Source of the DNA: Candidatus Gastranaerophilales bacterium
GTDB taxonomy: Bacteria; Cyanobacteriota; Vampirovibrionia; Gastranaerophilales; Gastranaerophilaceae
Direction of reading: 5' to 3'
Length of the DNA: 59,201 bases
Assembly (NCBI GenBank): GCA_944322755.1
Contig: CALUPY010000015.1
Coordinates: forward strand, 1-59,201
The notes beneath the pieces are model-generated. The model worked only from the letters and a program-made list of their open reading frames with translations. It had not been told where the DNA came from and searched no databases. The translations under genes were made by a program, and so were the position numbers. Shown here one piece after another: positions 1 to 59,201 of this stretch (the first letter of the stretch is position 1; each line of letters starts with the position of its first letter).

Positions 1-385
1 TTATTGACGTTCGCAAGGTTTTGCACTCCGCTTTGATTTGCTTCGCAAATCCCGCGTCGTCAACCTTGCTCACATGGGCACTTGCTTCGCATCGTGCCCG
101 CCCGAATCCGCTTCTTGGATTATTGACGTTCGCAAGGTTTTGCACTCCGCTTTGATTTGCTTCGCAAATCCCGCGTCGTCTACCTTGCTCACATGGCTGT
201 TCGCTCGCCCTTATGGGCTCGACTCCACAGCCGCCCGAATCCGCCTTGGATTATTCTGCATTCTTCGCTCCTCTCGTTCGCTTTAAAATCCTTTGGATTT
301 TATCGCTTACTACGGAGCTCGAGACGTTACGAGTTTCGGGCTTCGCCCTCACTCTACCGAAAATCCGTTTCAGGATGACAGAATT
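1..385. repeat. GC-richer non-coding tandem repeat block
   Basis: Positions 1-76 recur almost exactly at 120-195, a period of 119 bp. A third, diverged partial copy can be recognised around 230-260, where the words CGCCCGAATCCGC and TTGGATTATT return. The stretch is richer in G and C than the rest of the window. It is full of short self-complementary words such as GCTTCGCAAATC. Short open frames run through it, but all three forward frames are open together and none has a ribosome site or protein-like composition, so I do not call a gene. The block continues off the left edge, so the copy number is unknown. Confidence 0.75.
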
Positions 386-639
386 TTTGAATAAAAATAC
401 GCTTTTAGCTTTTTCTATTTACTTTTCAATTTGCGATTTGTCTTGTTGGGCTGGAAGCTTTATCAGACAGCTTTTACAGTCCGAAAGACCTTACAATTAC
501 GACAAGAGATATCTCTTCATCCCTTTGTCTGTATTATGACCCATTACGACTGAATTGTGAATTGAACTTTAGTTTGAAGTTTTTCATACTAAAGTTGGAA
601 AATAAATAACAAGTATAAATTACAACACGAATGAAAAAA
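386..639. other. Intergenic stretch, no gene seen
   Basis: AT-rich DNA between the repeat block and the 3' end of the amidase gene. I see no convincing open frame, tRNA or strong terminator here. Confidence 0.6.
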
Positions 640-3276
640 TCAATCATTAAAATAGTCGGACACTGCATCTGCCATGCATTTCGCATAATCATTCATAAGC
701 GCAGAATTACTCATTCTTTCTCTGCCTTTTGGTGAAACCATAAATGCTACTTCCCAGAGTACGCTCGGTTTGTTCTGGCTGTGTTCCATTGTTGTCAGGA
801 CATCATAGTTTGCATGTTTTGACTGGGCATAGTCTTGTTTTCCGCCTATTTTAAACATGTCATTTTTAGAAATATCCTCATTCTCAGGAATCCATTTGTC
901 AAATCTTTTTTCCATCAGCTCTGCCAATTTTTTACTTTGGTTTTGTTTTGCAAAATATATTTGTGTTCTGTCCTGTGTTGGTTTGTCATGCGAGTTTACG
1001 TGGACGGATATAAACATATCAGCATCATTTTGTGATTTTCTGATTTCGTCCATTATCAAACGTTTTTTGCCCTGTAGGAATATAACTTTTGCACCTTTTG
1101 CGCACAATTTGTCTTTCAGCCTGATTGCATTGTCATAATTTATCAGCCACTCATCTTCAAGCCCTTTTCTGCCTGGCGTACCTGCATCAATACCATTTTG
1201 TGAATAACCGTGGCCGGCATTGACAATAATAGTCTTGCCGCTCAGACTGCCTGATTTTGTGGGTTTGAATACTGCTCGTGTCGCAACAACTTTGCCGTTA
1301 ATTTTACGTTTTTCTTTCAGCAGTGTTCTGTTATTCAGATTAACAACACCGCTCATATCGACTATTTCTGTAGTTGTGTTGGTTTCTTTATCTACAGTTA
1401 CTGTCTTTTTATCGGAAGAAATGGCAAAGTCACTATCGTTGTAGATGATTTTGATTTTTTGACCGGGTGAAATGATTCCTTCTTTGTTGAGATTGTTTAT
1501 TTTAATCAAATCGTCAAGCTTTACTCCGACACGTTTTGAAATAGCATAAAGCGTATCTTTTGGTCTGACAGTATAAGTAAAACCTGGAATCTCCAGCATC
1601 TGACCGGCTTCAAGTTTGTCGACGTCATCTATGTTGTTTATATCTTTTAGAATTTCTATAGTGAGTCCGAATTTTTTTGCTATTCTATATAAATTGTCGC
1701 CTTTTTCCACTTTATAGCCTAATTTTTGGATATTAAGAGTTTGTCCTTCTGATATCTGGTTTTTATTTTTAATATTGTTGTTTGCGCACAATATATTCTC
1801 ATCGATTCCGTATTTTCTCGCTATTCTCCAGACGGATTCGCCTTTTTGGACTGTATGTTCTTTTGTTACCAGATGAAAATCTCCATCCCTCGTGATTTTT
1901 ACGTCAGGGTCATTGAGCATTTTCTGGAATTGTGTTTTTTCATCATCATTTATTTCTTCTGCAGAATCATCTTTTCTTCTGCTGCAGCTTGAAAATATGT
2001 TAAAGAAACCGGCAATGGCATTTCCGATAGCTTTAAAGAATGATTTTATTCCGTCTCCTACTTTTTGCCAGAAGCCTTTTTTCGGTTTTTCTTCTTTTAT
2101 TTCCTTATTTTCAGATTGATTTTCAGGTTGTTCTGCAACTGCGGGTTTTATATTTTCTGCAGCATTAACCGGAGCGGAAACTTCTGGTGCCCCGGACTGC
2201 GGCTCTATATTTTTTATAAACGGAACGTTCAATTCCGTTCCTAATGTTAGACTTGCAGGATTTCTGTTTATTCTTTTGAATTCTGCATAAAATTCTTTAA
2301 AAGAGACATTTCCTTTGTCTTTGATATTTAAATAAGCATCCTGCGCTACAGCGAATAAGCCTTTTCCTTTGTATTTATCCGTTACTTTAATTTTTCCGGA
2401 TTCAACATTAATTGCAGGAGCCGAGATTTTTCCTGTTTTAAAGTTTTCATAAATTTTATCTAACTCCTGTGTTGATGCATTTCGGGCATTGTGGCAGGTA
2501 ACTGCTTTTTTATAAAATTTATCAATTATATTTTTTGCTTCATTAAGTTCTTTTCCGCTCAAATCTCTGGATGCGAGAATCATTCTGTTCAGACTGCGTC
2601 TGTATAAACCGGGGTCTTCTTCTTTTTTTGCGCCTGTTTTTCCTGAATATACATAATCAAGATTGTTTATAACAGTTGAATAGTCTCTGGTTTTTATGGC
2701 GTTTAAAAGAGTTTTATTACCGCTGATTCTTTGCAGTCCTTTGTTGTAACATAAGTCGATAAGCCCTTCTTTGATTGATTTTGGAAGGTTTTCATATGTA
2801 TTTTTGCCAAGCCTTACATTAAGAAGTCTTTTGACTTCACCTGTATATTTTTCAATTGTTTCTCCCAGTTTTTTATAAGCAAGTTCCTGAGTACGCGGAT
2901 TGTTCGTTAATTCGCCGAAGCCGCATGTCATAGAGCCGTAGCCGTCTTTGTAAGGTACTGTCACTGCTTCATAATAATGGAAATTGTCGCCTTCATAATA
3001 TTTTAACAGGTCAATTAAGTGTTTCTGTGCGTGTTTTATTGCTGTATTGTCATCTTTTAAAATTACAGGTGTATAAGGTGCAATACCTGTATTTTGCGTA
3101 ATGTTATATAAAATGGCTTTTGTATTTTCATCCCAGAGAGTTTGTTTGTTGATTGTTTCACCGGCGGAAGCAGCAGAAGCGACAAACAGGTTTTGCACAT
3201 GACTTGTTGTGCTTGAAGCTGTTTTTTTTGTTTCCTGTATTTCATGCTTGCTGCCTAATGCAGTGATTGTAGTCAT
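640..3276 (-). CDS. Bifunctional peptidoglycan hydrolase: lysozyme-like + 3 LysM + N-acetylmuramoyl-L-alanine amidase
   Basis: The 878-residue protein carries two peptidoglycan-cutting domains. Residues ~95-240 look like a GH24 phage-type lysozyme: a glutamate in LLKYYEGDNF followed by MTCGFGEL, as in the family's E...T active site. Residues ~473-517, 520-563 and 568-611 are three LysM repeats (TVQKGESVWRIA, YKVEKGDNLYRIA, YTVRPKDTLYAIS). Residues ~678-875 are an Amidase_3 domain with zinc ligands H689 (NAGHG), E707 and H759 (SVHVNSH) and catalytic E842 (WEVAF). I chose the start 10 codons inside the longest frame because GGGAGAG lies just before that ATG. No Sec signal peptide is visible. 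The only hydrophobic stretch is internal (~410-428, GIKSFFKAIGNAIAGFF). It is a single gene facing gatB divergently. Its role is probably wall remodelling or lysis. Confidence 0.85.
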   Translation of the reverse strand: MTTITALGSKHEIQETKKTASSTTSHVQNLFVASAASAGETINKQTLWDENTKAILYNITQNTGIAPYTPVILKDDNTAIKHAQKHLIDLLKYYEGDNFHYYEAVTVPYKDGYGSMTCGFGELTNNPRTQELAYKKLGETIEKYTGEVKRLLNVRLGKNTYENLPKSIKEGLIDLCYNKGLQRISGNKTLLNAIKTRDYSTVINNLDYVYSGKTGAKKEEDPGLYRRSLNRMILASRDLSGKELNEAKNIIDKFYKKAVTCHNARNASTQELDKIYENFKTGKISAPAINVESGKIKVTDKYKGKGLFAVAQDAYLNIKDKGNVSFKEFYAEFKRINRNPASLTLGTELNVPFIKNIEPQSGAPEVSAPVNAAENIKPAVAEQPENQSENKEIKEEKPKKGFWQKVGDGIKSFFKAIGNAIAGFFNIFSSCSRRKDDSAEEINDDEKTQFQKMLNDPDVKITRDGDFHLVTKEHTVQKGESVWRIARKYGIDENILCANNNIKNKNQISEGQTLNIQKLGYKVEKGDNLYRIAKKFGLTIEILKDINNIDDVDKLEAGQMLEIPGFTYTVRPKDTLYAISKRVGVKLDDLIKINNLNKEGIISPGQKIKIIYNDSDFAISSDKKTVTVDKETNTTTEIVDMSGVVNLNNRTLLKEKRKINGKVVATRAVFKPTKSGSLSGKTIIVNAGHGYSQNGIDAGTPGRKGLEDEWLINYDNAIRLKDKLCAKGAKVIFLQGKKRLIMDEIRKSQNDADMFISVHVNSHDKPTQDRTQIYFAKQNQSKKLAELMEKRFDKWIPENEDISKNDMFKIGGKQDYAQSKHANYDVLTTMEHSQNKPSVLWEVAFMVSPKGRERMSNSALMNDYAKCMADAVSDYFND

Positions 3277-3479
3277 TTTCTCTCCCGAAAATATAATATC
3301 CCTCATTTATATAAAGATTTTTTTTATATAACAATTGATAAAATTTATGGCGATTTTAATATTAATTTACATTGAGATTAATATATTCAAATTTGTAGAA
3401 TAATTCTTTGCAAAGCGGTAAATTTATCACGTGTATATTTTTGTGCTAAAATACGAGATATAAAAAATTGAGGTGAAAA

Positions 3480-4928
3480 ATGGTAGCACAAGAGATTAGA
3501 GATAAATATGAAGTTGTAATAGGGTTGGAAGTACACGCCCAATTGAAAACAAAAACAAAAATTTTTGCCCCGGATGAAACAGAATTTGGCGCTGAACCGA
3601 ATTCGCATATAAGCACAATTACACTCGGCATGCCCGGTGTTTTGCCTGTTTTGAATAAAGAATGCGTAAACATGGGCATTCTGCTGGGACTTGCCCTGAA
3701 CTGCGAAATTCCGTCTCGCTGCAAATTCGACAGAAAACAGTATTTCTATCCGGATTTGCCGAAAGGATATCAGATTTCACAGTACGATGAACCTATTTGC
3801 GTTAACGGTTATATAAATATTAAAGGCAAAAAAATCGGTATCACAAGAGCACACCTTGAAGAAGATGCAGGAAAGCTGGTACATGCAGGTGCAGACGGAA
3901 TCGCAGGGTCTGTATACTCTCTTGTCGACCTTAACAGAGCAGGTACACCGCTTCTGGAAATCGTGTCTGAACCTGATATGCGCTCATCTGATGAGGCAAG
4001 AGCTTATATGGAAGAATTGAGAAATATTGTCCGCTATATAGGTGTTTGTGATGGCAACCTTGAAGAAGGCTCCATGAGATGCGACGCAAACATCTCTGTT
4101 ATGCCTAAAGGCTCTAAAGTTTTCGGTACACGTGCGGAAATTAAAAACATAAACAGTTTCTCTGCATTGCAAAGAGCTATTGAATATGAAATTGACAGAC
4201 AGATAGAAATCGTCGAAGAAGGCGGCGAAGTTGATCAGGAAACAAGACTCTGGGATGACAACCAGAAGGTCACAAAAACCATGAGAAGCAAAGAGGATGC
4301 CAACGACTACCGCTACTTCCCCGAGCCTGACCTTATGCCTGTTGAAATTTCAAGAGAATGGGTTGAAGAAATCAGGGCAAAAATGCCGGAGCTTCCAGAG
4401 CAAAAACGCAAAAGATATGAATCTCTTGGGCTTAGTGCATATGATGCCAATGTTATGGTTGAGCAGATGGAAACAGCACTCTTCTATGATGAAGTGTTGA
4501 AGCTCGGAGCTGATTACAGAATAGCGAATAATCTTCTCGTCGGCGATATCACGGCATATTTAAAAGAGAATAATATAAATATCAATCAGACCAAATTAAC
4601 TCCGCAGGCGCTGTATGAGCTTGTGGATATGATTTGCAAAGGTACTATTTCAAATAATATTGCTAAGAAAATCCTGCCAGATTTGCTGAAAAACGGCGGA
4701 AGCGCAAAAGAAATGGTTGAAAAACAAGGACTGAGCGTTATATCTGACGAGGGTGCTATAAAAGAGATTATTGCAAAAGTTATAGAAAATAATCCTGCGC
4801 AGGTAACTGCATACAAAGGCGGAAAACAGCAGCTGTTCGGATTTTTTGTCGGTCAGGTTATGAAGGAAACAAAAGGCAGAGCAAATCCGCAGGTTATAAA
4901 CAAACTTTTAAAAGAAGCTCTGGATTAA
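3480..4928 (+). CDS. gatB: Aspartyl/glutamyl-tRNA(Asn/Gln) amidotransferase subunit B
   Basis: GatB is the tRNA-binding and kinase subunit of GatCAB, which converts Glu-tRNA(Gln) and Asp-tRNA(Asn) to the amide forms. The 482-residue length is typical. Family motifs are visible: EVHAQLKTKTK near residue 17, the DLPKGYQISQYDEP block near 90, HLEEDAGKLVH near 122, and a C-terminal YqeY-like helical tail rich in Lys and Ala. The start ATG follows GAGGTGAAAA, a good ribosome site. gatA and gatC are not in the window. A strong terminator follows directly. Confidence 0.97.
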   Translation: MVAQEIRDKYEVVIGLEVHAQLKTKTKIFAPDETEFGAEPNSHISTITLGMPGVLPVLNKECVNMGILLGLALNCEIPSRCKFDRKQYFYPDLPKGYQISQYDEPICVNGYINIKGKKIGITRAHLEEDAGKLVHAGADGIAGSVYSLVDLNRAGTPLLEIVSEPDMRSSDEARAYMEELRNIVRYIGVCDGNLEEGSMRCDANISVMPKGSKVFGTRAEIKNINSFSALQRAIEYEIDRQIEIVEEGGEVDQETRLWDDNQKVTKTMRSKEDANDYRYFPEPDLMPVEISREWVEEIRAKMPELPEQKRKRYESLGLSAYDANVMVEQMETALFYDEVLKLGADYRIANNLLVGDITAYLKENNININQTKLTPQALYELVDMICKGTISNNIAKKILPDLLKNGGSAKEMVEKQGLSVISDEGAIKEIIAKVIENNPAQVTAYKGGKQQLFGFFVGQVMKETKGRANPQVINKLLKEALD

Positions 4929-4951
4929 ACAGTACAAAATATGAATATTTG

Positions 4952-4986
4952 AAAAATCCCGTAAAATATTACGGGATTTTTCTTTT
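4952..4986 (+). terminator. Rho-independent terminator after gatB
   Basis: A perfect 13-bp stem (AAAAATCCCGTAA with TTACGGGATTTTT) closes a 4-nt loop and is followed by T-rich sequence. It lies 24 bases after the gatB stop. Confidence 0.9.
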
Positions 4987-5111
4987 AAAATCCGGTCAAG
5001 TATGGTAGTATAAAATTAGTTTAAAGTAATAGATTTTTAAATATATGAATTAAATATAATTTTACAATATAAACAGCTTAATATTTTAATATTGAGAGGT
5101 AAAATAACTCA

Positions 5112-6698
5112 ATGTGCAGCAGTGCACATCGGGTATGTATTATATATAGAAAAACGAGGTACAGGACAATCGAAGGAATTAATTTAATTATTGCACTTTT
5201 AGTAATTGTCGTAATTGCCCTTGCTGGCTTTTCTGCGGCACTGTGGCAAAAGAAGAAAAAGGTGCAGGAAAATTTGGAAAAACTTTCAAAAGAAACCTCT
5301 GAAAAAGAAAAACTTTTGAAAAAAGAAGCAATGATTCAGGCAAAAGAAGCTTTGCATATTGAGCGTGAAAAATTCGACGATGAAGTCAGAGAACGCAGAC
5401 AGGACTTGCAAAGAGCAGAAGCCAAACTTGCTAAAAAAGAAGATATTCTTGAAGATAAAATTCAGGAAGTCACAGACAAAGAGTATGATATCCAGAAAAA
5501 AATGGATGAACTGCTGGAAAAAGAAGACTATCTTGCAGAAGTTATTGCAAAACAAATTACAGAAATGGAAAAAATTGCGGGAATGTCGAGAGACGAAGCC
5601 CGTAATATGCTGATGGAACAATTGAAACAGGATCTTCAGCAGGAGCAGATGCAGCTCATCAAAGAAAATGAAGCAAAAATCAGAGAAACAGCAAAACAAC
5701 AGGCGCAGGAAATTCTTTCTACTACAATGCAAAGATGCGCTATTGATCAGGTTGTTGAATCCACTGTTTCTGTCGTAAACCTGCCGTCTGACGAGATGAA
5801 AGGACGTATCATTGGACGTGAAGGAAGAAACATCAGAACTCTCGAAACCTTGACAGGAGTTGACCTTATTATTGATGATACTCCTGAGGCTGTAGTTCTC
5901 TCGAGCTTTGACCCTGTTAGAAGAGAAATTGCGAAAGTGGCTCTTGAAAAACTCATTTCTGACGGAAGAATTCATCCGGTCAGAATTGAGGAAATGGTTG
6001 AAAAAGCTCAGGAAGAAATCGAAGAAAAAATTAAAAAAGAAGGTGAAAACGCAGCAGTGGACATGGGCGTTATGAACCTTCATAAAGAGTTAATCAAAAC
6101 ACTCGGACGTTTGTATTACAGAACAAGCTACGGACAGAATGTTTTGAAACACTCTCTCGAAGTCGGTCACATAGCTGGAATGCTGGCTGCAGAACTCGGT
6201 GCAAATGTTGCTGTTGCAAAACGTGCAGGACTTTTGCATGACATAGGCAAAGCTGTTGACCAGACACAGGAAGGCACACATATTGAACTGGGTGTTGAGC
6301 TTGCAAGACGTTACGGAGAAAAAGAGGCTATTGTACATGCAATTGAGGCGCACCACGATGACGTTACCGCTAATACAATAGAAGCAGTGCTTGTAAAATT
6401 GGCTGATGCTATCTCTGCCGGACGTCCGGGTTCACGTCGTGACACTCTTGAAATATACATCAAGAGACTCCAGAAAATTGAAGAAATTGCAAAAAGCTAT
6501 CAGGGAATACGTCAGTCCTTTGCTGTTCAGGCAGGCCGAGAGGTGCGTGTAATTGTACAGCCTGATATGTTTGATGACCTTGCGAGTGCAAAACTTGCAA
6601 GAGATATTGCAAAACGAATTGAAGAAGAACTGGATTACCCGGGACAAATTCGTGTGACTGTAGTAAGAGAAATTAGAACTACTGAAATTGCAAAATAA
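5112..6698 (+). CDS. rny: Ribonuclease Y
   Basis: RNase Y is the membrane-anchored endoribonuclease that starts mRNA decay in many bacteria. The 528-residue protein has a membrane segment at ~24-45 ([21 protein letters not shown]), a long charged coiled coil to ~200, a KH domain with [15 protein letters not shown], and an HD domain with LLHDIGK. The only in-frame ATG, GTG or TTG ahead of the membrane helix is at 5112, with GAGAGGT 11 bases upstream. This gives an unusual 22-residue N-terminal extension with two cysteines. The start codon lies in a hairpin (ATGTGC-AGCAGT-GCACAT). The stop overlaps the next start (TAATGA), so ymdB is co-translated. Confidence 0.95.
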
Positions 6699-7516
6699 TG
6701 AACAACGAACTCAAAATTTTATTTTTAGGTGATATTGTAGGCAAACCGGGAAGAACTGTTGTCAAAAACTATCTTGCCGGTTTGCTTTCACCTGAAAATG
6801 AAAACAGATATGACTTCATTATTGCAAATGCGGAAAATGCATCTCACGGTTTCGGTTTAACAGAAAAAAACCACAATGAGCTGCTTGAATACGGCATAAA
6901 TTGCTTCACCTCCGGAAACCATATCTGGGATAAAAAAGATATATTTACATACATTGAAAACTCGCATAGTCTGATAAGACCTGCAAATTATCCGGAAGGA
7001 ACACCAGGTGTGGGATATAGAATATTTGATGTTTCTGATACCCAAGTCGCGGTTGTAAACCTGTTGGGGCGTACTTTTATGAGTCCTATAGATTCACCGT
7101 GGGATTTTATTAACAAACAGCTTCCGGATATAAAAAAGACTGCACCTGTTGTGATAATAGATTTTCATGCAGAAGCGAGTGCAGAAAAACTGTGTTTTGC
7201 AAGGTACTGCTCGGAACACGGTGTTAGTGCAGTTTTGGGTACACATACACATGTTCCTACTGCTGACGAAAAAATTCTTAATCACTATACCGCATATATA
7301 ACTGATGCAGGATTTTGCGGTACTTATGACTCCATTATCGGAATGGAATATCAAACATCACTGAAAAGACTCATGACGAATTTACCGGCCCGTTTTGATG
7401 TTGCAGAAGGCAGCGTGTTAGAGCTGAATGCCGTGAGTCTGATTTTTGACAAAACTTCAGGATGTGCAAAAAATATTGAAAGAATCAGATTAATAGATAG
7501 TGAGGCAGACATATGA
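6698..7516 (+). CDS. ymdB: YmdB-like metallophosphoesterase (TIGR00282 family)
   Basis: Dinuclear-metal phosphoesterase of the YmdB family, whose Bacillus member hydrolyses 2',3'-cyclic nucleotides in vitro and acts with RNase Y. Visible motifs: KILFLGDIVGKPGR at the N terminus (Asp ligand), IIANAENASHGFG, SGNHIWD, VVIIDFHAEA and GTHTHVPTADE. The 272-residue length is normal. It overlaps the rny stop codon. The rny-ymdB pairing is conserved in many bacteria and supports both calls. The next gene starts 17 bases downstream. Confidence 0.93.
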   Translation: MNNELKILFLGDIVGKPGRTVVKNYLAGLLSPENENRYDFIIANAENASHGFGLTEKNHNELLEYGINCFTSGNHIWDKKDIFTYIENSHSLIRPANYPEGTPGVGYRIFDVSDTQVAVVNLLGRTFMSPIDSPWDFINKQLPDIKKTAPVVIIDFHAEASAEKLCFARYCSEHGVSAVLGTHTHVPTADEKILNHYTAYITDAGFCGTYDSIIGMEYQTSLKRLMTNLPARFDVAEGSVLELNAVSLIFDKTSGCAKNIERIRLIDSEADI

Positions 7517-7533
7517 AGGAAGGATAAAGAAAG

Positions 7534-8400
7534 GTGAAAATTGACTTACATATTCACACGTGCTTTTCCGACGGTGTTTTTACGCCGGAAAAGATTGTGG
7601 ATACAGCCATTGACGCTGGTCTGAATGCAATCGCAATTACCGACCACGACAATGTGCTTGCATATCCCATTGCAGTTAAATATGCTGATAAAATAGCAAA
7701 AGAAAACGGCAATACTCCTCTGGAAATTATTCCAGGCGTGGAAATCAACACTATATATAAAGATGTTGAAATTCATATCTTAGGCTATTTTATGAACCGT
7801 GATGATGCTGACTTTCAGGAAATGCTGAAAATGCAGCAGAATGCCCGTATTGCACAAACTAAAGAAATTATACATCTTTTGAGCAAAAAAGAAGGAATAC
7901 ATGTATCTTTTGACAAAATCAAAAGTCTTGTGGCTGAAGGCGGCAGTATAGGGCGTCCGCACATTGCAAAAGCTATTACCATGGCCGGCGGAACGACAAG
8001 CGTCATGGAAGCATACAGCAAATATATAAACAACGACTCGGATGTTTATGTACAGAGAAAGACAATCTCTCCGCATGATGCTATAGAAATCATCTACGAT
8101 GCAGGCGGTATTCCTGTTTTTGCGCACCCATTCGACGTAGAAGATGCAGAAAATCTTATTAAAGAATTTATGCACTTTGGTCTCAGAGGTGTCGAGGCAT
8201 ATCACAGAAAACATTCACCTGCGATGGTGGAATACTATTCAACGATTGCAGAGAAGAACGGTCTGATTATTACCGGCGGGTCAGACTTCCATGCCCCCAA
8301 CCCAAATAACGGTCAGATTATTCTTGGTAAAAACTTTATACCGGAGTGGATTTATGACTCGTTAATAAAAGAAAAAAAACAGCTGGACATGGCGCAATGA
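7534..8400 (+). CDS. PHP-domain phosphoesterase (nucleoside 3',5'-bisphosphate phosphatase-like)
   Basis: The 288-residue protein begins with the PHP signature DLHIHTCFSDG and has the later metal-site blocks AITDHDN, PGVEI, FAHPFD and GGSDFHA. These arrangements are typical of the YciV/TrpH (RNase AM) type, which removes phosphate from 3',5'-bisphosphonucleotides or shortens RNA 5' ends. The start is GTG, preceded by an AAGGAAGGA-type ribosome site. Placement behind rny and ymdB suits a role in RNA end or nucleotide turnover; that link is inference. The last codon and stop overlap the next gene by 4 bases (ATGA). Confidence 0.9.
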   Translation: MKIDLHIHTCFSDGVFTPEKIVDTAIDAGLNAIAITDHDNVLAYPIAVKYADKIAKENGNTPLEIIPGVEINTIYKDVEIHILGYFMNRDDADFQEMLKMQQNARIAQTKEIIHLLSKKEGIHVSFDKIKSLVAEGGSIGRPHIAKAITMAGGTTSVMEAYSKYINNDSDVYVQRKTISPHDAIEIIYDAGGIPVFAHPFDVEDAENLIKEFMHFGLRGVEAYHRKHSPAMVEYYSTIAEKNGLIITGGSDFHAPNPNNGQIILGKNFIPEWIYDSLIKEKKQLDMAQ

Positions 8401-9041
8401 GACTGAGATTTCGAAAAGCATTTAATATGGTAGAAATCAGTATAGTAATGCTCTTAATCGTCATTACTGTACTGGTTTGCATACCGGCTATAGTTAACAA
8501 TACAAAAGAGGCAAAAATAATCTCGAGCTGGAAAAAAACGTTTACGGAAGTGGATTCAAATTTCGAGATGTTCAGTATTAATGACTATGAGACCGTAGAA
8601 ACTATTTGCAAAAGCGGCGTTGGGGAAACAGAGCGGGAAATTTTTAAAGTGCTGGGGCCGTATTTAAATGTAGATACCTCACTTAAGCCGGACAATCTTA
8701 AAACATACAAATACAAGTTTTTAAACGGAGCACAAATCCCTAAAAATTCAAAATATTTCACGAAACTTTTTGCTTATCAGGAAAACGGAAATATTGTCGC
8801 ATTTAAGCTTTTATCCTGCCGGTGCGGTGACAGTGAGCCTTGTGCCACAGCATTAATAGATTTAAACGGCAAAAAACATCCAAACCGTATAGGTAAAGAT
8901 ATTTTTGGTATTAATATATACAAGCATAAAGTAGAAGCTTTTGGCTCTGAACTTTCTAATACCGAGTTAGCTTCTGAATGCAGAAAAAATAACAATGGTA
9001 CAGCCTGCTCTGAATACTATTTAAGAGGAGGCAAATTTTAA
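8397..9041 (+). CDS. Type IV pilin / type II secretion pseudopilin-like protein
   Basis: A 214-residue protein with a short basic leader and a class III signal: RLRFRKA, then FNMVEISIVMLLIVITVLVCIP. Cleavage is expected after the Ala, leaving N-terminal Phe and the Glu at +5 that pilins need. The rest is a hydrophilic globular domain with several cysteines (residues ~140-150 and ~195-205) that could form disulfides. The overlap with the PHP gene points to co-transcription, but nothing in the neighbours explains a pilus role. No assembly ATPase or PilD is in the window. Confidence 0.75.
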   Translation: MRLRFRKAFNMVEISIVMLLIVITVLVCIPAIVNNTKEAKIISSWKKTFTEVDSNFEMFSINDYETVETICKSGVGETEREIFKVLGPYLNVDTSLKPDNLKTYKYKFLNGAQIPKNSKYFTKLFAYQENGNIVAFKLLSCRCGDSEPCATALIDLNGKKHPNRIGKDIFGINIYKHKVEAFGSELSNTELASECRKNNNGTACSEYYLRGGKF

Positions 9042-9050
9042 AATCTAAAA

Positions 9051-9575
9051 TTACTGGTCTGAATGTTTGTTGTCTTTCAATAATTTTTCAAAATCAGACG
9101 GCTGAATATCCTGGATAAAATCCCTAAATTCCTGTGCTTCTTCTTCGTCTTTTGCACTGTCACAAGAAACCGAACCATGTGCAAGAACATTTGCTGTTAC
9201 ATAAATAGGCGCGTCTACTCTAATTGCCACTGCTATAGCATCAGAAGGCCGTGCATCTATTGTCATTTCTTGTGGCTCTGCACTATTATCATCTGATTTT
9301 TGCAGATAAATTGTTGCAATATAGGTTTCTTCCTCTACATCGTTTATTAGTATCCTTGTGATACTAAAGCCTGTTTTTTCGACCACATCAACTATCAAAT
9401 CATGGGTCATAGGTCTGGTAACAGGAATATTTTCAATCTTTCTTATGATAGCACTGGCTTCAGCAGAACCTATCCAGATAGGCAGTGCACGACGATTGTC
9501 CCGGTCATGCAGTACAACTATCGGAGACCCGGTACGTGTATCTAATGCTATTCCCATTACTCTCATCTCTATCAT
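9051..9575 (-). CDS. Bifunctional nuclease family protein (BFN / DUF151)
   Basis: A 174-residue protein of the BFN family. Family traits seen: the start MIEMRVMGIALDTRTGSPIVVLHD, the LPIWIGSAEASAI block, RPMTHDLI and IDARPSDAIAVAIR. Plant and Aquifex members have been described as nucleases or stress proteins; the substrate here cannot be told. The C-terminal 40 residues are acidic. It converges with the pseudopilin gene. Its 5' side is the first copy of a 36-bp direct repeat. Confidence 0.9.
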   Translation of the reverse strand: MIEMRVMGIALDTRTGSPIVVLHDRDNRRALPIWIGSAEASAIIRKIENIPVTRPMTHDLIVDVVEKTGFSITRILINDVEEETYIATIYLQKSDDNSAEPQEMTIDARPSDAIAVAIRVDAPIYVTANVLAHGSVSCDSAKDEEEAQEFRDFIQDIQPSDFEKLLKDNKHSDQ

Positions 9576-9578
9576 AAT

Positions 9579-9614
9579 TTTATTATAACATAAACAATTT
9601 ATTAGACAAAAAAT
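9579..9614. repeat. 36-bp direct repeat, left copy
   Basis: Identical base for base to 9963-9998. It lies a few bases outside the start of the BFN gene. The two copies bound a 348-bp segment holding a structured RNA candidate, which suggests an insertion or a duplication of the promoter region. Confidence 0.9.
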
Positions 9615-9649
9615 TGTTAGATAGAAAAATACGCTTTTAATCTATAATT

Positions 9650-9678
9650 CCACCCATTCTTTTTAAAAGAATGGGTGG
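9650..9678. repeat. Perfect 14-bp inverted repeat
   Basis: CCACCCATTCTTTT, one base, then AAAAGAATGGGTGG. No T-tract follows on either strand, so it is not a standard terminator. It sits just 5' of the long-hairpin RNA candidate. It could be an operator or the end of an element. Confidence 0.7.
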
Positions 9679-9689
9679 AGCCGAAGAAA

Positions 9690-9880
9690 CTTGCCGACCT
9701 ACTGCGCCGCTCATACAGAAAGTAAATTAAACCCGAGTCTCATAACTCGCAGCCCATATTTCCGCAAAAAATCATAAACAAATTAAAGACCTTGAAAATA
9801 ACTACGGGCTGCTCAAACAGATGAGACTAACCGTTGTTTAATTAACTTTCTGTAACTCGCTTTGCAAAGGTCGGCGGGGT
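9690..9880 (+). ncRNA. Long-hairpin structured RNA candidate (6S RNA-like)
   Basis: About 190 nt fold back along their whole length. GCCGACCT (9693-9700) pairs with AGGTCGGC (9868-9875). ACAGAAAGT (9715-9723) pairs with ACTTTCTGT (9845-9853), AATTAAAC (9725-9732) with GTTTAATT (9836-9843), AGTCTCAT (9736-9743) with ATGAGACT (9821-9828), and GCAGCCC (9749-9755) with GGGCTGC (9806-9812). Unpaired bulges lie between the helices. The size and single interrupted helix recall 6S RNA, the RNA polymerase decoy of about 185 nt. I could not match 6S sequence signatures. I give the plus strand because an imperfect hairpin with a T5 run follows at 9889-9942. A non-autonomous palindromic element is the main alternative. 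Confidence 0.5.
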
Positions 9881-9888
9881 AACAATAT

Positions 9889-9942
9889 ACACAAATTTAA
9901 TTGCTGTTTTCTAAACAATACAGACGCGTTAATTGTGTTTTT
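9889..9942 (+). terminator. Possible terminator of the structured RNA
   Basis: ACACAAATTTAA pairs imperfectly with TTAATTGTGT and is followed by TTTTT. The loop is long and the pairing broken, so this is tentative. Confidence 0.35.
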
Positions 9943-9962
9943 AGGATACTCCTGGAAAACCC

Positions 9963-9998
9963 TTTATTATAACATAAACAATTTATTAGACAAAAAAT
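9963..9998. repeat. 36-bp direct repeat, right copy
   Basis: Exact copy of 9579-9614, ending 24 bases before aroQ. The offset between copies is 384 bp. Confidence 0.9.
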
Positions 9999-10022
9999 AC
10001 ATAGGCATGCTACATTGGTTAT

Positions 10023-10460
10023 ATGAAAATAATGATATTAAACGGTCCAAATATAAATATGCTTGGTACAAGAGAGCCTGAAATATATGGTTCGTTAACC
10101 TTGGATGATATTATACATGACCTGACGGAATATGCAAAAACGCTTGGTGTTGAGCTGGTAACTTTTCAGAGCAATGTTGAAGGAGAAATAGTTACGGCAA
10201 TACAGAAAGCGAAAAATGATTGTGCAGGAATTGTAATAAACCCGGCGGCATACACCCATACCAGTGTTGCTATTAGAGATGCAATTGCTGCAGTCGGATT
10301 GCCGTGTGTTGAAGTTCATTTATCCAATATTCATAACAGAGAAGAATTCAGAAAAAATTCACTGACTGCACCGGTTTGTATTGGACAAATTGCAGGCTTT
10401 GGTGCTAACAGCTACAAGCTCGGACTAAAAGGGCTTTTTGATTTTATAAAATCTGCCTGA
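10023..10460 (+). CDS. aroQ: 3-dehydroquinate dehydratase, type II
   Basis: Catalyses dehydration of 3-dehydroquinate to 3-dehydroshikimate in the shikimate pathway. The 145-residue length is normal for the dodecameric type II enzyme. Motifs: [17 protein letters not shown] with the catalytic Arg and Tyr, [27 protein letters not shown], and [14 protein letters not shown] with the catalytic His. The DAHP synthase of the same pathway is at 46690-47724, not linked. No clear ribosome site; the start is fixed by the conserved N terminus. Confidence 0.96.
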
Positions 10461-10540
10461 ACGGAGAATGAAATGAATGTTGCAATATTGTTACAATATT
10501 AGCAGCCTTTTGTAAGTATAATAATATTATTAATACCACT

Positions 10541-11542
10541 ATGTCAGATAAATATATGGATTACAAAAAAATAAAAAGAATATTGTTGGTTGTTATGACG
10601 TTAGCCGTTGTTGGTTCGTCTTCTTGTGCTTTTGCGGAAGGGTACAAGTATAAAATTACAGACCCGAGATACAACACGGCTGTGCAGTATACAACACCCC
10701 AGGGTACATACGATAACAACAAACCTCTTGCGAATCCTGCGGATAAAAAGAAACAGAGAACACAGCTTTTGATTATTCTTTTAATGATTGTTGTGCCGAG
10801 TATTTTGATATACACAACAATAAAAAATATTGAGCCTAAATCACAATACAGAAAAAAATTACTCTCAGAAGAATTTAAAGAAACGTTCAGAGCCATAATG
10901 GCCGTCGTAATCAATATACTTTTGGTAATTTCAAAAAAAGTCGCTGAAATCTTTAAAACCATAGCCGGAGAAACTTCAAAATCCAAGATGCAAAGCTATT
11001 CAGGGCCTGTAGTTCATACTTCGGCACCTAAAAAAATTAAAGCAAACGAATTTGTAAAAGAAGATTCTGTAAATGAACTAAATGAAGTAAATGAAACAAA
11101 AGAAGAAAATGCAAAAATAGAAGCGCCTAACTCTCAAGAAGAAAAACCTGATTTATCAAAAAATATCCAAAAATTTTCAAAAGCTAATATATCAAGCTAT
11201 GTTAGTGAAAAAAACAGTGTGGAAAAAACAGAGTTTTCAATCAATGAATATCTTTCATCCCCCATTCAAAAACCGCACAATCCTGTTTTGCTAAGTTCTT
11301 CAAAACTTACGCGTAATAAGGGATTATGCCTTGTCCAATACAGAAATAAAGTGTCTTTAATCGGATATATAAACAAAAAAGTTTTTGTACTTGCCCAGTT
11401 TAATTCTTTGAGCACGAACGAAATACGTTCAAGGCTTGCTGAAAATGAAGGCGAGAATGAACGATATATAGTAAAACTAGGAAACTACAAAGCACTTCTT
11501 GAAGTTTCTGAAAACAACATGGAACTGCTTTTAGAACTGTAA
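10541..11542 (+). CDS. Membrane protein with FliO-like C-terminal segment
   Basis: A 333-residue protein I do not recognise with certainty. It has an N-terminal signal-like segment (RILLVVMTLAVVGSSSCAFA), a short extracytoplasmic stretch, and a membrane helix at ~79-95 (LLIILLMIVVPSILIYTT). A second hydrophobic segment (~125-140) follows, then a long Lys/Glu/Asn-rich linker. The C-terminal ~60 residues (RNKGLCLVQYRNKVSLIGY, then KVFVLAQFNSL) resemble the small C-terminal domain of FliO, a flagellar export accessory protein, and the topology fits too. The neighbours are not flagellar, so the assignment is tentative. A start at 10556 is equally possible, as neither ATG has a good ribosome site. 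Confidence 0.6.
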   Translation: MSDKYMDYKKIKRILLVVMTLAVVGSSSCAFAEGYKYKITDPRYNTAVQYTTPQGTYDNNKPLANPADKKKQRTQLLIILLMIVVPSILIYTTIKNIEPKSQYRKKLLSEEFKETFRAIMAVVINILLVISKKVAEIFKTIAGETSKSKMQSYSGPVVHTSAPKKIKANEFVKEDSVNELNEVNETKEENAKIEAPNSQEEKPDLSKNIQKFSKANISSYVSEKNSVEKTEFSINEYLSSPIQKPHNPVLLSSSKLTRNKGLCLVQYRNKVSLIGYINKKVFVLAQFNSLSTNEIRSRLAENEGENERYIVKLGNYKALLEVSENNMELLLEL

Positions 11543-11543
11543 T

Positions 11544-12779
11544 ATGAAAAGATTTTTAGCGGTTGTTGTATTTTTATTTGTTGTTATCTTAGGCGGCTGC
11601 AAACAGATTGATAACAACAGAACGGTCATAAAATTTGCGTCTTGGGGCTCGCAGAGTGAAGTTTCTGTAATAAAGCCTCTGATTGAAGGTTTTGAAAGAC
11701 AAAATCCGGATATAAAAGTTGAATTTCTGCACATTCCTCAAAATTATTTTCAAAAAATACATCTTTTATTTGCCTCCAATCTTGCGCCTGATGTTATTTT
11801 TATGAACAACTACTACACGCCAAAATATATAAAAGCAGGACTATTTGAAGATTTGAGTCCTTATTTTAAAGAAGAACTGAAAAATCAGATGTTTTTTGAA
11901 AAATCCGTTCAATGCTTTACATACGACGAAAAACTTTATGCAATCCCGAGAGATGTTTCCGCACTTGTAGTGTATTATAACAAAAATGCTTTTGACAGAA
12001 ACGGTGTAAAATATCCGAATTCTGATTGGACAATAAACGATTTTATAGAAACCGGCAAGAAATTAACGAACCCTAAAAATAAAAAATGGGGAACCGGTGT
12101 GGAAAGAGATATTCTGTTTATGCTTCCGTTTTTATACAGCAATAATGCCCGTATAATTAATGAAAACGGTGAAATAATACTGGATAATGCGGCAGAGCCG
12201 ATACAACTGTATGCCGATTTGGTTAATAAGTTTCATATTGCCCCTTCAAAAGCTGAAACTGGCAGTCTTACACTTGCGCAAATGTTCCTGCAGGAAAAAA
12301 TAGCAATGCATATAAGCGGCAGATGGCTTGTTCCTAAATACAGAGAAGAGGCAAAATTTGACTGGGATGTAATAAATTTTCCGTCAGGTTCTGCAGGTTC
12401 TGTAATAAATATTGACGCCTCCGGCTACGCTGTTTCAAAAAGTTCAAAACACAAAGAAGCTGATATAAAACTGATAAAATATCTTACTTCAAAGGATGCT
12501 ATGGAAAAATTTGCAAAAAGCGGACTTATTGTTCCGGCAAGAAAAGATGCGGCCTTTTCGGACAGTTTCTTTGTTCCGGAGAAAAAGCCAAAGCATGCTT
12601 CTGTGTTTCTGAAAGCTGTTGAAACAGGTGTTCCTACCGGTGTAAACGAACATTATCAAAAAATAAATGATATTCTAGAAAACGCACTGGAGCCTGTTTT
12701 TGAGGGTACAAAAACGGCTAAAAATGTGTTAACCCAAGATCTTATTAACAGATTAAATCATCATAAATCTGTTGACTGA
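11544..12779 (+). CDS. ABC transporter extracellular solute-binding lipoprotein (sugar type)
   Basis: A 411-residue family 1 solute-binding protein. It has a lipoprotein signal, KRFLAVVVFLFVVILGGC, with lipobox LGGC. Next come TVIKFASWGSQSEVSVIKPL and FERQNPDIKVEF, typical of the sugar-binding group. Further family blocks are SNLAPDVIFMNNYYTPKYI, YAIPRDVSALVVYYNK and GRWLVPKY. It should bind a sugar or oligosaccharide outside the inner membrane and pass it to an ABC permease, but no permease or ATPase gene is nearby. It starts one base after the previous stop. Its 3' end overlaps the convergent gene by 27 bases. Confidence 0.88.
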   Translation: MKRFLAVVVFLFVVILGGCKQIDNNRTVIKFASWGSQSEVSVIKPLIEGFERQNPDIKVEFLHIPQNYFQKIHLLFASNLAPDVIFMNNYYTPKYIKAGLFEDLSPYFKEELKNQMFFEKSVQCFTYDEKLYAIPRDVSALVVYYNKNAFDRNGVKYPNSDWTINDFIETGKKLTNPKNKKWGTGVERDILFMLPFLYSNNARIINENGEIILDNAAEPIQLYADLVNKFHIAPSKAETGSLTLAQMFLQEKIAMHISGRWLVPKYREEAKFDWDVINFPSGSAGSVINIDASGYAVSKSSKHKEADIKLIKYLTSKDAMEKFAKSGLIVPARKDAAFSDSFFVPEKKPKHASVFLKAVETGVPTGVNEHYQKINDILENALEPVFEGTKTAKNVLTQDLINRLNHHKSVD

Positions 12780-13331
12780 TGAAATTTGACCGGAGCCGAT
12801 GAACATATCGTTTCTTGACTGACTGTACATATAGTCGGTGTACTGTTCTTCGACTTCTGTTTTCAACGATTCGTAGTATGCTTCTTCTTCCTCGTCAGCC
12901 GCTGTCGAAATACGATAATCCAGTTCTGTTATAGTATCATCATAGTCTTCTTCAATATCACCTGTTGGAGTGATATTTATGGCATTCATTACATCTTCAA
13001 AAGGAATATATTGTGAAGAAGAGTCGTCTGAAGCTTCCTGCTGTCTTTCTACTGCATTCATAACCATCCTCAACAGAATATGGTCGGTTTCTGCAACACC
13101 GGTTGCAGCAACTCCATAAAAATTTAATGTTTGTGCAAGTTGCGCTTCTATTGTGTTTAAGAGTGTTTTGTCTGTTTCTTTGTTGCCCGATGGTGTAACC
13201 CCGATAGCCTGTAATGACTGCATAATTTGTTTATGCTCTGTGTCCTCGACTTTGCTTGTGTCAGAGGGAGCATAAGACATAACCATTGGAGATATTGCTG
13301 ACATTATAGGACTTATGGACATGGTAACCAC
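12753..13331 (-). CDS. Unknown protein with three internal motif repeats
   Basis: A 192-residue acidic protein that I do not recognise. Three related segments are visible: ~38-60 (LQAIGVTPSGNKETDKTLL), ~67-95 (LNFYGVAATGVAETDHILL) and ~113-141 (MNAINITPTGDIEEDYDD). They share the pattern hydrophobic-V/I-T/A-P/A-S/T-G-x-x-E-x-D, then Leu-rich sequence. The N terminus is rich in Met, Ser and Pro (MSISPIMSAISPMVMSYAPS) and not a standard signal peptide. The C-terminal half is Glu- and Tyr-rich. Its 3' end overlaps the convergent lipoprotein gene. Confidence 0.7.
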   Translation of the reverse strand: MVTMSISPIMSAISPMVMSYAPSDTSKVEDTEHKQIMQSLQAIGVTPSGNKETDKTLLNTIEAQLAQTLNFYGVAATGVAETDHILLRMVMNAVERQQEASDDSSSQYIPFEDVMNAINITPTGDIEEDYDDTITELDYRISTAADEEEEAYYESLKTEVEEQYTDYMYSQSRNDMFIGSGQISSVNRFMMI

Positions 13332-13385
13332 TCGTTTTCTGTATAGTACATGTTATTTATGCCCATTTTGGATGTTTTTTAAACA

Positions 13386-13856
13386 CTAGCGATGATAAGA
13401 TTCGTTATTAATTATCTTAAATGCCCGGTATATCTGCTCATAAAGGAACACCCTAATAAGCTGATGTGTAAATGTCATTTTGGAAAAACTCAGTTTAAAA
13501 TCCGCACGTTCTGAAACAGACTTGTGCAGCCCGTTTGCCCCGCCGATTACAAAAACTATTTCGTTATATCCTTCCTGCGAGAGTTGTTTTAACTTTTCTG
13601 CAAAGTCTTCTGAGCTCAGCTGTTTACCCAATATTTCAAGGGTTATTACAAAGGAATTCTGTTTAATTTGAGACAAAATTTTTTCCGCCTCAAGTGCCTT
13701 GTATTTTTCACAAAGACTCTCATCCCGTATTTCTTGCGCCGGCACCTCAACCAGAGACAAACTGCAATATGCACCCAACCTTTTTACAAACTCGTCTATT
13801 GCCTGGCTTGTATATTTCTCTTTAATTTTTCCGACTGCAACAATTTTTATATTCAA
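13386..13856 (-). CDS. rlmH: 23S rRNA (pseudouridine1915-N3)-methyltransferase RlmH
   Basis: SPOUT methyltransferase that methylates the 23S rRNA pseudouridine at 1915. The 156-residue length is typical. The start MNIKIVAVGKIKEKY, FVIGGANGLHKSV and the C-terminal FTHQLIRVFLYEQIYRAFKI are family hallmarks, and the last two form the knot that binds AdoMet. The start is TTG and abuts the manC stop with no gap (TAATTG), so translation is probably coupled. Confidence 0.96.
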   Translation of the reverse strand: MNIKIVAVGKIKEKYTSQAIDEFVKRLGAYCSLSLVEVPAQEIRDESLCEKYKALEAEKILSQIKQNSFVITLEILGKQLSSEDFAEKLKQLSQEGYNEIVFVIGGANGLHKSVSERADFKLSFSKMTFTHQLIRVFLYEQIYRAFKIINNESYHR

Positions 13857-15311
13857 TTATACACGCCCGTACATATCCTGCAATCTTACAATATCATTCT
13901 CGTCGAGAATATCGCCCTTTTGCACTTCAAGAATCATAACAGGCTCGTCGTATGGATTCTGGAGCGAGTGGACTTCTTCAACTGCTATGTCAATGCTTTC
14001 ACCCGGTTTCATTTCATACTGTTCTTCACCGCGTACAACGAGCGCATTTCCTTCAAGAACAACCCAGTGTTCGCTTCTGTGATGGTGCAGTTGAAGACTC
14101 AATTTTGCTTTCGGGTTTACATAAATGCATTTTGTTAAGAATCCGTTGCCCTCTTTTAATACCGTATAATAGCCCCACGGTCTGTATACGGTTTTATGTA
14201 TTTTATGGGTGTCGTCATCTCTTTCTTTTAAGAAGCTGTAAATCTGTTTAACATCCTGTACTCTGTCTCTGTCACATACAAGAATTGCGTCTTCCGTTTC
14301 TACAACTATTGTATTTTCAAGACCGATTGTGGTAACAAGTTTTGAGGTCGAATACAGCATTGAATTTTTGCTGTCAAGGTCTATTACGTTACCGAGAATG
14401 TAGTTGCCGTTTTCATCTTTTTCCGATATTTCATAAATCGCTTCCCAGGAGCCTAAATCTTCCCAGTGAAAATCAAATGGCAGAAGCACCAATTTTTTTG
14501 AGTCTTCCATTACCGCATAGTCTATAGAAATATCCGGCATTTGATCAAACTCCTGATAAGGAACCGTCGGAGTCTGGGAAGAAATCTCCATTTTTTTCAT
14601 AATATCGTAAATGTTTGGCTGGTATTTTTTCAGTTCAGACATCATAACAGACGCTTTGAAAACAAAAATGCCGCTGTTCCAAAAGTAATTTTTCGATACG
14701 GCAAACTGTTTTGCGGTTTCAGAATCCGGCTTTTCTGTAAAATCATCGACTTTTAGCGCCATTGGAGAAATTTCTTTAAGCTTTTTATTGTTCTTTGTTT
14801 TAATATAGCCGAATCCTGTGTCAGCTTTCGTCGGTGTAACTCCGAATGTAACTATGTAATCATGTTCGGCAAGTTTTATTGCTTCTTCAATAGCTCTTGA
14901 AAATTTTTTGTTGTCGAAAATACAGTGGTCAGATGGCGTTGCAACGATTATCGGGTCGAACTTCTTCTCATTCAATACTTCAATATATTTTATTGCAAGA
15001 GCAATCGCCGGTGCGGTATTTTTGCCGACAGGTTCTGAAATCACTCTGTAGCTTGATTTACGGCAAAACTTTTCCCTTAATTCATCCAGCTGGTACCTGA
15101 CCTGGCCTTCATGTTTTACATTAGTTATGCTCAGGATGTTTTTGTCGTCAATACAGTCAATCAGACGCAAAAATGTAGATTGAAACAGTGTATACTCATC
15201 TGCTATCTTTAAAAGCTGTTTTGGGTACATTTCTCTACTTATCGGCCACAGTCTGCTGCCGCTTCCGCCCGCCAATATCAAACCGTATACATTACTGCTG
15301 GACATACTCAA
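13857..15311 (-). CDS. manC: Mannose-1-phosphate guanylyltransferase / mannose-6-phosphate isomerase
   Basis: Makes GDP-mannose from mannose-1-phosphate and GTP; the C-terminal cupin domain is of the type that isomerises mannose-6-phosphate. The 484-residue protein has the nucleotidyltransferase signature LILAGGSGSRLWPISRE with PKQLL at the N terminus. It also has TPSDHCIFD, FTEKPD and NSGIFVF in the middle. The cupin block runs from ~360 (YRPWGYYTVLKEG, then LHHHRSEHWVVLEG). It feeds surface polysaccharide synthesis. It forms a transcription unit with rlmH. Confidence 0.95.
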   Translation of the reverse strand: MSMSSSNVYGLILAGGSGSRLWPISREMYPKQLLKIADEYTLFQSTFLRLIDCIDDKNILSITNVKHEGQVRYQLDELREKFCRKSSYRVISEPVGKNTAPAIALAIKYIEVLNEKKFDPIIVATPSDHCIFDNKKFSRAIEEAIKLAEHDYIVTFGVTPTKADTGFGYIKTKNNKKLKEISPMALKVDDFTEKPDSETAKQFAVSKNYFWNSGIFVFKASVMMSELKKYQPNIYDIMKKMEISSQTPTVPYQEFDQMPDISIDYAVMEDSKKLVLLPFDFHWEDLGSWEAIYEISEKDENGNYILGNVIDLDSKNSMLYSTSKLVTTIGLENTIVVETEDAILVCDRDRVQDVKQIYSFLKERDDDTHKIHKTVYRPWGYYTVLKEGNGFLTKCIYVNPKAKLSLQLHHHRSEHWVVLEGNALVVRGEEQYEMKPGESIDIAVEEVHSLQNPYDEPVMILEVQKGDILDENDIVRLQDMYGRV

Positions 15312-15344
15312 CTCCTTAACCTGTCTCTTTATTATATAGTATAT

Positions 15345-15965
15345 CTATGACTCTTTCAAATGTTTAAAGTGTTTGTAAACATAAATAAAGCCCAAAATTA
15401 AACAAACAACGATAATCAAAATATCGAATTTATGCCAGAGATGTTTGAACATTTCCATGTTTTGACCCATTTTTACACCGACATAAACAAGAAAATAACT
15501 CCACACAAGAGAGCCTAGAAATGTAAATGTAAAAAATGTACGTTTTCTTGCTTTTAAAATACCTGCAGGCAGTGATATAAACGTACGTATAACCGGAAGC
15601 ATTCTGCATATAAAAAACGCCCAGTCACCGTATTTGTCGACCCATTTGTCAGCGTCTTCCAAATCTTTTTTTGATACAAGAAACCATTTTCCGTATTTTT
15701 CAATGAAAGGTCTTCCGCCGTAGTAACCTATATAATACGATGGAACAGACCCAATGACACAGCCGATTGCACCGGCAAAAGCAGCTACGTGAAAATTCAT
15801 AATACCCTTGCTTACCAGATAACCTGCGAATGGCAGAATTGCTTCGCTCGGAAGCGGAATATTACAGGATTCTATTGCCATTAATATACTTATGCCTACA
15901 GGGCCGGTTGCTGTAATAACTTTTTCTATAAATGTTATGAGATGTATTAAGATAGTATCCAACAT
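15345..15965 (-). CDS. DedA-family (VTT domain) membrane protein
   Basis: A 206-residue DedA family membrane protein; the family is linked to lipid carrier flipping and membrane homeostasis. Visible: the family block ESCNIPLPSEAILPFAGYLV, then GAIGCVIGSVPSYYIGYYGG, and FICRMLPVIRTFISLPAG with the conserved Arg residues, followed by two C-terminal membrane helices. The open frame extends 20 codons further upstream. I prefer the ATG at 15965 because AGGGAG precedes it by 8 bases. The gene lies 33 bases downstream of the manC start on the same strand. Confidence 0.9.
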   Translation of the reverse strand: MLDTILIHLITFIEKVITATGPVGISILMAIESCNIPLPSEAILPFAGYLVSKGIMNFHVAAFAGAIGCVIGSVPSYYIGYYGGRPFIEKYGKWFLVSKKDLEDADKWVDKYGDWAFFICRMLPVIRTFISLPAGILKARKRTFFTFTFLGSLVWSYFLVYVGVKMGQNMEMFKHLWHKFDILIIVVCLILGFIYVYKHFKHLKES

Positions 15966-16084
15966 AGCGAAACTCCCTATTATCTGTATTATCAATATTA
16001 TCAGAAAAAAAATAAGAATCGCCAAAAAATAAAAAAAAACTTAATTTTTCTCTTATATTTGCCATTGCCTGATATAATAGCAAT

Positions 16085-17077
16085 ATGGAAAATATTGATT
16101 TTAAAAAAATAGTGGATAATTTGTTTCAGGCAGTAATTGTTGCTGACAAAAAAGGACAAATTTTATACGCAAATGACTATTTTTGTGAACTTTTTACAAC
16201 AAATTGCAACAAACTAAAAGAAAAAAATATTTCAGACTTTATCTCTGACAATAAAATTGAGATTAAAAACGAAATATATGAAACAAAAACGATAGATTAT
16301 GATGAATATTCTGTCATAATCTGTCATCCTGCACAGACACAAATGGAAAAAATCTATTCGGATTTCATCTCTACGGTGAGTCATGAACTGCGTACACCTC
16401 TGACCAGTATTCGCGGTTTTGCAGACACAATGCTGTTTTCTTACGACAAACTCGATGAATCCCAAATCAAAAAGTTTTTGCAAATAATTAAAGACCAGTC
16501 AAACAGACTGATAAAACTGATTGAAAATCTTCTCTCGATTTCCCGTATGCAGACGCAAAATGAAATGCTTGTTTATAAAGCTGTTAATGTAAAATCCCAA
16601 ATTGAGCAGGCACTGCTGATAGTTAAAAATCAGTACAAAACACATCATTTTTTATTTCAATGTGAAGATGGAATTATGCCGGCTCTTGTGGATGAAAACA
16701 AATTTCAACAGATAATGATTAATGTTTTAGATAATGCGGCAAAATATTCAGAATCGAATACTACGGTGGAAATAACAGCAAAAAACCATGACAACAACAT
16801 AAAAATTACCGTTAATGACCATGGAACCGGTATTACAAAGGAAAATCTCTGCAAAATTTTTGACAAATTTGCCAGAATTGAAAACCATTTGACAAGCAAA
16901 ACACAAGGCAGCGGTTTGGGTTTGTATATAGTAAAAAATCTTGTTGAGAAAATGAACGGTTCAATAAAAGCCGAAAGCTCCACAAACCCTGATGACCATG
17001 GCACAAGTTTTATTATAACACTGCCTGCCGCGTCATACACAAACCAGTGCAGCAAAAAACTCCGGGGAGACAGATAA
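16085..17077 (+). CDS. Soluble PAS-domain sensor histidine kinase
   Basis: A 330-residue kinase without membrane segments. A PAS domain covers ~8-70 (NLFQAVIVADKKGQILYAND). HisKA has the phospho-accepting His in STVSHELRTPLTSIRGF. The HATPase_c domain shows NVLDNAAKYS (N box), DHGTGI (G1), FDKFARIE and GSGLGLYIV (G2). The stop codon is followed directly by the start of a multi-domain response regulator, its likely partner. The signal is presumably cytoplasmic and cannot be told. Confidence 0.92.
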   Translation: MENIDFKKIVDNLFQAVIVADKKGQILYANDYFCELFTTNCNKLKEKNISDFISDNKIEIKNEIYETKTIDYDEYSVIICHPAQTQMEKIYSDFISTVSHELRTPLTSIRGFADTMLFSYDKLDESQIKKFLQIIKDQSNRLIKLIENLLSISRMQTQNEMLVYKAVNVKSQIEQALLIVKNQYKTHHFLFQCEDGIMPALVDENKFQQIMINVLDNAAKYSESNTTVEITAKNHDNNIKITVNDHGTGITKENLCKIFDKFARIENHLTSKTQGSGLGLYIVKNLVEKMNGSIKAESSTNPDDHGTSFIITLPAASYTNQCSKKLRGDR

Positions 17078-18394
17078 ATGCTTTCGAAAGTTGTACTGAT
17101 TTTAGACAAAAGAAAAGAATTGTCTACAAAATATAAACGTATTCTGGAACAAAACGGAATCAGTGCTTTTGTTACTTCAACTGTAGAGGAAGGCATAGAG
17201 TTTTTGTATGAATACGAACCTGATATGGTTATTATATCGGACAGTGTAGATTCTTCTCTTGATGAATCCTGTAAGAAAATCCGCATGTTAAGCTACGCCT
17301 CAAGACCAATTATCATTGCGCTTTCAAAGTCAGATGACCTGCAGGATAAGCTTAAGACACTGGATGCAGGTGCCGATGACTATCTTGGCGAGCCAATTGA
17401 TTCGGAGGAATTTAGTGCCAGAATCAATGCACATTTGAGAAGGTATTTCGAAAGTTATATTAATGAAAAAACGAGACTGCCTGATTCAAAAATTTCTTTG
17501 AAAATTTTTAAAAGAGTTTTAAAAGAGAATAAAAATTGGGCTGCGTTACTCATAAAAATCAATGATTTTGAGTTTTATAAAGAAATTTACGGAGAACTTG
17601 CTGCAGATAAAATGGTGCAAACATATACCGCAATAATAACTTCCTCGCTTGATGAAAATGATTATTTTGGCGAATTGTCTTACGGTGAATTTCTTATTTT
17701 AACAAATTCCTATAAAGCAGAAAAAATTGCGTCTTTCCTCACATATGCTTTCGATACTATCGTGGATAAATTTTATTCTGACGAAGATGCAAATCAGGGG
17801 TATATAATACTTAGAGGAGATGACAATGCGGGCAAAAGAATAACTCTGGTTTCAACAAGCATCGGTATTATCTCGGGTGAATACAAATCATACAGCAGTG
17901 TAAAAACAGCAATAAATGATTTGTATAATACATACAAACTCGCAAGAACAAAACCCGGCTCCGGCTTTATTATGGAAAGGCCCAAAATAAGCGCTGCTGA
18001 TGCAATAAAACAAAAAAATTACAACAACAAAATACTGATAATTGAACCTGATTCAGCATTGAATCTGCTGTTAAAAACATCAGCAGAGCTGCAGGGGTTT
18101 GACGCACAGGCAATAGCTGATTTTGACAAAACATTTGAAACAGTAAAAGACTTTTCACCGGCTCTTATTATTCTGGATGCGGGCACGGATGACAGTCTGA
18201 CAGGTCTTACTATTGCTCAAAAATTGAAGAAAAGCATGGATTATAAAAATATAAAAATTATTATGTCTACAGTTGTGCATGACAAAAAGCTGATACTTAA
18301 TACCGGCGCTGATTTATATCTGCCGAAACCATACGAATTAATAAACATTTTCAGCTGGGCACAAAAACTTATAGAAGAATATAATACTTTATAA
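17078..18394 (+). CDS. Response regulator, REC - degenerate GGDEF - REC
   Basis: A 438-residue regulator. The first receiver (~4-122) has Asp55 (MVIISDS), but its usual KP lysine is Glu105 (DYLGEP). The middle (~130-300) folds like a GGDEF domain, yet SYGEF (201-205) replaces the GGDEF signature, so cyclase activity is unlikely. The second receiver (~317-435) keeps Asp367 (LIILDAG) and Lys417 (LPKPYE). It starts directly at the kinase stop codon, so the two are translated together. It may act as a phosphorelay or protein-interaction hub and not as a di-GMP synthase. Confidence 0.88.
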   Translation: MLSKVVLILDKRKELSTKYKRILEQNGISAFVTSTVEEGIEFLYEYEPDMVIISDSVDSSLDESCKKIRMLSYASRPIIIALSKSDDLQDKLKTLDAGADDYLGEPIDSEEFSARINAHLRRYFESYINEKTRLPDSKISLKIFKRVLKENKNWAALLIKINDFEFYKEIYGELAADKMVQTYTAIITSSLDENDYFGELSYGEFLILTNSYKAEKIASFLTYAFDTIVDKFYSDEDANQGYIILRGDDNAGKRITLVSTSIGIISGEYKSYSSVKTAINDLYNTYKLARTKPGSGFIMERPKISAADAIKQKNYNNKILIIEPDSALNLLLKTSAELQGFDAQAIADFDKTFETVKDFSPALIILDAGTDDSLTGLTIAQKLKKSMDYKNIKIIMSTVVHDKKLILNTGADLYLPKPYELINIFSWAQKLIEEYNTL

Positions 18395-18495
18395 AAATTT
18401 TTTCAATAAATCCTGGATAAATCAGCTGGCAAATATAAATTATATGCCTGCTGCTTATTATTAATTTTATCTTGAAAATGATACTAAATTATGTT

Positions 18496-18562
18496 GCCCT
18501 GACTCAGGGCGTGTTTCGGTTCGGACAAATACAAAAAGCGCCTCAAAAACAGAGGCGCTTTT
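18496..18562. terminator. Bidirectional terminator between convergent genes
   Basis: AAAAGCGCCTC (18534-18544) pairs perfectly with GAGGCGCTTTT (18552-18562) over a 7-nt loop. A-rich and T-rich flanks let it serve both the response regulator and the small minus-strand gene. A second small hairpin, GCCCTG-ACT-CAGGGC, lies at 18496-18510. Confidence 0.85.
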
Positions 18563-18579
18563 ATCTTTTTCATATTCAG

Positions 18580-18867
18580 CTATTCTTCGTTTTCTTCTTC
18601 TTTCATACTTGCCTGGATTTCGGGACGTTCATTCAGGGCGTCTATAAAGTGATTGTATCTTTCCATTCTCAATTTTAGCCAGGAAAGCATTGTGTCAGAG
18701 CCATACACTTCAATTATTCTTGTTCTGGAAAACTGTTTGTATGTGCGGTTGTAAGTTTCATCGATATAAGTTTTGCACTTACAGTTCAGTTCTTCGATTA
18801 AATCATAAAGTGTTTTCAGCCATGCCGGTTCTACGTGAATTTCGTTAACTTTGTACTCAAGAATCAT
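18580..18867 (-). CDS. Small protein of unknown function
   Basis: A 95-residue, charged, probably helical cytoplasmic protein (LKTLYDLIEELNCKCKTYID, RMERYNHFIDALNERPEI) ending in an acidic tail. I do not recognise a family. A terminator follows it, and no other small frame competes here, which supports a real gene. Confidence 0.6.
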   Translation of the reverse strand: MILEYKVNEIHVEPAWLKTLYDLIEELNCKCKTYIDETYNRTYKQFSRTRIIEVYGSDTMLSWLKLRMERYNHFIDALNERPEIQASMKEEENEE

Positions 18868-19241
18868 AGTGCTTCCCTTGCTTTCTTTTTTATTACTTCT
18901 GGTGACGACTTGCTATTTTAAAGGGTAGGTATCTTAACAATATTTGTATCGGCTCTTTAACGAAAAACTTTATACTAATTTATTATATTTGTAACATTTG
19001 TTTACATTTTTTTATGATTAAAAGACTAACAATAAAGTAATAATGGTTTTAAGAATCTGCCATAAACAGCATTGCGCATACATTTTTGCCGGATATTTCT
19101 TATTTTTTCTTTATATTTTTTAAATTAAAAAACTTTGGACATTTTATTTTAAAATTTTTATTTTTGTGCAAAAATTTTTATAAGATAGCACAATTGCTGT
19201 TTATTCGTAGTAATTGATATAGATAAAAGGAAAAAACAAAA
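18868..19241. other. AT-rich leader region upstream of fusA
   Basis: A 374-base gap between two divergent genes. It is very AT-rich and must hold the fusA promoter, but I cannot fix a -35/-10 pair with confidence. AAAAGGAAA about 8 bases before the fusA ATG is its ribosome site. No conserved RNA element was recognised. Confidence 0.5.
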
Positions 19242-21326
19242 ATGGCAAGACAAGTTCCCTTAGAACGAGTAAGAAACTTTGGTATCGCAGCCCACATCGA
19301 CGCAGGTAAAACTACGACAACCGAACGTATCTTATTCTACACAGGAAAAACTCACAAAATCGGTGAAGTTCACGACGGCGCTGCCGTAACCGACTTTATG
19401 GATCAAGAACGTGAACGTGGTATTACTATTCAGTCAGCTGCTGTTACAGCTATGTGGAAAAATCACCAGCTCAACATTATTGACACCCCCGGTCACGTTG
19501 ACTTCACAATCGAAGTAGAACGTTCACTCCGTGTATTAGACGGTGTTGTTGCTGTATTCTGCGCAGTAGGCGGTGTTCAGTCACAGTCTGAAACTGTATG
19601 GAGACAGGCTAACAGATACGAAGTTCCGAGAATGGTTTTCGTAAACAAAATGGACAGAACAGGTGCAAACTTCTATCGTGTAGTTGACCAGTTGAGAAAC
19701 AGACTTAATGCTAATGCTCACCCGATTCAGCTTCCGATTGGTGCAGAAGACCAGTTCACAGGTATTGTTGATTTGATTGATATGAAAGCTCATATTTATA
19801 CAAACGACCTTGGTACGGATATAAAAGTTGAAGACATTCCGGCTGACATGGTAGACAAAGCAAACGAATACCACGCAGCTTTAGTCGAAGCAATTTCCGA
19901 ACACGACGACGATTTGATGATGAAATTCCTTGAAGGTGAAGAACCAACAATGGAAGAACTCAAAAAAGTTTTGAGAAAAGCTACCTGCGAAAACAAAATT
20001 GTTCCGGTTTGCTGCGGTACTGCTTTCAAAAACAAAGGCGTACAACTTCTGTTAGATGCAGTTGTAGATTATATGCCGTCACCGGTTGACGTTAAAGCTA
20101 TCGAAGGTGAACTTCCTGACGGAAGCAAAGTCGAAAGACATTCATCAGAAGACGAACCTTTTGCTGCACTGGCATTCAAAGTTATGACAGACCCTTATGT
20201 CGGTCGTTTAACATTCTTACGTGTATACTCAGGTAAACTTACCTCCGGTTCTTACGTTTTGAATGCAACAAACGGCAAAAAAGAACGTATCTCCAGACTT
20301 GTACAAATGTATGCAGACCAGAGAAACGAAATTCAGGAAGTTTATGCAGGCGATATTTGTGCGGCAGTAGGTCTTAAAGATACTACTACAGGTGATACTC
20401 TGTGCGACGAAAAAGCACCGATTATCTTAGAAAAAATGACATTCCCTGAACCTGTAATTTCGGTCGCAATTGAACCGAAAACAAAAGCTGACCAGGATAA
20501 AATGGGTATTGCTCTTCAGAAACTTGCTGAAGAAGATCCGTCATTCAGAGTTAAATCCGACACAGAAACAGGTCAGACTATTATCTCCGGTATGGGCGAA
20601 CTTCACCTGGATATCATCGTAGATAGACTTTTAAGAGAATTTAAAGTAGATGCTAACGTTGGTAAACCGCAGGTTGCATACAGAGAAACCATCAGAGGTA
20701 CAGCTGATCAGGATTCTAAATTCATTCGTCAGTCAGGTGGTAAAGGTCAGTACGGTCACGTTAAAATCAAAATCGAACCTGCTGAAGAAAATGCCGGATT
20801 TGTATTCGAAAACAAAATCGTCGGTGGTGCTATTCCGAAAGAATACATTGAACCTGCAAGAAAAGGTATGGAAGAAGCGCTTGAAGGTGGTATCATAGCC
20901 GGCTTCCCGATGATAGACGTTAAAGTTACTCTATACGATGGTTCATATCACGAAGTCGACTCTTCTGAAATGGCATTCAAAATTGCCGGTTCTATGGCTA
21001 TCAAAGAAGGTACAAAGAAAGCAAGACCTTGCATTCTTGAACCTATGATGAAAGTAGAAATCGAAGTTCCGGAAGAAAATACAGGTGATATTATCGGTGA
21101 TATTTCCTCAAGACGCGGTCGTGTTGAAGGTATGGAAATCATCGAAGGAACAGGTATTCAGAAAATCCGTGCGATTGTTCCGCTTGCTGAAATGTTCGGA
21201 TACGCTACTGACATCCGTTCAAAAACTCAGGGACGCGGTACATTCTCTATGGAATTCAACAAATATGAACAGGTTCCCTCAAATATCGAAACCGAAATCA
21301 TTTCTAAATCAGGCGTAAACGCTTAG
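19242..21326 (+). CDS. fusA: Elongation factor G
   Basis: GTPase that drives ribosomal translocation. The 694-residue, full-length protein has G1 [16 protein letters not shown]2 RGITI, G3 DTPGHVDF and G4 NKMDR. Domain IV shows [13 protein letters not shown], and domain V is complete. Codon use is visibly more biased than in neighbours (frequent GGT and AAC), as expected for a highly expressed gene. It is a single gene, without rpsL, rpsG or tuf beside it, and is closed by a terminator. Confidence 0.98.
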
Positions 21327-21343
21327 TTTAGTAAATATAAAAC

Positions 21344-21378
21344 AAAAAGACCTTATCAATTTGATAAGGTCTTTTTTT
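21344..21378. terminator. Terminator shared by fusA and the ATP-grasp gene
   Basis: AAAAAGACCTTATCAA pairs with TTGATAAGGTCTTTTT over a single unpaired base (the real loop is a few bases wider). T and A tracts on the two sides make it usable in both directions. It overlaps the ATP-grasp stop codon. Confidence 0.9.
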
Positions 21379-22297
21379 ATTCCTGTAATAATAAACTGAC
21401 AATGCTTTCACTTATCGGATAATTACAGCATTCTTCATCATATAAAAATACCGGTGTTGCATTTGCTTCAAAAAAGACATATTCACCAGATGGTGTCCTT
21501 TTCATATCTATTCCGGAGAATACAAGCCCGAGTGCACTATTTATTTTAAAACAATCCTCAATTACAGAGTCAGATAGTTTTACAGGCATTCGTTTTGCGT
21601 TATCCTGTGCGCGAAAGTCTATTGTATCTGATTGTATCTCTACTGCAAATGCTTCTCTGCCTACAACATAAACTCTAATATCCGTACCATCTATAAGTTC
21701 TTGTACAGTGACCGGTGAATTGGAAAGTGAGGAAAGATTTTCAGAGGTCAGCTTGTCTTCGGTCAAAACAGCAGTGTTTGCCCATCCGCGTACGGGTTTG
21801 TATATAACCTTTTTATTGTTCTTTTCATAAAAATTTATCAATTCATCAGGGTCATTGGTGATTATTGATTCCGGTACTCTGATGCTGTTTTGCTTCAATA
21901 GTTTCAATTGGTAACCTTTGTATTTAAGCATTTCAACTGCATCATGGGGATTTATCTGGGGACAGTCCAAACATTTTAAAAACGAGCCTATTGCCGATTC
22001 TATATTCCAGTACACAATCTCCTGTAATAATTTGTCGTTCTCGGGTTTTACCCTTACTCCGTCATACCATCTGCGATAGACTGCTGTTATATCTGAAAAA
22101 GAAATCTTTTTTGCCTGCGAAGTTCCCTGAATATACCCGCATGTTGGAATATTTGCATCAAAAGTTATTTTTGTTTCATATGGATATTTTGCAGTATCAA
22201 ATAGGATTACATGCGCACCGCGTTTCAGAAGACGCTGCTTCATATCCATTGATGATATGTCTTTTTCAGAACCTATGAGCAGAATGTTTTTGTTCAT
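21377..22297 (-). CDS. MvdC/MvdD-like ATP-grasp graspetide ligase
   Basis: A 306-residue ATP-grasp protein of the group that joins Asp/Glu side chains to Thr/Ser/Lys side chains in graspetides. An N-terminal pre-ATP-grasp domain (1-115) contains YRRW at 74-77, as in MvdC/MvdD-type enzymes. The ATP-grasp core shows KYKGYQLKLLKQNSIRVPES (125-144), VIYKPVRGWANTAVL with Lys167, VQELIDGTDIRVYVVG (198-213), and the metal site D264 and FEANATP (E277, N279). It is transcribed away from the repeat-core precursor gene across a 155-bp shared promoter region, which supports the pairing. A RimK-like glutamate ligase is the main alternative, less likely given the YRRW motif and the neighbour. Confidence 0.85.
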   Translation of the reverse strand: MNKNILLIGSEKDISSMDMKQRLLKRGAHVILFDTAKYPYETKITFDANIPTCGYIQGTSQAKKISFSDITAVYRRWYDGVRVKPENDKLLQEIVYWNIESAIGSFLKCLDCPQINPHDAVEMLKYKGYQLKLLKQNSIRVPESIITNDPDELINFYEKNNKKVIYKPVRGWANTAVLTEDKLTSENLSSLSNSPVTVQELIDGTDIRVYVVGREAFAVEIQSDTIDFRAQDNAKRMPVKLSDSVIEDCFKINSALGLVFSGIDMKRTPSGEYVFFEANATPVFLYDEECCNYPISESIVSLLLQE

Positions 22298-22452
22298 TTT
22301 ATTATGCTAACTTATTTATTACGAATTGTAAAGCCAAGAATGCTTGATATATATGCAAATTAAAATTTTTTTAGAATTTTGAATAAAAAAAACTAAAGTC
22401 TTTTTAAAAAACATCCGATATATATATAGTCACACAGAAACAGGAGAATGAT
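22298..22452. promoter_or_regulatory. Divergent promoter region of the graspetide locus
   Basis: 155 bases of very AT-rich DNA between two divergent starts. TATA-like words (TATATATATAGT, ending at 22430) could be the -10 for the precursor. TATATC-type words on the other strand near 22345-22355 could serve the ligase. AGGAGA at 22442-22447, 5 bases before the precursor ATG, is a strong ribosome site. Confidence 0.5.
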
Positions 22453-22977
22453 ATGAGTGATTATTTTTTGGATTATGTAAGAGCAAATCAGAGATTAAAC
22501 TATGCTGCAAAAAACCAAAACAAAGTCGGTAACGAAGAGAATGAGCCGACGACTCTGGCCTATCCTAGTGACGATGCAGCCGGAGGCACTCCAACTGCAG
22601 AAAAAGAAAATAGTAATAATGAATTATCAGATGTTGAAATTAACTCAATTAAGCAGGAAATTGCCGAATTATTAAATGATGTTTTGGAGGCACTATTTAA
22701 CTTCTTTAAAGAAGATAACAAAAATGTATCAGACAACGCCGAAACTAAAGCATATCCGAGCGATGATGGCGCAGGAGCAATGCCGCCTTCTGCTGATAAC
22801 GAAAATAAGATTCCTGACAGACCTTCATATGAAACTGATGACAAAAAGCCTGCAACAAAAGCTTTTCCAAGCGATGATGCAATTGGCACGATGCCACCGT
22901 CTTTTGGTGGTTTCGGAAATTCAGGAATTGCGACAATGGCGTACCCCAGCGATGATGCAATAGGCGGCATGCCATAA
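22453..22977 (+). CDS. Multi-core graspetide-like (microviridin/marinostatin-type) precursor peptide
   Basis: A 174-residue acidic peptide with four copies of T-x-A-[YF]-P-S-D-D-[AG]-x-G-x-[MT]-P at residues 34-47, 98-111, 135-148 and 161-174. The last copy ends exactly at the C terminus. The motif matches the TxKYPSD core of microviridins and TMRYPSD of marinostatin, where Thr and Ser hydroxyls are esterified to downstream Asp/Glu. Here Ala replaces the Lys that forms the third (amide) ring in microviridins. Between cores 1 and 2 lies an amphipathic helix (~61-88, IKQEIAELLNDVLEALFNFF). The N terminus (DYFLDYVRANQRL) may be a leader; the PFFARFL leader motif of microviridins is absent. The cores are separated by Glu/Asn/Lys-rich linkers. 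No signal peptide and no cysteines. A hairpin terminator follows. Confidence 0.82.
   Translation: MSDYFLDYVRANQRLNYAAKNQNKVGNEENEPTTLAYPSDDAAGGTPTAEKENSNNELSDVEINSIKQEIAELLNDVLEALFNFFKEDNKNVSDNAETKAYPSDDGAGAMPPSADNENKIPDRPSYETDDKKPATKAFPSDDAIGTMPPSFGGFGNSGIATMAYPSDDAIGGMP
22552..22593 (+). repeat. Graspetide core 1 (variable residue Leu)
   Basis: Encodes TLAYPSDDAAGGTP. It is the most diverged copy: TP ends it in place of MP, and it lies before the internal helix. Confidence 0.8.
22744..22785 (+). repeat. Graspetide core 2 (variable residue Lys)
   Basis: Encodes TKAYPSDDGAGAMP, followed by one more Pro. Follows the internal helix and an acidic spacer. Confidence 0.85.
22855..22896 (+). repeat. 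Graspetide core 3 (variable residue Lys)
   Basis: Encodes TKAFPSDDAIGTMP, followed by Pro. Phe replaces the Tyr of the other copies. Confidence 0.85.
22933..22974 (+). repeat. Graspetide core 4 (variable residue Met)
   Basis: Encodes TMAYPSDDAIGGMP and ends at the stop codon (a double TAA). ATMAYPSD is one residue away from the ATMRYPSD of marinostatin. Confidence 0.85.
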
Positions 22978-22998
22978 TAAATAAATTTCTTTTAGTTT

Positions 22999-23040
22999 GG
23001 AAATACAAAAAAAAGGGAGTTTTAAACCTCCCGTATTTCC
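22999..23040. terminator. Hairpin between precursor and cobO
   Basis: GGAAATAC (22999-23006) pairs with GTATTTCC (23033-23040). Inside it GGGAG pairs with CTCCC, with an A8 run on one side of the inner stem. It can end the convergent cobO transcript (T-run on the minus strand) and probably the precursor transcript too. Confidence 0.65.
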
Positions 23041-23071
23041 CCATTTCTCCGTATATTAAAGTTTCAAAACC

Positions 23072-23605
23072 TTAATATTCGATACCTTGTCTTGCCATAA
23101 CACCTATATCAAAGTAGTGTTTAACAGGTTTCATTTCAGTAACAAGATGTGCAAGAGCAATAAGCTCAGGGTGTGCATATCTTCCTGTTAAGACTATTTC
23201 AAGGTTTTCCGGCTTATTTAAAAGAACTTCTTTGATTTCTGAAACTTTTATCATGTTCATTGCAGCGCAGATATTCAATTCATCAAGAATAATGAGTTGG
23301 TATTCACCGCTGTTAATAGCTTTTTTCGCAAACTCCCAGCCTTTTTTGGCTTCTTTGTAGTCTTCCATACAGATGTTGTGTTTGTAAACAACTCTGTCCA
23401 TACCGCACTGAACAACTTTGAAGCGGTCACCAAAATTACATGCAGAAGCAATCTCTCCGTATGTAGTTCCCTGATCACCTTTTGTAAACTGGATAACAAG
23501 AACTTTCCAACCGTGTCCGAGGGCTCTTAATGCCAAACCCAAAGATGCTGTTGTTTTACCTTTTCCATCGCCAGTGTAAATTTGAATGTATCCATGTTCT
23601 AACAA
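23072..23605 (-). CDS. cobO: Cob(I)yrinic acid a,c-diamide / corrinoid adenosyltransferase
   Basis: Transfers the adenosyl group of ATP to cobalt of corrinoids, forming adenosylcobalamin precursors. The 177-residue protein is of the CobA/BtuR/CobO family: P-loop GDGKGKTTASLGLALRALGHG, VLVIQFTKG, ILDELNICAAM and VLTGRYAHPELI. The start is most likely TTG at 23603-23605 with CCGGAGG upstream. No other cobalamin gene is in the window, so it may serve salvage. Confidence 0.94.
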   Translation of the reverse strand: MLEHGYIQIYTGDGKGKTTASLGLALRALGHGWKVLVIQFTKGDQGTTYGEIASACNFGDRFKVVQCGMDRVVYKHNICMEDYKEAKKGWEFAKKAINSGEYQLIILDELNICAAMNMIKVSEIKEVLLNKPENLEIVLTGRYAHPELIALAHLVTEMKPVKHYFDIGVMARQGIEY

Positions 23606-24228
23606 TGTAATTTCCTCCGGTTAGCAGGCTTCTCATCCTATCTAACATTATAAACTTATCTCGAATTGTTTTTATCAATTAAATGGAGTATTCTCTAATC
23701 ATCAAACCATAACCCATTTAAAATTCGGTACAAAAAATCACCCCATAATACTATCGGGCTTCTCCCTCCGAACGATTTTTATTTTTTATAAACTCAAGAA
23801 TTTAATCTTTGGAATTAATCATCTCGAATGTAATATTTATATTAAAACAAAATTTTAATGAGTGGTCAATTTTACACTTAACCATGCTTTTTATTTTACA
23901 ATTTTACTATTGTAGCAAAGCTTAAAATCCTTGCAGTTTAAGAGTTTTGGGGTATTCAAAAAACTTTTACAATAATTTTTTTTATAATTCTTAAAAAAGA
24001 CTTGAAAGCATGGTTATAAGGCTTTCATCGTTATTGTTAAATAAATATTTTCACTTAATTATTTTTAATTTTATCATTCTGTCAAGTAAGTTTGAAGAAA
24101 TTTTATAAAAAACAAATTTTTTAAATAAAGACATAATTTACTGCCTGAATACTCTTTTTACCTTTTCTCAATTCATGATAGAATATATATAAGCTAATTG
24201 TTGAGCAAAGTAAGGTTAGATATCACAG
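23606..24228. other. 623-bp intergenic region between cobO and flhB
   Basis: AT-rich, with no convincing open frame. It holds an exact 11-bp inverted repeat, AACCATGCTTT (23880-23890) with AAAGCATGGTT (24005-24015), 114 bases apart, and the flhB promoter. On the cobO side I looked for a cobalamin riboswitch and found no convincing one. Confidence 0.55.
24157..24184 (+). promoter_or_regulatory. Candidate sigma-70 type promoter of flhB
   Basis: TTTACC (24157-24162), a 16-bp spacer, then TAGAAT (24179-24184), 44 bases before the flhB start. Confidence 0.5.
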
Positions 24229-25323
24229 ATGGGTGATGAAGATAAACAATTTGAGGCTTCCCAGCAGAAATTAGAGAAGGCGCGTAAAGAGGGACAGGTT
24301 GTAAAATCAAAAGATTTTTCAACAGCTCTTGCGATGATAGTTATGTTTTTTGCTATTGCAAAAGCAGCTCCTTTTATCTGGTCTCAAATCACGAAACTTT
24401 TTGTTCTCTGTTATGAACAAATACCAAACCAGCATCTAGAAAATATAGGATACCCGTATTTACTTTTCATTACGCTATTGCCGACTGTTCTAATAATCGG
24501 CCCTATTCTTCTGCTGGCAGCATTTATCGGAATACTCGGAGATATGATTCAGGTCGGGCCGCTTGTGACAATGACTCCGCTTTCTCCAAAACTCGACAAA
24601 CTTAATCCTACAAAATATTTTAAAAATATTATGAGCATAAAAACCCTGTTTGAGCTTGTAAAAAATATTTTGAAAGTAATAATTCTCGGCTATATAGGCT
24701 GGATGGTTTATCAGTCTCATTTTGAGGTAATACTCGGTCTTGCTGCAATGGATAACAATTTCGCCATCATGCAGGAATTCGGCAATCTGATTATGGATTT
24801 TGTCATGAAAGCAGGTATTGCATTTTTAATTATTTCTGTTGCGGATTACGGCGTTACCCGATGGAAATTTATGCAGGATCAAAAAATGTCGTTTAAAGAG
24901 GTTAAAGATGAATATAAAAACTCTGAAGGTGATCCGCATGTGAAGGCTGCCTTGCGTCAAAGGCGCCAGCAAATGTTACAGCAGGGTATGATGGATGCGG
25001 TGCCTGAGGCAGATTTTGTTGTAACGAATCCGACTCATATAGCCTGTGCTCTTAAATATGATGCGGAAAAGATGGAATCCCCGATGCTTGTGGCTAAAGG
25101 TACAGAGCTTTTTGCGAAAAAGATTATACAAATAGCAGAGCAGCATTCTGTGCCGGTTATTGAAAATCCTCCTGTTGCAAGAGCATTATTCAGAATGGTT
25201 GAAATCAACCGTGAAATCCCTCCTGACCTGTATAAAGCAGTCGCTGAAATTTTACTGTTTGTATATAATTTGCGAAAATCAAAAAAACCTAGTAATATAG
25301 ATACTAAGATGGACAAGAATTGA
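24229..25323 (+). CDS. flhB: Flagellar export apparatus protein FlhB
   Basis: FlhB is the substrate-specificity switch of the flagellar type III export gate. The 364-residue protein starts with the usual basic KLEKARKEGQVVKSKD block and has four membrane helices between ~30 and ~215. The cytoplasmic domain contains the self-cleaving NPTH in FVVTNPTHIACALKY (~265). It begins an apparent operon with a FliA-like sigma factor and a histidine kinase; the rest of the export gate (flhA, fliP, fliQ, fliR) is not in the window. The preceding promoter is recorded separately. Confidence 0.97.
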   Translation: MGDEDKQFEASQQKLEKARKEGQVVKSKDFSTALAMIVMFFAIAKAAPFIWSQITKLFVLCYEQIPNQHLENIGYPYLLFITLLPTVLIIGPILLLAAFIGILGDMIQVGPLVTMTPLSPKLDKLNPTKYFKNIMSIKTLFELVKNILKVIILGYIGWMVYQSHFEVILGLAAMDNNFAIMQEFGNLIMDFVMKAGIAFLIISVADYGVTRWKFMQDQKMSFKEVKDEYKNSEGDPHVKAALRQRRQQMLQQGMMDAVPEADFVVTNPTHIACALKYDAEKMESPMLVAKGTELFAKKIIQIAEQHSVPVIENPPVARALFRMVEINREIPPDLYKAVAEILLFVYNLRKSKKPSNIDTKMDKN

Positions 25324-25325
25324 CA

Positions 25326-26000
25326 ATGATTAATCAGGCTCAATCAAAAATTAAAGAATATATTGAAATCGTAGAAAAGGTAGCGAAAGTTGAACACAGG
25401 CGTATACCTTCACATATGGTCGATTATGAAGAACTGGTAAGCATAGGGATAATTGCTGTTCAGTCAATGATAAAGAACAAAACTCCCGAGCAGCTTGAAA
25501 AATACAACAGTTCATATATCGGCACAGCTGTAAGATGGGCTATCAGAAACGAGCTGAGAAGCCGCTACAAGTGGTATTCTCTTAAACATACAAAATCAGC
25601 TGACAGCACAGAAAATGAAACTCCTGACGGTGAAGGCGGAGATATTGATATTTCTCCCGGAAAAGTGAGAGAGGCAATATATGAGACTATCCTCTCTATT
25701 GACTCAATTGCAGCTGCGTCGTCTGACAATGACTCGCCGTTTGATTTCATAAAAGACCCGCATGCAATGCCGGATGAAAAAGCAGAAATTTCAGAGCTTG
25801 GAAGAGCGATAAGAGAGGCTATTGCTACACTGCCCCAAAAAGACAGGCTCATTGTAGAATACAGATTTTACAGAAACATGCAGGTAAAAGAAATTGCTGA
25901 GCAGGTTGGTCTGTCTTCCTCCAGAATTACGAGAATAGTTCAATCCGCACTAAATCATGTACGCGAGTATCTTGTACAGCATGAACACTATGGATATTAA
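25326..26000 (+). CDS. FliA/WhiG-like alternative sigma factor
   Basis: A sigma-70 family protein of about 224 residues. Region 2 is represented by DYEELVSIGIIAVQSMI and GTAVRWAIRNELRSRYKW. The C-terminal region 4 carries LPQKDRLIVEYRFYRNMQVKEIA and a helix-turn-helix, VGLSSSRITRIVQSALNHVR. Domain 3 between them is acidic and diverged. Its place directly behind flhB suggests the flagellar late-gene sigma (sigma-28 type). The ATG at 25326 gives MINQAQSK; a TTG at 25320 that overlaps the flhB stop is also possible. Confidence 0.88.
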   Translation: MINQAQSKIKEYIEIVEKVAKVEHRRIPSHMVDYEELVSIGIIAVQSMIKNKTPEQLEKYNSSYIGTAVRWAIRNELRSRYKWYSLKHTKSADSTENETPDGEGGDIDISPGKVREAIYETILSIDSIAAASSDNDSPFDFIKDPHAMPDEKAEISELGRAIREAIATLPQKDRLIVEYRFYRNMQVKEIAEQVGLSSSRITRIVQSALNHVREYLVQHEHYGY

Positions 26001-26982
26001 CATGTCCGTTTTTTTGAGTTTATTATGTATAGTATTGTTTTTAAGCCTGCTTTCTTTGATATTTAAATACAGAAAGCTCAAACAAACTTTTCGCAATCAT
26101 AAAAAATCTTTGCGCAGTATTCTTAAAACAATAAATTCTGTCCGATACGGAAATCTGTATGAACGTGTAAACCCTGCGAACTTCGTTTTGCTTCCCAATT
26201 TTTCTGAAAGTATAAACAGAATGATAGAATCGATTGTGGACAGGGAGAATATGATTAACGAATATCAGGCTGATTTGAATAAAAAAATAGAAGCTTTAAA
26301 AGAAATTGAACAGCTGAAAGAAGATTTTGTAGCGACATTGACGCATGATTTAAAGGTGCCTATAATTGCGGAAAAAAATATGCTTCATTTTCTGGAGGAA
26401 AACAGATTCGGAGATTTGACAGAAAAGCAGCGTGAAGCAGTTATACACTTACAAAATTCAAATAAAGAGCTGATAGAACTTGTTGAAATTATATTAGAAA
26501 CTTACAAACTCAATGAAACAAATATAATTCTAAACAAAGAAAGAGTCGATATTGGAGATTTAATAAATACTGTTATTGAAGAAATGCAGCCAATTGCTGA
26601 TGCAAACTCACAGAAAATTAATTTTGATTCTCATCATGACGGTTTTGTTAACGCTGACAAATTCTATTTAAAAAGAGTTTTAAAAAATATTATACTAAAT
26701 GGACTTTCTTATACTGACAGCCGTGGATGTCTTGATATTTGTATTACGGATTCGCAAAACAGTGTCGATATAAATATAACGAATTATGGCAAGTATATAA
26801 GCGAAGAAGAGATAGAACATATTTTTGACAAATACTATTCATCCGCAAAAAAATTCAGAAAAATCGGCACCGGTCTCGGGCTTTACTTATCCAATAAAAT
26901 AATTGATGCACATGAAGGAAAAATTAAAGTCGAGTCGCAAAAAGATTCTAAAACAACTTTTGTTATTTCGTTAAAAAAATAG
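25981..26982 (+). CDS. Membrane-anchored sensor histidine kinase
   Basis: A kinase of about 333 residues with one N-terminal membrane helix (SVFLSLLCIVLFLSLLSLIF) and no real periplasmic domain. A linker coiled coil follows, then HisKA with His in FVATLTHDLKVPI and HATPase_c with NIILNGLSYT, FDKYYSSA and GTGLGLYLSN. The G1 box is weak (NYGKYIS). The frame opens inside the sigma gene, so the starts at 25981, 25990 and 26002 all overlap or touch its end. Tight coupling to the sigma factor suggests signalling to flagellar or motility control (inference). No response regulator is adjacent. Confidence 0.88.
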   Translation: MNTMDINMSVFLSLLCIVLFLSLLSLIFKYRKLKQTFRNHKKSLRSILKTINSVRYGNLYERVNPANFVLLPNFSESINRMIESIVDRENMINEYQADLNKKIEALKEIEQLKEDFVATLTHDLKVPIIAEKNMLHFLEENRFGDLTEKQREAVIHLQNSNKELIELVEIILETYKLNETNIILNKERVDIGDLINTVIEEMQPIADANSQKINFDSHHDGFVNADKFYLKRVLKNIILNGLSYTDSRGCLDICITDSQNSVDINITNYGKYISEEEIEHIFDKYYSSAKKFRKIGTGLGLYLSNKIIDAHEGKIKVESQKDSKTTFVISLKK

Positions 26983-26998
26983 TTAACAAACACATCTG

Positions 26999-27301
26999 TT
27001 ATTTACGTTCGTAAAATAACACTCCGTCTTTATCTATACTATTTTTCATTTCGCTGTGAGTAAGATTTTTATAATCCGTAACGTCAAATTTGTATGGGGT
27101 GGAGAGTTCGTCCAACTCCCAAAGATAGGTTGAAATGGCATCAGGATTGTCAGTCCAGATTGCAAAATCCACATCAGAGCCGTTTCTGTAATTTCCTTTT
27201 GCTCTGGAACCATAAATACAGACTTTTTCAATTTCAGGTTTTGATATGAAATATTCAAGAAGTTCTTTGATAGTTCGTTGAGGCAGACCAAAATTATTCA
27301 T
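26999..27301 (-). CDS. MNT-type nucleotidyltransferase (antitoxin-like)
   Basis: A minimal nucleotidyltransferase of about 100 residues with the GS-x10-DxD motif in YGSRAKGNYRNGSDVDFAIW. In HepT/MNT (type VII) toxin-antitoxin pairs the MNT enzyme AMPylates and silences the HepT RNase. I start it at 27301, where its ATG overlaps the stop of the upstream HepT-like gene (ATGAATAA); the frame is open 17 codons further but those lie inside the partner. Confidence 0.87.
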   Translation of the reverse strand: MNNFGLPQRTIKELLEYFISKPEIEKVCIYGSRAKGNYRNGSDVDFAIWTDNPDAISTYLWELDELSTPYKFDVTDYKNLTHSEMKNSIDKDGVLFYERK

Positions 27302-27698
27302 AAAATCCGGAGAGCCCTTTCTGAAATCTGCAAAGTTCTTCAAAATATTCACCTGAAACTCGTTCTAAAATTTTGTCTACTTTGTCCTGATTGTATTCAT
27401 GCGAGCTTGCATTTTTGTCTTTTGCCATATCTATCCAAATTTGTGCAGAAGGTAAAATTTCAGAGGAAAAAGCGGATTTTATAACATCCCTTGGCGTAAA
27501 CACTTCTATATCCTTTGAAAAAAGATAGTCTTTTAAAACTTTCCAGCCCAATTCAAAAGTTATCTCAAAACTTTGTATCAAAGCGAGTTTATATATGTCG
27601 TCAGTTTTGTCCGTAACATATTTTTCGTTTGATTTTTTTAACAGCAAAAAGGCATTATTAAAATTTTCAATACGCTCAGTAAGCCTTGTTCTCGTCAT
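27294..27698 (-). CDS. HepT-like / HI0074-type nucleotidyltransferase substrate-binding protein
   Basis: A 134-residue all-helical protein of the HI0074 family: IYKLALIQSFEITFELGWKV, TPRDVIKSAF and DKNASSHEYN near the C terminus. The last block is a K-x4-H-x-Y version of the R-x4-H-x-Y RNase motif of HepT toxins. It is coupled to the MNT gene by an 8-base overlap, toxin-like gene first. Whether it is a toxin or a structural partner of the nucleotidyltransferase is open. Confidence 0.87.
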   Translation of the reverse strand: MTRTRLTERIENFNNAFLLLKKSNEKYVTDKTDDIYKLALIQSFEITFELGWKVLKDYLFSKDIEVFTPRDVIKSAFSSEILPSAQIWIDMAKDKNASSHEYNQDKVDKILERVSGEYFEELCRFQKGLSGFYE

Positions 27699-27767
27699 AT
27701 CAGCTCCATTGAATTTTTTATTATTATATCATTTCTGAATTTTTAAACGCAATTTTTTTTAGATTAA

Positions 27768-27803
27768 AAAGCCCTCAAAATTTTTTTCATTTTTGAGGGC
27801 TTT
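27768..27803. terminator. Terminator after typA
   Basis: AAAGCCCTCAAAA pairs with TTTTGAGGGCTTT over a 10-nt loop with A and T tracts on both sides. It ends the minus-strand typA transcript. It lies just upstream of the HepT-like gene. Confidence 0.85.
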
Positions 27804-27806
27804 AAT

Positions 27807-29594
27807 TTATCTCAATTTTACTAAATCAGCTTTTCTCATTCTGACGCTTTTCGGTGTAACTTCGACCAGCTCGTCATCTGAGATATATTCAAGGCATTCT
27901 TCAAGCGACATAATACGCGGTGCCTGCAGCGTTACCATAACATCAGCGGTTGCTGTTCTCATATTTGTGAGTTTTTTTGTCTTGCATACGTTAACTGCTA
28001 TGTCTTGCGGTCTGTTGCATTCTCCGACTATCATGCCTCTGTAGATTTTTGTTTTTGGAGTAATAAAGAATACTCCTCTGTCTTCAAACTGAGCAAGTGC
28101 GTAGGGAACGGCAACTCCTTCCTCAAATGCAATTAAAGAGCCTGTTCTTTGTCTGTTTATGTCTCCGGCGTAATACTGATAGTCATAGAATGTATGGTTC
28201 ATGATACCTTCACCGCGGGTCATTCTTATAAATTCACCGCGGAATCCGATTAGTCCTCTTGCCGGAATTATAAATCTCATGTGAGAACGTGTTCCTATTG
28301 CTTGCATTTCCTGCATCTCACCTTTTCTGGAGGCAAGTTTTTCAATACAGCTTCCGGCAAATTCTTCGGGTACATCTATCATCAAATCCTCAAAAGGTTC
28401 AAATAATTCATCACCGATAGTTTTGTAGATAACCTCCGGTTTTGAAACCTGAAACTCATATCCTTCACGTCTCATTGTCTCAATCAGAATACTCAAATGC
28501 AGCTCGCCTCTGCCTGAAACTTTAAATACATCCGTATTTTCAGTATCTTCAACGCGAAGGCTTACATTTTTTTCAAGCTCCTGATAAAGTCTTTTTCTCA
28601 ACTGTCTTGAGGTGACGAATTTTCCTTCCTGACCGGCAAACGGGCTGTCATTTACGGAAAAATTCATCTGTAGTGTTGGTTCATCAATTTTTATCAAAGG
28701 CAGAGCTTTCGGATTTTCTAATGACGCAATGGTCTCTCCTATCTGAATACCCGCAAATCCTGCAATACCTACGATATCACCTGCCTGTGCTTCTTTTATT
28801 TCAACACGCCCCAAATCCTCAAAGCCGTAGAGCTTTACGATTTTACCCTTCTCTATTGTGCCGTCAGCTTTCATAAGATTAACCTGTTCCTGTGAATGTA
28901 TTGAACCGTTAACTATTCTGCCTATTGCAATTCTTCCTACGTATTCATTGTAGTCCAATGTAGTTACGTGGAATTGCAGGTCTTTGGTGTTGTCGCCAAG
29001 AGGCGGTTTTATATTTTCAATTATAGAGTCCAAAAGCGGTATAATATCTTTTGATTCATCTTCAAGTTCTTTTTTTGCATAACCATTCAAGCTGCTTGAA
29101 TATATGACAGGGAAATCAAGCAGATATTCGTCATCAGTCAATTCCGTAAACAGGTCAAAAACTTTGTTCAAAGCATTATCAGGATCGGCTGCGGGTTTGT
29201 CAATTTTGTTTATGACAACAATAACTCTTATGCCGAGTTCCAGCGCTTTTGACAGTACGAATCTTGTCTGCGGCATAGGTCCTTCTGCAGCGTCTACGAT
29301 AAGTAATGCTCCGTCTACCATGCCCAAAACACGCTCGACTTCTCCGCCAAAATCAGCGTGACCGGGAGTGTCCACGATATTTATTTTGTAATCCTTGTAA
29401 TGCACTGAAACGTTTTTGGCAAGAATAGTAATCCCTCTTTCTCTTTCAAGGTCGTTACTATCCAGCACTCGTTCCTGTACCTGTTCATTTTCTCTGAAAA
29501 CACCGCATTGTTTAAGCATACAATCGACCAGCGTCGTTTTGCCGTGGTCAACGTGTGCGATAATTGCGATATTTCTTAACTTTGTATTTTCCAT
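27807..29594 (-). CDS. typA: Ribosome-associated GTPase TypA/BipA
   Basis: A translational GTPase of 595 residues acting on the 50S subunit, needed for growth under cold or stress in several bacteria. G motifs: AHVDHGKTTLVD, RGITI, DTPGHADFGGEVERV and NKIDKP. The EF-G-like C-terminal domains are followed by the BipA-specific end, with RGLIGFRGEF, MTRGEGIMNHTF and DIAVNVCKTKKLTNMR. Full length, single gene. Confidence 0.97.
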   Translation of the reverse strand: MENTKLRNIAIIAHVDHGKTTLVDCMLKQCGVFRENEQVQERVLDSNDLERERGITILAKNVSVHYKDYKINIVDTPGHADFGGEVERVLGMVDGALLIVDAAEGPMPQTRFVLSKALELGIRVIVVINKIDKPAADPDNALNKVFDLFTELTDDEYLLDFPVIYSSSLNGYAKKELEDESKDIIPLLDSIIENIKPPLGDNTKDLQFHVTTLDYNEYVGRIAIGRIVNGSIHSQEQVNLMKADGTIEKGKIVKLYGFEDLGRVEIKEAQAGDIVGIAGFAGIQIGETIASLENPKALPLIKIDEPTLQMNFSVNDSPFAGQEGKFVTSRQLRKRLYQELEKNVSLRVEDTENTDVFKVSGRGELHLSILIETMRREGYEFQVSKPEVIYKTIGDELFEPFEDLMIDVPEEFAGSCIEKLASRKGEMQEMQAIGTRSHMRFIIPARGLIGFRGEFIRMTRGEGIMNHTFYDYQYYAGDINRQRTGSLIAFEEGVAVPYALAQFEDRGVFFITPKTKIYRGMIVGECNRPQDIAVNVCKTKKLTNMRTATADVMVTLQAPRIMSLEECLEYISDDELVEVTPKSVRMRKADLVKLR

Positions 29595-29681
29595 TGTTAT
29601 TCCTGTTCAGCTATTTTAATTATTATGTACCCTATGTACCAATAATATAACAAAAATAAAAACGGAAAAAAATTTTATTTG

Positions 29682-30926
29682 CTATGCGTTGAATATCAGG
29701 AACAGTTCTTTTAAAAATTCATAACCTTTAAGATATGAAGCATAATCAACTTTTTCATCGGAAGAGTGCATATTGTAAATATCTGCAAGTCCTATCAAAT
29801 AAGGTTTGAATACTTTACCGTCCTTATTCGTTTTGTGTGCGTAAATATGTGTCTCTGCTCCGGCATGGAAGGAGGATACTTCAACCTCAATACCAACTTT
29901 TTTGCCGGCTTCCAGGCCGATTTTTTGGATGGTTTCATCTCCGGATTTTTCAAACGCTTTCATTTTTGATTTAGCTATAAATTCAGCTTTCGCAAGACCG
30001 TCATATTTTTTATTAAATTTTTCAACAATAGCTTTAATATCTTCAATCAATTGGTTTTCGTTTGCTTCTTCCGAACTTCTGATAGAGTATTTTGCTACAG
30101 CCTTTGTGTTTATGATATTTGTCATTGAATTATCAGCAACATAATCAATATAGCTTTCAGCTTTTATTCCTTCTTGAGAAATTCTTTGAATAACAGCTTC
30201 AACTCCGCCGCCGATTACAGAACCTATGTTTATTGATGTAACTGTACCATAGTCATCACGCTTATACTCGCCTTGCGGGATTTCATTTATCAGTTCAGCA
30301 ATGAGTTTTACGGCATTTAGTCTTGTTTTGTCACCTATATCAATACCGGAATGACCGCCTTTCACTGCGTTAACAATAAGCGTTCCGTTTGTGTAACTTG
30401 CGCCAGAAATTTGCACCTGCCCCATTTTGTCAGCGTCCAGGACAAGAACGTACTCTGAATTTATTTTATTAAATTCAACATTATTTATACCGGTCATGGT
30501 CTGTTCTTCGTCTTTTGTGAAAACAAGTTCCAGTCCGCCGTGTTTTATATTGCTTTTTGCTACTTCAAGTGCAAGTTTTATAGCTGCAGCGTCTCCGGTT
30601 TTGTCGTCAGAGCCGAGGGTTCTTGTTTTGTCTGTTTCAATAAATTTTCCATCCTCTGAAATTTTGATGTTCACGGGAGATGAATCTCCGACTACATCCA
30701 TGTGTGCAGACAGCAATAACGGTTTTTTTGTGCTGTCTGTGGGTTCTATATACGCCATAACATTGCCAAAAGCGTCTTTGTACGCGTTTACCCCGTTTGT
30801 AGTTAAAATTTCCACAATTTTATCAGCAACTTTATCCTCTTTACCTGACGGGGAAGGAATTTCCGCCAGCGTGCAAAATATATCGATTAAGTCGTGTTCT
30901 TTTCTTAAACAATTAATATCTGTCAT
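29682..30926 (-). CDS. M20-family metallopeptidase (PepT-like)
   Basis: A 414-residue zinc peptidase similar to tripeptidase T. Metal and catalytic sites are visible: SAHMDVVGD, LGSDDKTGDAAA, TKDEEQTMTG, VLDADKMG and the C-terminal SSFHAGAETH. The central lid domain contains GGHSGIDIG. It should act on short peptides in the cytoplasm. A single gene after typA; no signal peptide. Confidence 0.9.
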   Translation of the reverse strand: MTDINCLRKEHDLIDIFCTLAEIPSPSGKEDKVADKIVEILTTNGVNAYKDAFGNVMAYIEPTDSTKKPLLLSAHMDVVGDSSPVNIKISEDGKFIETDKTRTLGSDDKTGDAAAIKLALEVAKSNIKHGGLELVFTKDEEQTMTGINNVEFNKINSEYVLVLDADKMGQVQISGASYTNGTLIVNAVKGGHSGIDIGDKTRLNAVKLIAELINEIPQGEYKRDDYGTVTSINIGSVIGGGVEAVIQRISQEGIKAESYIDYVADNSMTNIINTKAVAKYSIRSSEEANENQLIEDIKAIVEKFNKKYDGLAKAEFIAKSKMKAFEKSGDETIQKIGLEAGKKVGIEVEVSSFHAGAETHIYAHKTNKDGKVFKPYLIGLADIYNMHSSDEKVDYASYLKGYEFLKELFLIFNA

Positions 30927-31031
30927 ACAAAACTCCTTTTTTAAGTAACACTCAAAAAATATGATAAATACTTTAGCAAATTTTGTAAATCACCGGTTTT
31001 GATTAAATTGCATCAGAACTGAAGACAGATA

Positions 31032-32108
31032 ATGATAGAAAAAATTTATAATTCAATCGGCTCACGGCTTTTATCAAAACAAACAGGGCTTAAAATACCA
31101 AAGCTAAAGGCAATATTTAAAAACGGTATTCCTAAAAATGCCGTCTCTATGGATATTGTCGAGATTGAAACAGATTTTGGCGCGGGCAAAAAAATCATCT
31201 CCTCATACAGAACAAAAAACGGAAATTTAATCAAAAGAATCACAGAAGACGAAAACAAGCGTACGATTGGAGTTAGTGAATACAAAGAAGATTTGTCTTT
31301 GGGGGATAAGGTTAAAGAAATTGTAAGAAAAAAATTTTCAGCAGAAGAAGAAACGCAACATATCAGAGAAAAAATCTCAGTAAAAACACAGAGCAACATA
31401 AATATAATAAACCGTATAAAATTAGTAATTACGAGTCATTCTAACAGCACAATATCTGAAAAACAGATATATGAAGAGTTCACCCAAAGAACCAAAAACA
31501 GAAAATATGTAGAAACAATTGCAGAACGAAGTGCAAATGCGAAATTCATTGAAAAAAATATTTTGACAAATATTGCAGACATAGAAAGGCTCGAAAAAGA
31601 TGCGTATCTGTTCATACGAAACTATGATAATAAGAATTTTACAAAACAAATCTTTGAGCAGGCAAAAAAAATTCAAAATTTGCACAACAAAAAAGTTAAT
31701 TTAAGTTTTATAAATTTTCCGGGATTAAGAGGAGCTGCATTTTTGAATTGTATTTCTATTAACCTGAAGCTTAATTCGGATAAGCCTCATCTGGTTAATA
31801 CAATAAATCACGAACTCAGACATCAGTATCAAAAAATGCTCAAAAAGCAGCTCGGATTTTTTAATTTTTTATTCGGCAAAGTTCCTAAAAATACAAGTCT
31901 TACAAAAAAAGAAATTTCTCTTGCCCGTAAATATTACATAGCGGAAATATTTTACAGCCCTAACGGTTTGAACAGAATTCAGTATGAAGACAATTTTCTC
32001 GAGGTTGATGCAAGAAAGTACGGCGAAACTGCGCTAAAAGATTATGAAAAATCAACACAGTATCTGCAATCACTGTTTCCAAAAGCTGCAAAAAAACTGT
32101 TTGAATAA
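31032..32108 (+). CDS. Unknown protein with HExxH metallopeptidase-like motif
   Basis: A 358-residue basic protein I do not recognise. Residues 260-264 are HELRH (HExxH), in NTINHELRHQYQKM. A downstream FLEVDARKYG carries Glu324, in the spacing expected for the third zinc ligand of gluzincins. The N-terminal half has a small beta-rich segment (~35-85) and a long helical region. No signal peptide or membrane segment. It stands alone between divergent pepT-like and convergent small genes. The motif set suggests a zinc protease; the substrate is unknown. Confidence 0.72.
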   Translation: MIEKIYNSIGSRLLSKQTGLKIPKLKAIFKNGIPKNAVSMDIVEIETDFGAGKKIISSYRTKNGNLIKRITEDENKRTIGVSEYKEDLSLGDKVKEIVRKKFSAEEETQHIREKISVKTQSNINIINRIKLVITSHSNSTISEKQIYEEFTQRTKNRKYVETIAERSANAKFIEKNILTNIADIERLEKDAYLFIRNYDNKNFTKQIFEQAKKIQNLHNKKVNLSFINFPGLRGAAFLNCISINLKLNSDKPHLVNTINHELRHQYQKMLKKQLGFFNFLFGKVPKNTSLTKKEISLARKYYIAEIFYSPNGLNRIQYEDNFLEVDARKYGETALKDYEKSTQYLQSLFPKAAKKLFE

Positions 32109-32180
32109 TCTTGTACAGCTCTTATCCCTCGCAAATAATCAAAAACAGAATATTCACTATCTCAAATTTTGCTGCACAAA

Positions 32181-32366
32181 CTAGCCGGCATAGAAAAATC
32201 TGGAATGACATCCGCCCGGTCCGATTTTTAAACGCAGTGACTTCATACATTTTGGACATCTGCCAACATACGCAGTGCCGTCTTTGTTTTTATACAGACG
32301 ACCGTATACATTACAACAGGTAAATATTATACCCACAAAGTTTTTAACGGATTTGTTTTCATACAT
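32181..32366 (-). CDS. Small zinc-ribbon-like protein
   Basis: A 61-residue protein with Cys pairs typical of a metal-binding ribbon: TCCNVYGRLYK, GRCPKC and GPGGC, with CPKC at its centre. The composition (YGRLYKNKDGTAYVGRCPKC) is clearly protein-like. I judge it a real gene although no family name comes to mind. It lies 23 bases upstream-facing from another tiny Cys-rich gene on the same strand. Confidence 0.65.
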   Translation of the reverse strand: MYENKSVKNFVGIIFTCCNVYGRLYKNKDGTAYVGRCPKCMKSLRLKIGPGGCHSRFFYAG

Positions 32367-32389
32367 AAAACTATTATAGTACTATTTTC

Positions 32390-32608
32390 TTAATCTGCCA
32401 AAACCTGCGGCATGTCCACATCCGGCTTGCCTAAAACTCTAACCAACTCCAAAACAGAAGCTTTCATCTGGCATTTCTGGGATGTTCCGCTAAAAAAGTC
32501 TGCATAAAAACATCCTTCGCACATGCACCCTCTCTTATAACATTCAAGAGCAGTATTAGTCCACCTTCTAACAGCAATTGCTCTTCCCATGTCTCTGCTT
32601 CTCAACAC
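32390..32608 (-). CDS. Small Cys-rich protein
   Basis: A 72-residue protein with a tight cysteine cluster: ECYKRGCMCEGCFYAD followed by SQKCQMK (five Cys). This could bind zinc or an iron-sulfur cluster. The start is GTG with an excellent ribosome site (GGGGAGGA, 4-5 bases away). The C-terminal part (VLELVRVLGKPD) looks helical. It precedes the zinc-ribbon-like gene by 23 bases, so the two may be one transcript. Confidence 0.68.
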   Translation of the reverse strand: MLRSRDMGRAIAVRRWTNTALECYKRGCMCEGCFYADFFSGTSQKCQMKASVLELVRVLGKPDVDMPQVLAD

Positions 32609-33096
32609 TAAGTCCTCCCCGACGATTTGTCTTCGAATTATGAATATTATCTAATTAACCGGCACAAAAAAACGTTCCGGTGTCCCCATATTGTCTTTCA
32701 GCTCCCTGAGCCAATTTCGACATCCTTTATTTTATTATATAATCAAAGACGCTTTTTACAAGCCAATCATGTCTAAATGTTACGAGATGTTTCAGCTGTC
32801 CGTATCCCGTTAATAGCAGTAAATACAAGCATTTTAAATTCTATAAAAACAAATACCATCATGGTTTTCATGAAAATCAAATCCCAAAACCATGCTGTGA
32901 AGCATGTTTCCATGCTGTTTTTGCAACATTAAGATATGTAAAACTTATCTGTCAGTATTGAATTTAATCTAATTTAACGTAATTTAACATATTTGATATA
33001 GTATAAAAAATAGTCTATTTTATTATTAGGTAAAAGTGTATGTCTGAAAAAATTCGTAATACTAAACGAAATGGCATAAACGAAATTTTTTGAGTA
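32609..33096. other. Intergenic region upstream of the fliF operon
   Basis: No gene seen. It includes a CATGCT-GTGA-AGCATG hairpin at about 32891-32906 and three close copies of AATTTAA near 32960-32986. Next comes the word TTTGATATAGTATAAAA (~32992), a likely promoter region for fliF. A further inverted repeat, AAAAAATTCGT with ACGAAATTTTTT, spans about 33048-33091. Confidence 0.5.
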
Positions 33097-33162
33097 ACAA
33101 GGCAGGTCTTTGAAAATCAAAGACCGGAAGCAAATAGATAACTCCGGATAAAATCCTGTTGT
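33097..33162 (+). promoter_or_regulatory. Structured 5' leader of fliF (three-way junction candidate)
   Basis: ACAA-GG-CAGG (33097-33106) can pair with CCTGTTGT (33155-33162). Inside lie GTCTTTG-AAAAT-CAAAGAC and a CCGGA...TCCGG stem-loop. The structure ends 9 bases before the ribosome site (GAGGGGAG). It could be a riboswitch or a translational control element. I could not match it to the c-di-GMP (GEMM) consensus. Confidence 0.45.
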
Positions 33163-33180
33163 CAAAAGAGAGGGGAGACT

Positions 33181-34758
33181 TTGGAAACTAACTATTTTAA
33201 GCTGTTTATGGATGATTTGATAAAGCTTTGGAACGGCTTAGAACTCGGACAAAAATTTGGTATTGTTATACTCAGCGCGATAACACTGGTCGTGACCGGA
33301 TTTTTTATTACAAAATCTCTCGAACCGAACTGGTCAGTTTTGTATTCCGACCTGTCAGAACAGGATTCGATAGCTATCACTGAAAGTTTGAAGAAAAGCG
33401 GATACGCATACAAAGTCAGCAGTGACAAAAAATCAGTACTCGTTCCGGCTGACAAAATTGATGAACTCAGAATATATGTGGCAGAAAACGATCTTATACA
33501 AGATTCCGCACCCGGATTTGAACTACTGGATGATATGCAGCTAGGATCTACCGACTTTAAAAATAAATTGACAAAACAGAGAATCTATCAGGGCGAGCTT
33601 ACCCGCTCTATTGAAAAAATGAACGGTGTAAGAAAAGTCAGAGTGCAGATAGCAGACCCTGAACGCTCCGTTTTTATGGACAAAGATGAATCACCCTCTG
33701 CTTCTGTTATGCTGATACTTGAACCGGGTTACAAATTAAAAACCTCTCAGGTAAAAGCAATAAAGAATCTTGTTGCATATTCGATTCCGAGATTAAAACC
33801 CGAGAAAGTTTTTCTGACTGACCAATCAGGTAACAATCTTTCGGATGAAACAGAGAAAAGCTCAAGTGATATTGAAAGCTACAAAACTAACTTTGAAAAC
33901 CAGACAGCACAAAAAATTCAGGATGTTTTAGACAAAATCGTGGGCAGAGACAATGCTTCCGTTCAGGTAAGCGCTGATATTGATTTTAACAGCACGCGTT
34001 CAACAATTGAAAGCTATATACCGGTAGAAGGCTCTCAGCAAGGAGTTTTAACCTCATCTCAAACCGAGATGGAAAATTATGAAAACCCGAATCCGAACAC
34101 CCCTGGCGCCACAACCGGTACAAACAATCCACCGGCTCCCACGACACAGGCAGGACAGAATAAAAATCTGAATTATCAAAAACAAAAAACAGCTACGAAT
34201 TACAGTGTTTCAAAAGAAGTGAAACAAATAATTTACGCTCCGGGAACGGTAAAAAGAATGACAATTGCCGTTGCTGTAAACAAAATTCTTACAACACAAG
34301 AAAAAGAAGAACTCGAAAAACTGATTATATCGGCAAGCGGTGCTGATTTGAATCGTGGAGATATTATAAACGTTACCAGTCTGCAATTTGCGGCAGTTGA
34401 CGCAAACAAAGCTCAGGAAGCTGCGGTTACAAAAGCTATTGCACAGGAAAAACAGCAAGAAATGGTTGTCAACAAAATCGTTCCTATGTTGATAATCCTG
34501 ATTCTCGGACTTGCAGCACTCTTTGTATTCCGTTCGCTCTTTGGCAAAACAGCTGCAGAGGAAGAATTGGAAGATTACGAAGAAGCGCCTCAAACTATTA
34601 CCGATAATCTGATTGACAAATTTGAAGTAGAATCCCTGCCTCAAATTGAAGCCCGTTTGAATCCGGAACTTGACAAACTTAAAACGGATTTGACCGATAC
34701 AATTATGGCTGACCCGTCAGAAGCAGCAAAAATACTAATCTCTTATATTAAGGACTAA
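33181..34758 (+). CDS. fliF: Flagellar MS-ring protein FliF
   Basis: Forms the MS ring in the inner membrane that anchors rotor and export gate. The 525-residue protein has a first membrane helix at ~27-46 and the YscJ/FliF ring modules (GFELLDDMQLGSTDFKNKL, TRSIEKMNGVRKVRVQIADP). A Pro/Asn/Thr-rich loop lies at ~295-330. A second membrane helix is near 435-455, followed by a C-terminal FliG-binding tail ending in SEAAKILISYIKD. The start is TTG behind GAGGGGAGA. It opens the fliF-fliG-fliH-fliI operon. Confidence 0.96.
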   Translation: METNYFKLFMDDLIKLWNGLELGQKFGIVILSAITLVVTGFFITKSLEPNWSVLYSDLSEQDSIAITESLKKSGYAYKVSSDKKSVLVPADKIDELRIYVAENDLIQDSAPGFELLDDMQLGSTDFKNKLTKQRIYQGELTRSIEKMNGVRKVRVQIADPERSVFMDKDESPSASVMLILEPGYKLKTSQVKAIKNLVAYSIPRLKPEKVFLTDQSGNNLSDETEKSSSDIESYKTNFENQTAQKIQDVLDKIVGRDNASVQVSADIDFNSTRSTIESYIPVEGSQQGVLTSSQTEMENYENPNPNTPGATTGTNNPPAPTTQAGQNKNLNYQKQKTATNYSVSKEVKQIIYAPGTVKRMTIAVAVNKILTTQEKEELEKLIISASGADLNRGDIINVTSLQFAAVDANKAQEAAVTKAIAQEKQQEMVVNKIVPMLIILILGLAALFVFRSLFGKTAAEEELEDYEEAPQTITDNLIDKFEVESLPQIEARLNPELDKLKTDLTDTIMADPSEAAKILISYIKD

Positions 34759-34762
34759 ATAA

Positions 34763-35794
34763 ATGGCAGGAGAAGTTGCATTTACATATGAAACAATGAC
34801 CACAAGGCAAAAAGTAGCAGCACTGCTTATTGCGCTTGGTCCTACTACGGCATCTGAAATTCTTAAAAACATAAAAGAAGAAGAAATTTTGGAACAGCTG
34901 ACGTTTGATATTGCCAGCTTGAACAAAGTTCCTAATGAAATTCTGAATCAAATACTTGAAGAGTTCCACTCTCTTTTTCTGGCCAGCGACTATCTGGCAT
35001 CAGGCGGTACGAATTACGCAAGAACACTGCTGGAAAAAGCTTACGGCGCCGAACAGGCACAGAATATGCTGTCGCGTTTGGTTACGATGTTGACGACTAA
35101 CCCGTTTCAGTTTTTTAATGAAGCTGACCCATCCCAGCTTGCTACGTCGTTTCAGAATGAAAACCCGCAGCTGATTGCGCTTATTCTTGCTTATTTAAAA
35201 CCGGAAAATTCCGCGAAAGTTTTGAACAGTTTGCCGCCGGATGTTCAGGCGCAGGTTGCTTTTAAAATTGCGGATATGAACTCTACAAACCCTGAAATTA
35301 TTTCAGAGATAGAAAAAATTGTGGAAAGCAAATTCTCCTCTGTCGTTGCACAAGACTTTTCTAAAGCCGGCGGTGTCGGTTCTCTTGCGAATATCCTTAA
35401 CCGCTCTGACCGTGCAACAGAGAAAAACGTTCTTGAATATCTTGAGCTTAAAAATCTGGCTCTCGCGGAAGGCGTCAGAGAGCTTATGTTCGTATTTGAA
35501 GATATTATTCAGCTCAAAGACAACGCTATTCAACGTATAATCAGAGAGGTCGATATGAGAGACCTTGCCATTTCACTCAAAGGCGTTAGAGACGAAATTA
35601 AAGAAAAAATATATTCAAATATGTCAGAACGTGCACAGGCAATGCTGAAAGAAGAGCTCGAATACATGGGGCCTGTCCGTGCAAAAGAAGTTCAGGAAAA
35701 ACAAACAAAAATTGTCGGTATCATCCGTGCACTGGAAGCTGCGGGTGAAATCATCATAACCAGAGATTCTCAAGAGGACGAATACATTGAGTAG
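34763..35794 (+). CDS. fliG: Flagellar motor switch protein FliG
   Basis: Rotor protein of the C ring that takes up torque from the stator and couples to FliF. The 343 residues are normal. Visible: RQKVAALLIALGPTTASEIL at the N terminus, ENPQLIALILAYLKPENSA in the middle domain (the usual EHPQ is ENPQ), and the C-terminal charged helix region DIIQLKDNAIQRIIREVDMR with LKGVRDEIKEKI. It starts 4 bases after fliF and overlaps fliH by 8 bases. Confidence 0.97.
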   Translation: MAGEVAFTYETMTTRQKVAALLIALGPTTASEILKNIKEEEILEQLTFDIASLNKVPNEILNQILEEFHSLFLASDYLASGGTNYARTLLEKAYGAEQAQNMLSRLVTMLTTNPFQFFNEADPSQLATSFQNENPQLIALILAYLKPENSAKVLNSLPPDVQAQVAFKIADMNSTNPEIISEIEKIVESKFSSVVAQDFSKAGGVGSLANILNRSDRATEKNVLEYLELKNLALAEGVRELMFVFEDIIQLKDNAIQRIIREVDMRDLAISLKGVRDEIKEKIYSNMSERAQAMLKEELEYMGPVRAKEVQEKQTKIVGIIRALEAAGEIIITRDSQEDEYIE

Positions 35795-36581
35795 AATTGA
35801 AAGCAACAAAATAAATTTCGGAAACTCCTTCACCATTAACACGGAAGGAAATCAGGTTTTAAACAAAGAAGTAGTCGAAGCAAAAAAAATAGCAGAAAAA
35901 ATTGTTGCCGATGCAAAACAAGAAGCGCAGGGAATCATTGCACAGGCGCGAACGCAGGCAGAGAATATTATAAAACAGGCACAGCTTGAAGCGGAATCCC
36001 AGACCGAAACCATAACAGAAGCGGCAAAGGAAGAAGGTTTTAATGCCGGATATTCCGAGGGTAAAGAAAAAATAACGACGGAACTCGAAGACAGAATACA
36101 GAATGTTGATGAGTTTGCAAAGTGCACATTTGAGTTAAAAAATAAAATCATAAAATCTGCACATCTTGATATTTTGGATTTAATTACTGATATTGCCAAA
36201 AAAGTCTGCAAGCAGGAGCTCAGCCAGAATCCGAAAATTTTGAGAACACTCGTTGAAGAATCAATAAACCAGCTTAGCGAAAAAGAAGAAATAACAATCA
36301 TTGCAAATCCTGAAATGATTAACAAACTCTATGCTATTGCTGACGAAATGAAAAGCAAAATACACGGGCTTAAAACTATAAAAATTCAGGAAGACCCTTC
36401 TGTGTCTGCTGACGGCACTATCATAGAGAGCCTTGACTCAAGAATTGATACAAGAATGAGCGGACAGATTGAACAGATTTACCAGAAACTTATAAATGAA
36501 ATGAACTCCGTGCCGGAAGCCGAACTGGCAAATGAAGTCAATGATATGAATTTGAACAATGATAAATTTAACCAGATATAA
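35787..36581 (+). CDS. fliH: Flagellar assembly protein FliH
   Basis: Regulator and stator-like partner of the FliI ATPase. The 264-residue protein has a long Ala/Gln/Glu-rich coiled coil (~30-110, IAEKIVADAKQEAQGIIAQA) and the C-terminal FliH/HrpE domain (~130-250), with VSADGTIIESLDSRIDTR near its end. The start is TTG inside fliG. The end overlaps fliI by 23 bases. Confidence 0.9.
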   Translation: MSRIESNKINFGNSFTINTEGNQVLNKEVVEAKKIAEKIVADAKQEAQGIIAQARTQAENIIKQAQLEAESQTETITEAAKEEGFNAGYSEGKEKITTELEDRIQNVDEFAKCTFELKNKIIKSAHLDILDLITDIAKKVCKQELSQNPKILRTLVEESINQLSEKEEITIIANPEMINKLYAIADEMKSKIHGLKTIKIQEDPSVSADGTIIESLDSRIDTRMSGQIEQIYQKLINEMNSVPEAELANEVNDMNLNNDKFNQI

Positions 36582-37872
36582 AAGAATAATTAATGAAACA
36601 AAACCCTCCGTTGAAGTGGGCAAGGTTACGCAGATTATCGGACTTATCATAGAATCTGACGGCCCGAAAGCCAGTATCGGAGACCTTTGCTATATTTATA
36701 ACGACCTGAATGACAAACCTATGTGGGCAGAGGTCGTAGGTTTTAAGACAAAAAAACTTCTTCTTATGCCGCTGGGGTCAATGGATGGTTTGCGCCCCGG
36801 CGCTATTGTGACAAATACGGGTGCCCCCATGCAAATAAAAGTCGGTCCGCAGCTTATAGGACGTGTTTTGGATGGACTCGGGCAGCCTATTGATACTCTC
36901 GGAGATGTTAACACTGAAACTACATATTCGACACATGCTGAAATAATAAATCCTCTTAACAGACAGCTTATAAGAACTCCTTTGTCTCTCGGAATCAGAG
37001 CGATAGACGGATTTATAACAGCAGGTAAAGGACAAAGACTAGGTGTTTTTGCGGGTTCAGGGGTAGGGAAAAGTACGACGCTTGCTATGATGGCAAAAAA
37101 TACGAATGCCGACCTGAATGTTATAGCCCTGATTGGAGAACGCGGCAGAGAGGTCAGAGAGTTTATTGAGAGTACGCTGGGACCCGAGGGAATGAAGCGT
37201 TCAATTGTTGTTGTTGCCACTTCAGAGCAGCCGTCTCTTGTAAAAATCAAAGCAGGCTTCGTTGCAACGGCAATTGCCGAGTATTTCAGAGACCAGGGAA
37301 AAGACGTACTGTTTATGCTGGACAGTGTTACCCGTATTGCAATGGCACAGAGAGAAGTCGGACTTGCCGTCGGAGAACCCCCTGCAACAAGAGGATACAC
37401 TCCGTCTGTATTTGCGCTTATGCCCAAACTTCTTGAACGCGCCGGAAGCAACGAATACGGAACAATCACAGGACTGTACACAGTACTTGTTGAAGGCGAC
37501 GACTTTAATGAACCTATCTCGGATACGGCGAGAAGTATCTTGGACGGTCACATTATGCTCTCAAGAGACCTTGCCCACAAAAACCATTATCCGGCTGTTG
37601 ACGTTTTAGAGAGCATTAGCCGTGTAATGAAGGAAGTTACCACAAAAGAACACATTAAAGCAGCCGGAAAAATAAGAAACCTTCTCGCTGCATACAAAAA
37701 GAATGAAGATTTAATCAATATCGGTGCTTATGTGAACGGAAGCGATCCAGTTACGGACAAAGCCATAAAATATATGGATGATATAAACGCATTTTTGCAG
37801 CAGTCTATTGATGAAAAAACTGCCTATGATGAAACGGTGGACAAACTTATATCTATTGCGGAAAAAGTCTGA
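36559..37872 (+). CDS. fliI: Flagellum-specific ATPase FliI
   Basis: ATPase of the flagellar export apparatus, related to F1-beta. The 437-residue protein has Walker A GVFAGSGVGKSTTL, GERGREVREFIE, Walker B VLFMLDSVTRIAMAQRE, and GEPPATRGYTPSVFALMPKL. The N-terminal beta-barrel starts with MINLTRYKRIINETKPS. Its stop codon directly abuts the end of the convergent alr gene, so no fliJ follows. Confidence 0.96.
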   Translation: MINLTRYKRIINETKPSVEVGKVTQIIGLIIESDGPKASIGDLCYIYNDLNDKPMWAEVVGFKTKKLLLMPLGSMDGLRPGAIVTNTGAPMQIKVGPQLIGRVLDGLGQPIDTLGDVNTETTYSTHAEIINPLNRQLIRTPLSLGIRAIDGFITAGKGQRLGVFAGSGVGKSTTLAMMAKNTNADLNVIALIGERGREVREFIESTLGPEGMKRSIVVVATSEQPSLVKIKAGFVATAIAEYFRDQGKDVLFMLDSVTRIAMAQREVGLAVGEPPATRGYTPSVFALMPKLLERAGSNEYGTITGLYTVLVEGDDFNEPISDTARSILDGHIMLSRDLAHKNHYPAVDVLESISRVMKEVTTKEHIKAAGKIRNLLAAYKKNEDLINIGAYVNGSDPVTDKAIKYMDDINAFLQQSIDEKTAYDETVDKLISIAEKV

Positions 37873-39003
37873 TTATCTGGTGTAAACACGGGCAAGACGA
37901 ACTTTAAGCGCGCATGTGAGTTCGTAATTTATTGTACCTAAAATATTTGCCCATTCGTCAACGGAAATAAATTCAGCTCCGTCCTGTCCCAATAATGTTA
38001 TAATATCGCCATCATTTACATCACAGCCTGAAACATCGAACATCATTTGATCCATGGTAATATTTCCGATTTGTTTAACCTTTCTGCCGTTAATAATGCC
38101 ATATATTTTATTTGAAAGTTTTCTTGAAACGCCGTCCGCATAGCCTATAGGAATAGTTGCAATCTTTGTCGGCGCAGGTGTGATAAATGTATGTGAATAG
38201 CTGACGCCTTCGTCCTTTTCCGCTTTGTGTATGTTAGTAATTCGTCCTCTCAAAGAGATTGCCTGATGTAAAACCGGCGCTACAACGCCTTTGGGCAAAT
38301 CCGGCTGTAGACCGTAAATTCCAATGCCCACACGAGCCATATTGTATTCCATATAGTCATAAGAAATGACAGCAGCCGTATTGCAGCAATGAATCAAAAG
38401 CCCTTTTGTGTCAACATTATCCACTACGCTTCTGAACTTTTTGTACTGTTCTTCTGTTCTGTCTTCTTCTTCTGCGCTTGCAAAATGCGTAAATATGCCC
38501 TCAAGCTCAATAAAATCACACTTCTGTATATTTTTAATATATTCAACAGCCCTGTCGGGTCTGACTCCTATACGATTCATGCCCGTATCTATTTTTACAT
38601 GAACTTTTGGTTTAATTTTTGTTTTTTCATAAGAAAGTCTGCAAGCCTCAATATGTTCGTCAGAAAAGACAGATATAGAAATATTGTTGGTCGCTGCCCA
38701 ATCCACAGCCCACACAGGCACTGCACCGAGTACAAGAATAGGCGCTTCAATTTTTGCCTCCCTTAACTGCATGCCTTCATCAATCGATGCTACGCCGAGA
38801 AAATCAACCCCTGACGCCAAAAGAATCGGCGCAATCATAACCGCGCCATGCCCGTATGCATCAGCCTTTACGACCGCAAAAAGTTTTGCACCGGGTTTTA
38901 AATACTTTTTAAATTCCAGAATATTTTTTTCAATACTGTCGAGATTTATCTCAACCCACGCGTCACGGCGGGTGTTTAAATAAGAAGCACGATTGAATTG
39001 CAT
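37873..39003 (-). CDS. alr: Alanine racemase
   Basis: PLP enzyme making D-alanine for peptidoglycan. The 376-residue protein has the PLP lysine block FAVVKADAYGHGA. The catalytic tyrosine loop is GVSYSHTFITP, and GYADGVSR and GNITMDQMMFDVSG also match the family. The start follows a GGAAAAG-type site. It ends base-to-base against fliI, leaving no room for a terminator between the two. Confidence 0.96.
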   Translation of the reverse strand: MQFNRASYLNTRRDAWVEINLDSIEKNILEFKKYLKPGAKLFAVVKADAYGHGAVMIAPILLASGVDFLGVASIDEGMQLREAKIEAPILVLGAVPVWAVDWAATNNISISVFSDEHIEACRLSYEKTKIKPKVHVKIDTGMNRIGVRPDRAVEYIKNIQKCDFIELEGIFTHFASAEEEDRTEEQYKKFRSVVDNVDTKGLLIHCCNTAAVISYDYMEYNMARVGIGIYGLQPDLPKGVVAPVLHQAISLRGRITNIHKAEKDEGVSYSHTFITPAPTKIATIPIGYADGVSRKLSNKIYGIINGRKVKQIGNITMDQMMFDVSGCDVNDGDIITLLGQDGAEFISVDEWANILGTINYELTCALKVRLARVYTR

Positions 39004-39104
39004 TTTGTCTTTTCCTTTTTGATTTATGCTATTACATTTTATATCAAAAGAACAATTTAGTGTTATGATTTGGAATTTTCAAAAAATTGTAGTAATATAC
39101 TTAT

Positions 39105-40187
39105 ATGGATAAAATTAGTAGAGAAAATGATATAAAAACGGAGTTAATTAAAAAAATAGAAGCTGAACCTGAAAATCAGGGAAATTATATTGAGCTTGGA
39201 AAATTTTACATACTCCACAAATTGTATAAAGAAGCGCTTGAGGTTTACGAAAAACTCCTCAAAATTAATCCGAACGAAGTTCAGGCTCTCATTAATGCAG
39301 GCAGCCTTTACTTTTATTTTGAAGATATAAATAAATCGATAAACTACTATACACGTGCATCAGAGCTGGAAACAGAAAATTTTTCAATTCATCTGAATCT
39401 CGGAAATGCTTATGCAGAACTCGGAAACTTTACGCTTGCAATGCAAAATTATGTAAAAGCACTTGAAATTAATCCGGACAATGCGCAGTTGTACAACGCA
39501 ATCGGACTTTTGTATCAGGATAACAAGGACTATATTTCAGCAAACATCTATTATGACAAGGCAATTGCTCTGAATCCGGATGATCCTGAAAACTATATCA
39601 GCAAAGCAAGTGTGCTTATGAGCATGCATCTTTACACTGATGCAATTACTGCGCTGAAAAAAGCAATGAAAGCGGATCCGACAAACTCAAAAGCGTGTCT
39701 GTGCATAGCGAACTCATATTCGTCCATAAGGGACTTTGCAAATGCAGAAAAATATTTCAATAAATGCTATGAATTGGATCCAAAATTCTATCAGGTTTAT
39801 GTATGCCATGGTATAAGCTATTCAGACGCAGGTAAAACTGATATGGCTCTGAAAAAATATGAAGAAGCTATTTCCGTGAACCCTGATATGCCGAATGCTT
39901 ACTTATTAATAGCAAGTATTTATGTTGAACAGTCGAAACTAAAAGAAGCTGTTGAACTGTACGAAAAAGCAGCTTCATTAAAACCTGATGATGCTAAGAC
40001 CTACACTTTTATCGGCAATACATATTTTATGATGGACAATCTTGAAAAAGCTATCCAGACATACAGAAAAGCCATAAATATAGATAGTAAAAATCAGGAA
40101 AACAAACTTGTTTACCTTGATATGGTTCAGGATTACATCAAAAGAAAAGAAGAAAAAGAAAAAGAAAAATCAAAAGTAAAAAAATAA
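39105..40187 (+). CDS. TPR-repeat protein
   Basis: A 360-residue protein built almost wholly of ~9 tetratricopeptide repeats (YKEALEVYEKLLKINPNEVQ, NFTLAMQNYVKALEINPDNA and so on). It ends in a strongly basic/acidic tail (KRKEEKEKEKSK). No signal peptide or enzymatic domain. It is probably a scaffold, partner unknown. The next gene starts 17 bases downstream. Confidence 0.88.
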   Translation: MDKISRENDIKTELIKKIEAEPENQGNYIELGKFYILHKLYKEALEVYEKLLKINPNEVQALINAGSLYFYFEDINKSINYYTRASELETENFSIHLNLGNAYAELGNFTLAMQNYVKALEINPDNAQLYNAIGLLYQDNKDYISANIYYDKAIALNPDDPENYISKASVLMSMHLYTDAITALKKAMKADPTNSKACLCIANSYSSIRDFANAEKYFNKCYELDPKFYQVYVCHGISYSDAGKTDMALKKYEEAISVNPDMPNAYLLIASIYVEQSKLKEAVELYEKAASLKPDDAKTYTFIGNTYFMMDNLEKAIQTYRKAINIDSKNQENKLVYLDMVQDYIKRKEEKEKEKSKVKK

Positions 40188-40204
40188 ACTGCCGGAGCAA
40201 AAAA

Positions 40205-40636
40205 TTGTCAAACTTTTATAGTAACAATACCAGCTATTACAATCCAGCACCGATTGAAAGAATCGTGGCAATGCTTACATATCTGAATTGCTGGATTGGA
40301 TTTATATGGCTGATTATTGCGGCAATTTTAAAAAAAGAAATAAAACCTTTCATGAGATATCACATTTTTCAGTCGATTTTCATTGCTTTTGCGCTGTTTA
40401 TAATCCAGATGGGTTTAAGTCTGTTGTTAAGTATTATTGATTTTGTACCGGTTGTTAACAGAATAGTTAATATTATTTTTGGATTTTTTACAACTAATTT
40501 ACAGATATTTTTCGGATATTCCGTAATTCAGACATTTATTTTTCTGATTCTCCTATATCTTGCTATTGGAGCGGTTTTTGGAAAATATTCATATCTTCCT
40601 GTGGTTTCTGATATAATTAAACAGAACGTTAGATAA
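40205..40636 (+). CDS. Tic20-like small membrane protein
   Basis: A 143-residue protein with about four membrane helices. The segment IERIVAMLTYLNCWIGFIW followed by IKPFMRYHIFQSIFIAFALF resembles the start and the FxRFNxxQA block of the Tic20/Ycf60 family of cyanobacteria and plastids. The role of bacterial members is unclear. The start is TTG with GCCGGAG upstream. It lies between a TPR gene and metY on the same strand. Confidence 0.7.
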   Translation: MSNFYSNNTSYYNPAPIERIVAMLTYLNCWIGFIWLIIAAILKKEIKPFMRYHIFQSIFIAFALFIIQMGLSLLLSIIDFVPVVNRIVNIIFGFFTTNLQIFFGYSVIQTFIFLILLYLAIGAVFGKYSYLPVVSDIIKQNVR

Positions 40637-40652
40637 TAGGGAAAGAAGTTAA

Positions 40653-41915
40653 ATGAAGTTTGATACAATTCTGGTTCAAGGTGCACACAAAGCCAAAAAT
40701 AACAGACACTGCATTCCTGTACCGATTTACCAGACAACTGCATTTGATTTTGATAATGTTCAGTATGCTGCGGATTTATTCGACTTAAAAACTGAAGGGG
40801 ATATTTATACACGTATTTCAAATCCGACCACTCAGGTGCTTGAAGAAAGAATTGCAATGCTCGAAGGCGGAGTCGGCGCGCTTGCGGTTTCTTCCGGTCA
40901 ATCAGCAGCTCTTATCTCTGTATTGAATATTGCCCAGGTAGGTGATGAAGTAGTTGCGTCCTCTACCTTGTACGGCGGAACCTTCAATTTGCTCGGTAGC
41001 ACTCTCAAAAAACTCGGAATCAAAACAATTTTTGTAGAATCAGAAAACCCTGAAGATTACCAAAAAGCAATAACTGAAAAAACAAAATGTATTTTTACTG
41101 AAACTGTAGGCAACCCGAAACTTAACGTTTCAGACATTGAAGCTCTTGCAAACGTTGCGCACGCAAACGGTATTCCTTTAATTGTAGACAATACCGTGCC
41201 TTCCCCGTATTTATTCAGACCGTTTGAGTTTGGTGCTGACATTGTCATGCATTCCACAACAAAATATATCTCCGGACACGGGAATGCAATGGGCGGAATT
41301 ATTGTAGATTCAGGAAAATTTGACTGGAAAAAGTCCGGAAAATTTGCCTGCTTTACAGAGCCAGATGAAAGTTATCACGGTACGATATATACAAAAGACT
41401 TTGGTGCTGCCGCATATATTGTAAAAGCAAGAGCCCAGCTTTTAAGAGATTTGGGTACTTGTATGAGTCCGTTTAACGCTTATTTAACACTCATTGGGCT
41501 TGAAACTCTTCATCTTAGAATGCAAAGACACTGTGATTCTGCTTTGAAAATTGCAAAATTTTTAGAAACCCATCCTGCAATTTCATGGGTTAACTATCCC
41601 GGTCTTGAATCCAGTAAATACTATCCGCTTGTTAAAAAATATATGCCTAAAGGTGCATCATCTATCGTTAGTTTTGGATTAAAAGGCGGAAAAGAAGCTG
41701 GTATAAAATTTATTGAAAAGGCAAAATTGCTTATACACGCTACGAATATAGGCGACTCCAGAAGTATTATCACATATCCTGCACTCACGACCCACAGGCA
41801 GATGAACTCGGAACAGTTGGAAGCATGCGGTATTTCAGACAATTTTATGCGTCTTTCTGTCGGGCTGGAGGATGCAGATGATATAATTGAAGATTTGAAT
41901 CAATCATTAGAATAG
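40653..41915 (+). CDS. metY: O-acetylhomoserine sulfhydrylase
   Basis: A PLP enzyme of 420 residues that makes homocysteine from O-acetylhomoserine and sulfide. Family motifs: HCIPVPIYQTTAFDFD, YTRISNPTTQVLEERIAMLEGG, ETVGNPKLNVSDI, and the PLP lysine in MHSTTKYISGHGNAMGG. The C-terminal MRLSVGLEDADDIIEDL is also typical. The length and the ~60-residue insertion around 225-285 fit MetY better than MetB/MetC. It starts 16 bases after the Tic20-like gene. Confidence 0.94.
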   Translation: MKFDTILVQGAHKAKNNRHCIPVPIYQTTAFDFDNVQYAADLFDLKTEGDIYTRISNPTTQVLEERIAMLEGGVGALAVSSGQSAALISVLNIAQVGDEVVASSTLYGGTFNLLGSTLKKLGIKTIFVESENPEDYQKAITEKTKCIFTETVGNPKLNVSDIEALANVAHANGIPLIVDNTVPSPYLFRPFEFGADIVMHSTTKYISGHGNAMGGIIVDSGKFDWKKSGKFACFTEPDESYHGTIYTKDFGAAAYIVKARAQLLRDLGTCMSPFNAYLTLIGLETLHLRMQRHCDSALKIAKFLETHPAISWVNYPGLESSKYYPLVKKYMPKGASSIVSFGLKGGKEAGIKFIEKAKLLIHATNIGDSRSIITYPALTTHRQMNSEQLEACGISDNFMRLSVGLEDADDIIEDLNQSLE

Positions 41916-41926
41916 AGAGGATGAAA

Positions 41927-42448
41927 ATGACTAACTACGTTGCAGAAAAAATCAGGGATATAAAAGATTTTCCAAAAGAAGGTATAGTTTTTCGCGATAT
42001 TACAACCGCAATTAAAGATGCCAAAGCGCTTAAACTTATCATCGATTTTTTGACAACCCAATTTGAAAACAAAAATATAGACTATGTAGTGGGTATTGAA
42101 TCAAGAGGTTTCATCTTTGGCTCTGCCCTTGCATACAATCTAGGTGCCGGACTTGTCTTAATCAGAAAACCGGGTAAACTGCCTGCAGAAACTATTTCTC
42201 AGGAGTATGCTCTTGAATATGGAACAGATAAAATAGAAATGCATGCTGATGCTGTAGAAGCAGGAAAAAATGTTTTGATTATAGACGACCTTCTTGCGAC
42301 AGGCGGTACAGTGGACGCAAGTATAAAATTGTTGAAACAAACAGGAGCAAATATTATAGGCGCTGCATTTGTAATAGAACTTACGGAACTAAAAGGAAGA
42401 GCAAGACTGCCAAAAGATATTGAAATCGTTTCTATGATTAAATACTAA
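41927..42448 (+). CDS. apt: Adenine phosphoribosyltransferase
   Basis: Salvages adenine with PRPP to give AMP. About 173 residues, with DFPKEGIVFRDIT, the IESRGFIFGSALAY block and the PRPP motif VLIIDDLLATGGTV. I start at the second ATG because AGAGAGG lies 6 bases ahead of it; the first ATG (41921) would abut that site. It lies 11 bases after metY. Confidence 0.95.
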   Translation: MTNYVAEKIRDIKDFPKEGIVFRDITTAIKDAKALKLIIDFLTTQFENKNIDYVVGIESRGFIFGSALAYNLGAGLVLIRKPGKLPAETISQEYALEYGTDKIEMHADAVEAGKNVLIIDDLLATGGTVDASIKLLKQTGANIIGAAFVIELTELKGRARLPKDIEIVSMIKY

Positions 42449-42480
42449 AAAACCATCCGGCAGGATACCCAAAATATACG

Positions 42481-42598
42481 AGCCTGTTTTGGCATTAAGA
42501 ATTTGCAAGTATGCACATTTTTGTAATGCAAAATTCTTTGCTGCTGTTATGTCATTATTCATCAGTTTATTTGCTTGTATAAGATTGAAAAACAGGCT
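42481..42598. repeat. Nested inverted repeats between apt and rsmD
   Basis: Outer arms AGCCTGTTTT (42481-42490) and AAAACAGGCT (42589-42598). Inner arms AAGAATTTGCA (42497-42507) and TGCAAAATTCTT (42527-42538). The outer right arm reaches the rsmD stop codon. It may act as a bidirectional terminator, a small palindromic element or an RNA; no T-run follows the inner stem. Confidence 0.55.
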
Positions 42599-43137
42599 TA
42601 CGGTAATTTGTTTAGAATGGTTATAACTTTCTCACCGTATATTTTTTGCTTTAAAAGATTGAAGCCGCAAAAATCAATTTCCGTTTCTTTCAAATGTTCG
42701 AGTACAATCACTCCATCTTGCTGTAAAAGCAATTTTTCTTTTATTTTTTGCAAAACATCTTCATACAGTCCTTCTCTATACGGCGGGTCAATATAAATTA
42801 CATCAAAAAGTTTGTCCGTTTTTTCAAGAATTTTTAATGCGCTGCCCGCATAAAAAACAGGGTTTAGTGATAATTTTTTAGCATTTTCTTTTAACAAAAA
42901 AAATGTCTTTCTGTCTTTTTCAATAAACACAGCATTTTCAAATCCCCGCGATATTGCCTCGAATCCCATTATGCCTGAACCAGCAAATGAGTCGAGAAAC
43001 AATTTCCCCTCAAAATTCATCAGACTTTTCAGTACACTGAAAACACTTTCTCTTACTTGAGAAAGAGTAGGACGCACATTTGTACCTTTAGGTGAAATGA
43101 TTTTTCTGGATTTTAAATAACCGCCTGTAATTTGCAT
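42598..43137 (-). CDS. rsmD: 16S rRNA (guanine966-N2)-methyltransferase RsmD
   Basis: Methylates G966 of 16S rRNA. The 179-residue protein starts MQITGGYLKSRKIISPKG and has PTLSQVRESVFSVL, LDSFAGSGIMGFEAISRG (AdoMet motif I) and YIDPPYREGLY (catalytic DPPY). Normal length. Downstream is the palindromic region; upstream is the HEAT gene terminator. Confidence 0.96.
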   Translation of the reverse strand: MQITGGYLKSRKIISPKGTNVRPTLSQVRESVFSVLKSLMNFEGKLFLDSFAGSGIMGFEAISRGFENAVFIEKDRKTFFLLKENAKKLSLNPVFYAGSALKILEKTDKLFDVIYIDPPYREGLYEDVLQKIKEKLLLQQDGVIVLEHLKETEIDFCGFNLLKQKIYGEKVITILNKLP

Positions 43138-43197
43138 AAACAGATTTTATCATAAAAAACAGTTAACCTGAGAAAACTAAAAACATTTTACTAAACT

Positions 43198-43225
43198 AAA
43201 AAGCCCTCAAATTTGAGGGCTTTTT
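43198..43225. terminator. Terminator after the HEAT-repeat gene
   Basis: AAAAGCCCTCAAA pairs with TTTGAGGGCTTTT, with T and A tracts on both sides. Nearly the same stem sequence is used after typA. Confidence 0.85.
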
Positions 43226-43243
43226 ATGGTTTGGTTTAATTAA

Positions 43244-44098
43244 TTATGCATTAACAGGTTTTTTCTGAGCATTAGCTCCGGGGATTGCCTGCCAGTTAGC
43301 TGCCATAATTTTTTTGAATGATTTAAGAGCTGTGTCTTCGAGTTCGCCGAGTTCTTCTGCTGCCATAATGAGTTCTCTTAACGGCATCAATGCTCTCTGG
43401 TCACGAAGAACGCCGAGAGCTGCAGCTGCACCGGCTCTAACTAAATCATTTTCTTTAGTATTTTGCATAACTTCAATCAAAGCAGGAACTGCTTTTTTGT
43501 CGTTCAATTTTCCGAGTGAAGTTACTGCATAAATTCTGACGTTAACCCATTCATCTTTGAGCATTGTAATAATTTTATCAACTGCTTTTGGATTTCCGAT
43601 TTCTCCGAGTGCTCTTGTTGCATCGCATCTTACGTTAACTTTTTCGTGAGTAAGTGATTCCATAAGTGCGTCAGTAGCAACATCTCCAATTTCAATAAGA
43701 GCATCTGTTGCAGTAATACAAACCTGGGGATTTTCGTCATTTAATGCTTCAACCAGCGGTTCTACAACTTCTTTTCCGCCTAAACGACCGAGTGCACGGG
43801 CTGCACGAACACGTACATCAACGTTTCTGTCCTCTCTTAATGATTCAATAAGAGGCATTGTTGCACTGGTATCGCCAAGTTCACCGAGTGCACGGGCTGC
43901 ATAAAGACGTACGGAACCGTTTTTGTCATTTTTCAATACGTCAATAAGCGGTTCAACTGCCTGTGAATCACCGATTTCTCCGAGAACACGGGCAGCATTG
44001 TATCTGACTTTTTCAGAATTGCTGGTACGTAAATCATTCAATAATTCGTCAAATGATTTTTTTGCTTGTTTCTTTCTTGAGTTCACACTAATTGTCAT
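43244..44098 (-). CDS. HEAT-repeat protein (PBS-lyase-like repeats)
   Basis: A 284-residue protein of seven or so ~31-residue HEAT repeats with the recurrent pattern VRxxAARALGELGD (for example NAARVLGEIGDSQAVEPLID). Such repeats are common in cyanobacterial bilin lyases and in unrelated scaffold proteins. With no bilin genes here I call only a scaffold. The repeats are also visible in the DNA as recurring words. The N terminus is basic (SRKKQAKKSFDELL). Confidence 0.9.
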   Translation of the reverse strand: MTISVNSRKKQAKKSFDELLNDLRTSNSEKVRYNAARVLGEIGDSQAVEPLIDVLKNDKNGSVRLYAARALGELGDTSATMPLIESLREDRNVDVRVRAARALGRLGGKEVVEPLVEALNDENPQVCITATDALIEIGDVATDALMESLTHEKVNVRCDATRALGEIGNPKAVDKIITMLKDEWVNVRIYAVTSLGKLNDKKAVPALIEVMQNTKENDLVRAGAAAALGVLRDQRALMPLRELIMAAEELGELEDTALKSFKKIMAANWQAIPGANAQKKPVNA

Positions 44099-44415
44099 GT
44101 CTTTCCTCCGACATTAATTCACACACTTTCTAATTTTTTCCCTACTAAATTAATTAAAAAATGTTGAATTTATTAATTGACTTTTTTATACCTATTATTA
44201 ACAATTTTGTTACATATTTTTCTGTTTTTTATATTAAGGGTAAACAGAACACTTATTTATTCTCTGTTTTTATATTATATCATTTTTTTTATCCTTTTGC
44301 TATATTTTTTAAAAGATTCATACTAAATAAGTAATATTGTTTTTTTAATGATACATTTCTTTCTTCAAAATTAACATAAATTCATGTTACGAGATTTTAA
44401 TACTTTTGACACAAT
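44099..44415. other. 317-bp AT-rich gap upstream of the HEAT-repeat gene
   Basis: Very AT-rich, with no open frame, hairpin terminator or RNA gene recognised. It presumably holds the HEAT gene promoter. Confidence 0.5.
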
Positions 44416-44868
44416 TTAATAACCTTTTTTCAATTTGATTTCTAATCTTAAAAAAGTGACCGCTAAAAATATTCCGATAAATATTCCTGCCAACATACTA
44501 ATGTATAACGGAGGGAAAAACAAATTAAAATATTCCAGCAAAAATTCACCTATGCCAAGCACTCCGAAAAACACATAAAACCCGTGACCGATTTTTATTT
44601 GTTCAAAATATAATAAAAGCGTCAAAAATATTCCTGAATAAATTCCGAGACATCTTGCACAAATCGGCATAGGGTAACCTTTTAAGAAAAATGCATGATT
44701 TGTCGACGCATGACAGATTCTGTCATACAAACCATAAAACGAATCTGAAAGCCCTACGTGATAATAACACAATATCGGAACGAGCAAAGCGCCCAAAACA
44801 ATTAAAAAAGAACATCCGGTCAAAACTGTCAGAACAAATGTTTTTAACGTTATTTTTTCAACTTTCAT
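44416..44868 (-). CDS. DUF2085 membrane protein
   Basis: About 150 residues with four membrane helices. The DUF2085 hallmark is visible: RICHASTNHAFFLKGYPMP then ICARCLGIYSGIF, with conserved Cys and His residues. The function of the family is unknown. The frame opens 12 codons earlier (44904); I prefer the internal ATG since MKVEKITLKTF gives a normal N terminus. Confidence 0.82.
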   Translation of the reverse strand: MKVEKITLKTFVLTVLTGCSFLIVLGALLVPILCYYHVGLSDSFYGLYDRICHASTNHAFFLKGYPMPICARCLGIYSGIFLTLLLYFEQIKIGHGFYVFFGVLGIGEFLLEYFNLFFPPLYISMLAGIFIGIFLAVTFLRLEIKLKKGY

Positions 44869-44937
44869 AAATTTATTTCTAACTCCAACGCATTCCCGAA
44901 ACATGATTATACAGCATGTTTTGAATTAAATAAAGAG

Positions 44938-46383
44938 TTATTTTATAACTTCAATAAATTTATATTCGTTGAGATATGGCATATGAGCTTCTGTGATAAG
45001 TTCACCCGGAAGCAGAATCGAAATTCCCGGAGGACATTCCGCGATAACTTCTGCTGAAATTCTGCCCACAGCTTCTTCTTTCGGAATGGTTTCTTTTTCG
45101 CTGTAAAATGCATCACGGGGTTTCATAATAATTTTCGGCGTGAGCATGGGCATGTGTTTTCTTTTTTCTATGTAATAAATATCAGAATAATTCGATTTTG
45201 CAATTGTCTCTAAACTATTTACAAGATACTGAATTTCTTGTTTTGTATTTCCGATATTTATTAAGAGCAAAACACCGTCATCGCTGGCACTTTCAACTTC
45301 AATATCAAAATCTATCTCAAGAATACTTTCCAGACGTTTTCCTGAAAGTCCGCGCATTTTTATGAATATTTTTGTCAAATCAAGATTGTAATTTTCTGTC
45401 GGTTCAAGACAATCTATTCCGTCGATTTTTTTCAATTTTTTTCTTATAAATTGAGCATACTGAATAGCTCTTTTTAACTGTCTTTTGCCCCGTTTTGATT
45501 CAAGATTTGCACGTGCGGCATCCAAGCTTGCCATTAAAAGCATAGACGGGCTTGTTGTTTGTAAAAGCTGAATAGCCCGTTCAACTTCGTCCGGATTAAA
45601 CATCGAATCTTTTGAAATATGAAGCATTGAACTCTGGGACATGCTTCCGCCTGTTTTGTGCAAAGAATGAATAACTGCGTCAGCACCGAGATGTAAAGAT
45701 GATGTCGGAAGATTTTTGTTAAAATTCCAGAGACATCCGTGTGCTTCATCCACAATAAGAGGTACATTATATTTTTTACAAATTGCACTGATTGATTTTA
45801 TATCACTGACAACACCTTCGTAAGTCGGGTTTGTTATCCAAACAAGTGCAACATCGTCATTTTCCTGCAATGCTTTTTCAATATTTTTAGGTTCAATTTC
45901 ACCCCACAAAGACCAGTCCTCAAGTTTTTCAGGAACAATCCATACAGGCTCTGCACCTGAAATAATCATGCCGGTCAAAATAGAACGGTGGCAGTTTCGA
46001 TTTACTATAACTTTCTTACCGGGTTTTGTAAGCCCCATTGCGAGTGCAAGATTTCCGATGGTCGAACCGCCGACAAGAAAGAAGGTTCTCTGTGCACCAA
46101 AAGCCTCTGCTGCCAGTTTTTGTGCTTCTTTTATGGGACCGGTTGCAGGATGCAGCGTACCCAAATTGTCAAATTCATCTGTGGTATCAAGAACAAGTGC
46201 CTTGCTTCCGATTAGTTCTCTAAATTCCGGAAAAACAGCTCTACCGCCGGTGTGACCGGGGATATGGAACTGCATCATAGGATTTCGGTAAAATTTCTCT
46301 AATGCTTCAACAAGCGGAGCATGAACATCATTTTGCGATTCGATTGATTTCTGTTTTAATTTAAGTATTTTCGGCTTCAACAT
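44938..46383 (-). CDS. Orn/Lys/Arg decarboxylase family protein
   Basis: A fold-type I PLP decarboxylase of 481 residues, the short form seen in cyanobacteria and Firmicutes. It probably makes a polyamine precursor from arginine, lysine or ornithine. Motifs: QFHIPGHTGG, FFLVGGSTIGNLA, VDEAHGCLWNF and the PLP lysine in HSLHKTGGSMSQSSML. The C-terminal domain ends with ECPPGISILLPGE. It lacks the N-terminal wing domain of the inducible enterobacterial enzymes. Which amino acid is used cannot be read. Confidence 0.92.
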   Translation of the reverse strand: MLKPKILKLKQKSIESQNDVHAPLVEALEKFYRNPMMQFHIPGHTGGRAVFPEFRELIGSKALVLDTTDEFDNLGTLHPATGPIKEAQKLAAEAFGAQRTFFLVGGSTIGNLALAMGLTKPGKKVIVNRNCHRSILTGMIISGAEPVWIVPEKLEDWSLWGEIEPKNIEKALQENDDVALVWITNPTYEGVVSDIKSISAICKKYNVPLIVDEAHGCLWNFNKNLPTSSLHLGADAVIHSLHKTGGSMSQSSMLHISKDSMFNPDEVERAIQLLQTTSPSMLLMASLDAARANLESKRGKRQLKRAIQYAQFIRKKLKKIDGIDCLEPTENYNLDLTKIFIKMRGLSGKRLESILEIDFDIEVESASDDGVLLLINIGNTKQEIQYLVNSLETIAKSNYSDIYYIEKRKHMPMLTPKIIMKPRDAFYSEKETIPKEEAVGRISAEVIAECPPGISILLPGELITEAHMPYLNEYKFIEVIK

Positions 46384-46689
46384 TTAGCATAAAATCTCCT
46401 ATAAATTTATTCTAATATGTTGCCTTTCTGTTCAATACCCTTCATTATGCGAATTTCGTTTTTTGTCGGTTCTTGTTCTTGAGGCACGTCCCATCATTTT
46501 TATTGTAAACGGTAATTAACACTTTACTACAAAATAAATGTAATTAACACATTTTTTTGTGGGATAATTTACATTATTATAAATATAAATAAAATAAATA
46601 GAAAAATTTTGAAAATTTATCAAAATAGACGAATTTATTTCTATTTTGTTACAAAGCGTTCATTAATAACATAAAAAGAAAGGGATAAT
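46384..46689. other. 306-bp gap between decarboxylase and aroF
   Basis: A divergent promoter region, AT-rich, with no gene recognised. It contains an operator-like inverted repeat just upstream of aroF, given as a separate feature. Confidence 0.5.
46621..46648. promoter_or_regulatory. Inverted repeat upstream of aroF
   Basis: CAAAATAGA (46621-46629) and TCTATTTTG (46640-46648) are perfect arms around 10 bases, 41 bases before the aroF start. It may be an operator or a leader hairpin. Confidence 0.45.
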
Positions 46690-47724
46690 ATGCTTGTAAT
46701 AATGCGTCACGGGGCATCTGATGAACAGATACAGACAGTTATTTCATTTATAAAGAAAAAAGGATTCGATACACATGTTTCTCACGGTGAACTGCATACT
46801 GTAATAGGAGCCGTAGGCGGTAAGGTAATAGACCCCAGAGACATTGAACTTTTGGACGGTGTAAAAGAAGTTATAAAAATCACCTCAAGCTATAAACTTG
46901 CAAGCAGAATTTTTCAACCGCAGGATACTGTTATCGAGGTTAACGGCGTAAAATTCGGCGGAGAATATTGCGGAGTTATTGCAGGTCCATGCACAATAGA
47001 AAATCCTGAACAGATGGAAGAAACCGCAAAACAGCTTAGCCAAAAAGGTGTAAAAATATTAAGAGGCGGTGCTTTTAAACCGAGAACTTCACCTTATGCT
47101 TTTCAGGGATTAGGCGAAGAAGGATTGAAAATAATAAGAGATGTTGCCGACAAATACGGTATGGCTGTCACATCGGAAGTTATGGAAATTTCACAAATAC
47201 CGATGTTTATGAAATACGTAGATATTTTGCAGGTCGGTGCACGAAATATGCAGAATTTCAATCTGCTGCGTGAACTCGGATATATCAATAAACCTGTTAT
47301 TATAAAACGCGGACTTTCAGCTACTTTTGAAGAACTTCTGATGGCTGCTGAATATGTAATGTCAGGCGGAAACAGACAGGTTATTTTGTGTGAACGCGGA
47401 ATCAGAACTTTTGAAAAAACAACAAGAAACACGCTTGATTTATGCGCAATTCCTGTTATCAAAAAACTCAGTCACCTTCCGATAATAATTGACCCGAGCC
47501 ATGGCACAGGTTTAAGAGACAAAGTTGCGCCTATGTCGAGAGCTGCGGTTGCGGCAGGTTGTGATGGATTAATTATAGAAGTTCATTATGACCCTGATAC
47601 GGCATTGTGCGACGGTGCACAGTCTCTATATCCGGATCAATTCGGAGAATTGTATAGCGATTTGAAAAAAATTGCCCCGATTGTAGGGAAAAAAATAGAC
47701 AACGAACAGACTGTTGAAGTATAA
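46690..47724 (+). CDS. aroF: 3-deoxy-7-phosphoheptulonate synthase (DAHP synthase, AroA-beta type)
   Basis: First enzyme of the shikimate pathway, joining phosphoenolpyruvate and erythrose-4-phosphate. The 344-residue protein has an N-terminal ferredoxin-like regulatory domain (1-70, [20 protein letters not shown]). A TIM barrel follows with [58 protein letters not shown] and IDPSHGTG. A ribosome site, AAAGGGA, precedes it. The N-terminal domain is where aromatic amino acids inhibit Thermotoga-type enzymes. Confidence 0.96.
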
Positions 47725-47726
47725 AC

Positions 47727-47762
47727 ATAAAAAAAAGCTGTTGAATTTAAAAGTTCAACAGC
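47727..47762 (-). terminator. Terminator after the receiver-like gene
   Basis: GCTGTTGAA (47737-47745) pairs with TTCAACAGC (47754-47762). The A8 run at 47729-47736 is a U-run on the minus strand, so it ends the minus-strand gene and could also slow the convergent aroF transcript. Confidence 0.8.
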
Positions 47763-47792
47763 ACAGTCTAAACAGGGATGATAAAATAAAAG

Positions 47793-48182
47793 TTATATAG
47801 CTTGGGATGTGTACTGATACATATTTACTACTTTCGGTCTTAAGTATGAACCGAGTCTTGAAATATCATTCAGATACAATAATGATTTGTTTGATAACAT
47901 TCTGAGAGTTTTATTTTTTTCGTCTGCGTTATTAATAATAACGGTAATAGGGAAATACTGGGAGAATTCTTCAACTGCCGCTTCGACGACTACATTGTAA
48001 AGCTCAGCATCTACGATTATGTGAGAAATGCCTGCGATTTCCAAATATCTCTCTGCGCTCTCCGGTTCCGTTACGGAATAAATATTTCTTTCGGAAATTC
48101 CGCAGTTAATGCATTCCTGGGTAAGTTCTGATAAAGTTTTTAAATTGTTTTGTATTAAAAGTACTGCTCTTTTGTTTAACAT
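47793..48182 (-). CDS. Receiver-like protein (degenerate single-domain response regulator)
   Basis: A 129-residue protein with the alpha/beta pattern of a receiver domain. It starts KRAVLLIQNNLKTLSEL, and IIVDAELYN puts Asp58 at the phosphorylation position. The acidic pair after strand 1 (QNN) and the late Lys are missing. Phosphorylation is therefore doubtful, and it may act by protein contact alone. It is followed by a terminator. Confidence 0.6.
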   Translation of the reverse strand: MLNKRAVLLIQNNLKTLSELTQECINCGISERNIYSVTEPESAERYLEIAGISHIIVDAELYNVVVEAAVEEFSQYFPITVIINNADEKNKTLRMLSNKSLLYLNDISRLGSYLRPKVVNMYQYTSQAI

Positions 48183-48374
48183 CTCTAATTCCTTTATCTG
48201 TTATATATATCGACTTTTGAAAAAAAATCTTTAGCAGTTTTGGTTATGATTCATACAAATGTATTAGATTGTACTGAAAATATTTTAAAATGCCCGATGC
48301 TGTGTGTATGTGCAGCAGCGGATTATATACGTACGGGCAATGAAAAAAAACAAAATACTTTATAAAATCATTGA

Positions 48375-49742
48375 ATGAAAGAACGTGTTGTAATACTGGG
48401 TGGAGGGGCTGCAGGCCCGAAAATAATGGCAAAACTGCTGAGAACTACAGAATATGACTGCCAGATAGATATGTATACAGATGAGGATATGATATCTTAC
48501 TCGGCATGTGGCATGCCTTTTTATATAGAAGGGTTGATTGAAAATTACCGCCGGCTCATAGTCCGTACACCTCAACAGTTTGAAGAAAAGGGTGCAAATA
48601 TTCATCTTAGCAAAAGATGTATTAAAATAATGCCGGATGAAAAAAAGGTTATGCTTGAAGATGTAAAAACAAAAGAAATTTCATACGCTGACTATGACAA
48701 GTTAGCGATTACAACAGGTGCACGTCCGTATGTACCAAATATTAAAAATATAAATCTGAAAAATGTTTTTACATTGAGAAAACTCGAGGATGCAATTAAT
48801 ATCAAAGATACCATGCTGCAGTCCAAAAAGGCAGTAATTGTCGGAGGAGGTTATATAGGTATAGAGCTTCTGGAGGCTTTTGTTGTCAATGATTTGCAGG
48901 TAGATTTAATAGAGCGCTCATCACATATTCTTTCTATTTTTGATGATGACATGTCGGAATTGATTAAAACGCATATAGAAAGTACAAGTCCTGATAAAGT
49001 AAAAATAATAACCGATGATGCTGTTATTGCATTGATAGGTGAAGACAAAGTGGAAAAAGTTGTGACCCAGAATGGAAAAATAATTGATACGGATATGGTA
49101 ATTATTGCATCGGGAGTAGTTCCGAATACTGAAATTGCAGGAGAGGCAGGTTTGGAACTCGGTGTTGGAAATACAATAAGAGTGAATCATCGTATGCAAA
49201 CATCTGTAAAAGATATTTATGCAGCCGGAGATTGTATTGAAAATTATCATCTTGTCTCAAGAAGTCATGTATGGATTCCGCTCGGCTCTTCAGCAAATAA
49301 AGAAGGCAGATGCGCAGCTATAAATATTTCAGGCGGTTATGACACACTGCCTGGTATTTTGGGTTCGTCAGTTACAAGATATATTGGTTTTACCATGTCA
49401 TTAACCGGTTTGACAGAAAGAGATGCCAGAAATCATGGATTCGATGTAATAACAACTGTTACTACAAAACAGGACAAGGCAGGATATATGCCAGAGTCTG
49501 AAAATATCACAATAAAACTTGTAGCTGACAGAAGAACGCAAAAAATTCTGGGTGCTCAAGCAGTCGGTGCAGGTGATGCGGATAAAAGAATAAATACAGT
49601 GGCGTCTGCTATAATGGCAGATGAAACTGTTGATGACTTTTTGCATCTTGATATGACTTATGCACCGCCATATTCTACAGCAATTGATCCTTTGCTTTCT
49701 GCAGCTATCGTTTTGAATAACAAATTAAAATCAAATGACTAG
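48375..49742 (+). CDS. FAD/NAD(P)-dependent disulfide oxidoreductase (CoA-disulfide reductase-like)
   Basis: A 455-residue flavoprotein with an N-terminal Rossmann motif (VVILGGGAAGPKIMAKLL) and the single redox Cys45 in SYSACGMPFYIEGL. TGARPYVP, the NAD motif AVIVGGGYIGIELLEAF and AAGDCIENYHLV follow. The C-terminal dimerisation domain ends with TYAPPYSTAIDPLL. This set is typical of CoA-disulfide reductase and NADH oxidase/peroxidase enzymes; which activity applies cannot be told. Its stop overlaps the 3' end of the convergent STAS-like gene by 4 bases. Confidence 0.92.
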   Translation: MKERVVILGGGAAGPKIMAKLLRTTEYDCQIDMYTDEDMISYSACGMPFYIEGLIENYRRLIVRTPQQFEEKGANIHLSKRCIKIMPDEKKVMLEDVKTKEISYADYDKLAITTGARPYVPNIKNINLKNVFTLRKLEDAINIKDTMLQSKKAVIVGGGYIGIELLEAFVVNDLQVDLIERSSHILSIFDDDMSELIKTHIESTSPDKVKIITDDAVIALIGEDKVEKVVTQNGKIIDTDMVIIASGVVPNTEIAGEAGLELGVGNTIRVNHRMQTSVKDIYAAGDCIENYHLVSRSHVWIPLGSSANKEGRCAAINISGGYDTLPGILGSSVTRYIGFTMSLTGLTERDARNHGFDVITTVTTKQDKAGYMPESENITIKLVADRRTQKILGAQAVGAGDADKRINTVASAIMADETVDDFLHLDMTYAPPYSTAIDPLLSAAIVLNNKLKSND

Positions 49743-50095
49743 CAGCTGTATTTTAGAAATTTTTTCGCAGATCGTTCAAAGTCAATGTATTTTGATTTTC
49801 TTGCAACAACCATAACTTCAGTATTCATCAATTTTAAACGTTTTATTAAACTTCTTGTTATTTCGTCTTTTACATACCACGAAATTTTTCCATTCGGATA
49901 TTTTGCGAAATGAAAAGTTGAGCACAATACACAAATCTTTGTTGTATCAATCATATTCAGACCAGATATGTCAATGCAAAGAGTCTGGCAGTCAGTGTTA
50001 TTAATGTATGCTTTAATTTCATTAACCTTTTCAAATATATCTTCGTTGTATTTTTTTATGGTTAAATCAATTTTAATGGGTTGTGAATTGTTCAT
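49739..50095 (-). CDS. STAS-like domain protein
   Basis: A 118-residue protein with the fold pattern of anti-sigma-factor antagonists: TLCIDISGLNMIDTTKICVL then helix and KISWYVKDEITRSLIKRL. The Ser that partner kinases phosphorylate is not clear; Thr at MIDTTK is at that place. No partner kinase is adjacent. Calls other than STAS remain possible. Confidence 0.62.
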   Translation of the reverse strand: MNNSQPIKIDLTIKKYNEDIFEKVNEIKAYINNTDCQTLCIDISGLNMIDTTKICVLCSTFHFAKYPNGKISWYVKDEITRSLIKRLKLMNTEVMVVARKSKYIDFERSAKKFLKYSC

Positions 50096-50406
50096 AAGTT
50101 TTTAAATTCTCTAATTTATACGAGTCTGTCTGATAATAGATAAGTTGTGCTGAACTTTAACGGACACAGCCGTTGTTACAGACGGTTATACGCCTGTTCA
50201 ACAAATCTTTGTTGTTAAGTTTATATATAATATATCGATACTTTTTTCAAAAAATTCAGTCAAAATATCAAAACTACACTATTTGGAGGAGATTGATTTT
50301 TCTTAATATAACAGGCTTTTTAACATAAAATGAAAAACAGCGTGACAGGCTGTAATTAATTACACGGGAACAACAAACTCGGGCTGCAGGCATGGTTAAT
50401 CTGCAG
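50096..50406. other. 311-bp gap with several small hairpins
   Basis: No gene seen. AACGG-ACACAG-CCGTT (near 50159) and AACAAA-TC-TTTGTT (near 50199) are small hairpins. GCTGCAG (about 50382) pairs with CTGCAGC just beyond the GT9 stop codon. No clear T-run terminator. Confidence 0.45.
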
Positions 50407-51450
50407 CTATAAAACAGTGTCAATTTCCTCTTTAACCATATCGGGAGAAATTTTTCCAAGACATTCGTAATTAAATTTGCATTTTCTCTTTAATGAACAG
50501 GGTCGGCAGGGAAGGTCTGCCGTAATAATTTGTGCATTTTTACACCACGGACGCCATTTATCAGTATCCATCGGCCCGTATATGCCCACAACCGGCGTTC
50601 CGACAGATGCAGCCATATGAAGGTTTCCGCTGTCACAACCGACAATCAAATCACATTTTTCAGTCAAAGCAAGACTTTCTCTCAGAGTGAGTTCACCGCA
50701 AAGATTAAGAGGTTTTCGTTCCAAATCACAAGTAATAAATTCTTCGATTTTTTCATATGTTAAACTGTCGTTTTTTGTTCCTGAAAATATTACCTGCACA
50801 TGTTTTTCATTGCTTAAATATTCAATAATTTTTGCAAAATTTTCTTTTGTCCATTCTTTTTTATGATTTCCGCTGGTTGCATGTACGAGGACTTTTTTTG
50901 TATTTTCTATGTTATTTTTTCTGAATATTTCATTTACTTTTTCATATTCTTGATTTTTTATCCAGTTTTCAAGGTAATCGTCTTTTATTTCTATTCCGTC
51001 TGCTCTCAAGACATCCAAAAAACATTCGACTTCATGTTTGTGATTTTCATACGGCACACGTTTTGTCAAAAAAATACCGCGTGATTCCGTGTCAAAACCT
51101 ACGCGTTCTTTAATTCCCGCAGCGAATGCCAGAAATGCGCTGGAGAAAGAACGTTTCAAGACATAGGCTTTATCGTATTTTTTTTCTCTTAAAAGTTTTA
51201 CGTAGCTCCAAAAAGTTTTTTTCTCACCGCCATCGTTTTCATAGCGGTGTTTGCGTGTTGTATCAAAATATATGAAATTGTCGACATAGGGACATTCTTT
51301 GATAATATCGCCCGACACGGGAGCAACCAGCATATCAATCCGTGCATCGGGATAAGCATATCTGAGATTTCGTAAGAAAGGAACTGTTAAGAGCGTATCA
51401 CCTATAAATCTGTAGCGCATTACAAGAATTTTTTTTACATCATTACTCAT
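50407..51450 (-). CDS. Glycosyltransferase family 9 (heptosyltransferase-like)
   Basis: A 347-residue ADP-heptose:LPS heptosyltransferase-like enzyme. It starts KKILVMRYRFIGDTLLTVPF and has VLVHATSGNHKKEW. The GT9 donor-site block is VGCDSGNLHMAASVGTPVVG followed by IYGPMDTDKWRPW. Together with lpxK, which overlaps its start by 8 bases, it points to LPS core assembly. The sugar donor is not certain. Confidence 0.9.
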   Translation of the reverse strand: MSNDVKKILVMRYRFIGDTLLTVPFLRNLRYAYPDARIDMLVAPVSGDIIKECPYVDNFIYFDTTRKHRYENDGGEKKTFWSYVKLLREKKYDKAYVLKRSFSSAFLAFAAGIKERVGFDTESRGIFLTKRVPYENHKHEVECFLDVLRADGIEIKDDYLENWIKNQEYEKVNEIFRKNNIENTKKVLVHATSGNHKKEWTKENFAKIIEYLSNEKHVQVIFSGTKNDSLTYEKIEEFITCDLERKPLNLCGELTLRESLALTEKCDLIVGCDSGNLHMAASVGTPVVGIYGPMDTDKWRPWCKNAQIITADLPCRPCSLKRKCKFNYECLGKISPDMVKEEIDTVL

Positions 51451-52480
51451 TTAACAATCCTTTTATATCTAACTCAGGTTTTAGTTTCAGTGCATATACT
51501 TCTATGTTTTTTAAATCAAGAGTTTTTAGTTTAACCGCATCTTTTTCTGTTGTGACAAGAACTTTGTGATGTGTTGCAAGCGTTTCAATATCCTCCTGCG
51601 TGTAAATATGATGGTCGGGGAAGTTTTTTGTACCTTTGAGAAGATGGTGTGGAAGAAAGTTGTAAAACTGCTCCGGCTGCCCTATTGCGCAAAATGCAAA
51701 CATTGCCGTATTTTCGGGCAGTATTTCTTCTGTTTCTATGTTATAGATTTTTTCAGGTTTCATATTACAGAGAAACACAGGTTTTTTGTATTTATTTTTT
51801 AGTTCGTCTACATAAATTTTTGCTTCTGTGTCATCAAAATTCTTATTTACAACAACTATTCTGTCTGCACGCTCAATTCCGCATACCGGCTCTCTTAAGG
51901 CACCAAGCGGCAGGACATGTCCGTTTGAGAATTTTTTTTCAGAATCCACAACGAGTATGTTCAGGTCTCTTTTGAGCTTTTGATGTTGAAATCCGTCGTC
52001 CAGAACGGCACCATCAGCATGAAGAATATTTTTTGCATACTCTGCTGCTTTTACTCTGGAGGAACAGGTCAAAACAGCAGCATTCTTGCAATTTTGCGCA
52101 AGCAAGAAAGGTTCGTCGCCTGCTTCTTTTGCACTATACTTTATTTCATCTCCGTCTGATACAACATTGACGTTTTTGTTAGAAATCTGACCTCCGTAGC
52201 CTCTTGAGAGTATGCAAACTTTTTTGCCTTTATTTGTAAGGTAGTTTGTTATTTCTGCAGTTATCGGAGTTTTTCCGGTTCCGCCTGTCGTAAGATTTCC
52301 GACTGATATTATGTATAAATCCGGTTTGTATGATTTGAATAAATTTTTTTTGTACAAAAAATTTCTGGTTACGCTTACTGCGCCGTAAACCAGAGACGGC
52401 AGCAACAAAGCAATATAAATCAGGTAATCAAAAACTTTATATTTATTTTTGTAATGGAATTTTGTCAAATATATTTTCAT
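51443..52480 (-). CDS. lpxK: Tetraacyldisaccharide 4'-kinase
   Basis: Phosphorylates the lipid A disaccharide at the 4' position, on the inner face of the inner membrane. The 345-residue protein has the N-terminal membrane-anchor helix (FDYLIYIALLLPSLVYGAVS) and the P-loop SVGNLTTGGTGKTPITAEI. It also has ILSRGYGG, the VLDDGFQHQKLKRDLNILVV catalytic block and LPLGALREP. Its presence shows the cell makes lipid A. It is followed by GT9 and preceded by the MCE gene at 11 bases. Confidence 0.96.
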   Translation of the reverse strand: MKIYLTKFHYKNKYKVFDYLIYIALLLPSLVYGAVSVTRNFLYKKNLFKSYKPDLYIISVGNLTTGGTGKTPITAEITNYLTNKGKKVCILSRGYGGQISNKNVNVVSDGDEIKYSAKEAGDEPFLLAQNCKNAAVLTCSSRVKAAEYAKNILHADGAVLDDGFQHQKLKRDLNILVVDSEKKFSNGHVLPLGALREPVCGIERADRIVVVNKNFDDTEAKIYVDELKNKYKKPVFLCNMKPEKIYNIETEEILPENTAMFAFCAIGQPEQFYNFLPHHLLKGTKNFPDHHIYTQEDIETLATHHKVLVTTEKDAVKLKTLDLKNIEVYALKLKPELDIKGLLNE

Positions 52481-52491
52481 GTTTTATATTT

Positions 52492-53853
52492 TTAGAACAT
52501 CAATCTAAACAGTAAAAATCTTTTATTCAGTTTTTCAGAGAATTTACGCAGGTTTTTGGAGGTTTCACAAGCGTTATTCAATGTGGATTCAATGTTAGAT
52601 TTTTGCTCGGTTGTGAGATTATTTACATTTGTCAGTGTGAGAGTAAGTTCGTCCATAGCTTTGTTGAACTTCATCATTGTGTCATTTATTTCAGCTTTCA
52701 GTTTTTCATCCTTTGTCATTGTGTTAACAAATTCTGAAATTTCAGCGATATTTTTGCTTGCAACCTGAAGATTTTGAAGAGTTTGTTTTGTAGTCGGGTC
52801 TTCAAGCAGTGTATTCATATTTGTAGACAATCTGTCAATAGATTTTGTTGTAGACATCAGGGTTTCTTTAAATTCTTCATCTCCGACTATGTTGTTCAAA
52901 TTGTCTGTCAGAATAATGACCTTTTGAGAAACTGTATCTGTCGTCACCATAAGCTTGTCTAAGTCTTCTTTTGAAGATTCAAGAAGAAGCTGGGTCTTGT
53001 CAAGTGTAGTACCTGCTTTTACTGTCAAATCATTAATGTTTTGAACAATTCCTTTTATTTCAGTAATTATATCGTCTGAGAGAATAGTGTTAATCTTTTC
53101 ATTCATCTCTGTCATAGAAGATGCAGCGCGGTACTGCAAATCTAAGAAATCAGAAAGTCGTAACGGTTCTATAACAGTGTATTTTGAATTCGTTTTAGGA
53201 TATGCAAGTGCAATTTGGTTTCTGGGAATGAGCCTGAGTTTGTTTGCATTTTTTATATTTTTAATTTTTCCGCTTACTCTGTCCGGGAGTATCAAGCCCG
53301 GTAAAGTTATTACATATCCTACTTTATATGCAAATTCTGTTTTTATTTCCTCTTGAAGAGTCAGAGGCAGCGTTTTTGTTTCAACAATTTCTATTTTTTT
53401 GACATTTCCGACATCGTAATATTTGTCGCTCAGTTTCATTTCTACCTTGTCATTCATATGCAGAAACTGTGATTTTTTTCCAATTGGCATATATATAAAT
53501 CTGATTTTGGGCGGAGTGATTTCAAGGAACTGTTCTCCGATAATACCCGACTGCTGGATAGAAATCGTGGAAGCTTGCGGTATAGTAATATCCGGTTCTG
53601 TTATAACGAATTTTACACGCACAACAGAATTCTCATTATTTATAACCGGAGTAATTTCTTCGACCTGTCCGACTCTGAATCCCATAAGCTGAACAGCAGA
53701 ACCCGGACGCATTCCGTTAACATCTTTAAATTCAACAGTGAGTCTTTCTCCGGCAGACAATGCTCTGCCTTTTATCCAGAGTATGCTGAACACCAAAATC
53801 AATAGTGCTGCAAGTGTCAGTATTCCAACTTTGAATGATGAAGAAAAACGCAT
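52492..53853 (-). CDS. MCE/MlaD-family lipid transport protein
   Basis: A 453-residue periplasmic, membrane-anchored protein. It has one N-terminal helix (KVGILTLAALLILVFSILWI), then an MlaD domain (~38-120) with VNGMRPGSAVQLMGFRVGQV and SGIIGEQFLEI, and a long C-terminal helical region rich in Thr, Asn and Leu. It should form the substrate-binding ring of an Mla-type phospholipid transporter with the ATPase and permease next upstream. It is much longer than E. coli MlaD, like cyanobacterial and plant TGD2-type forms. Confidence 0.92.
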   Translation of the reverse strand: MRFSSSFKVGILTLAALLILVFSILWIKGRALSAGERLTVEFKDVNGMRPGSAVQLMGFRVGQVEEITPVINNENSVVRVKFVITEPDITIPQASTISIQQSGIIGEQFLEITPPKIRFIYMPIGKKSQFLHMNDKVEMKLSDKYYDVGNVKKIEIVETKTLPLTLQEEIKTEFAYKVGYVITLPGLILPDRVSGKIKNIKNANKLRLIPRNQIALAYPKTNSKYTVIEPLRLSDFLDLQYRAASSMTEMNEKINTILSDDIITEIKGIVQNINDLTVKAGTTLDKTQLLLESSKEDLDKLMVTTDTVSQKVIILTDNLNNIVGDEEFKETLMSTTKSIDRLSTNMNTLLEDPTTKQTLQNLQVASKNIAEISEFVNTMTKDEKLKAEINDTMMKFNKAMDELTLTLTNVNNLTTEQKSNIESTLNNACETSKNLRKFSEKLNKRFLLFRLMF

Positions 53854-53870
53854 AAATCTGTTAAATTTCC

Positions 53871-54599
53871 TTATTCTTCTGTTGTACCTACTTTCATAGG
53901 TCCTTCTATTTTAGCATTTACGAACTGTTTCGTATATTCATTTCCATTATGAATCATATCATAAGGTGTACCATTGTATACTATTTTTTCATTATATAAC
54001 ATAATAACTTTATCGGCACATCTTTTTATAGTAGATAATTGGTGCGTTACAACAATCGATGTAGCTTTCAGTTCATTTTTCAGTCTTACAATATAGTCTT
54101 CAATTATCGTAGACGAAACGGGGTCGAGTCCTGCTGTGGGTTCATCGTAGAGAATTGTTGTAGGGTTTGTCACGATTGCACGGGCAAAACTTACGCGTTT
54201 TTGCATACCGCCTGAGAGTTCGTGCGGCATTTTTTCTTCAATTCCTTCGAGTCCGACCATTTTCAATTTTTGCGCAACAATATCTTTTAATTCCGCTTCT
54301 GAATATTTATTTTTGAATTCTTTTCTTTCTTTTAGGGCAAACGCAATATTCTCAAAAACATTTAAAGAATCAAACAGTGCCGAATACTGAAAGACCATTG
54401 CTATATCGCCTTTTGAGAGAATAATTTCACCGCTGTCGGGTTTTGTTAAACCGCAGATAAGTTTTAAAACAGTACTCTTGCCTGCGCCGCTTAGCCCTAC
54501 TACAGCAAGCACTTCACCGTCATCTACTTTAAAAGATATATCGTTTAAGATTACTTTGTCTTTGAATGATTTTCTCAGATTTTTAATTTCTATACTCAT
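53871..54599 (-). CDS. mlaF: Mla-type ABC transporter ATP-binding protein
   Basis: ATPase of the lipid-transport operon, 242 residues. Walker A VVGLSGAGKSTVLK, Q-loop VFQYSALFDS (the MlaF-type FQ...ALFDS), signature PHELSGGMQKRVSFARA, Walker B TILYDEPTAGLDP and H-loop VVTHQ. It follows the permease by 16 bases and precedes the MCE gene by 17. Confidence 0.95.
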   Translation of the reverse strand: MSIEIKNLRKSFKDKVILNDISFKVDDGEVLAVVGLSGAGKSTVLKLICGLTKPDSGEIILSKGDIAMVFQYSALFDSLNVFENIAFALKERKEFKNKYSEAELKDIVAQKLKMVGLEGIEEKMPHELSGGMQKRVSFARAIVTNPTTILYDEPTAGLDPVSSTIIEDYIVRLKNELKATSIVVTHQLSTIKRCADKVIMLYNEKIVYNGTPYDMIHNGNEYTKQFVNAKIEGPMKVGTTEE

Positions 54600-54615
54600 A
54601 ATGTACTTTCTATTT

Positions 54616-55431
54616 TTAAAAGAAGAAAATTAATGCTATCAAATAGTCGATGATTGTTATTGCTACAAAAGACCATACAACAGCTTTTGTTGTGGCAATA
54701 CCGACTCCCTTTGCACCTCCGAATGCCAAATATCCGCAGCAGGAACTGATTAGTGATATTGCAGCTCCGAAAAATGCTGATTTTAAAATACAAACATTTA
54801 TGTCTTTTACATACAAACCCTGCCAAACAGAGCTGATATAGTTAAGCTTGCTTACATGTGCAGAAAGATGTGCAGCAATACCTCCGCAGACTATTCCGAA
54901 CAAAGATGCAATTATTACAACAATAGGCATCATAATAAAACCCGCAGCTACTTTAGGAACAAATAAATATTTTATCGGATCTACTTTTAGCACTTTGAGA
55001 GCATCGATTTGTTCCGTAACTCTCATAGTTGCAATTTCAGATGCATAAGATGACCCAATCATCGATATAATTGCGAATCCTGCCATGATTGCACCGAGTT
55101 CTCTTGTGACTATCAGAGCCATAAGAGTTCCGACAAATTTTTCTCCGCCTTGTTTGACCATCTCGGGAGATATTTGCATTGCAATAATAATGCAGCTCAT
55201 TCCAACAATTGATAAGGTTATCGGAAGGGAATCCCACGCAAATCTGGAACACTCGTCTATAATTTTTTTCCAGTGAAGTTCGCCTTTTAAAATGAATTTT
55301 AAAACCTGAAGAAATCTGATTCCCATTTCTCCAAGGGTTTCAAAAAAATCAGTGACTTCTTTTATCAGCAGTCTGTATAAGTTATAGGTTGCTGACTGTT
55401 TAAAAAGATTGTGTAATGAATTCATAAACAA
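54616..55431 (-). CDS. mlaE: Mla-type ABC transporter permease
   Basis: A 271-residue MlaE-family permease with about five membrane helices. Family features: SLPITLSIVGMSCIIIAMQI, TRELGAIMAGFAIISMIGSS, the ATMRVTEQIDALKVLKVDPI coupling segment, and LISSCCGYLAFGGAKGVG. The first gene of the mlaE-mlaF-mlaD-lpxK-GT9 run. Start either ATG 55431 or the next ATG two codons in. Confidence 0.95.
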   Translation of the reverse strand: MFMNSLHNLFKQSATYNLYRLLIKEVTDFFETLGEMGIRFLQVLKFILKGELHWKKIIDECSRFAWDSLPITLSIVGMSCIIIAMQISPEMVKQGGEKFVGTLMALIVTRELGAIMAGFAIISMIGSSYASEIATMRVTEQIDALKVLKVDPIKYLFVPKVAAGFIMMPIVVIIASLFGIVCGGIAAHLSAHVSKLNYISSVWQGLYVKDINVCILKSAFFGAAISLISSCCGYLAFGGAKGVGIATTKAVVWSFVAITIIDYLIALIFFF

Positions 55432-55553
55432 ATTATAAAAAAATAAGCACTTTTAATCAAATTATTTTTGTGAAAAAATGTTAAAAACTAGGGATGTGCT
55501 TAGCACAAATTTTTTTGTTCAAACTTTATTTTGTTTGGAAGACATTACCTGTT

Positions 55554-56183
55554 ATGAAAATACCGTTTTTAAATCAAATTGCAGAAAAGTCGAAACTCGG
55601 CTTAAAGGGATTGTGCGTGTCACTGGGCAAGCACAATGATGCTTTGTATGCAGTTCTGGCTATAGCTGTTTTTAAGGGTATTTTTCGTCCGACATTTACG
55701 ATGATGGACAAAAGTGAAAAGCCCGAAGTTAAACGATATGCTGCATTTAGAGAAGGATTGACAGAGGGTATAGCTTTTGTAAGTTATTTTATTACATCAA
55801 AACTTCTGAAAAAAGTTGCAAAGCCTTTGTGCAATGCTGTTAAGCGTCCCGAGGCTCTCGGACAGGTAGAACATTCTATGTCTTTTCTGGCGGTATGTTT
55901 GTCTGCAGGTGTCGTTATTCCGGCGGTTTGTAATTTAACTCTGAAACCGATTATGGATTTATACAAAGGTTTTCAGAAAAAGAGAAACTGCGGTTTAGAA
56001 AAACATGAAGACGCTAATGAAGAAAAGAAGCTGGATGTAAAAGAAAATGTGGTACAAAAACCTGTAATCTCTCAGCCAGTAAAGAATATATATACTTCTG
56101 TGCCGGCTTCAGGAGGCAGTCTTATTACACTAATGCAAAACCGTATGGCAGATAGAAATGCAGGAATGAAGGTGGGAGGTTAG
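55554..56183 (+). CDS. Unknown membrane protein, first of a related pair
   Basis: About 209 residues. I start at MKIPFLNQIAEK, since the 20 codons ahead are Leu/Phe-rich without a ribosome site. It has two or three hydrophobic segments (DALYAVLAIAVFKGIF, TEGIAFVSYFITSKLL, FLAVCLSAGVVIPAVC) and a Lys/Glu-rich tail. It resembles the next gene: RPTFTMMDKSEKPEVKRYA aligns with RPAATLLDKHADKKTRQYS. I do not recognise the family. Confidence 0.68.
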   Translation: MKIPFLNQIAEKSKLGLKGLCVSLGKHNDALYAVLAIAVFKGIFRPTFTMMDKSEKPEVKRYAAFREGLTEGIAFVSYFITSKLLKKVAKPLCNAVKRPEALGQVEHSMSFLAVCLSAGVVIPAVCNLTLKPIMDLYKGFQKKRNCGLEKHEDANEEKKLDVKENVVQKPVISQPVKNIYTSVPASGGSLITLMQNRMADRNAGMKVGG

Positions 56184-56184
56184 T

Positions 56185-56820
56185 ATGATAGACAAGGTGT
56201 TCAATATACTTACAAATCCCAATCTGGTAAGCACAGCCCAAAACACAGTTGCATCGGTAACGATAGAAACAGGTCTGAAAGCCGTAGGCAGACCTGCTGC
56301 TACTTTACTGGACAAGCATGCAGACAAAAAAACCAGACAGTATTCCTCTGTTAAAGAATTGTTTTACCAGATATTATGTCTCGGTATTTATATGTCAGTG
56401 ATTCCTTTATTTAAAAAAGGCGGTTTTAAGCTTGCTAAAAAAATATATAAAGATGAAGTCAGTCTTCAAAATTTCAAAAATGCAACCGAGTATTTGAATT
56501 ATCATAAACTTGCATGTCTGCCAAAAGAAGAAAGAGCATCGCATAAACTTATGCCATTGATTCCCGACAAAGAAATAATAAGCGGTGCAAAGAAAAAAAT
56601 TTCCATGCGCGACGAGCTTTTAACAAAAGAAAAACCGTTTAAATTTCCATTAGCAAAAGGTGCGATTGAGTTGAGTTCAATTATAGGTTCAGTTGTCGGT
56701 TTAACAATACTTGCTCCTGAATTAAGCCATTTATTCCTTCATCCGCTTATGAAACTTGTGGGTATGGAAAAGGAAGGGCAAAAGCAAAATTCTGAAAAGA
56801 AAATTGACACAAAGGCTTAG
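56185..56820 (+). CDS. Unknown membrane protein, second of a related pair
   Basis: 211 residues, starting one base after the previous stop with GGGAGG ahead of it. Hydrophobic segments at ~57-72 (FYQILCLGIYMSVIPLF) and ~160-180 (IELSSIIGSVVGLTILAP). The RPAATLLDKHADKKTRQYS and LFLHPLMKLVGME blocks correspond to those of its neighbour. No enzyme motif. Its end overlaps the convergent TPR gene by 4 bases. Confidence 0.7.
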   Translation: MIDKVFNILTNPNLVSTAQNTVASVTIETGLKAVGRPAATLLDKHADKKTRQYSSVKELFYQILCLGIYMSVIPLFKKGGFKLAKKIYKDEVSLQNFKNATEYLNYHKLACLPKEERASHKLMPLIPDKEIISGAKKKISMRDELLTKEKPFKFPLAKGAIELSSIIGSVVGLTILAPELSHLFLHPLMKLVGMEKEGQKQNSEKKIDTKA

Positions 56821-58457
56821 CCATCTTCTCCGAGCAGTTTAAGGTTGTTTTTTGCTTCCGGATGATTCGGACTTAACTCCAGAACTTTGTAATACTCCGT
56901 TTTTGCTCTTTCTATATCGCCAGAGAGTTCATATACCAGAGCAAGATTGTAGCGGATATCACAGTTGTTCGGTTCTAGAGAGGCTGCTGTTTCCAACGAT
57001 TTTTTTGCACTTTCATTTTCTTTGTCTTTTGCCTGCAGTATACCCAGAAGTGAATGTGCTCTGGCATTTCTCGGATCAATAAAAACAGCTTCTTTGTAGT
57101 GTTTTTTTGCTTCTATCTCATTTTGCAATTCATAAAATATATCAGCAAGTGTTTCATAATACAAGCTTACTTCGGGAGCGAGTTCTATTGCTCTTTTGCA
57201 CTGTCTGATTGCTTCTGAATAGTTTTTTATATCCCGGTTTGCATTCGAGAGTTTGTAATAAACTTCAGGATTTTCGTTATTATATTTAAGAGCTTCCGAA
57301 AATTTGTCGAAACCTTCTTTTGTTTTGCCCTGCTCCAGAAGGTATACTGCATTTTCTGAAAGGATTGTGCTCATATTGTTATGTATAACTTTTATATCAG
57401 AAGGCATAGCAACTTCAAGTGCGTCGGTACAAACTTTCATTGCCTTTTCAAAATCTTTGTTCATACAGTGTGCCATGGCAAGAGTCTGACTGAGATACAA
57501 ATTCGTCGGGTCTTCCAGTATAGTTTCATTAATAAGATTTATGCCATCCTGGATTCTGTTTGTATAAATATAAATTTTTGCAATCATATTTTTGATTTCA
57601 AAAATATCTTTTTTTTCAAGGTTTAGTGCTCTGTTTGCATATTCAAGAGCTTCATCATACTGCTGTATATGGAACAGAAGCTCTATAATTTCTCTGTAAT
57701 AAAGGTAATTGTCCGGTTCTAAATCAATAAGTTTTCTTGTACAATAGAGAACATTTTCCGTATCTTTAAGTTTCAAATATATTTTTCTTGAACTTTGGAT
57801 TGCATCAATATTTTCCGGCTGGTATTCAAGAACTTTTTTGTATAGGCTGAGTGCTTTTTCATTGTTATTTGTACCCATGTAGATATCGGCCATTTTTTTG
57901 TAATAGTCGATTTTTTCATTCTCATCATCTATATAAGAAACAAGCTGTTTATACATTTTAAGGGCAGATTCTTTTTGTTTGTTGTCATAATAAAGATCCG
58001 CAAGATTTTTTATAGCCATTATATTATACTGATCTTTGCCAAGTATATATGCATAATAGTGCATAGCTTTACGCTGCTGGTGTGTGTTCTTATATAATGT
58101 TGCAAGTTGGGAAAAAAGTTCTAAATCATCAGGAAAAAATTTAGTGAGAATACAGAGATTGTTAATTGCTTCGTACTCTTTTTTTTGGTCAATATAGGAC
58201 TTTATCAGCAGTTTACGCAGTTCATGGTGTTCGGGATTTTTGTCAAGATATTTTTTCCCGAGTTTCTGGGCAGTACTATTATCGCCGGCGTCCATCAGGG
58301 TTTTTACCTGTGCTAAAATTTCTTCCGGTGTTATTTGTAAATCTTCGCCTTTATGTGTTGTTTTAGATTTTGTTTCCTCTTTTATTCTTAGAAAGACATA
58401 AGCTATTCCGGAAACAAAAAGTATGAATAAACATATTAATATTATATTATTAATCAT
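56817..58457 (-). CDS. Membrane-anchored TPR protein
   Basis: A 546-residue protein with an N-terminal membrane anchor (IILICLFILFVSGIAYVFL) and about 13 TPR units (for example AMHYYAYILGKDQYNIMAIK, ALSLYKKVLEYQPENIDAIQ, AKTEYYKVLELSPNHPEAKN). The TPRs probably lie in the cytoplasm, acting as a scaffold. The start is 36 bases downstream of the HIT gene stop on the same strand. Confidence 0.9.
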   Translation of the reverse strand: MINNIILICLFILFVSGIAYVFLRIKEETKSKTTHKGEDLQITPEEILAQVKTLMDAGDNSTAQKLGKKYLDKNPEHHELRKLLIKSYIDQKKEYEAINNLCILTKFFPDDLELFSQLATLYKNTHQQRKAMHYYAYILGKDQYNIMAIKNLADLYYDNKQKESALKMYKQLVSYIDDENEKIDYYKKMADIYMGTNNNEKALSLYKKVLEYQPENIDAIQSSRKIYLKLKDTENVLYCTRKLIDLEPDNYLYYREIIELLFHIQQYDEALEYANRALNLEKKDIFEIKNMIAKIYIYTNRIQDGINLINETILEDPTNLYLSQTLAMAHCMNKDFEKAMKVCTDALEVAMPSDIKVIHNNMSTILSENAVYLLEQGKTKEGFDKFSEALKYNNENPEVYYKLSNANRDIKNYSEAIRQCKRAIELAPEVSLYYETLADIFYELQNEIEAKKHYKEAVFIDPRNARAHSLLGILQAKDKENESAKKSLETAASLEPNNCDIRYNLALVYELSGDIERAKTEYYKVLELSPNHPEAKNNLKLLGEDG

Positions 58458-58493
58458 TTATTGTTATTAACCCTGATTTTTAAATAACAGAAA

Positions 58494-58826
58494 CTAACCC
58501 GGCGGCCACTTCATATCTCTGCCTGCCAGTATATGGATGTGTATATGAAATACTTCCTGTCCTGCTGACTTTCCGGTATTAATTACTGTTCTGTATTCTT
58601 GTATTTCCAGTTTTTTTGTTATTTTTTTTACGGCATTAAGCAGTTCGCCCATTAATGATATATCATCAAGCTCGTTTAATGAAGCAAAATGTTTTTTGGG
58701 AACTACAAGTATATGAGTCGGAGCCTGTGGGTTAATGTCTCTGAACCCAACCACATTTTCGCTTTCATATACGAGTTTTGCCGGAATTTCTTTGCTAGCA
58801 ATTTTACAAAAAATACAATCTTCCAT
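58494..58826 (-). CDS. HIT-family (histidine triad) hydrolase
   Basis: A 110-residue nucleotide hydrolase of the HINT type. It starts EDCIFCKIASKEIPAKLVYE (zinc-binding CxxC) and ends with the triad HIHIHILAGRDMKWPPG. Normal length. Such enzymes split AMP-linked phosphoramidates. Confidence 0.95.
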   Translation of the reverse strand: MEDCIFCKIASKEIPAKLVYESENVVGFRDINPQAPTHILVVPKKHFASLNELDDISLMGELLNAVKKITKKLEIQEYRTVINTGKSAGQEVFHIHIHILAGRDMKWPPG

Positions 58827-58892
58827 AATTAATTCCTCTATTCGTCTTTATATTATAGAGCATTATGATATAATTATACAAGCATTAAATGG

Positions 58893-58974
58893 AATGTCTG
58901 AAAAAAATTTACTAAAGAGAATACAGAACAGTTTAGAGCGCCCGATGGCGTATGTTGAAATACCGGCTGTATAA
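58893..58974 (+). CDS. Possible very small protein (26 residues)
   Basis: A short frame, MSEKNLLKRIQNSLERPM then AYVEIPAV, ends just before the repeat block. It has protein-like, amphipathic composition, but only a weak TGGA ahead of the ATG. It could also be a chance frame. Confidence 0.25.
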
Positions 58975-59005
58975 AAACAATTTTGAGAGGCATTCGTTGT
59001 GTGAG

Positions 59006-59201
59006 AACAAAATGTGCTTGTAGCTCAGTTGGCCAGTTAAATCTTTTACGTAGTAAAAGTTTAACTATTTTAAAATTTCACTCTAGACAACGGAGCGGAA
59101 TTATAAAATAATTGAAAATAGAAAAACAAAATGTGCTTGTAGCTCAGTTGGCCAGTTAAATCTTTTACGTAGTAAAAGTTTAACTATTTTAAAATTTCAC
59201 T
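59006..59201 (+). repeat. 119-bp tandem repeat with tRNA-like 5' fragment
   Basis: 59006-59082 and 59125-59201 are identical. The window ends within the second copy. Each copy contains GCTTGTAGCTCAGTTGG, which looks like the acceptor and D-arm start of a tRNA, but no anticodon arm, T-arm or CCA follows. In its place is the hairpin GTTAAA-T-CTTTTAC-GTA-GTAAAAG-TTTAAC. I therefore call this a tRNA fragment in a repeat, not a tRNA gene. Confidence 0.8.

What the first reader, a model, noticed from the sequence alone, without database searches (positions are those of the whole stretch)
21377..22977. A graspetide locus with a four-core precursor and one ATP-grasp ligase
Seen: an ATP-grasp gene with a YRRW pre-grasp motif and E277-x-N279 metal site faces a peptide gene with four copies of T-x-A-[YF]-P-S-D-D-[AG]-x-G-x-[MT]-P. 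Known: microviridins (TxKYPSD) and marinostatin (TMRYPSD) are cyclised by such ligases through Thr/Ser-to-Asp/Glu side-chain esters. Inferred: this is a RiPP system of the same general class. It has a different core, with Ala at the lysine position, DD in place of the usual acidic spacing, and a conserved G-x-M-P tail. It has a single ligase and lies in a probable Melainabacteria relative. It may be an undescribed graspetide subgroup.
Basis: partly seen in the sequence, partly recalled or inferred. Interest (0 to 1): 0.93.

Follow-up and report, generated by a model that had tools for sequence, protein, structure and literature searches.

The report
Graspetide locus with hybrid core motif
A gut bacterium related to cyanobacteria carries a two-gene system that probably ties a string of four small peptide heads into rings, likely serine-protease inhibitors; the enzyme belongs to the plesiocin branch but the peptide heads look like those of microviridin, a new combination within a known class.

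Summary
A 306-aa ATP-grasp ligase (21377-22297, -) faces a 174-aa precursor (22453-22977, +) with four cores TxA[YF]PSDD[AG]xG. All four species of the genus held have the pair, with 3 or 4 cores. T, A, P, S, D, D and G are identical in 15 of 15 cores, and the ligase is under strong purifying selection. It is very probably a graspetide system.

The ligase does not belong with microviridin/marinostatin ligases (that clade is rejected, AU p = 0.0001). It groups 100/100 with plesiocin synthetase PsnB and with ligases from Gastranaerophilales and Cyanobacteria whose precursors carry TT-x-A-x-G-E-E-G-G cores. The leader shares a short F[IVL]x[FY] motif with the Gastranaerophilales ones. So "Ala at the lysine position" and "DD" match the Ala and EE of TTxAxGEEGG; the YPS part is what resembles microviridin. 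The G-x-M-P tail is not conserved across the genus.

Predicted chemistry: one Thr-to-first-Asp ester per core, plus a possible nested ester in core 1 (4-5 dehydrations, not 8), giving a four-headed serine-protease inhibitor with L, K, K, M at the specificity position. Dehydration, topology and activity are untested. New variant of a known kind.

The parts
21377..22297 (-). ATP-grasp peptide ligase (graspetide synthetase, PsnB lineage), 306 aa
   Evidence: Pfam ATPgraspMvdD 9.7e-9 and RimK ATP-grasp 1.9e-11; best solved relative PsnB 7drm, E 1.2e-28; tree 100/100 with TTxxGEEGG ligases and PsnB
22453..22977 (+). multi-core graspetide precursor, 174 aa
   Evidence: four TxA[YF]PSDD cores; orthologues beside the ligase in all four species of the genus held; NCBIfam microvirid_RiPP 25.3 bits, just under its cut-off of 26
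22453..22551 (+). leader, residues 1-33 (MSDYFLDYVRANQRLNY...), motif YFLDY
   Evidence: F[IVL]x[FY] shared with 14 of 16 TTxxxEEGG precursors of the order; no PFFARFL; no double-Gly site before core 1
22552..22584 (+). core 1: TLAYPSDDAAG, preceded by Thr (TTLAYPSDD)
22627..22725 (+). conserved spacer between cores 1 and 2, by its sequence probably amphipathic (EINSIKQEIAELLNDVLEALFNFFKEDN); possibly a second recognition helix
   Evidence: kept in all four species; role inferred
22744..22776 (+). core 2: TKAYPSDDGAG
   Evidence: one core fewer in G002, aligned here
22855..22887 (+). core 3: TKAFPSDDAIG
22933..22965 (+). core 4: TMAYPSDDAIG
21344..21376 (.). bidirectional intrinsic-terminator-like hairpin between fusA and the ligase
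   Evidence: 15-pair stem with T run on both strands

Best explanation
This is a two-gene graspetide locus. The leader of the precursor (YFLDY region) docks on the ATP-grasp ligase. The ligase uses ATP to activate the side-chain carboxyl of the first Asp of each PSDD and joins it to the Thr six residues upstream as an ester (T-x-A-[YF]-P-S-D, i to i+6). Core 1, which has two Thr and two Asp (TTLAYPSDD), may get a second, nested Thr-Asp ester as in plesiocin hairpins. The product would be a string of four ring-locked loops with L, K, K and M at the position after Thr, which sets protease preference in microviridins. It most likely acts as a multi-headed serine-protease inhibitor in the gut. The enzyme lineage is that of plesiocin-type TTxxxxEE synthetases; the core has changed from TTxAxGEEGG to TxAYPSDDAxG. 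Shown: genes, motif, conservation, enzyme kinship, partner cores of the relatives. Inferred: ester chemistry, ring pattern, inhibitor function, direction of core change.
For: Pre-grasp MvdD and ATP-grasp domains. PsnB (plesiocin synthetase) is the nearest solved protein, E 1.2e-28 against 8.9e-17 for MdnC; CdnC lies between at 2.4e-19. Tree of 45 ligases: the window ligase with PsnB, 19 Gastranaerophilales and 10 cyanobacterial ligases 100/100; holding it with MvdC/MvdD costs 108 log-likelihood units, AU p 0.0001. Nearly all of these relatives sit beside TT-x-A-x-G-E-E-G-G precursors; of 116 such cores, the fourth position is Ala in 98 and the third varies as M, L, K, Q, Y. Shared leader motif in 14 of 16. 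15 of 15 PSDD cores across four species keep T, A, P, S, D, D, G. Ligase dN/dS about 0.07 at dS 1.7-2.7. The variable residue of T-x-K (position 5) decides which protease microviridin inhibits (PMC7823629).
Against: No chemistry was measured. The structure model was too poor to use (mean pLDDT 39). The wider 55-row tree, with long branches, did not reject grouping with MvdC/D (p 0.33). No protease or exporter lies next to the locus, so release and export are unexplained. The i+6 ring is inferred by analogy with microviridin; the sister enzymes presumably form i+5 and i+7 rings.
Confidence: 0.75

Rival explanations
1. Marinostatin/microviridin-type system: two esters per core (Thr to first Asp, Ser to second Asp), eight in all, made by an MvdD-like enzyme of microviridin descent.
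For: Core 4 ATMAYPSDD resembles the published microviridin motif TxKxPSD; NCBIfam microvirid_RiPP model reaches 25.3 of 26 bits.
Against: No PFFARFL leader; Ala in place of Lys/Arg; ligase clade with MvdC/D rejected; Ser to second Asp is only i+2, whereas microviridin uses i+3 (own knowledge); changing the ring size of microviridin K by even one residue gave no cyclic product (PMC12291112).
Confidence: 0.12
2. Plesiocin-type TTxxxxxDD hairpins are the real target: only core 1 (two Thr, two Asp) is modified as a bicycle, and the other copies act as decoys or protein-binding repeats.
For: TT is present only in core 1 (three of four species); sister enzymes sit beside TT..EE cores.
Against: All copies are equally conserved, including those without the first Thr, and in G002 core 1 itself is VTLA.
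Confidence: 0.08
3. The ligase is a RimK-like amino-acid ligase or other ATP-grasp enzyme not acting on the neighbour; the repeat protein is an unmodified surface or linker protein.
For: RimK-like ATP-grasp domain scores.
Against: MvdD pre-grasp domain; placement among peptide macrocyclases; pair kept divergent and adjacent in four species while the motif is absent elsewhere in the order.
Confidence: 0.05

Closest known systems
Plesiocin and its synthetase PsnB (graspetide group 2, TTxxxxEE)
   Same: Ligase lineage, single ligase, multi-core precursor, Ala and acidic pair in register with TTxAxGEEGG relatives, related leaders in the same order
   Different: Core is TxAYPSDDAxG, not TTxxxxEE; one more residue between Thr and acid; Asp instead of Glu; second Thr mostly lost
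Microviridin / marinostatin (graspetide group 1; MvdC/MvdD, MdnB/MdnC)
   Same: T-x-x-[YF]-P-S-D core segment, same Thr-to-Asp spacing, variable residue after Thr
   Different: No PFFARFL leader, no Lys, no further acids spaced after PSD, ligase in another clade
Multi-core microviridins (AMdnA type, PMC5934393; G494 locus L125 here)
   Same: Several PSD cores in one precursor
   Different: PFFARFL leader; in L125 two MvdC/D ligases and cores TxKYPSDGEDG
TTxAxGEEGG loci of Gastranaerophilales (e.g. L028, L053, L058; second locus L029 in the sister species G001)
   Same: Divergent or nearby precursor, about 40% identical ligase, leader motif F[IVL]x[FY]
   Different: Core sequence and spacing

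Membership tests
Graspetides (class) | ATP-grasp ligase with MvdD-type pre-grasp domain and intact ATP/metal site | tested here: met
   Pfam PF21068 and PF08443 above cut-off; K167, R208, D264, E277, N279 invariant in four species
Graspetides (class) | Adjacent precursor with Thr/Ser preceding Asp/Glu in repeated cores | tested here: met
Graspetides (class) | Side-chain ester/amide macrocycles (loss of 18 Da each) | not testable with these tools
   needs co-expression and mass spectrometry
Microviridin/marinostatin | PFFARFL leader motif | tested here: not met
   leader is MSDYFLDYVRANQRLNY; a PFFARFL control was seen in L125
Microviridin/marinostatin | TxKxPSD core followed by acidic residues | tested here: not met
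   TxA[YF]PSDD; the PSD part matches, Lys does not
Microviridin/marinostatin | Ligase in the MvdC/MvdD clade | tested here: not met
   AU p 0.0001, 45 rows; not rejected in the 55-row tree with long branches (p 0.33)
Plesiocin type (group 2) | Ligase in the PsnB/TTxxxxEE lineage | tested here: met
   100/100; PsnB best PDB hit
Plesiocin type (group 2) | TTxxxxEE core | tested here: not met
   no TTxxxxEE in the precursor; nearest is TTLAYPSDD in core 1
RimK-type amino-acid ligases | Full-length RimK match above curated cut-off | tested here: not met
   rimK_fam 74 bits against cut-off 143

The most novel reading that the evidence does not exclude
A plesiocin-lineage synthetase has switched its substrate from Glu-paired TTxxxxEE hairpins to Thr-Asp i+6 loops on a YPSD core, arriving independently at the same loop that microviridins use: convergent evolution of one inhibitor loop from two graspetide enzyme lineages, within one bacterial genus.
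Probability: 0.5. Interest if true: 0.65.

Novelty: new variant of a known kind. Interest (0 to 1): 0.5.

Why it matters
Graspetide surveys report that cores vary under one ligase branch, but usually without showing the steps. Here both core types occur in one genus (even in one species, G001) with related ligases and leaders, so a change of ring spacing and of acid (Glu to Asp) can be tested directly by swapping cores between two natural enzymes. The Makarova survey took as initial candidates only proteins of 150 aa or less (PMC8939145), so a 174-aa precursor would have been missed. It also adds predicted multi-headed protease inhibitors to uncultured gut Melainabacteria.

Tried and rejected
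Scans of viral contigs with the ligase found no relatives; with the core pattern they gave six single matches, only one of them in a reading frame with the motif and that one a lone copy. tblastn of the precursor in plasmids gave nothing. Phage records hold only distant ATP-grasp matches. A search of the order with the microviridin precursor model rang nowhere, controls included, so it says nothing. A microviridin ligase query in the order found two other ligases (G218, G071) but with different cores, so no local microviridin donor was seen. The G057 core-pattern hit is a lone copy in what reads as an unrelated gene. The first 55-row tree was too burdened by long branches for a firm test. An attempt to find an empty site between fusA and btuR failed because the two genes are not neighbours outside the genus. 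Lee 2020 and Ramesh 2021 are not held, so absence of this core from their lists is not shown.

Full report
OBSERVATION. The four cores are TLAYPSDDAAG, TKAYPSDDGAG, TKAFPSDDAIG and TMAYPSDDAIG. No shuffle out of 200,000 gave even one such core. The locus lies between fusA and a cobalamin adenosyltransferase gene.

CONSERVATION. The three other species of the genus held carry the pair in the same place and orientation; their public records are titled Candidatus Gastranaerophilales. One species (G002) has three cores. Over 15 cores, T, A, P, S, D, D and the Gly ten residues after Thr never vary; Y/F alternates; the residue after Thr is K, L or M. The tail G-x-M-P is not general: G002 has GESP, GSSP and GG. 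The ligase is under purifying selection (dN/dS about 0.07), as is the precursor (0.05-0.16, with saturated dS). In 383 genomes of the order the core pattern occurs only in this genus, with one stray copy elsewhere.

WHAT THE ENZYME IS. Pfam finds the MvdD pre-grasp domain and a RimK-like ATP-grasp domain. All NCBIfam graspetide-ligase models match below their cut-offs, TIGR04187 best. Among solved proteins the plesiocin synthetase PsnB (7drm) is clearly nearest, E 1.2e-28, against 2.4e-19 for CdnC and 8.9e-17 for MdnC (the names PsnB for 7drm and MdnC/MdnB for 5ig9/5ig8 are from my own knowledge, 5IG9 = MdnC also in PMC7823629). I collected ligases from the order and from the rest of the phylum and made trees. 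With ten long or odd rows left out, the window ligases, PsnB, 19 Gastranaerophilales ligases and 10 cyanobacterial ligases form one side, 100/100, and MvdC/MvdD/CdnC the other; forcing the window ligases to MvdC/D costs 108 log units, AU p 0.0001. Of 14 columns that separate the two sides, the window ligases follow the TT side in 11 and the Mvd side in one. In the first tree, with those ten rows included, the test did not reject (p 0.33); I give the second more weight, but the first is a caution. Where inside its half the window clade sits is not resolved (85/42 with the Gastranaerophilales TT ligases).

WHAT THE RELATIVES MODIFY. Beside nearly all of these ligases lies a precursor with TT-x-A-x-G-E-E-G-G cores, 1 to about 14 copies, in Gastranaerophilales and in Cyanobacteria alike; a few (for example L026, L027, L050, L109) have no recognisable precursor nearby. 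This is the plesiocin motif TTxxxxEE. The MvdC/D ligases instead can sit beside PFFARFL / TxKYPSD precursors (L125), a good internal control. The sister species G001 carries both kinds: the PSDD pair and, elsewhere, a TTLAVGEEGG precursor with a 40% identical ligase (L029). Leaders of 14 of 16 TTxxxEEGG precursors in the order contain F[IVL]x[FY], found in shuffles at about 0-11%; the window leader has FLDY (shuffle frequency 0.011). The motif was chosen after looking, so this is supporting, not independent, evidence.

READING. What is new is the Y-P-S stretch, which gives Thr and the first Asp the same distance (i+6) as in microviridin. By parsimony the PSDD core is derived, since the flanking lineages have TTxxxxEE; whether it arose by local change or by import of a piece of microviridin core cannot be told from so short a sequence. 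No microviridin-type donor was seen in the order: the two ligases nearest to MdnC (G218, G071) have other cores.

MECHANISM. By analogy with known graspetides (nucleophilic Lys, Ser, Thr precede the acids; PMC7823629; plesiocin has two esters per repeat, PMC12291112), I expect the invariant Thr to be joined to the first Asp in each core. Ser to second Asp would be i+2 and is unlikely; a nested second ester is possible only in core 1, which has TT and DD. Hence four or five dehydrations rather than eight. The residue after Thr (L, K, K, M here) corresponds to position 5 of microviridins, which sets specificity: in microviridin L, F5L improved elastase inhibition, F5R trypsin, F5Y chymotrypsin (PMC7823629). 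A four-headed serine-protease inhibitor in the gut is the most likely role; this is inference. No double-Gly site precedes core 1, and no peptidase or exporter is adjacent, so release is unexplained; Makarova et al. note that the peptidase is not typically encoded in these loci (PMC8939145).

NOVELTY. Core change under one ligase branch with a kept leader is a known pattern (PMC8939145). This core was not found in the papers held, but the two main classification papers are not held. I call it a new variant of a known kind.

Noticed in passing
L029 (G001 C2:1-6600), 1-620 (-): A species of the same genus has a second graspetide locus with TTLAVGEEGG and TTEAVGEEGG cores; the precursor runs off the contig end.
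   Followed up: partly
L055-L058, L061-L063: Very long graspetide precursors (384-560 aa) with up to about 14 TTxAxGEEGG cores in Gastranaerophilales, with variants such as VTYALGENG and STKAMYEEGG.
   Followed up: partly
L159 2446-2721 (-), L160 2436-2726 (-): Another ligase type in the order (28-30% identical to a microviridin ligase) beside a short peptide ending in TMT[KR][AS][YF]SDSGDE and followed by a gene that reads as a membrane protein; likely a further graspetide group.
   Followed up: no
L064 2395-2790 (+), L065 6047-6652 (+): Distant ligases (30% identical) in the same loci as proteins with repeats such as TSEKIxxEK or TKISEKxxxEK; possible precursors without the usual DD/EE pair.
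   Followed up: no
window 19242-23605: Ligase and precursor are far more diverged between species (dS 1.7-2.7) than flanking fusA and btuR (dS 0.2-0.5), which suggests exchange or fast turnover of the pair at a fixed site.
   Followed up: partly
window 22627-22725: A conserved, probably amphipathic spacer (..AELLNDVLEALFNFFKEDN..) lies between cores 1 and 2 and faintly resembles the leader; it may be a second docking site.
   Followed up: no
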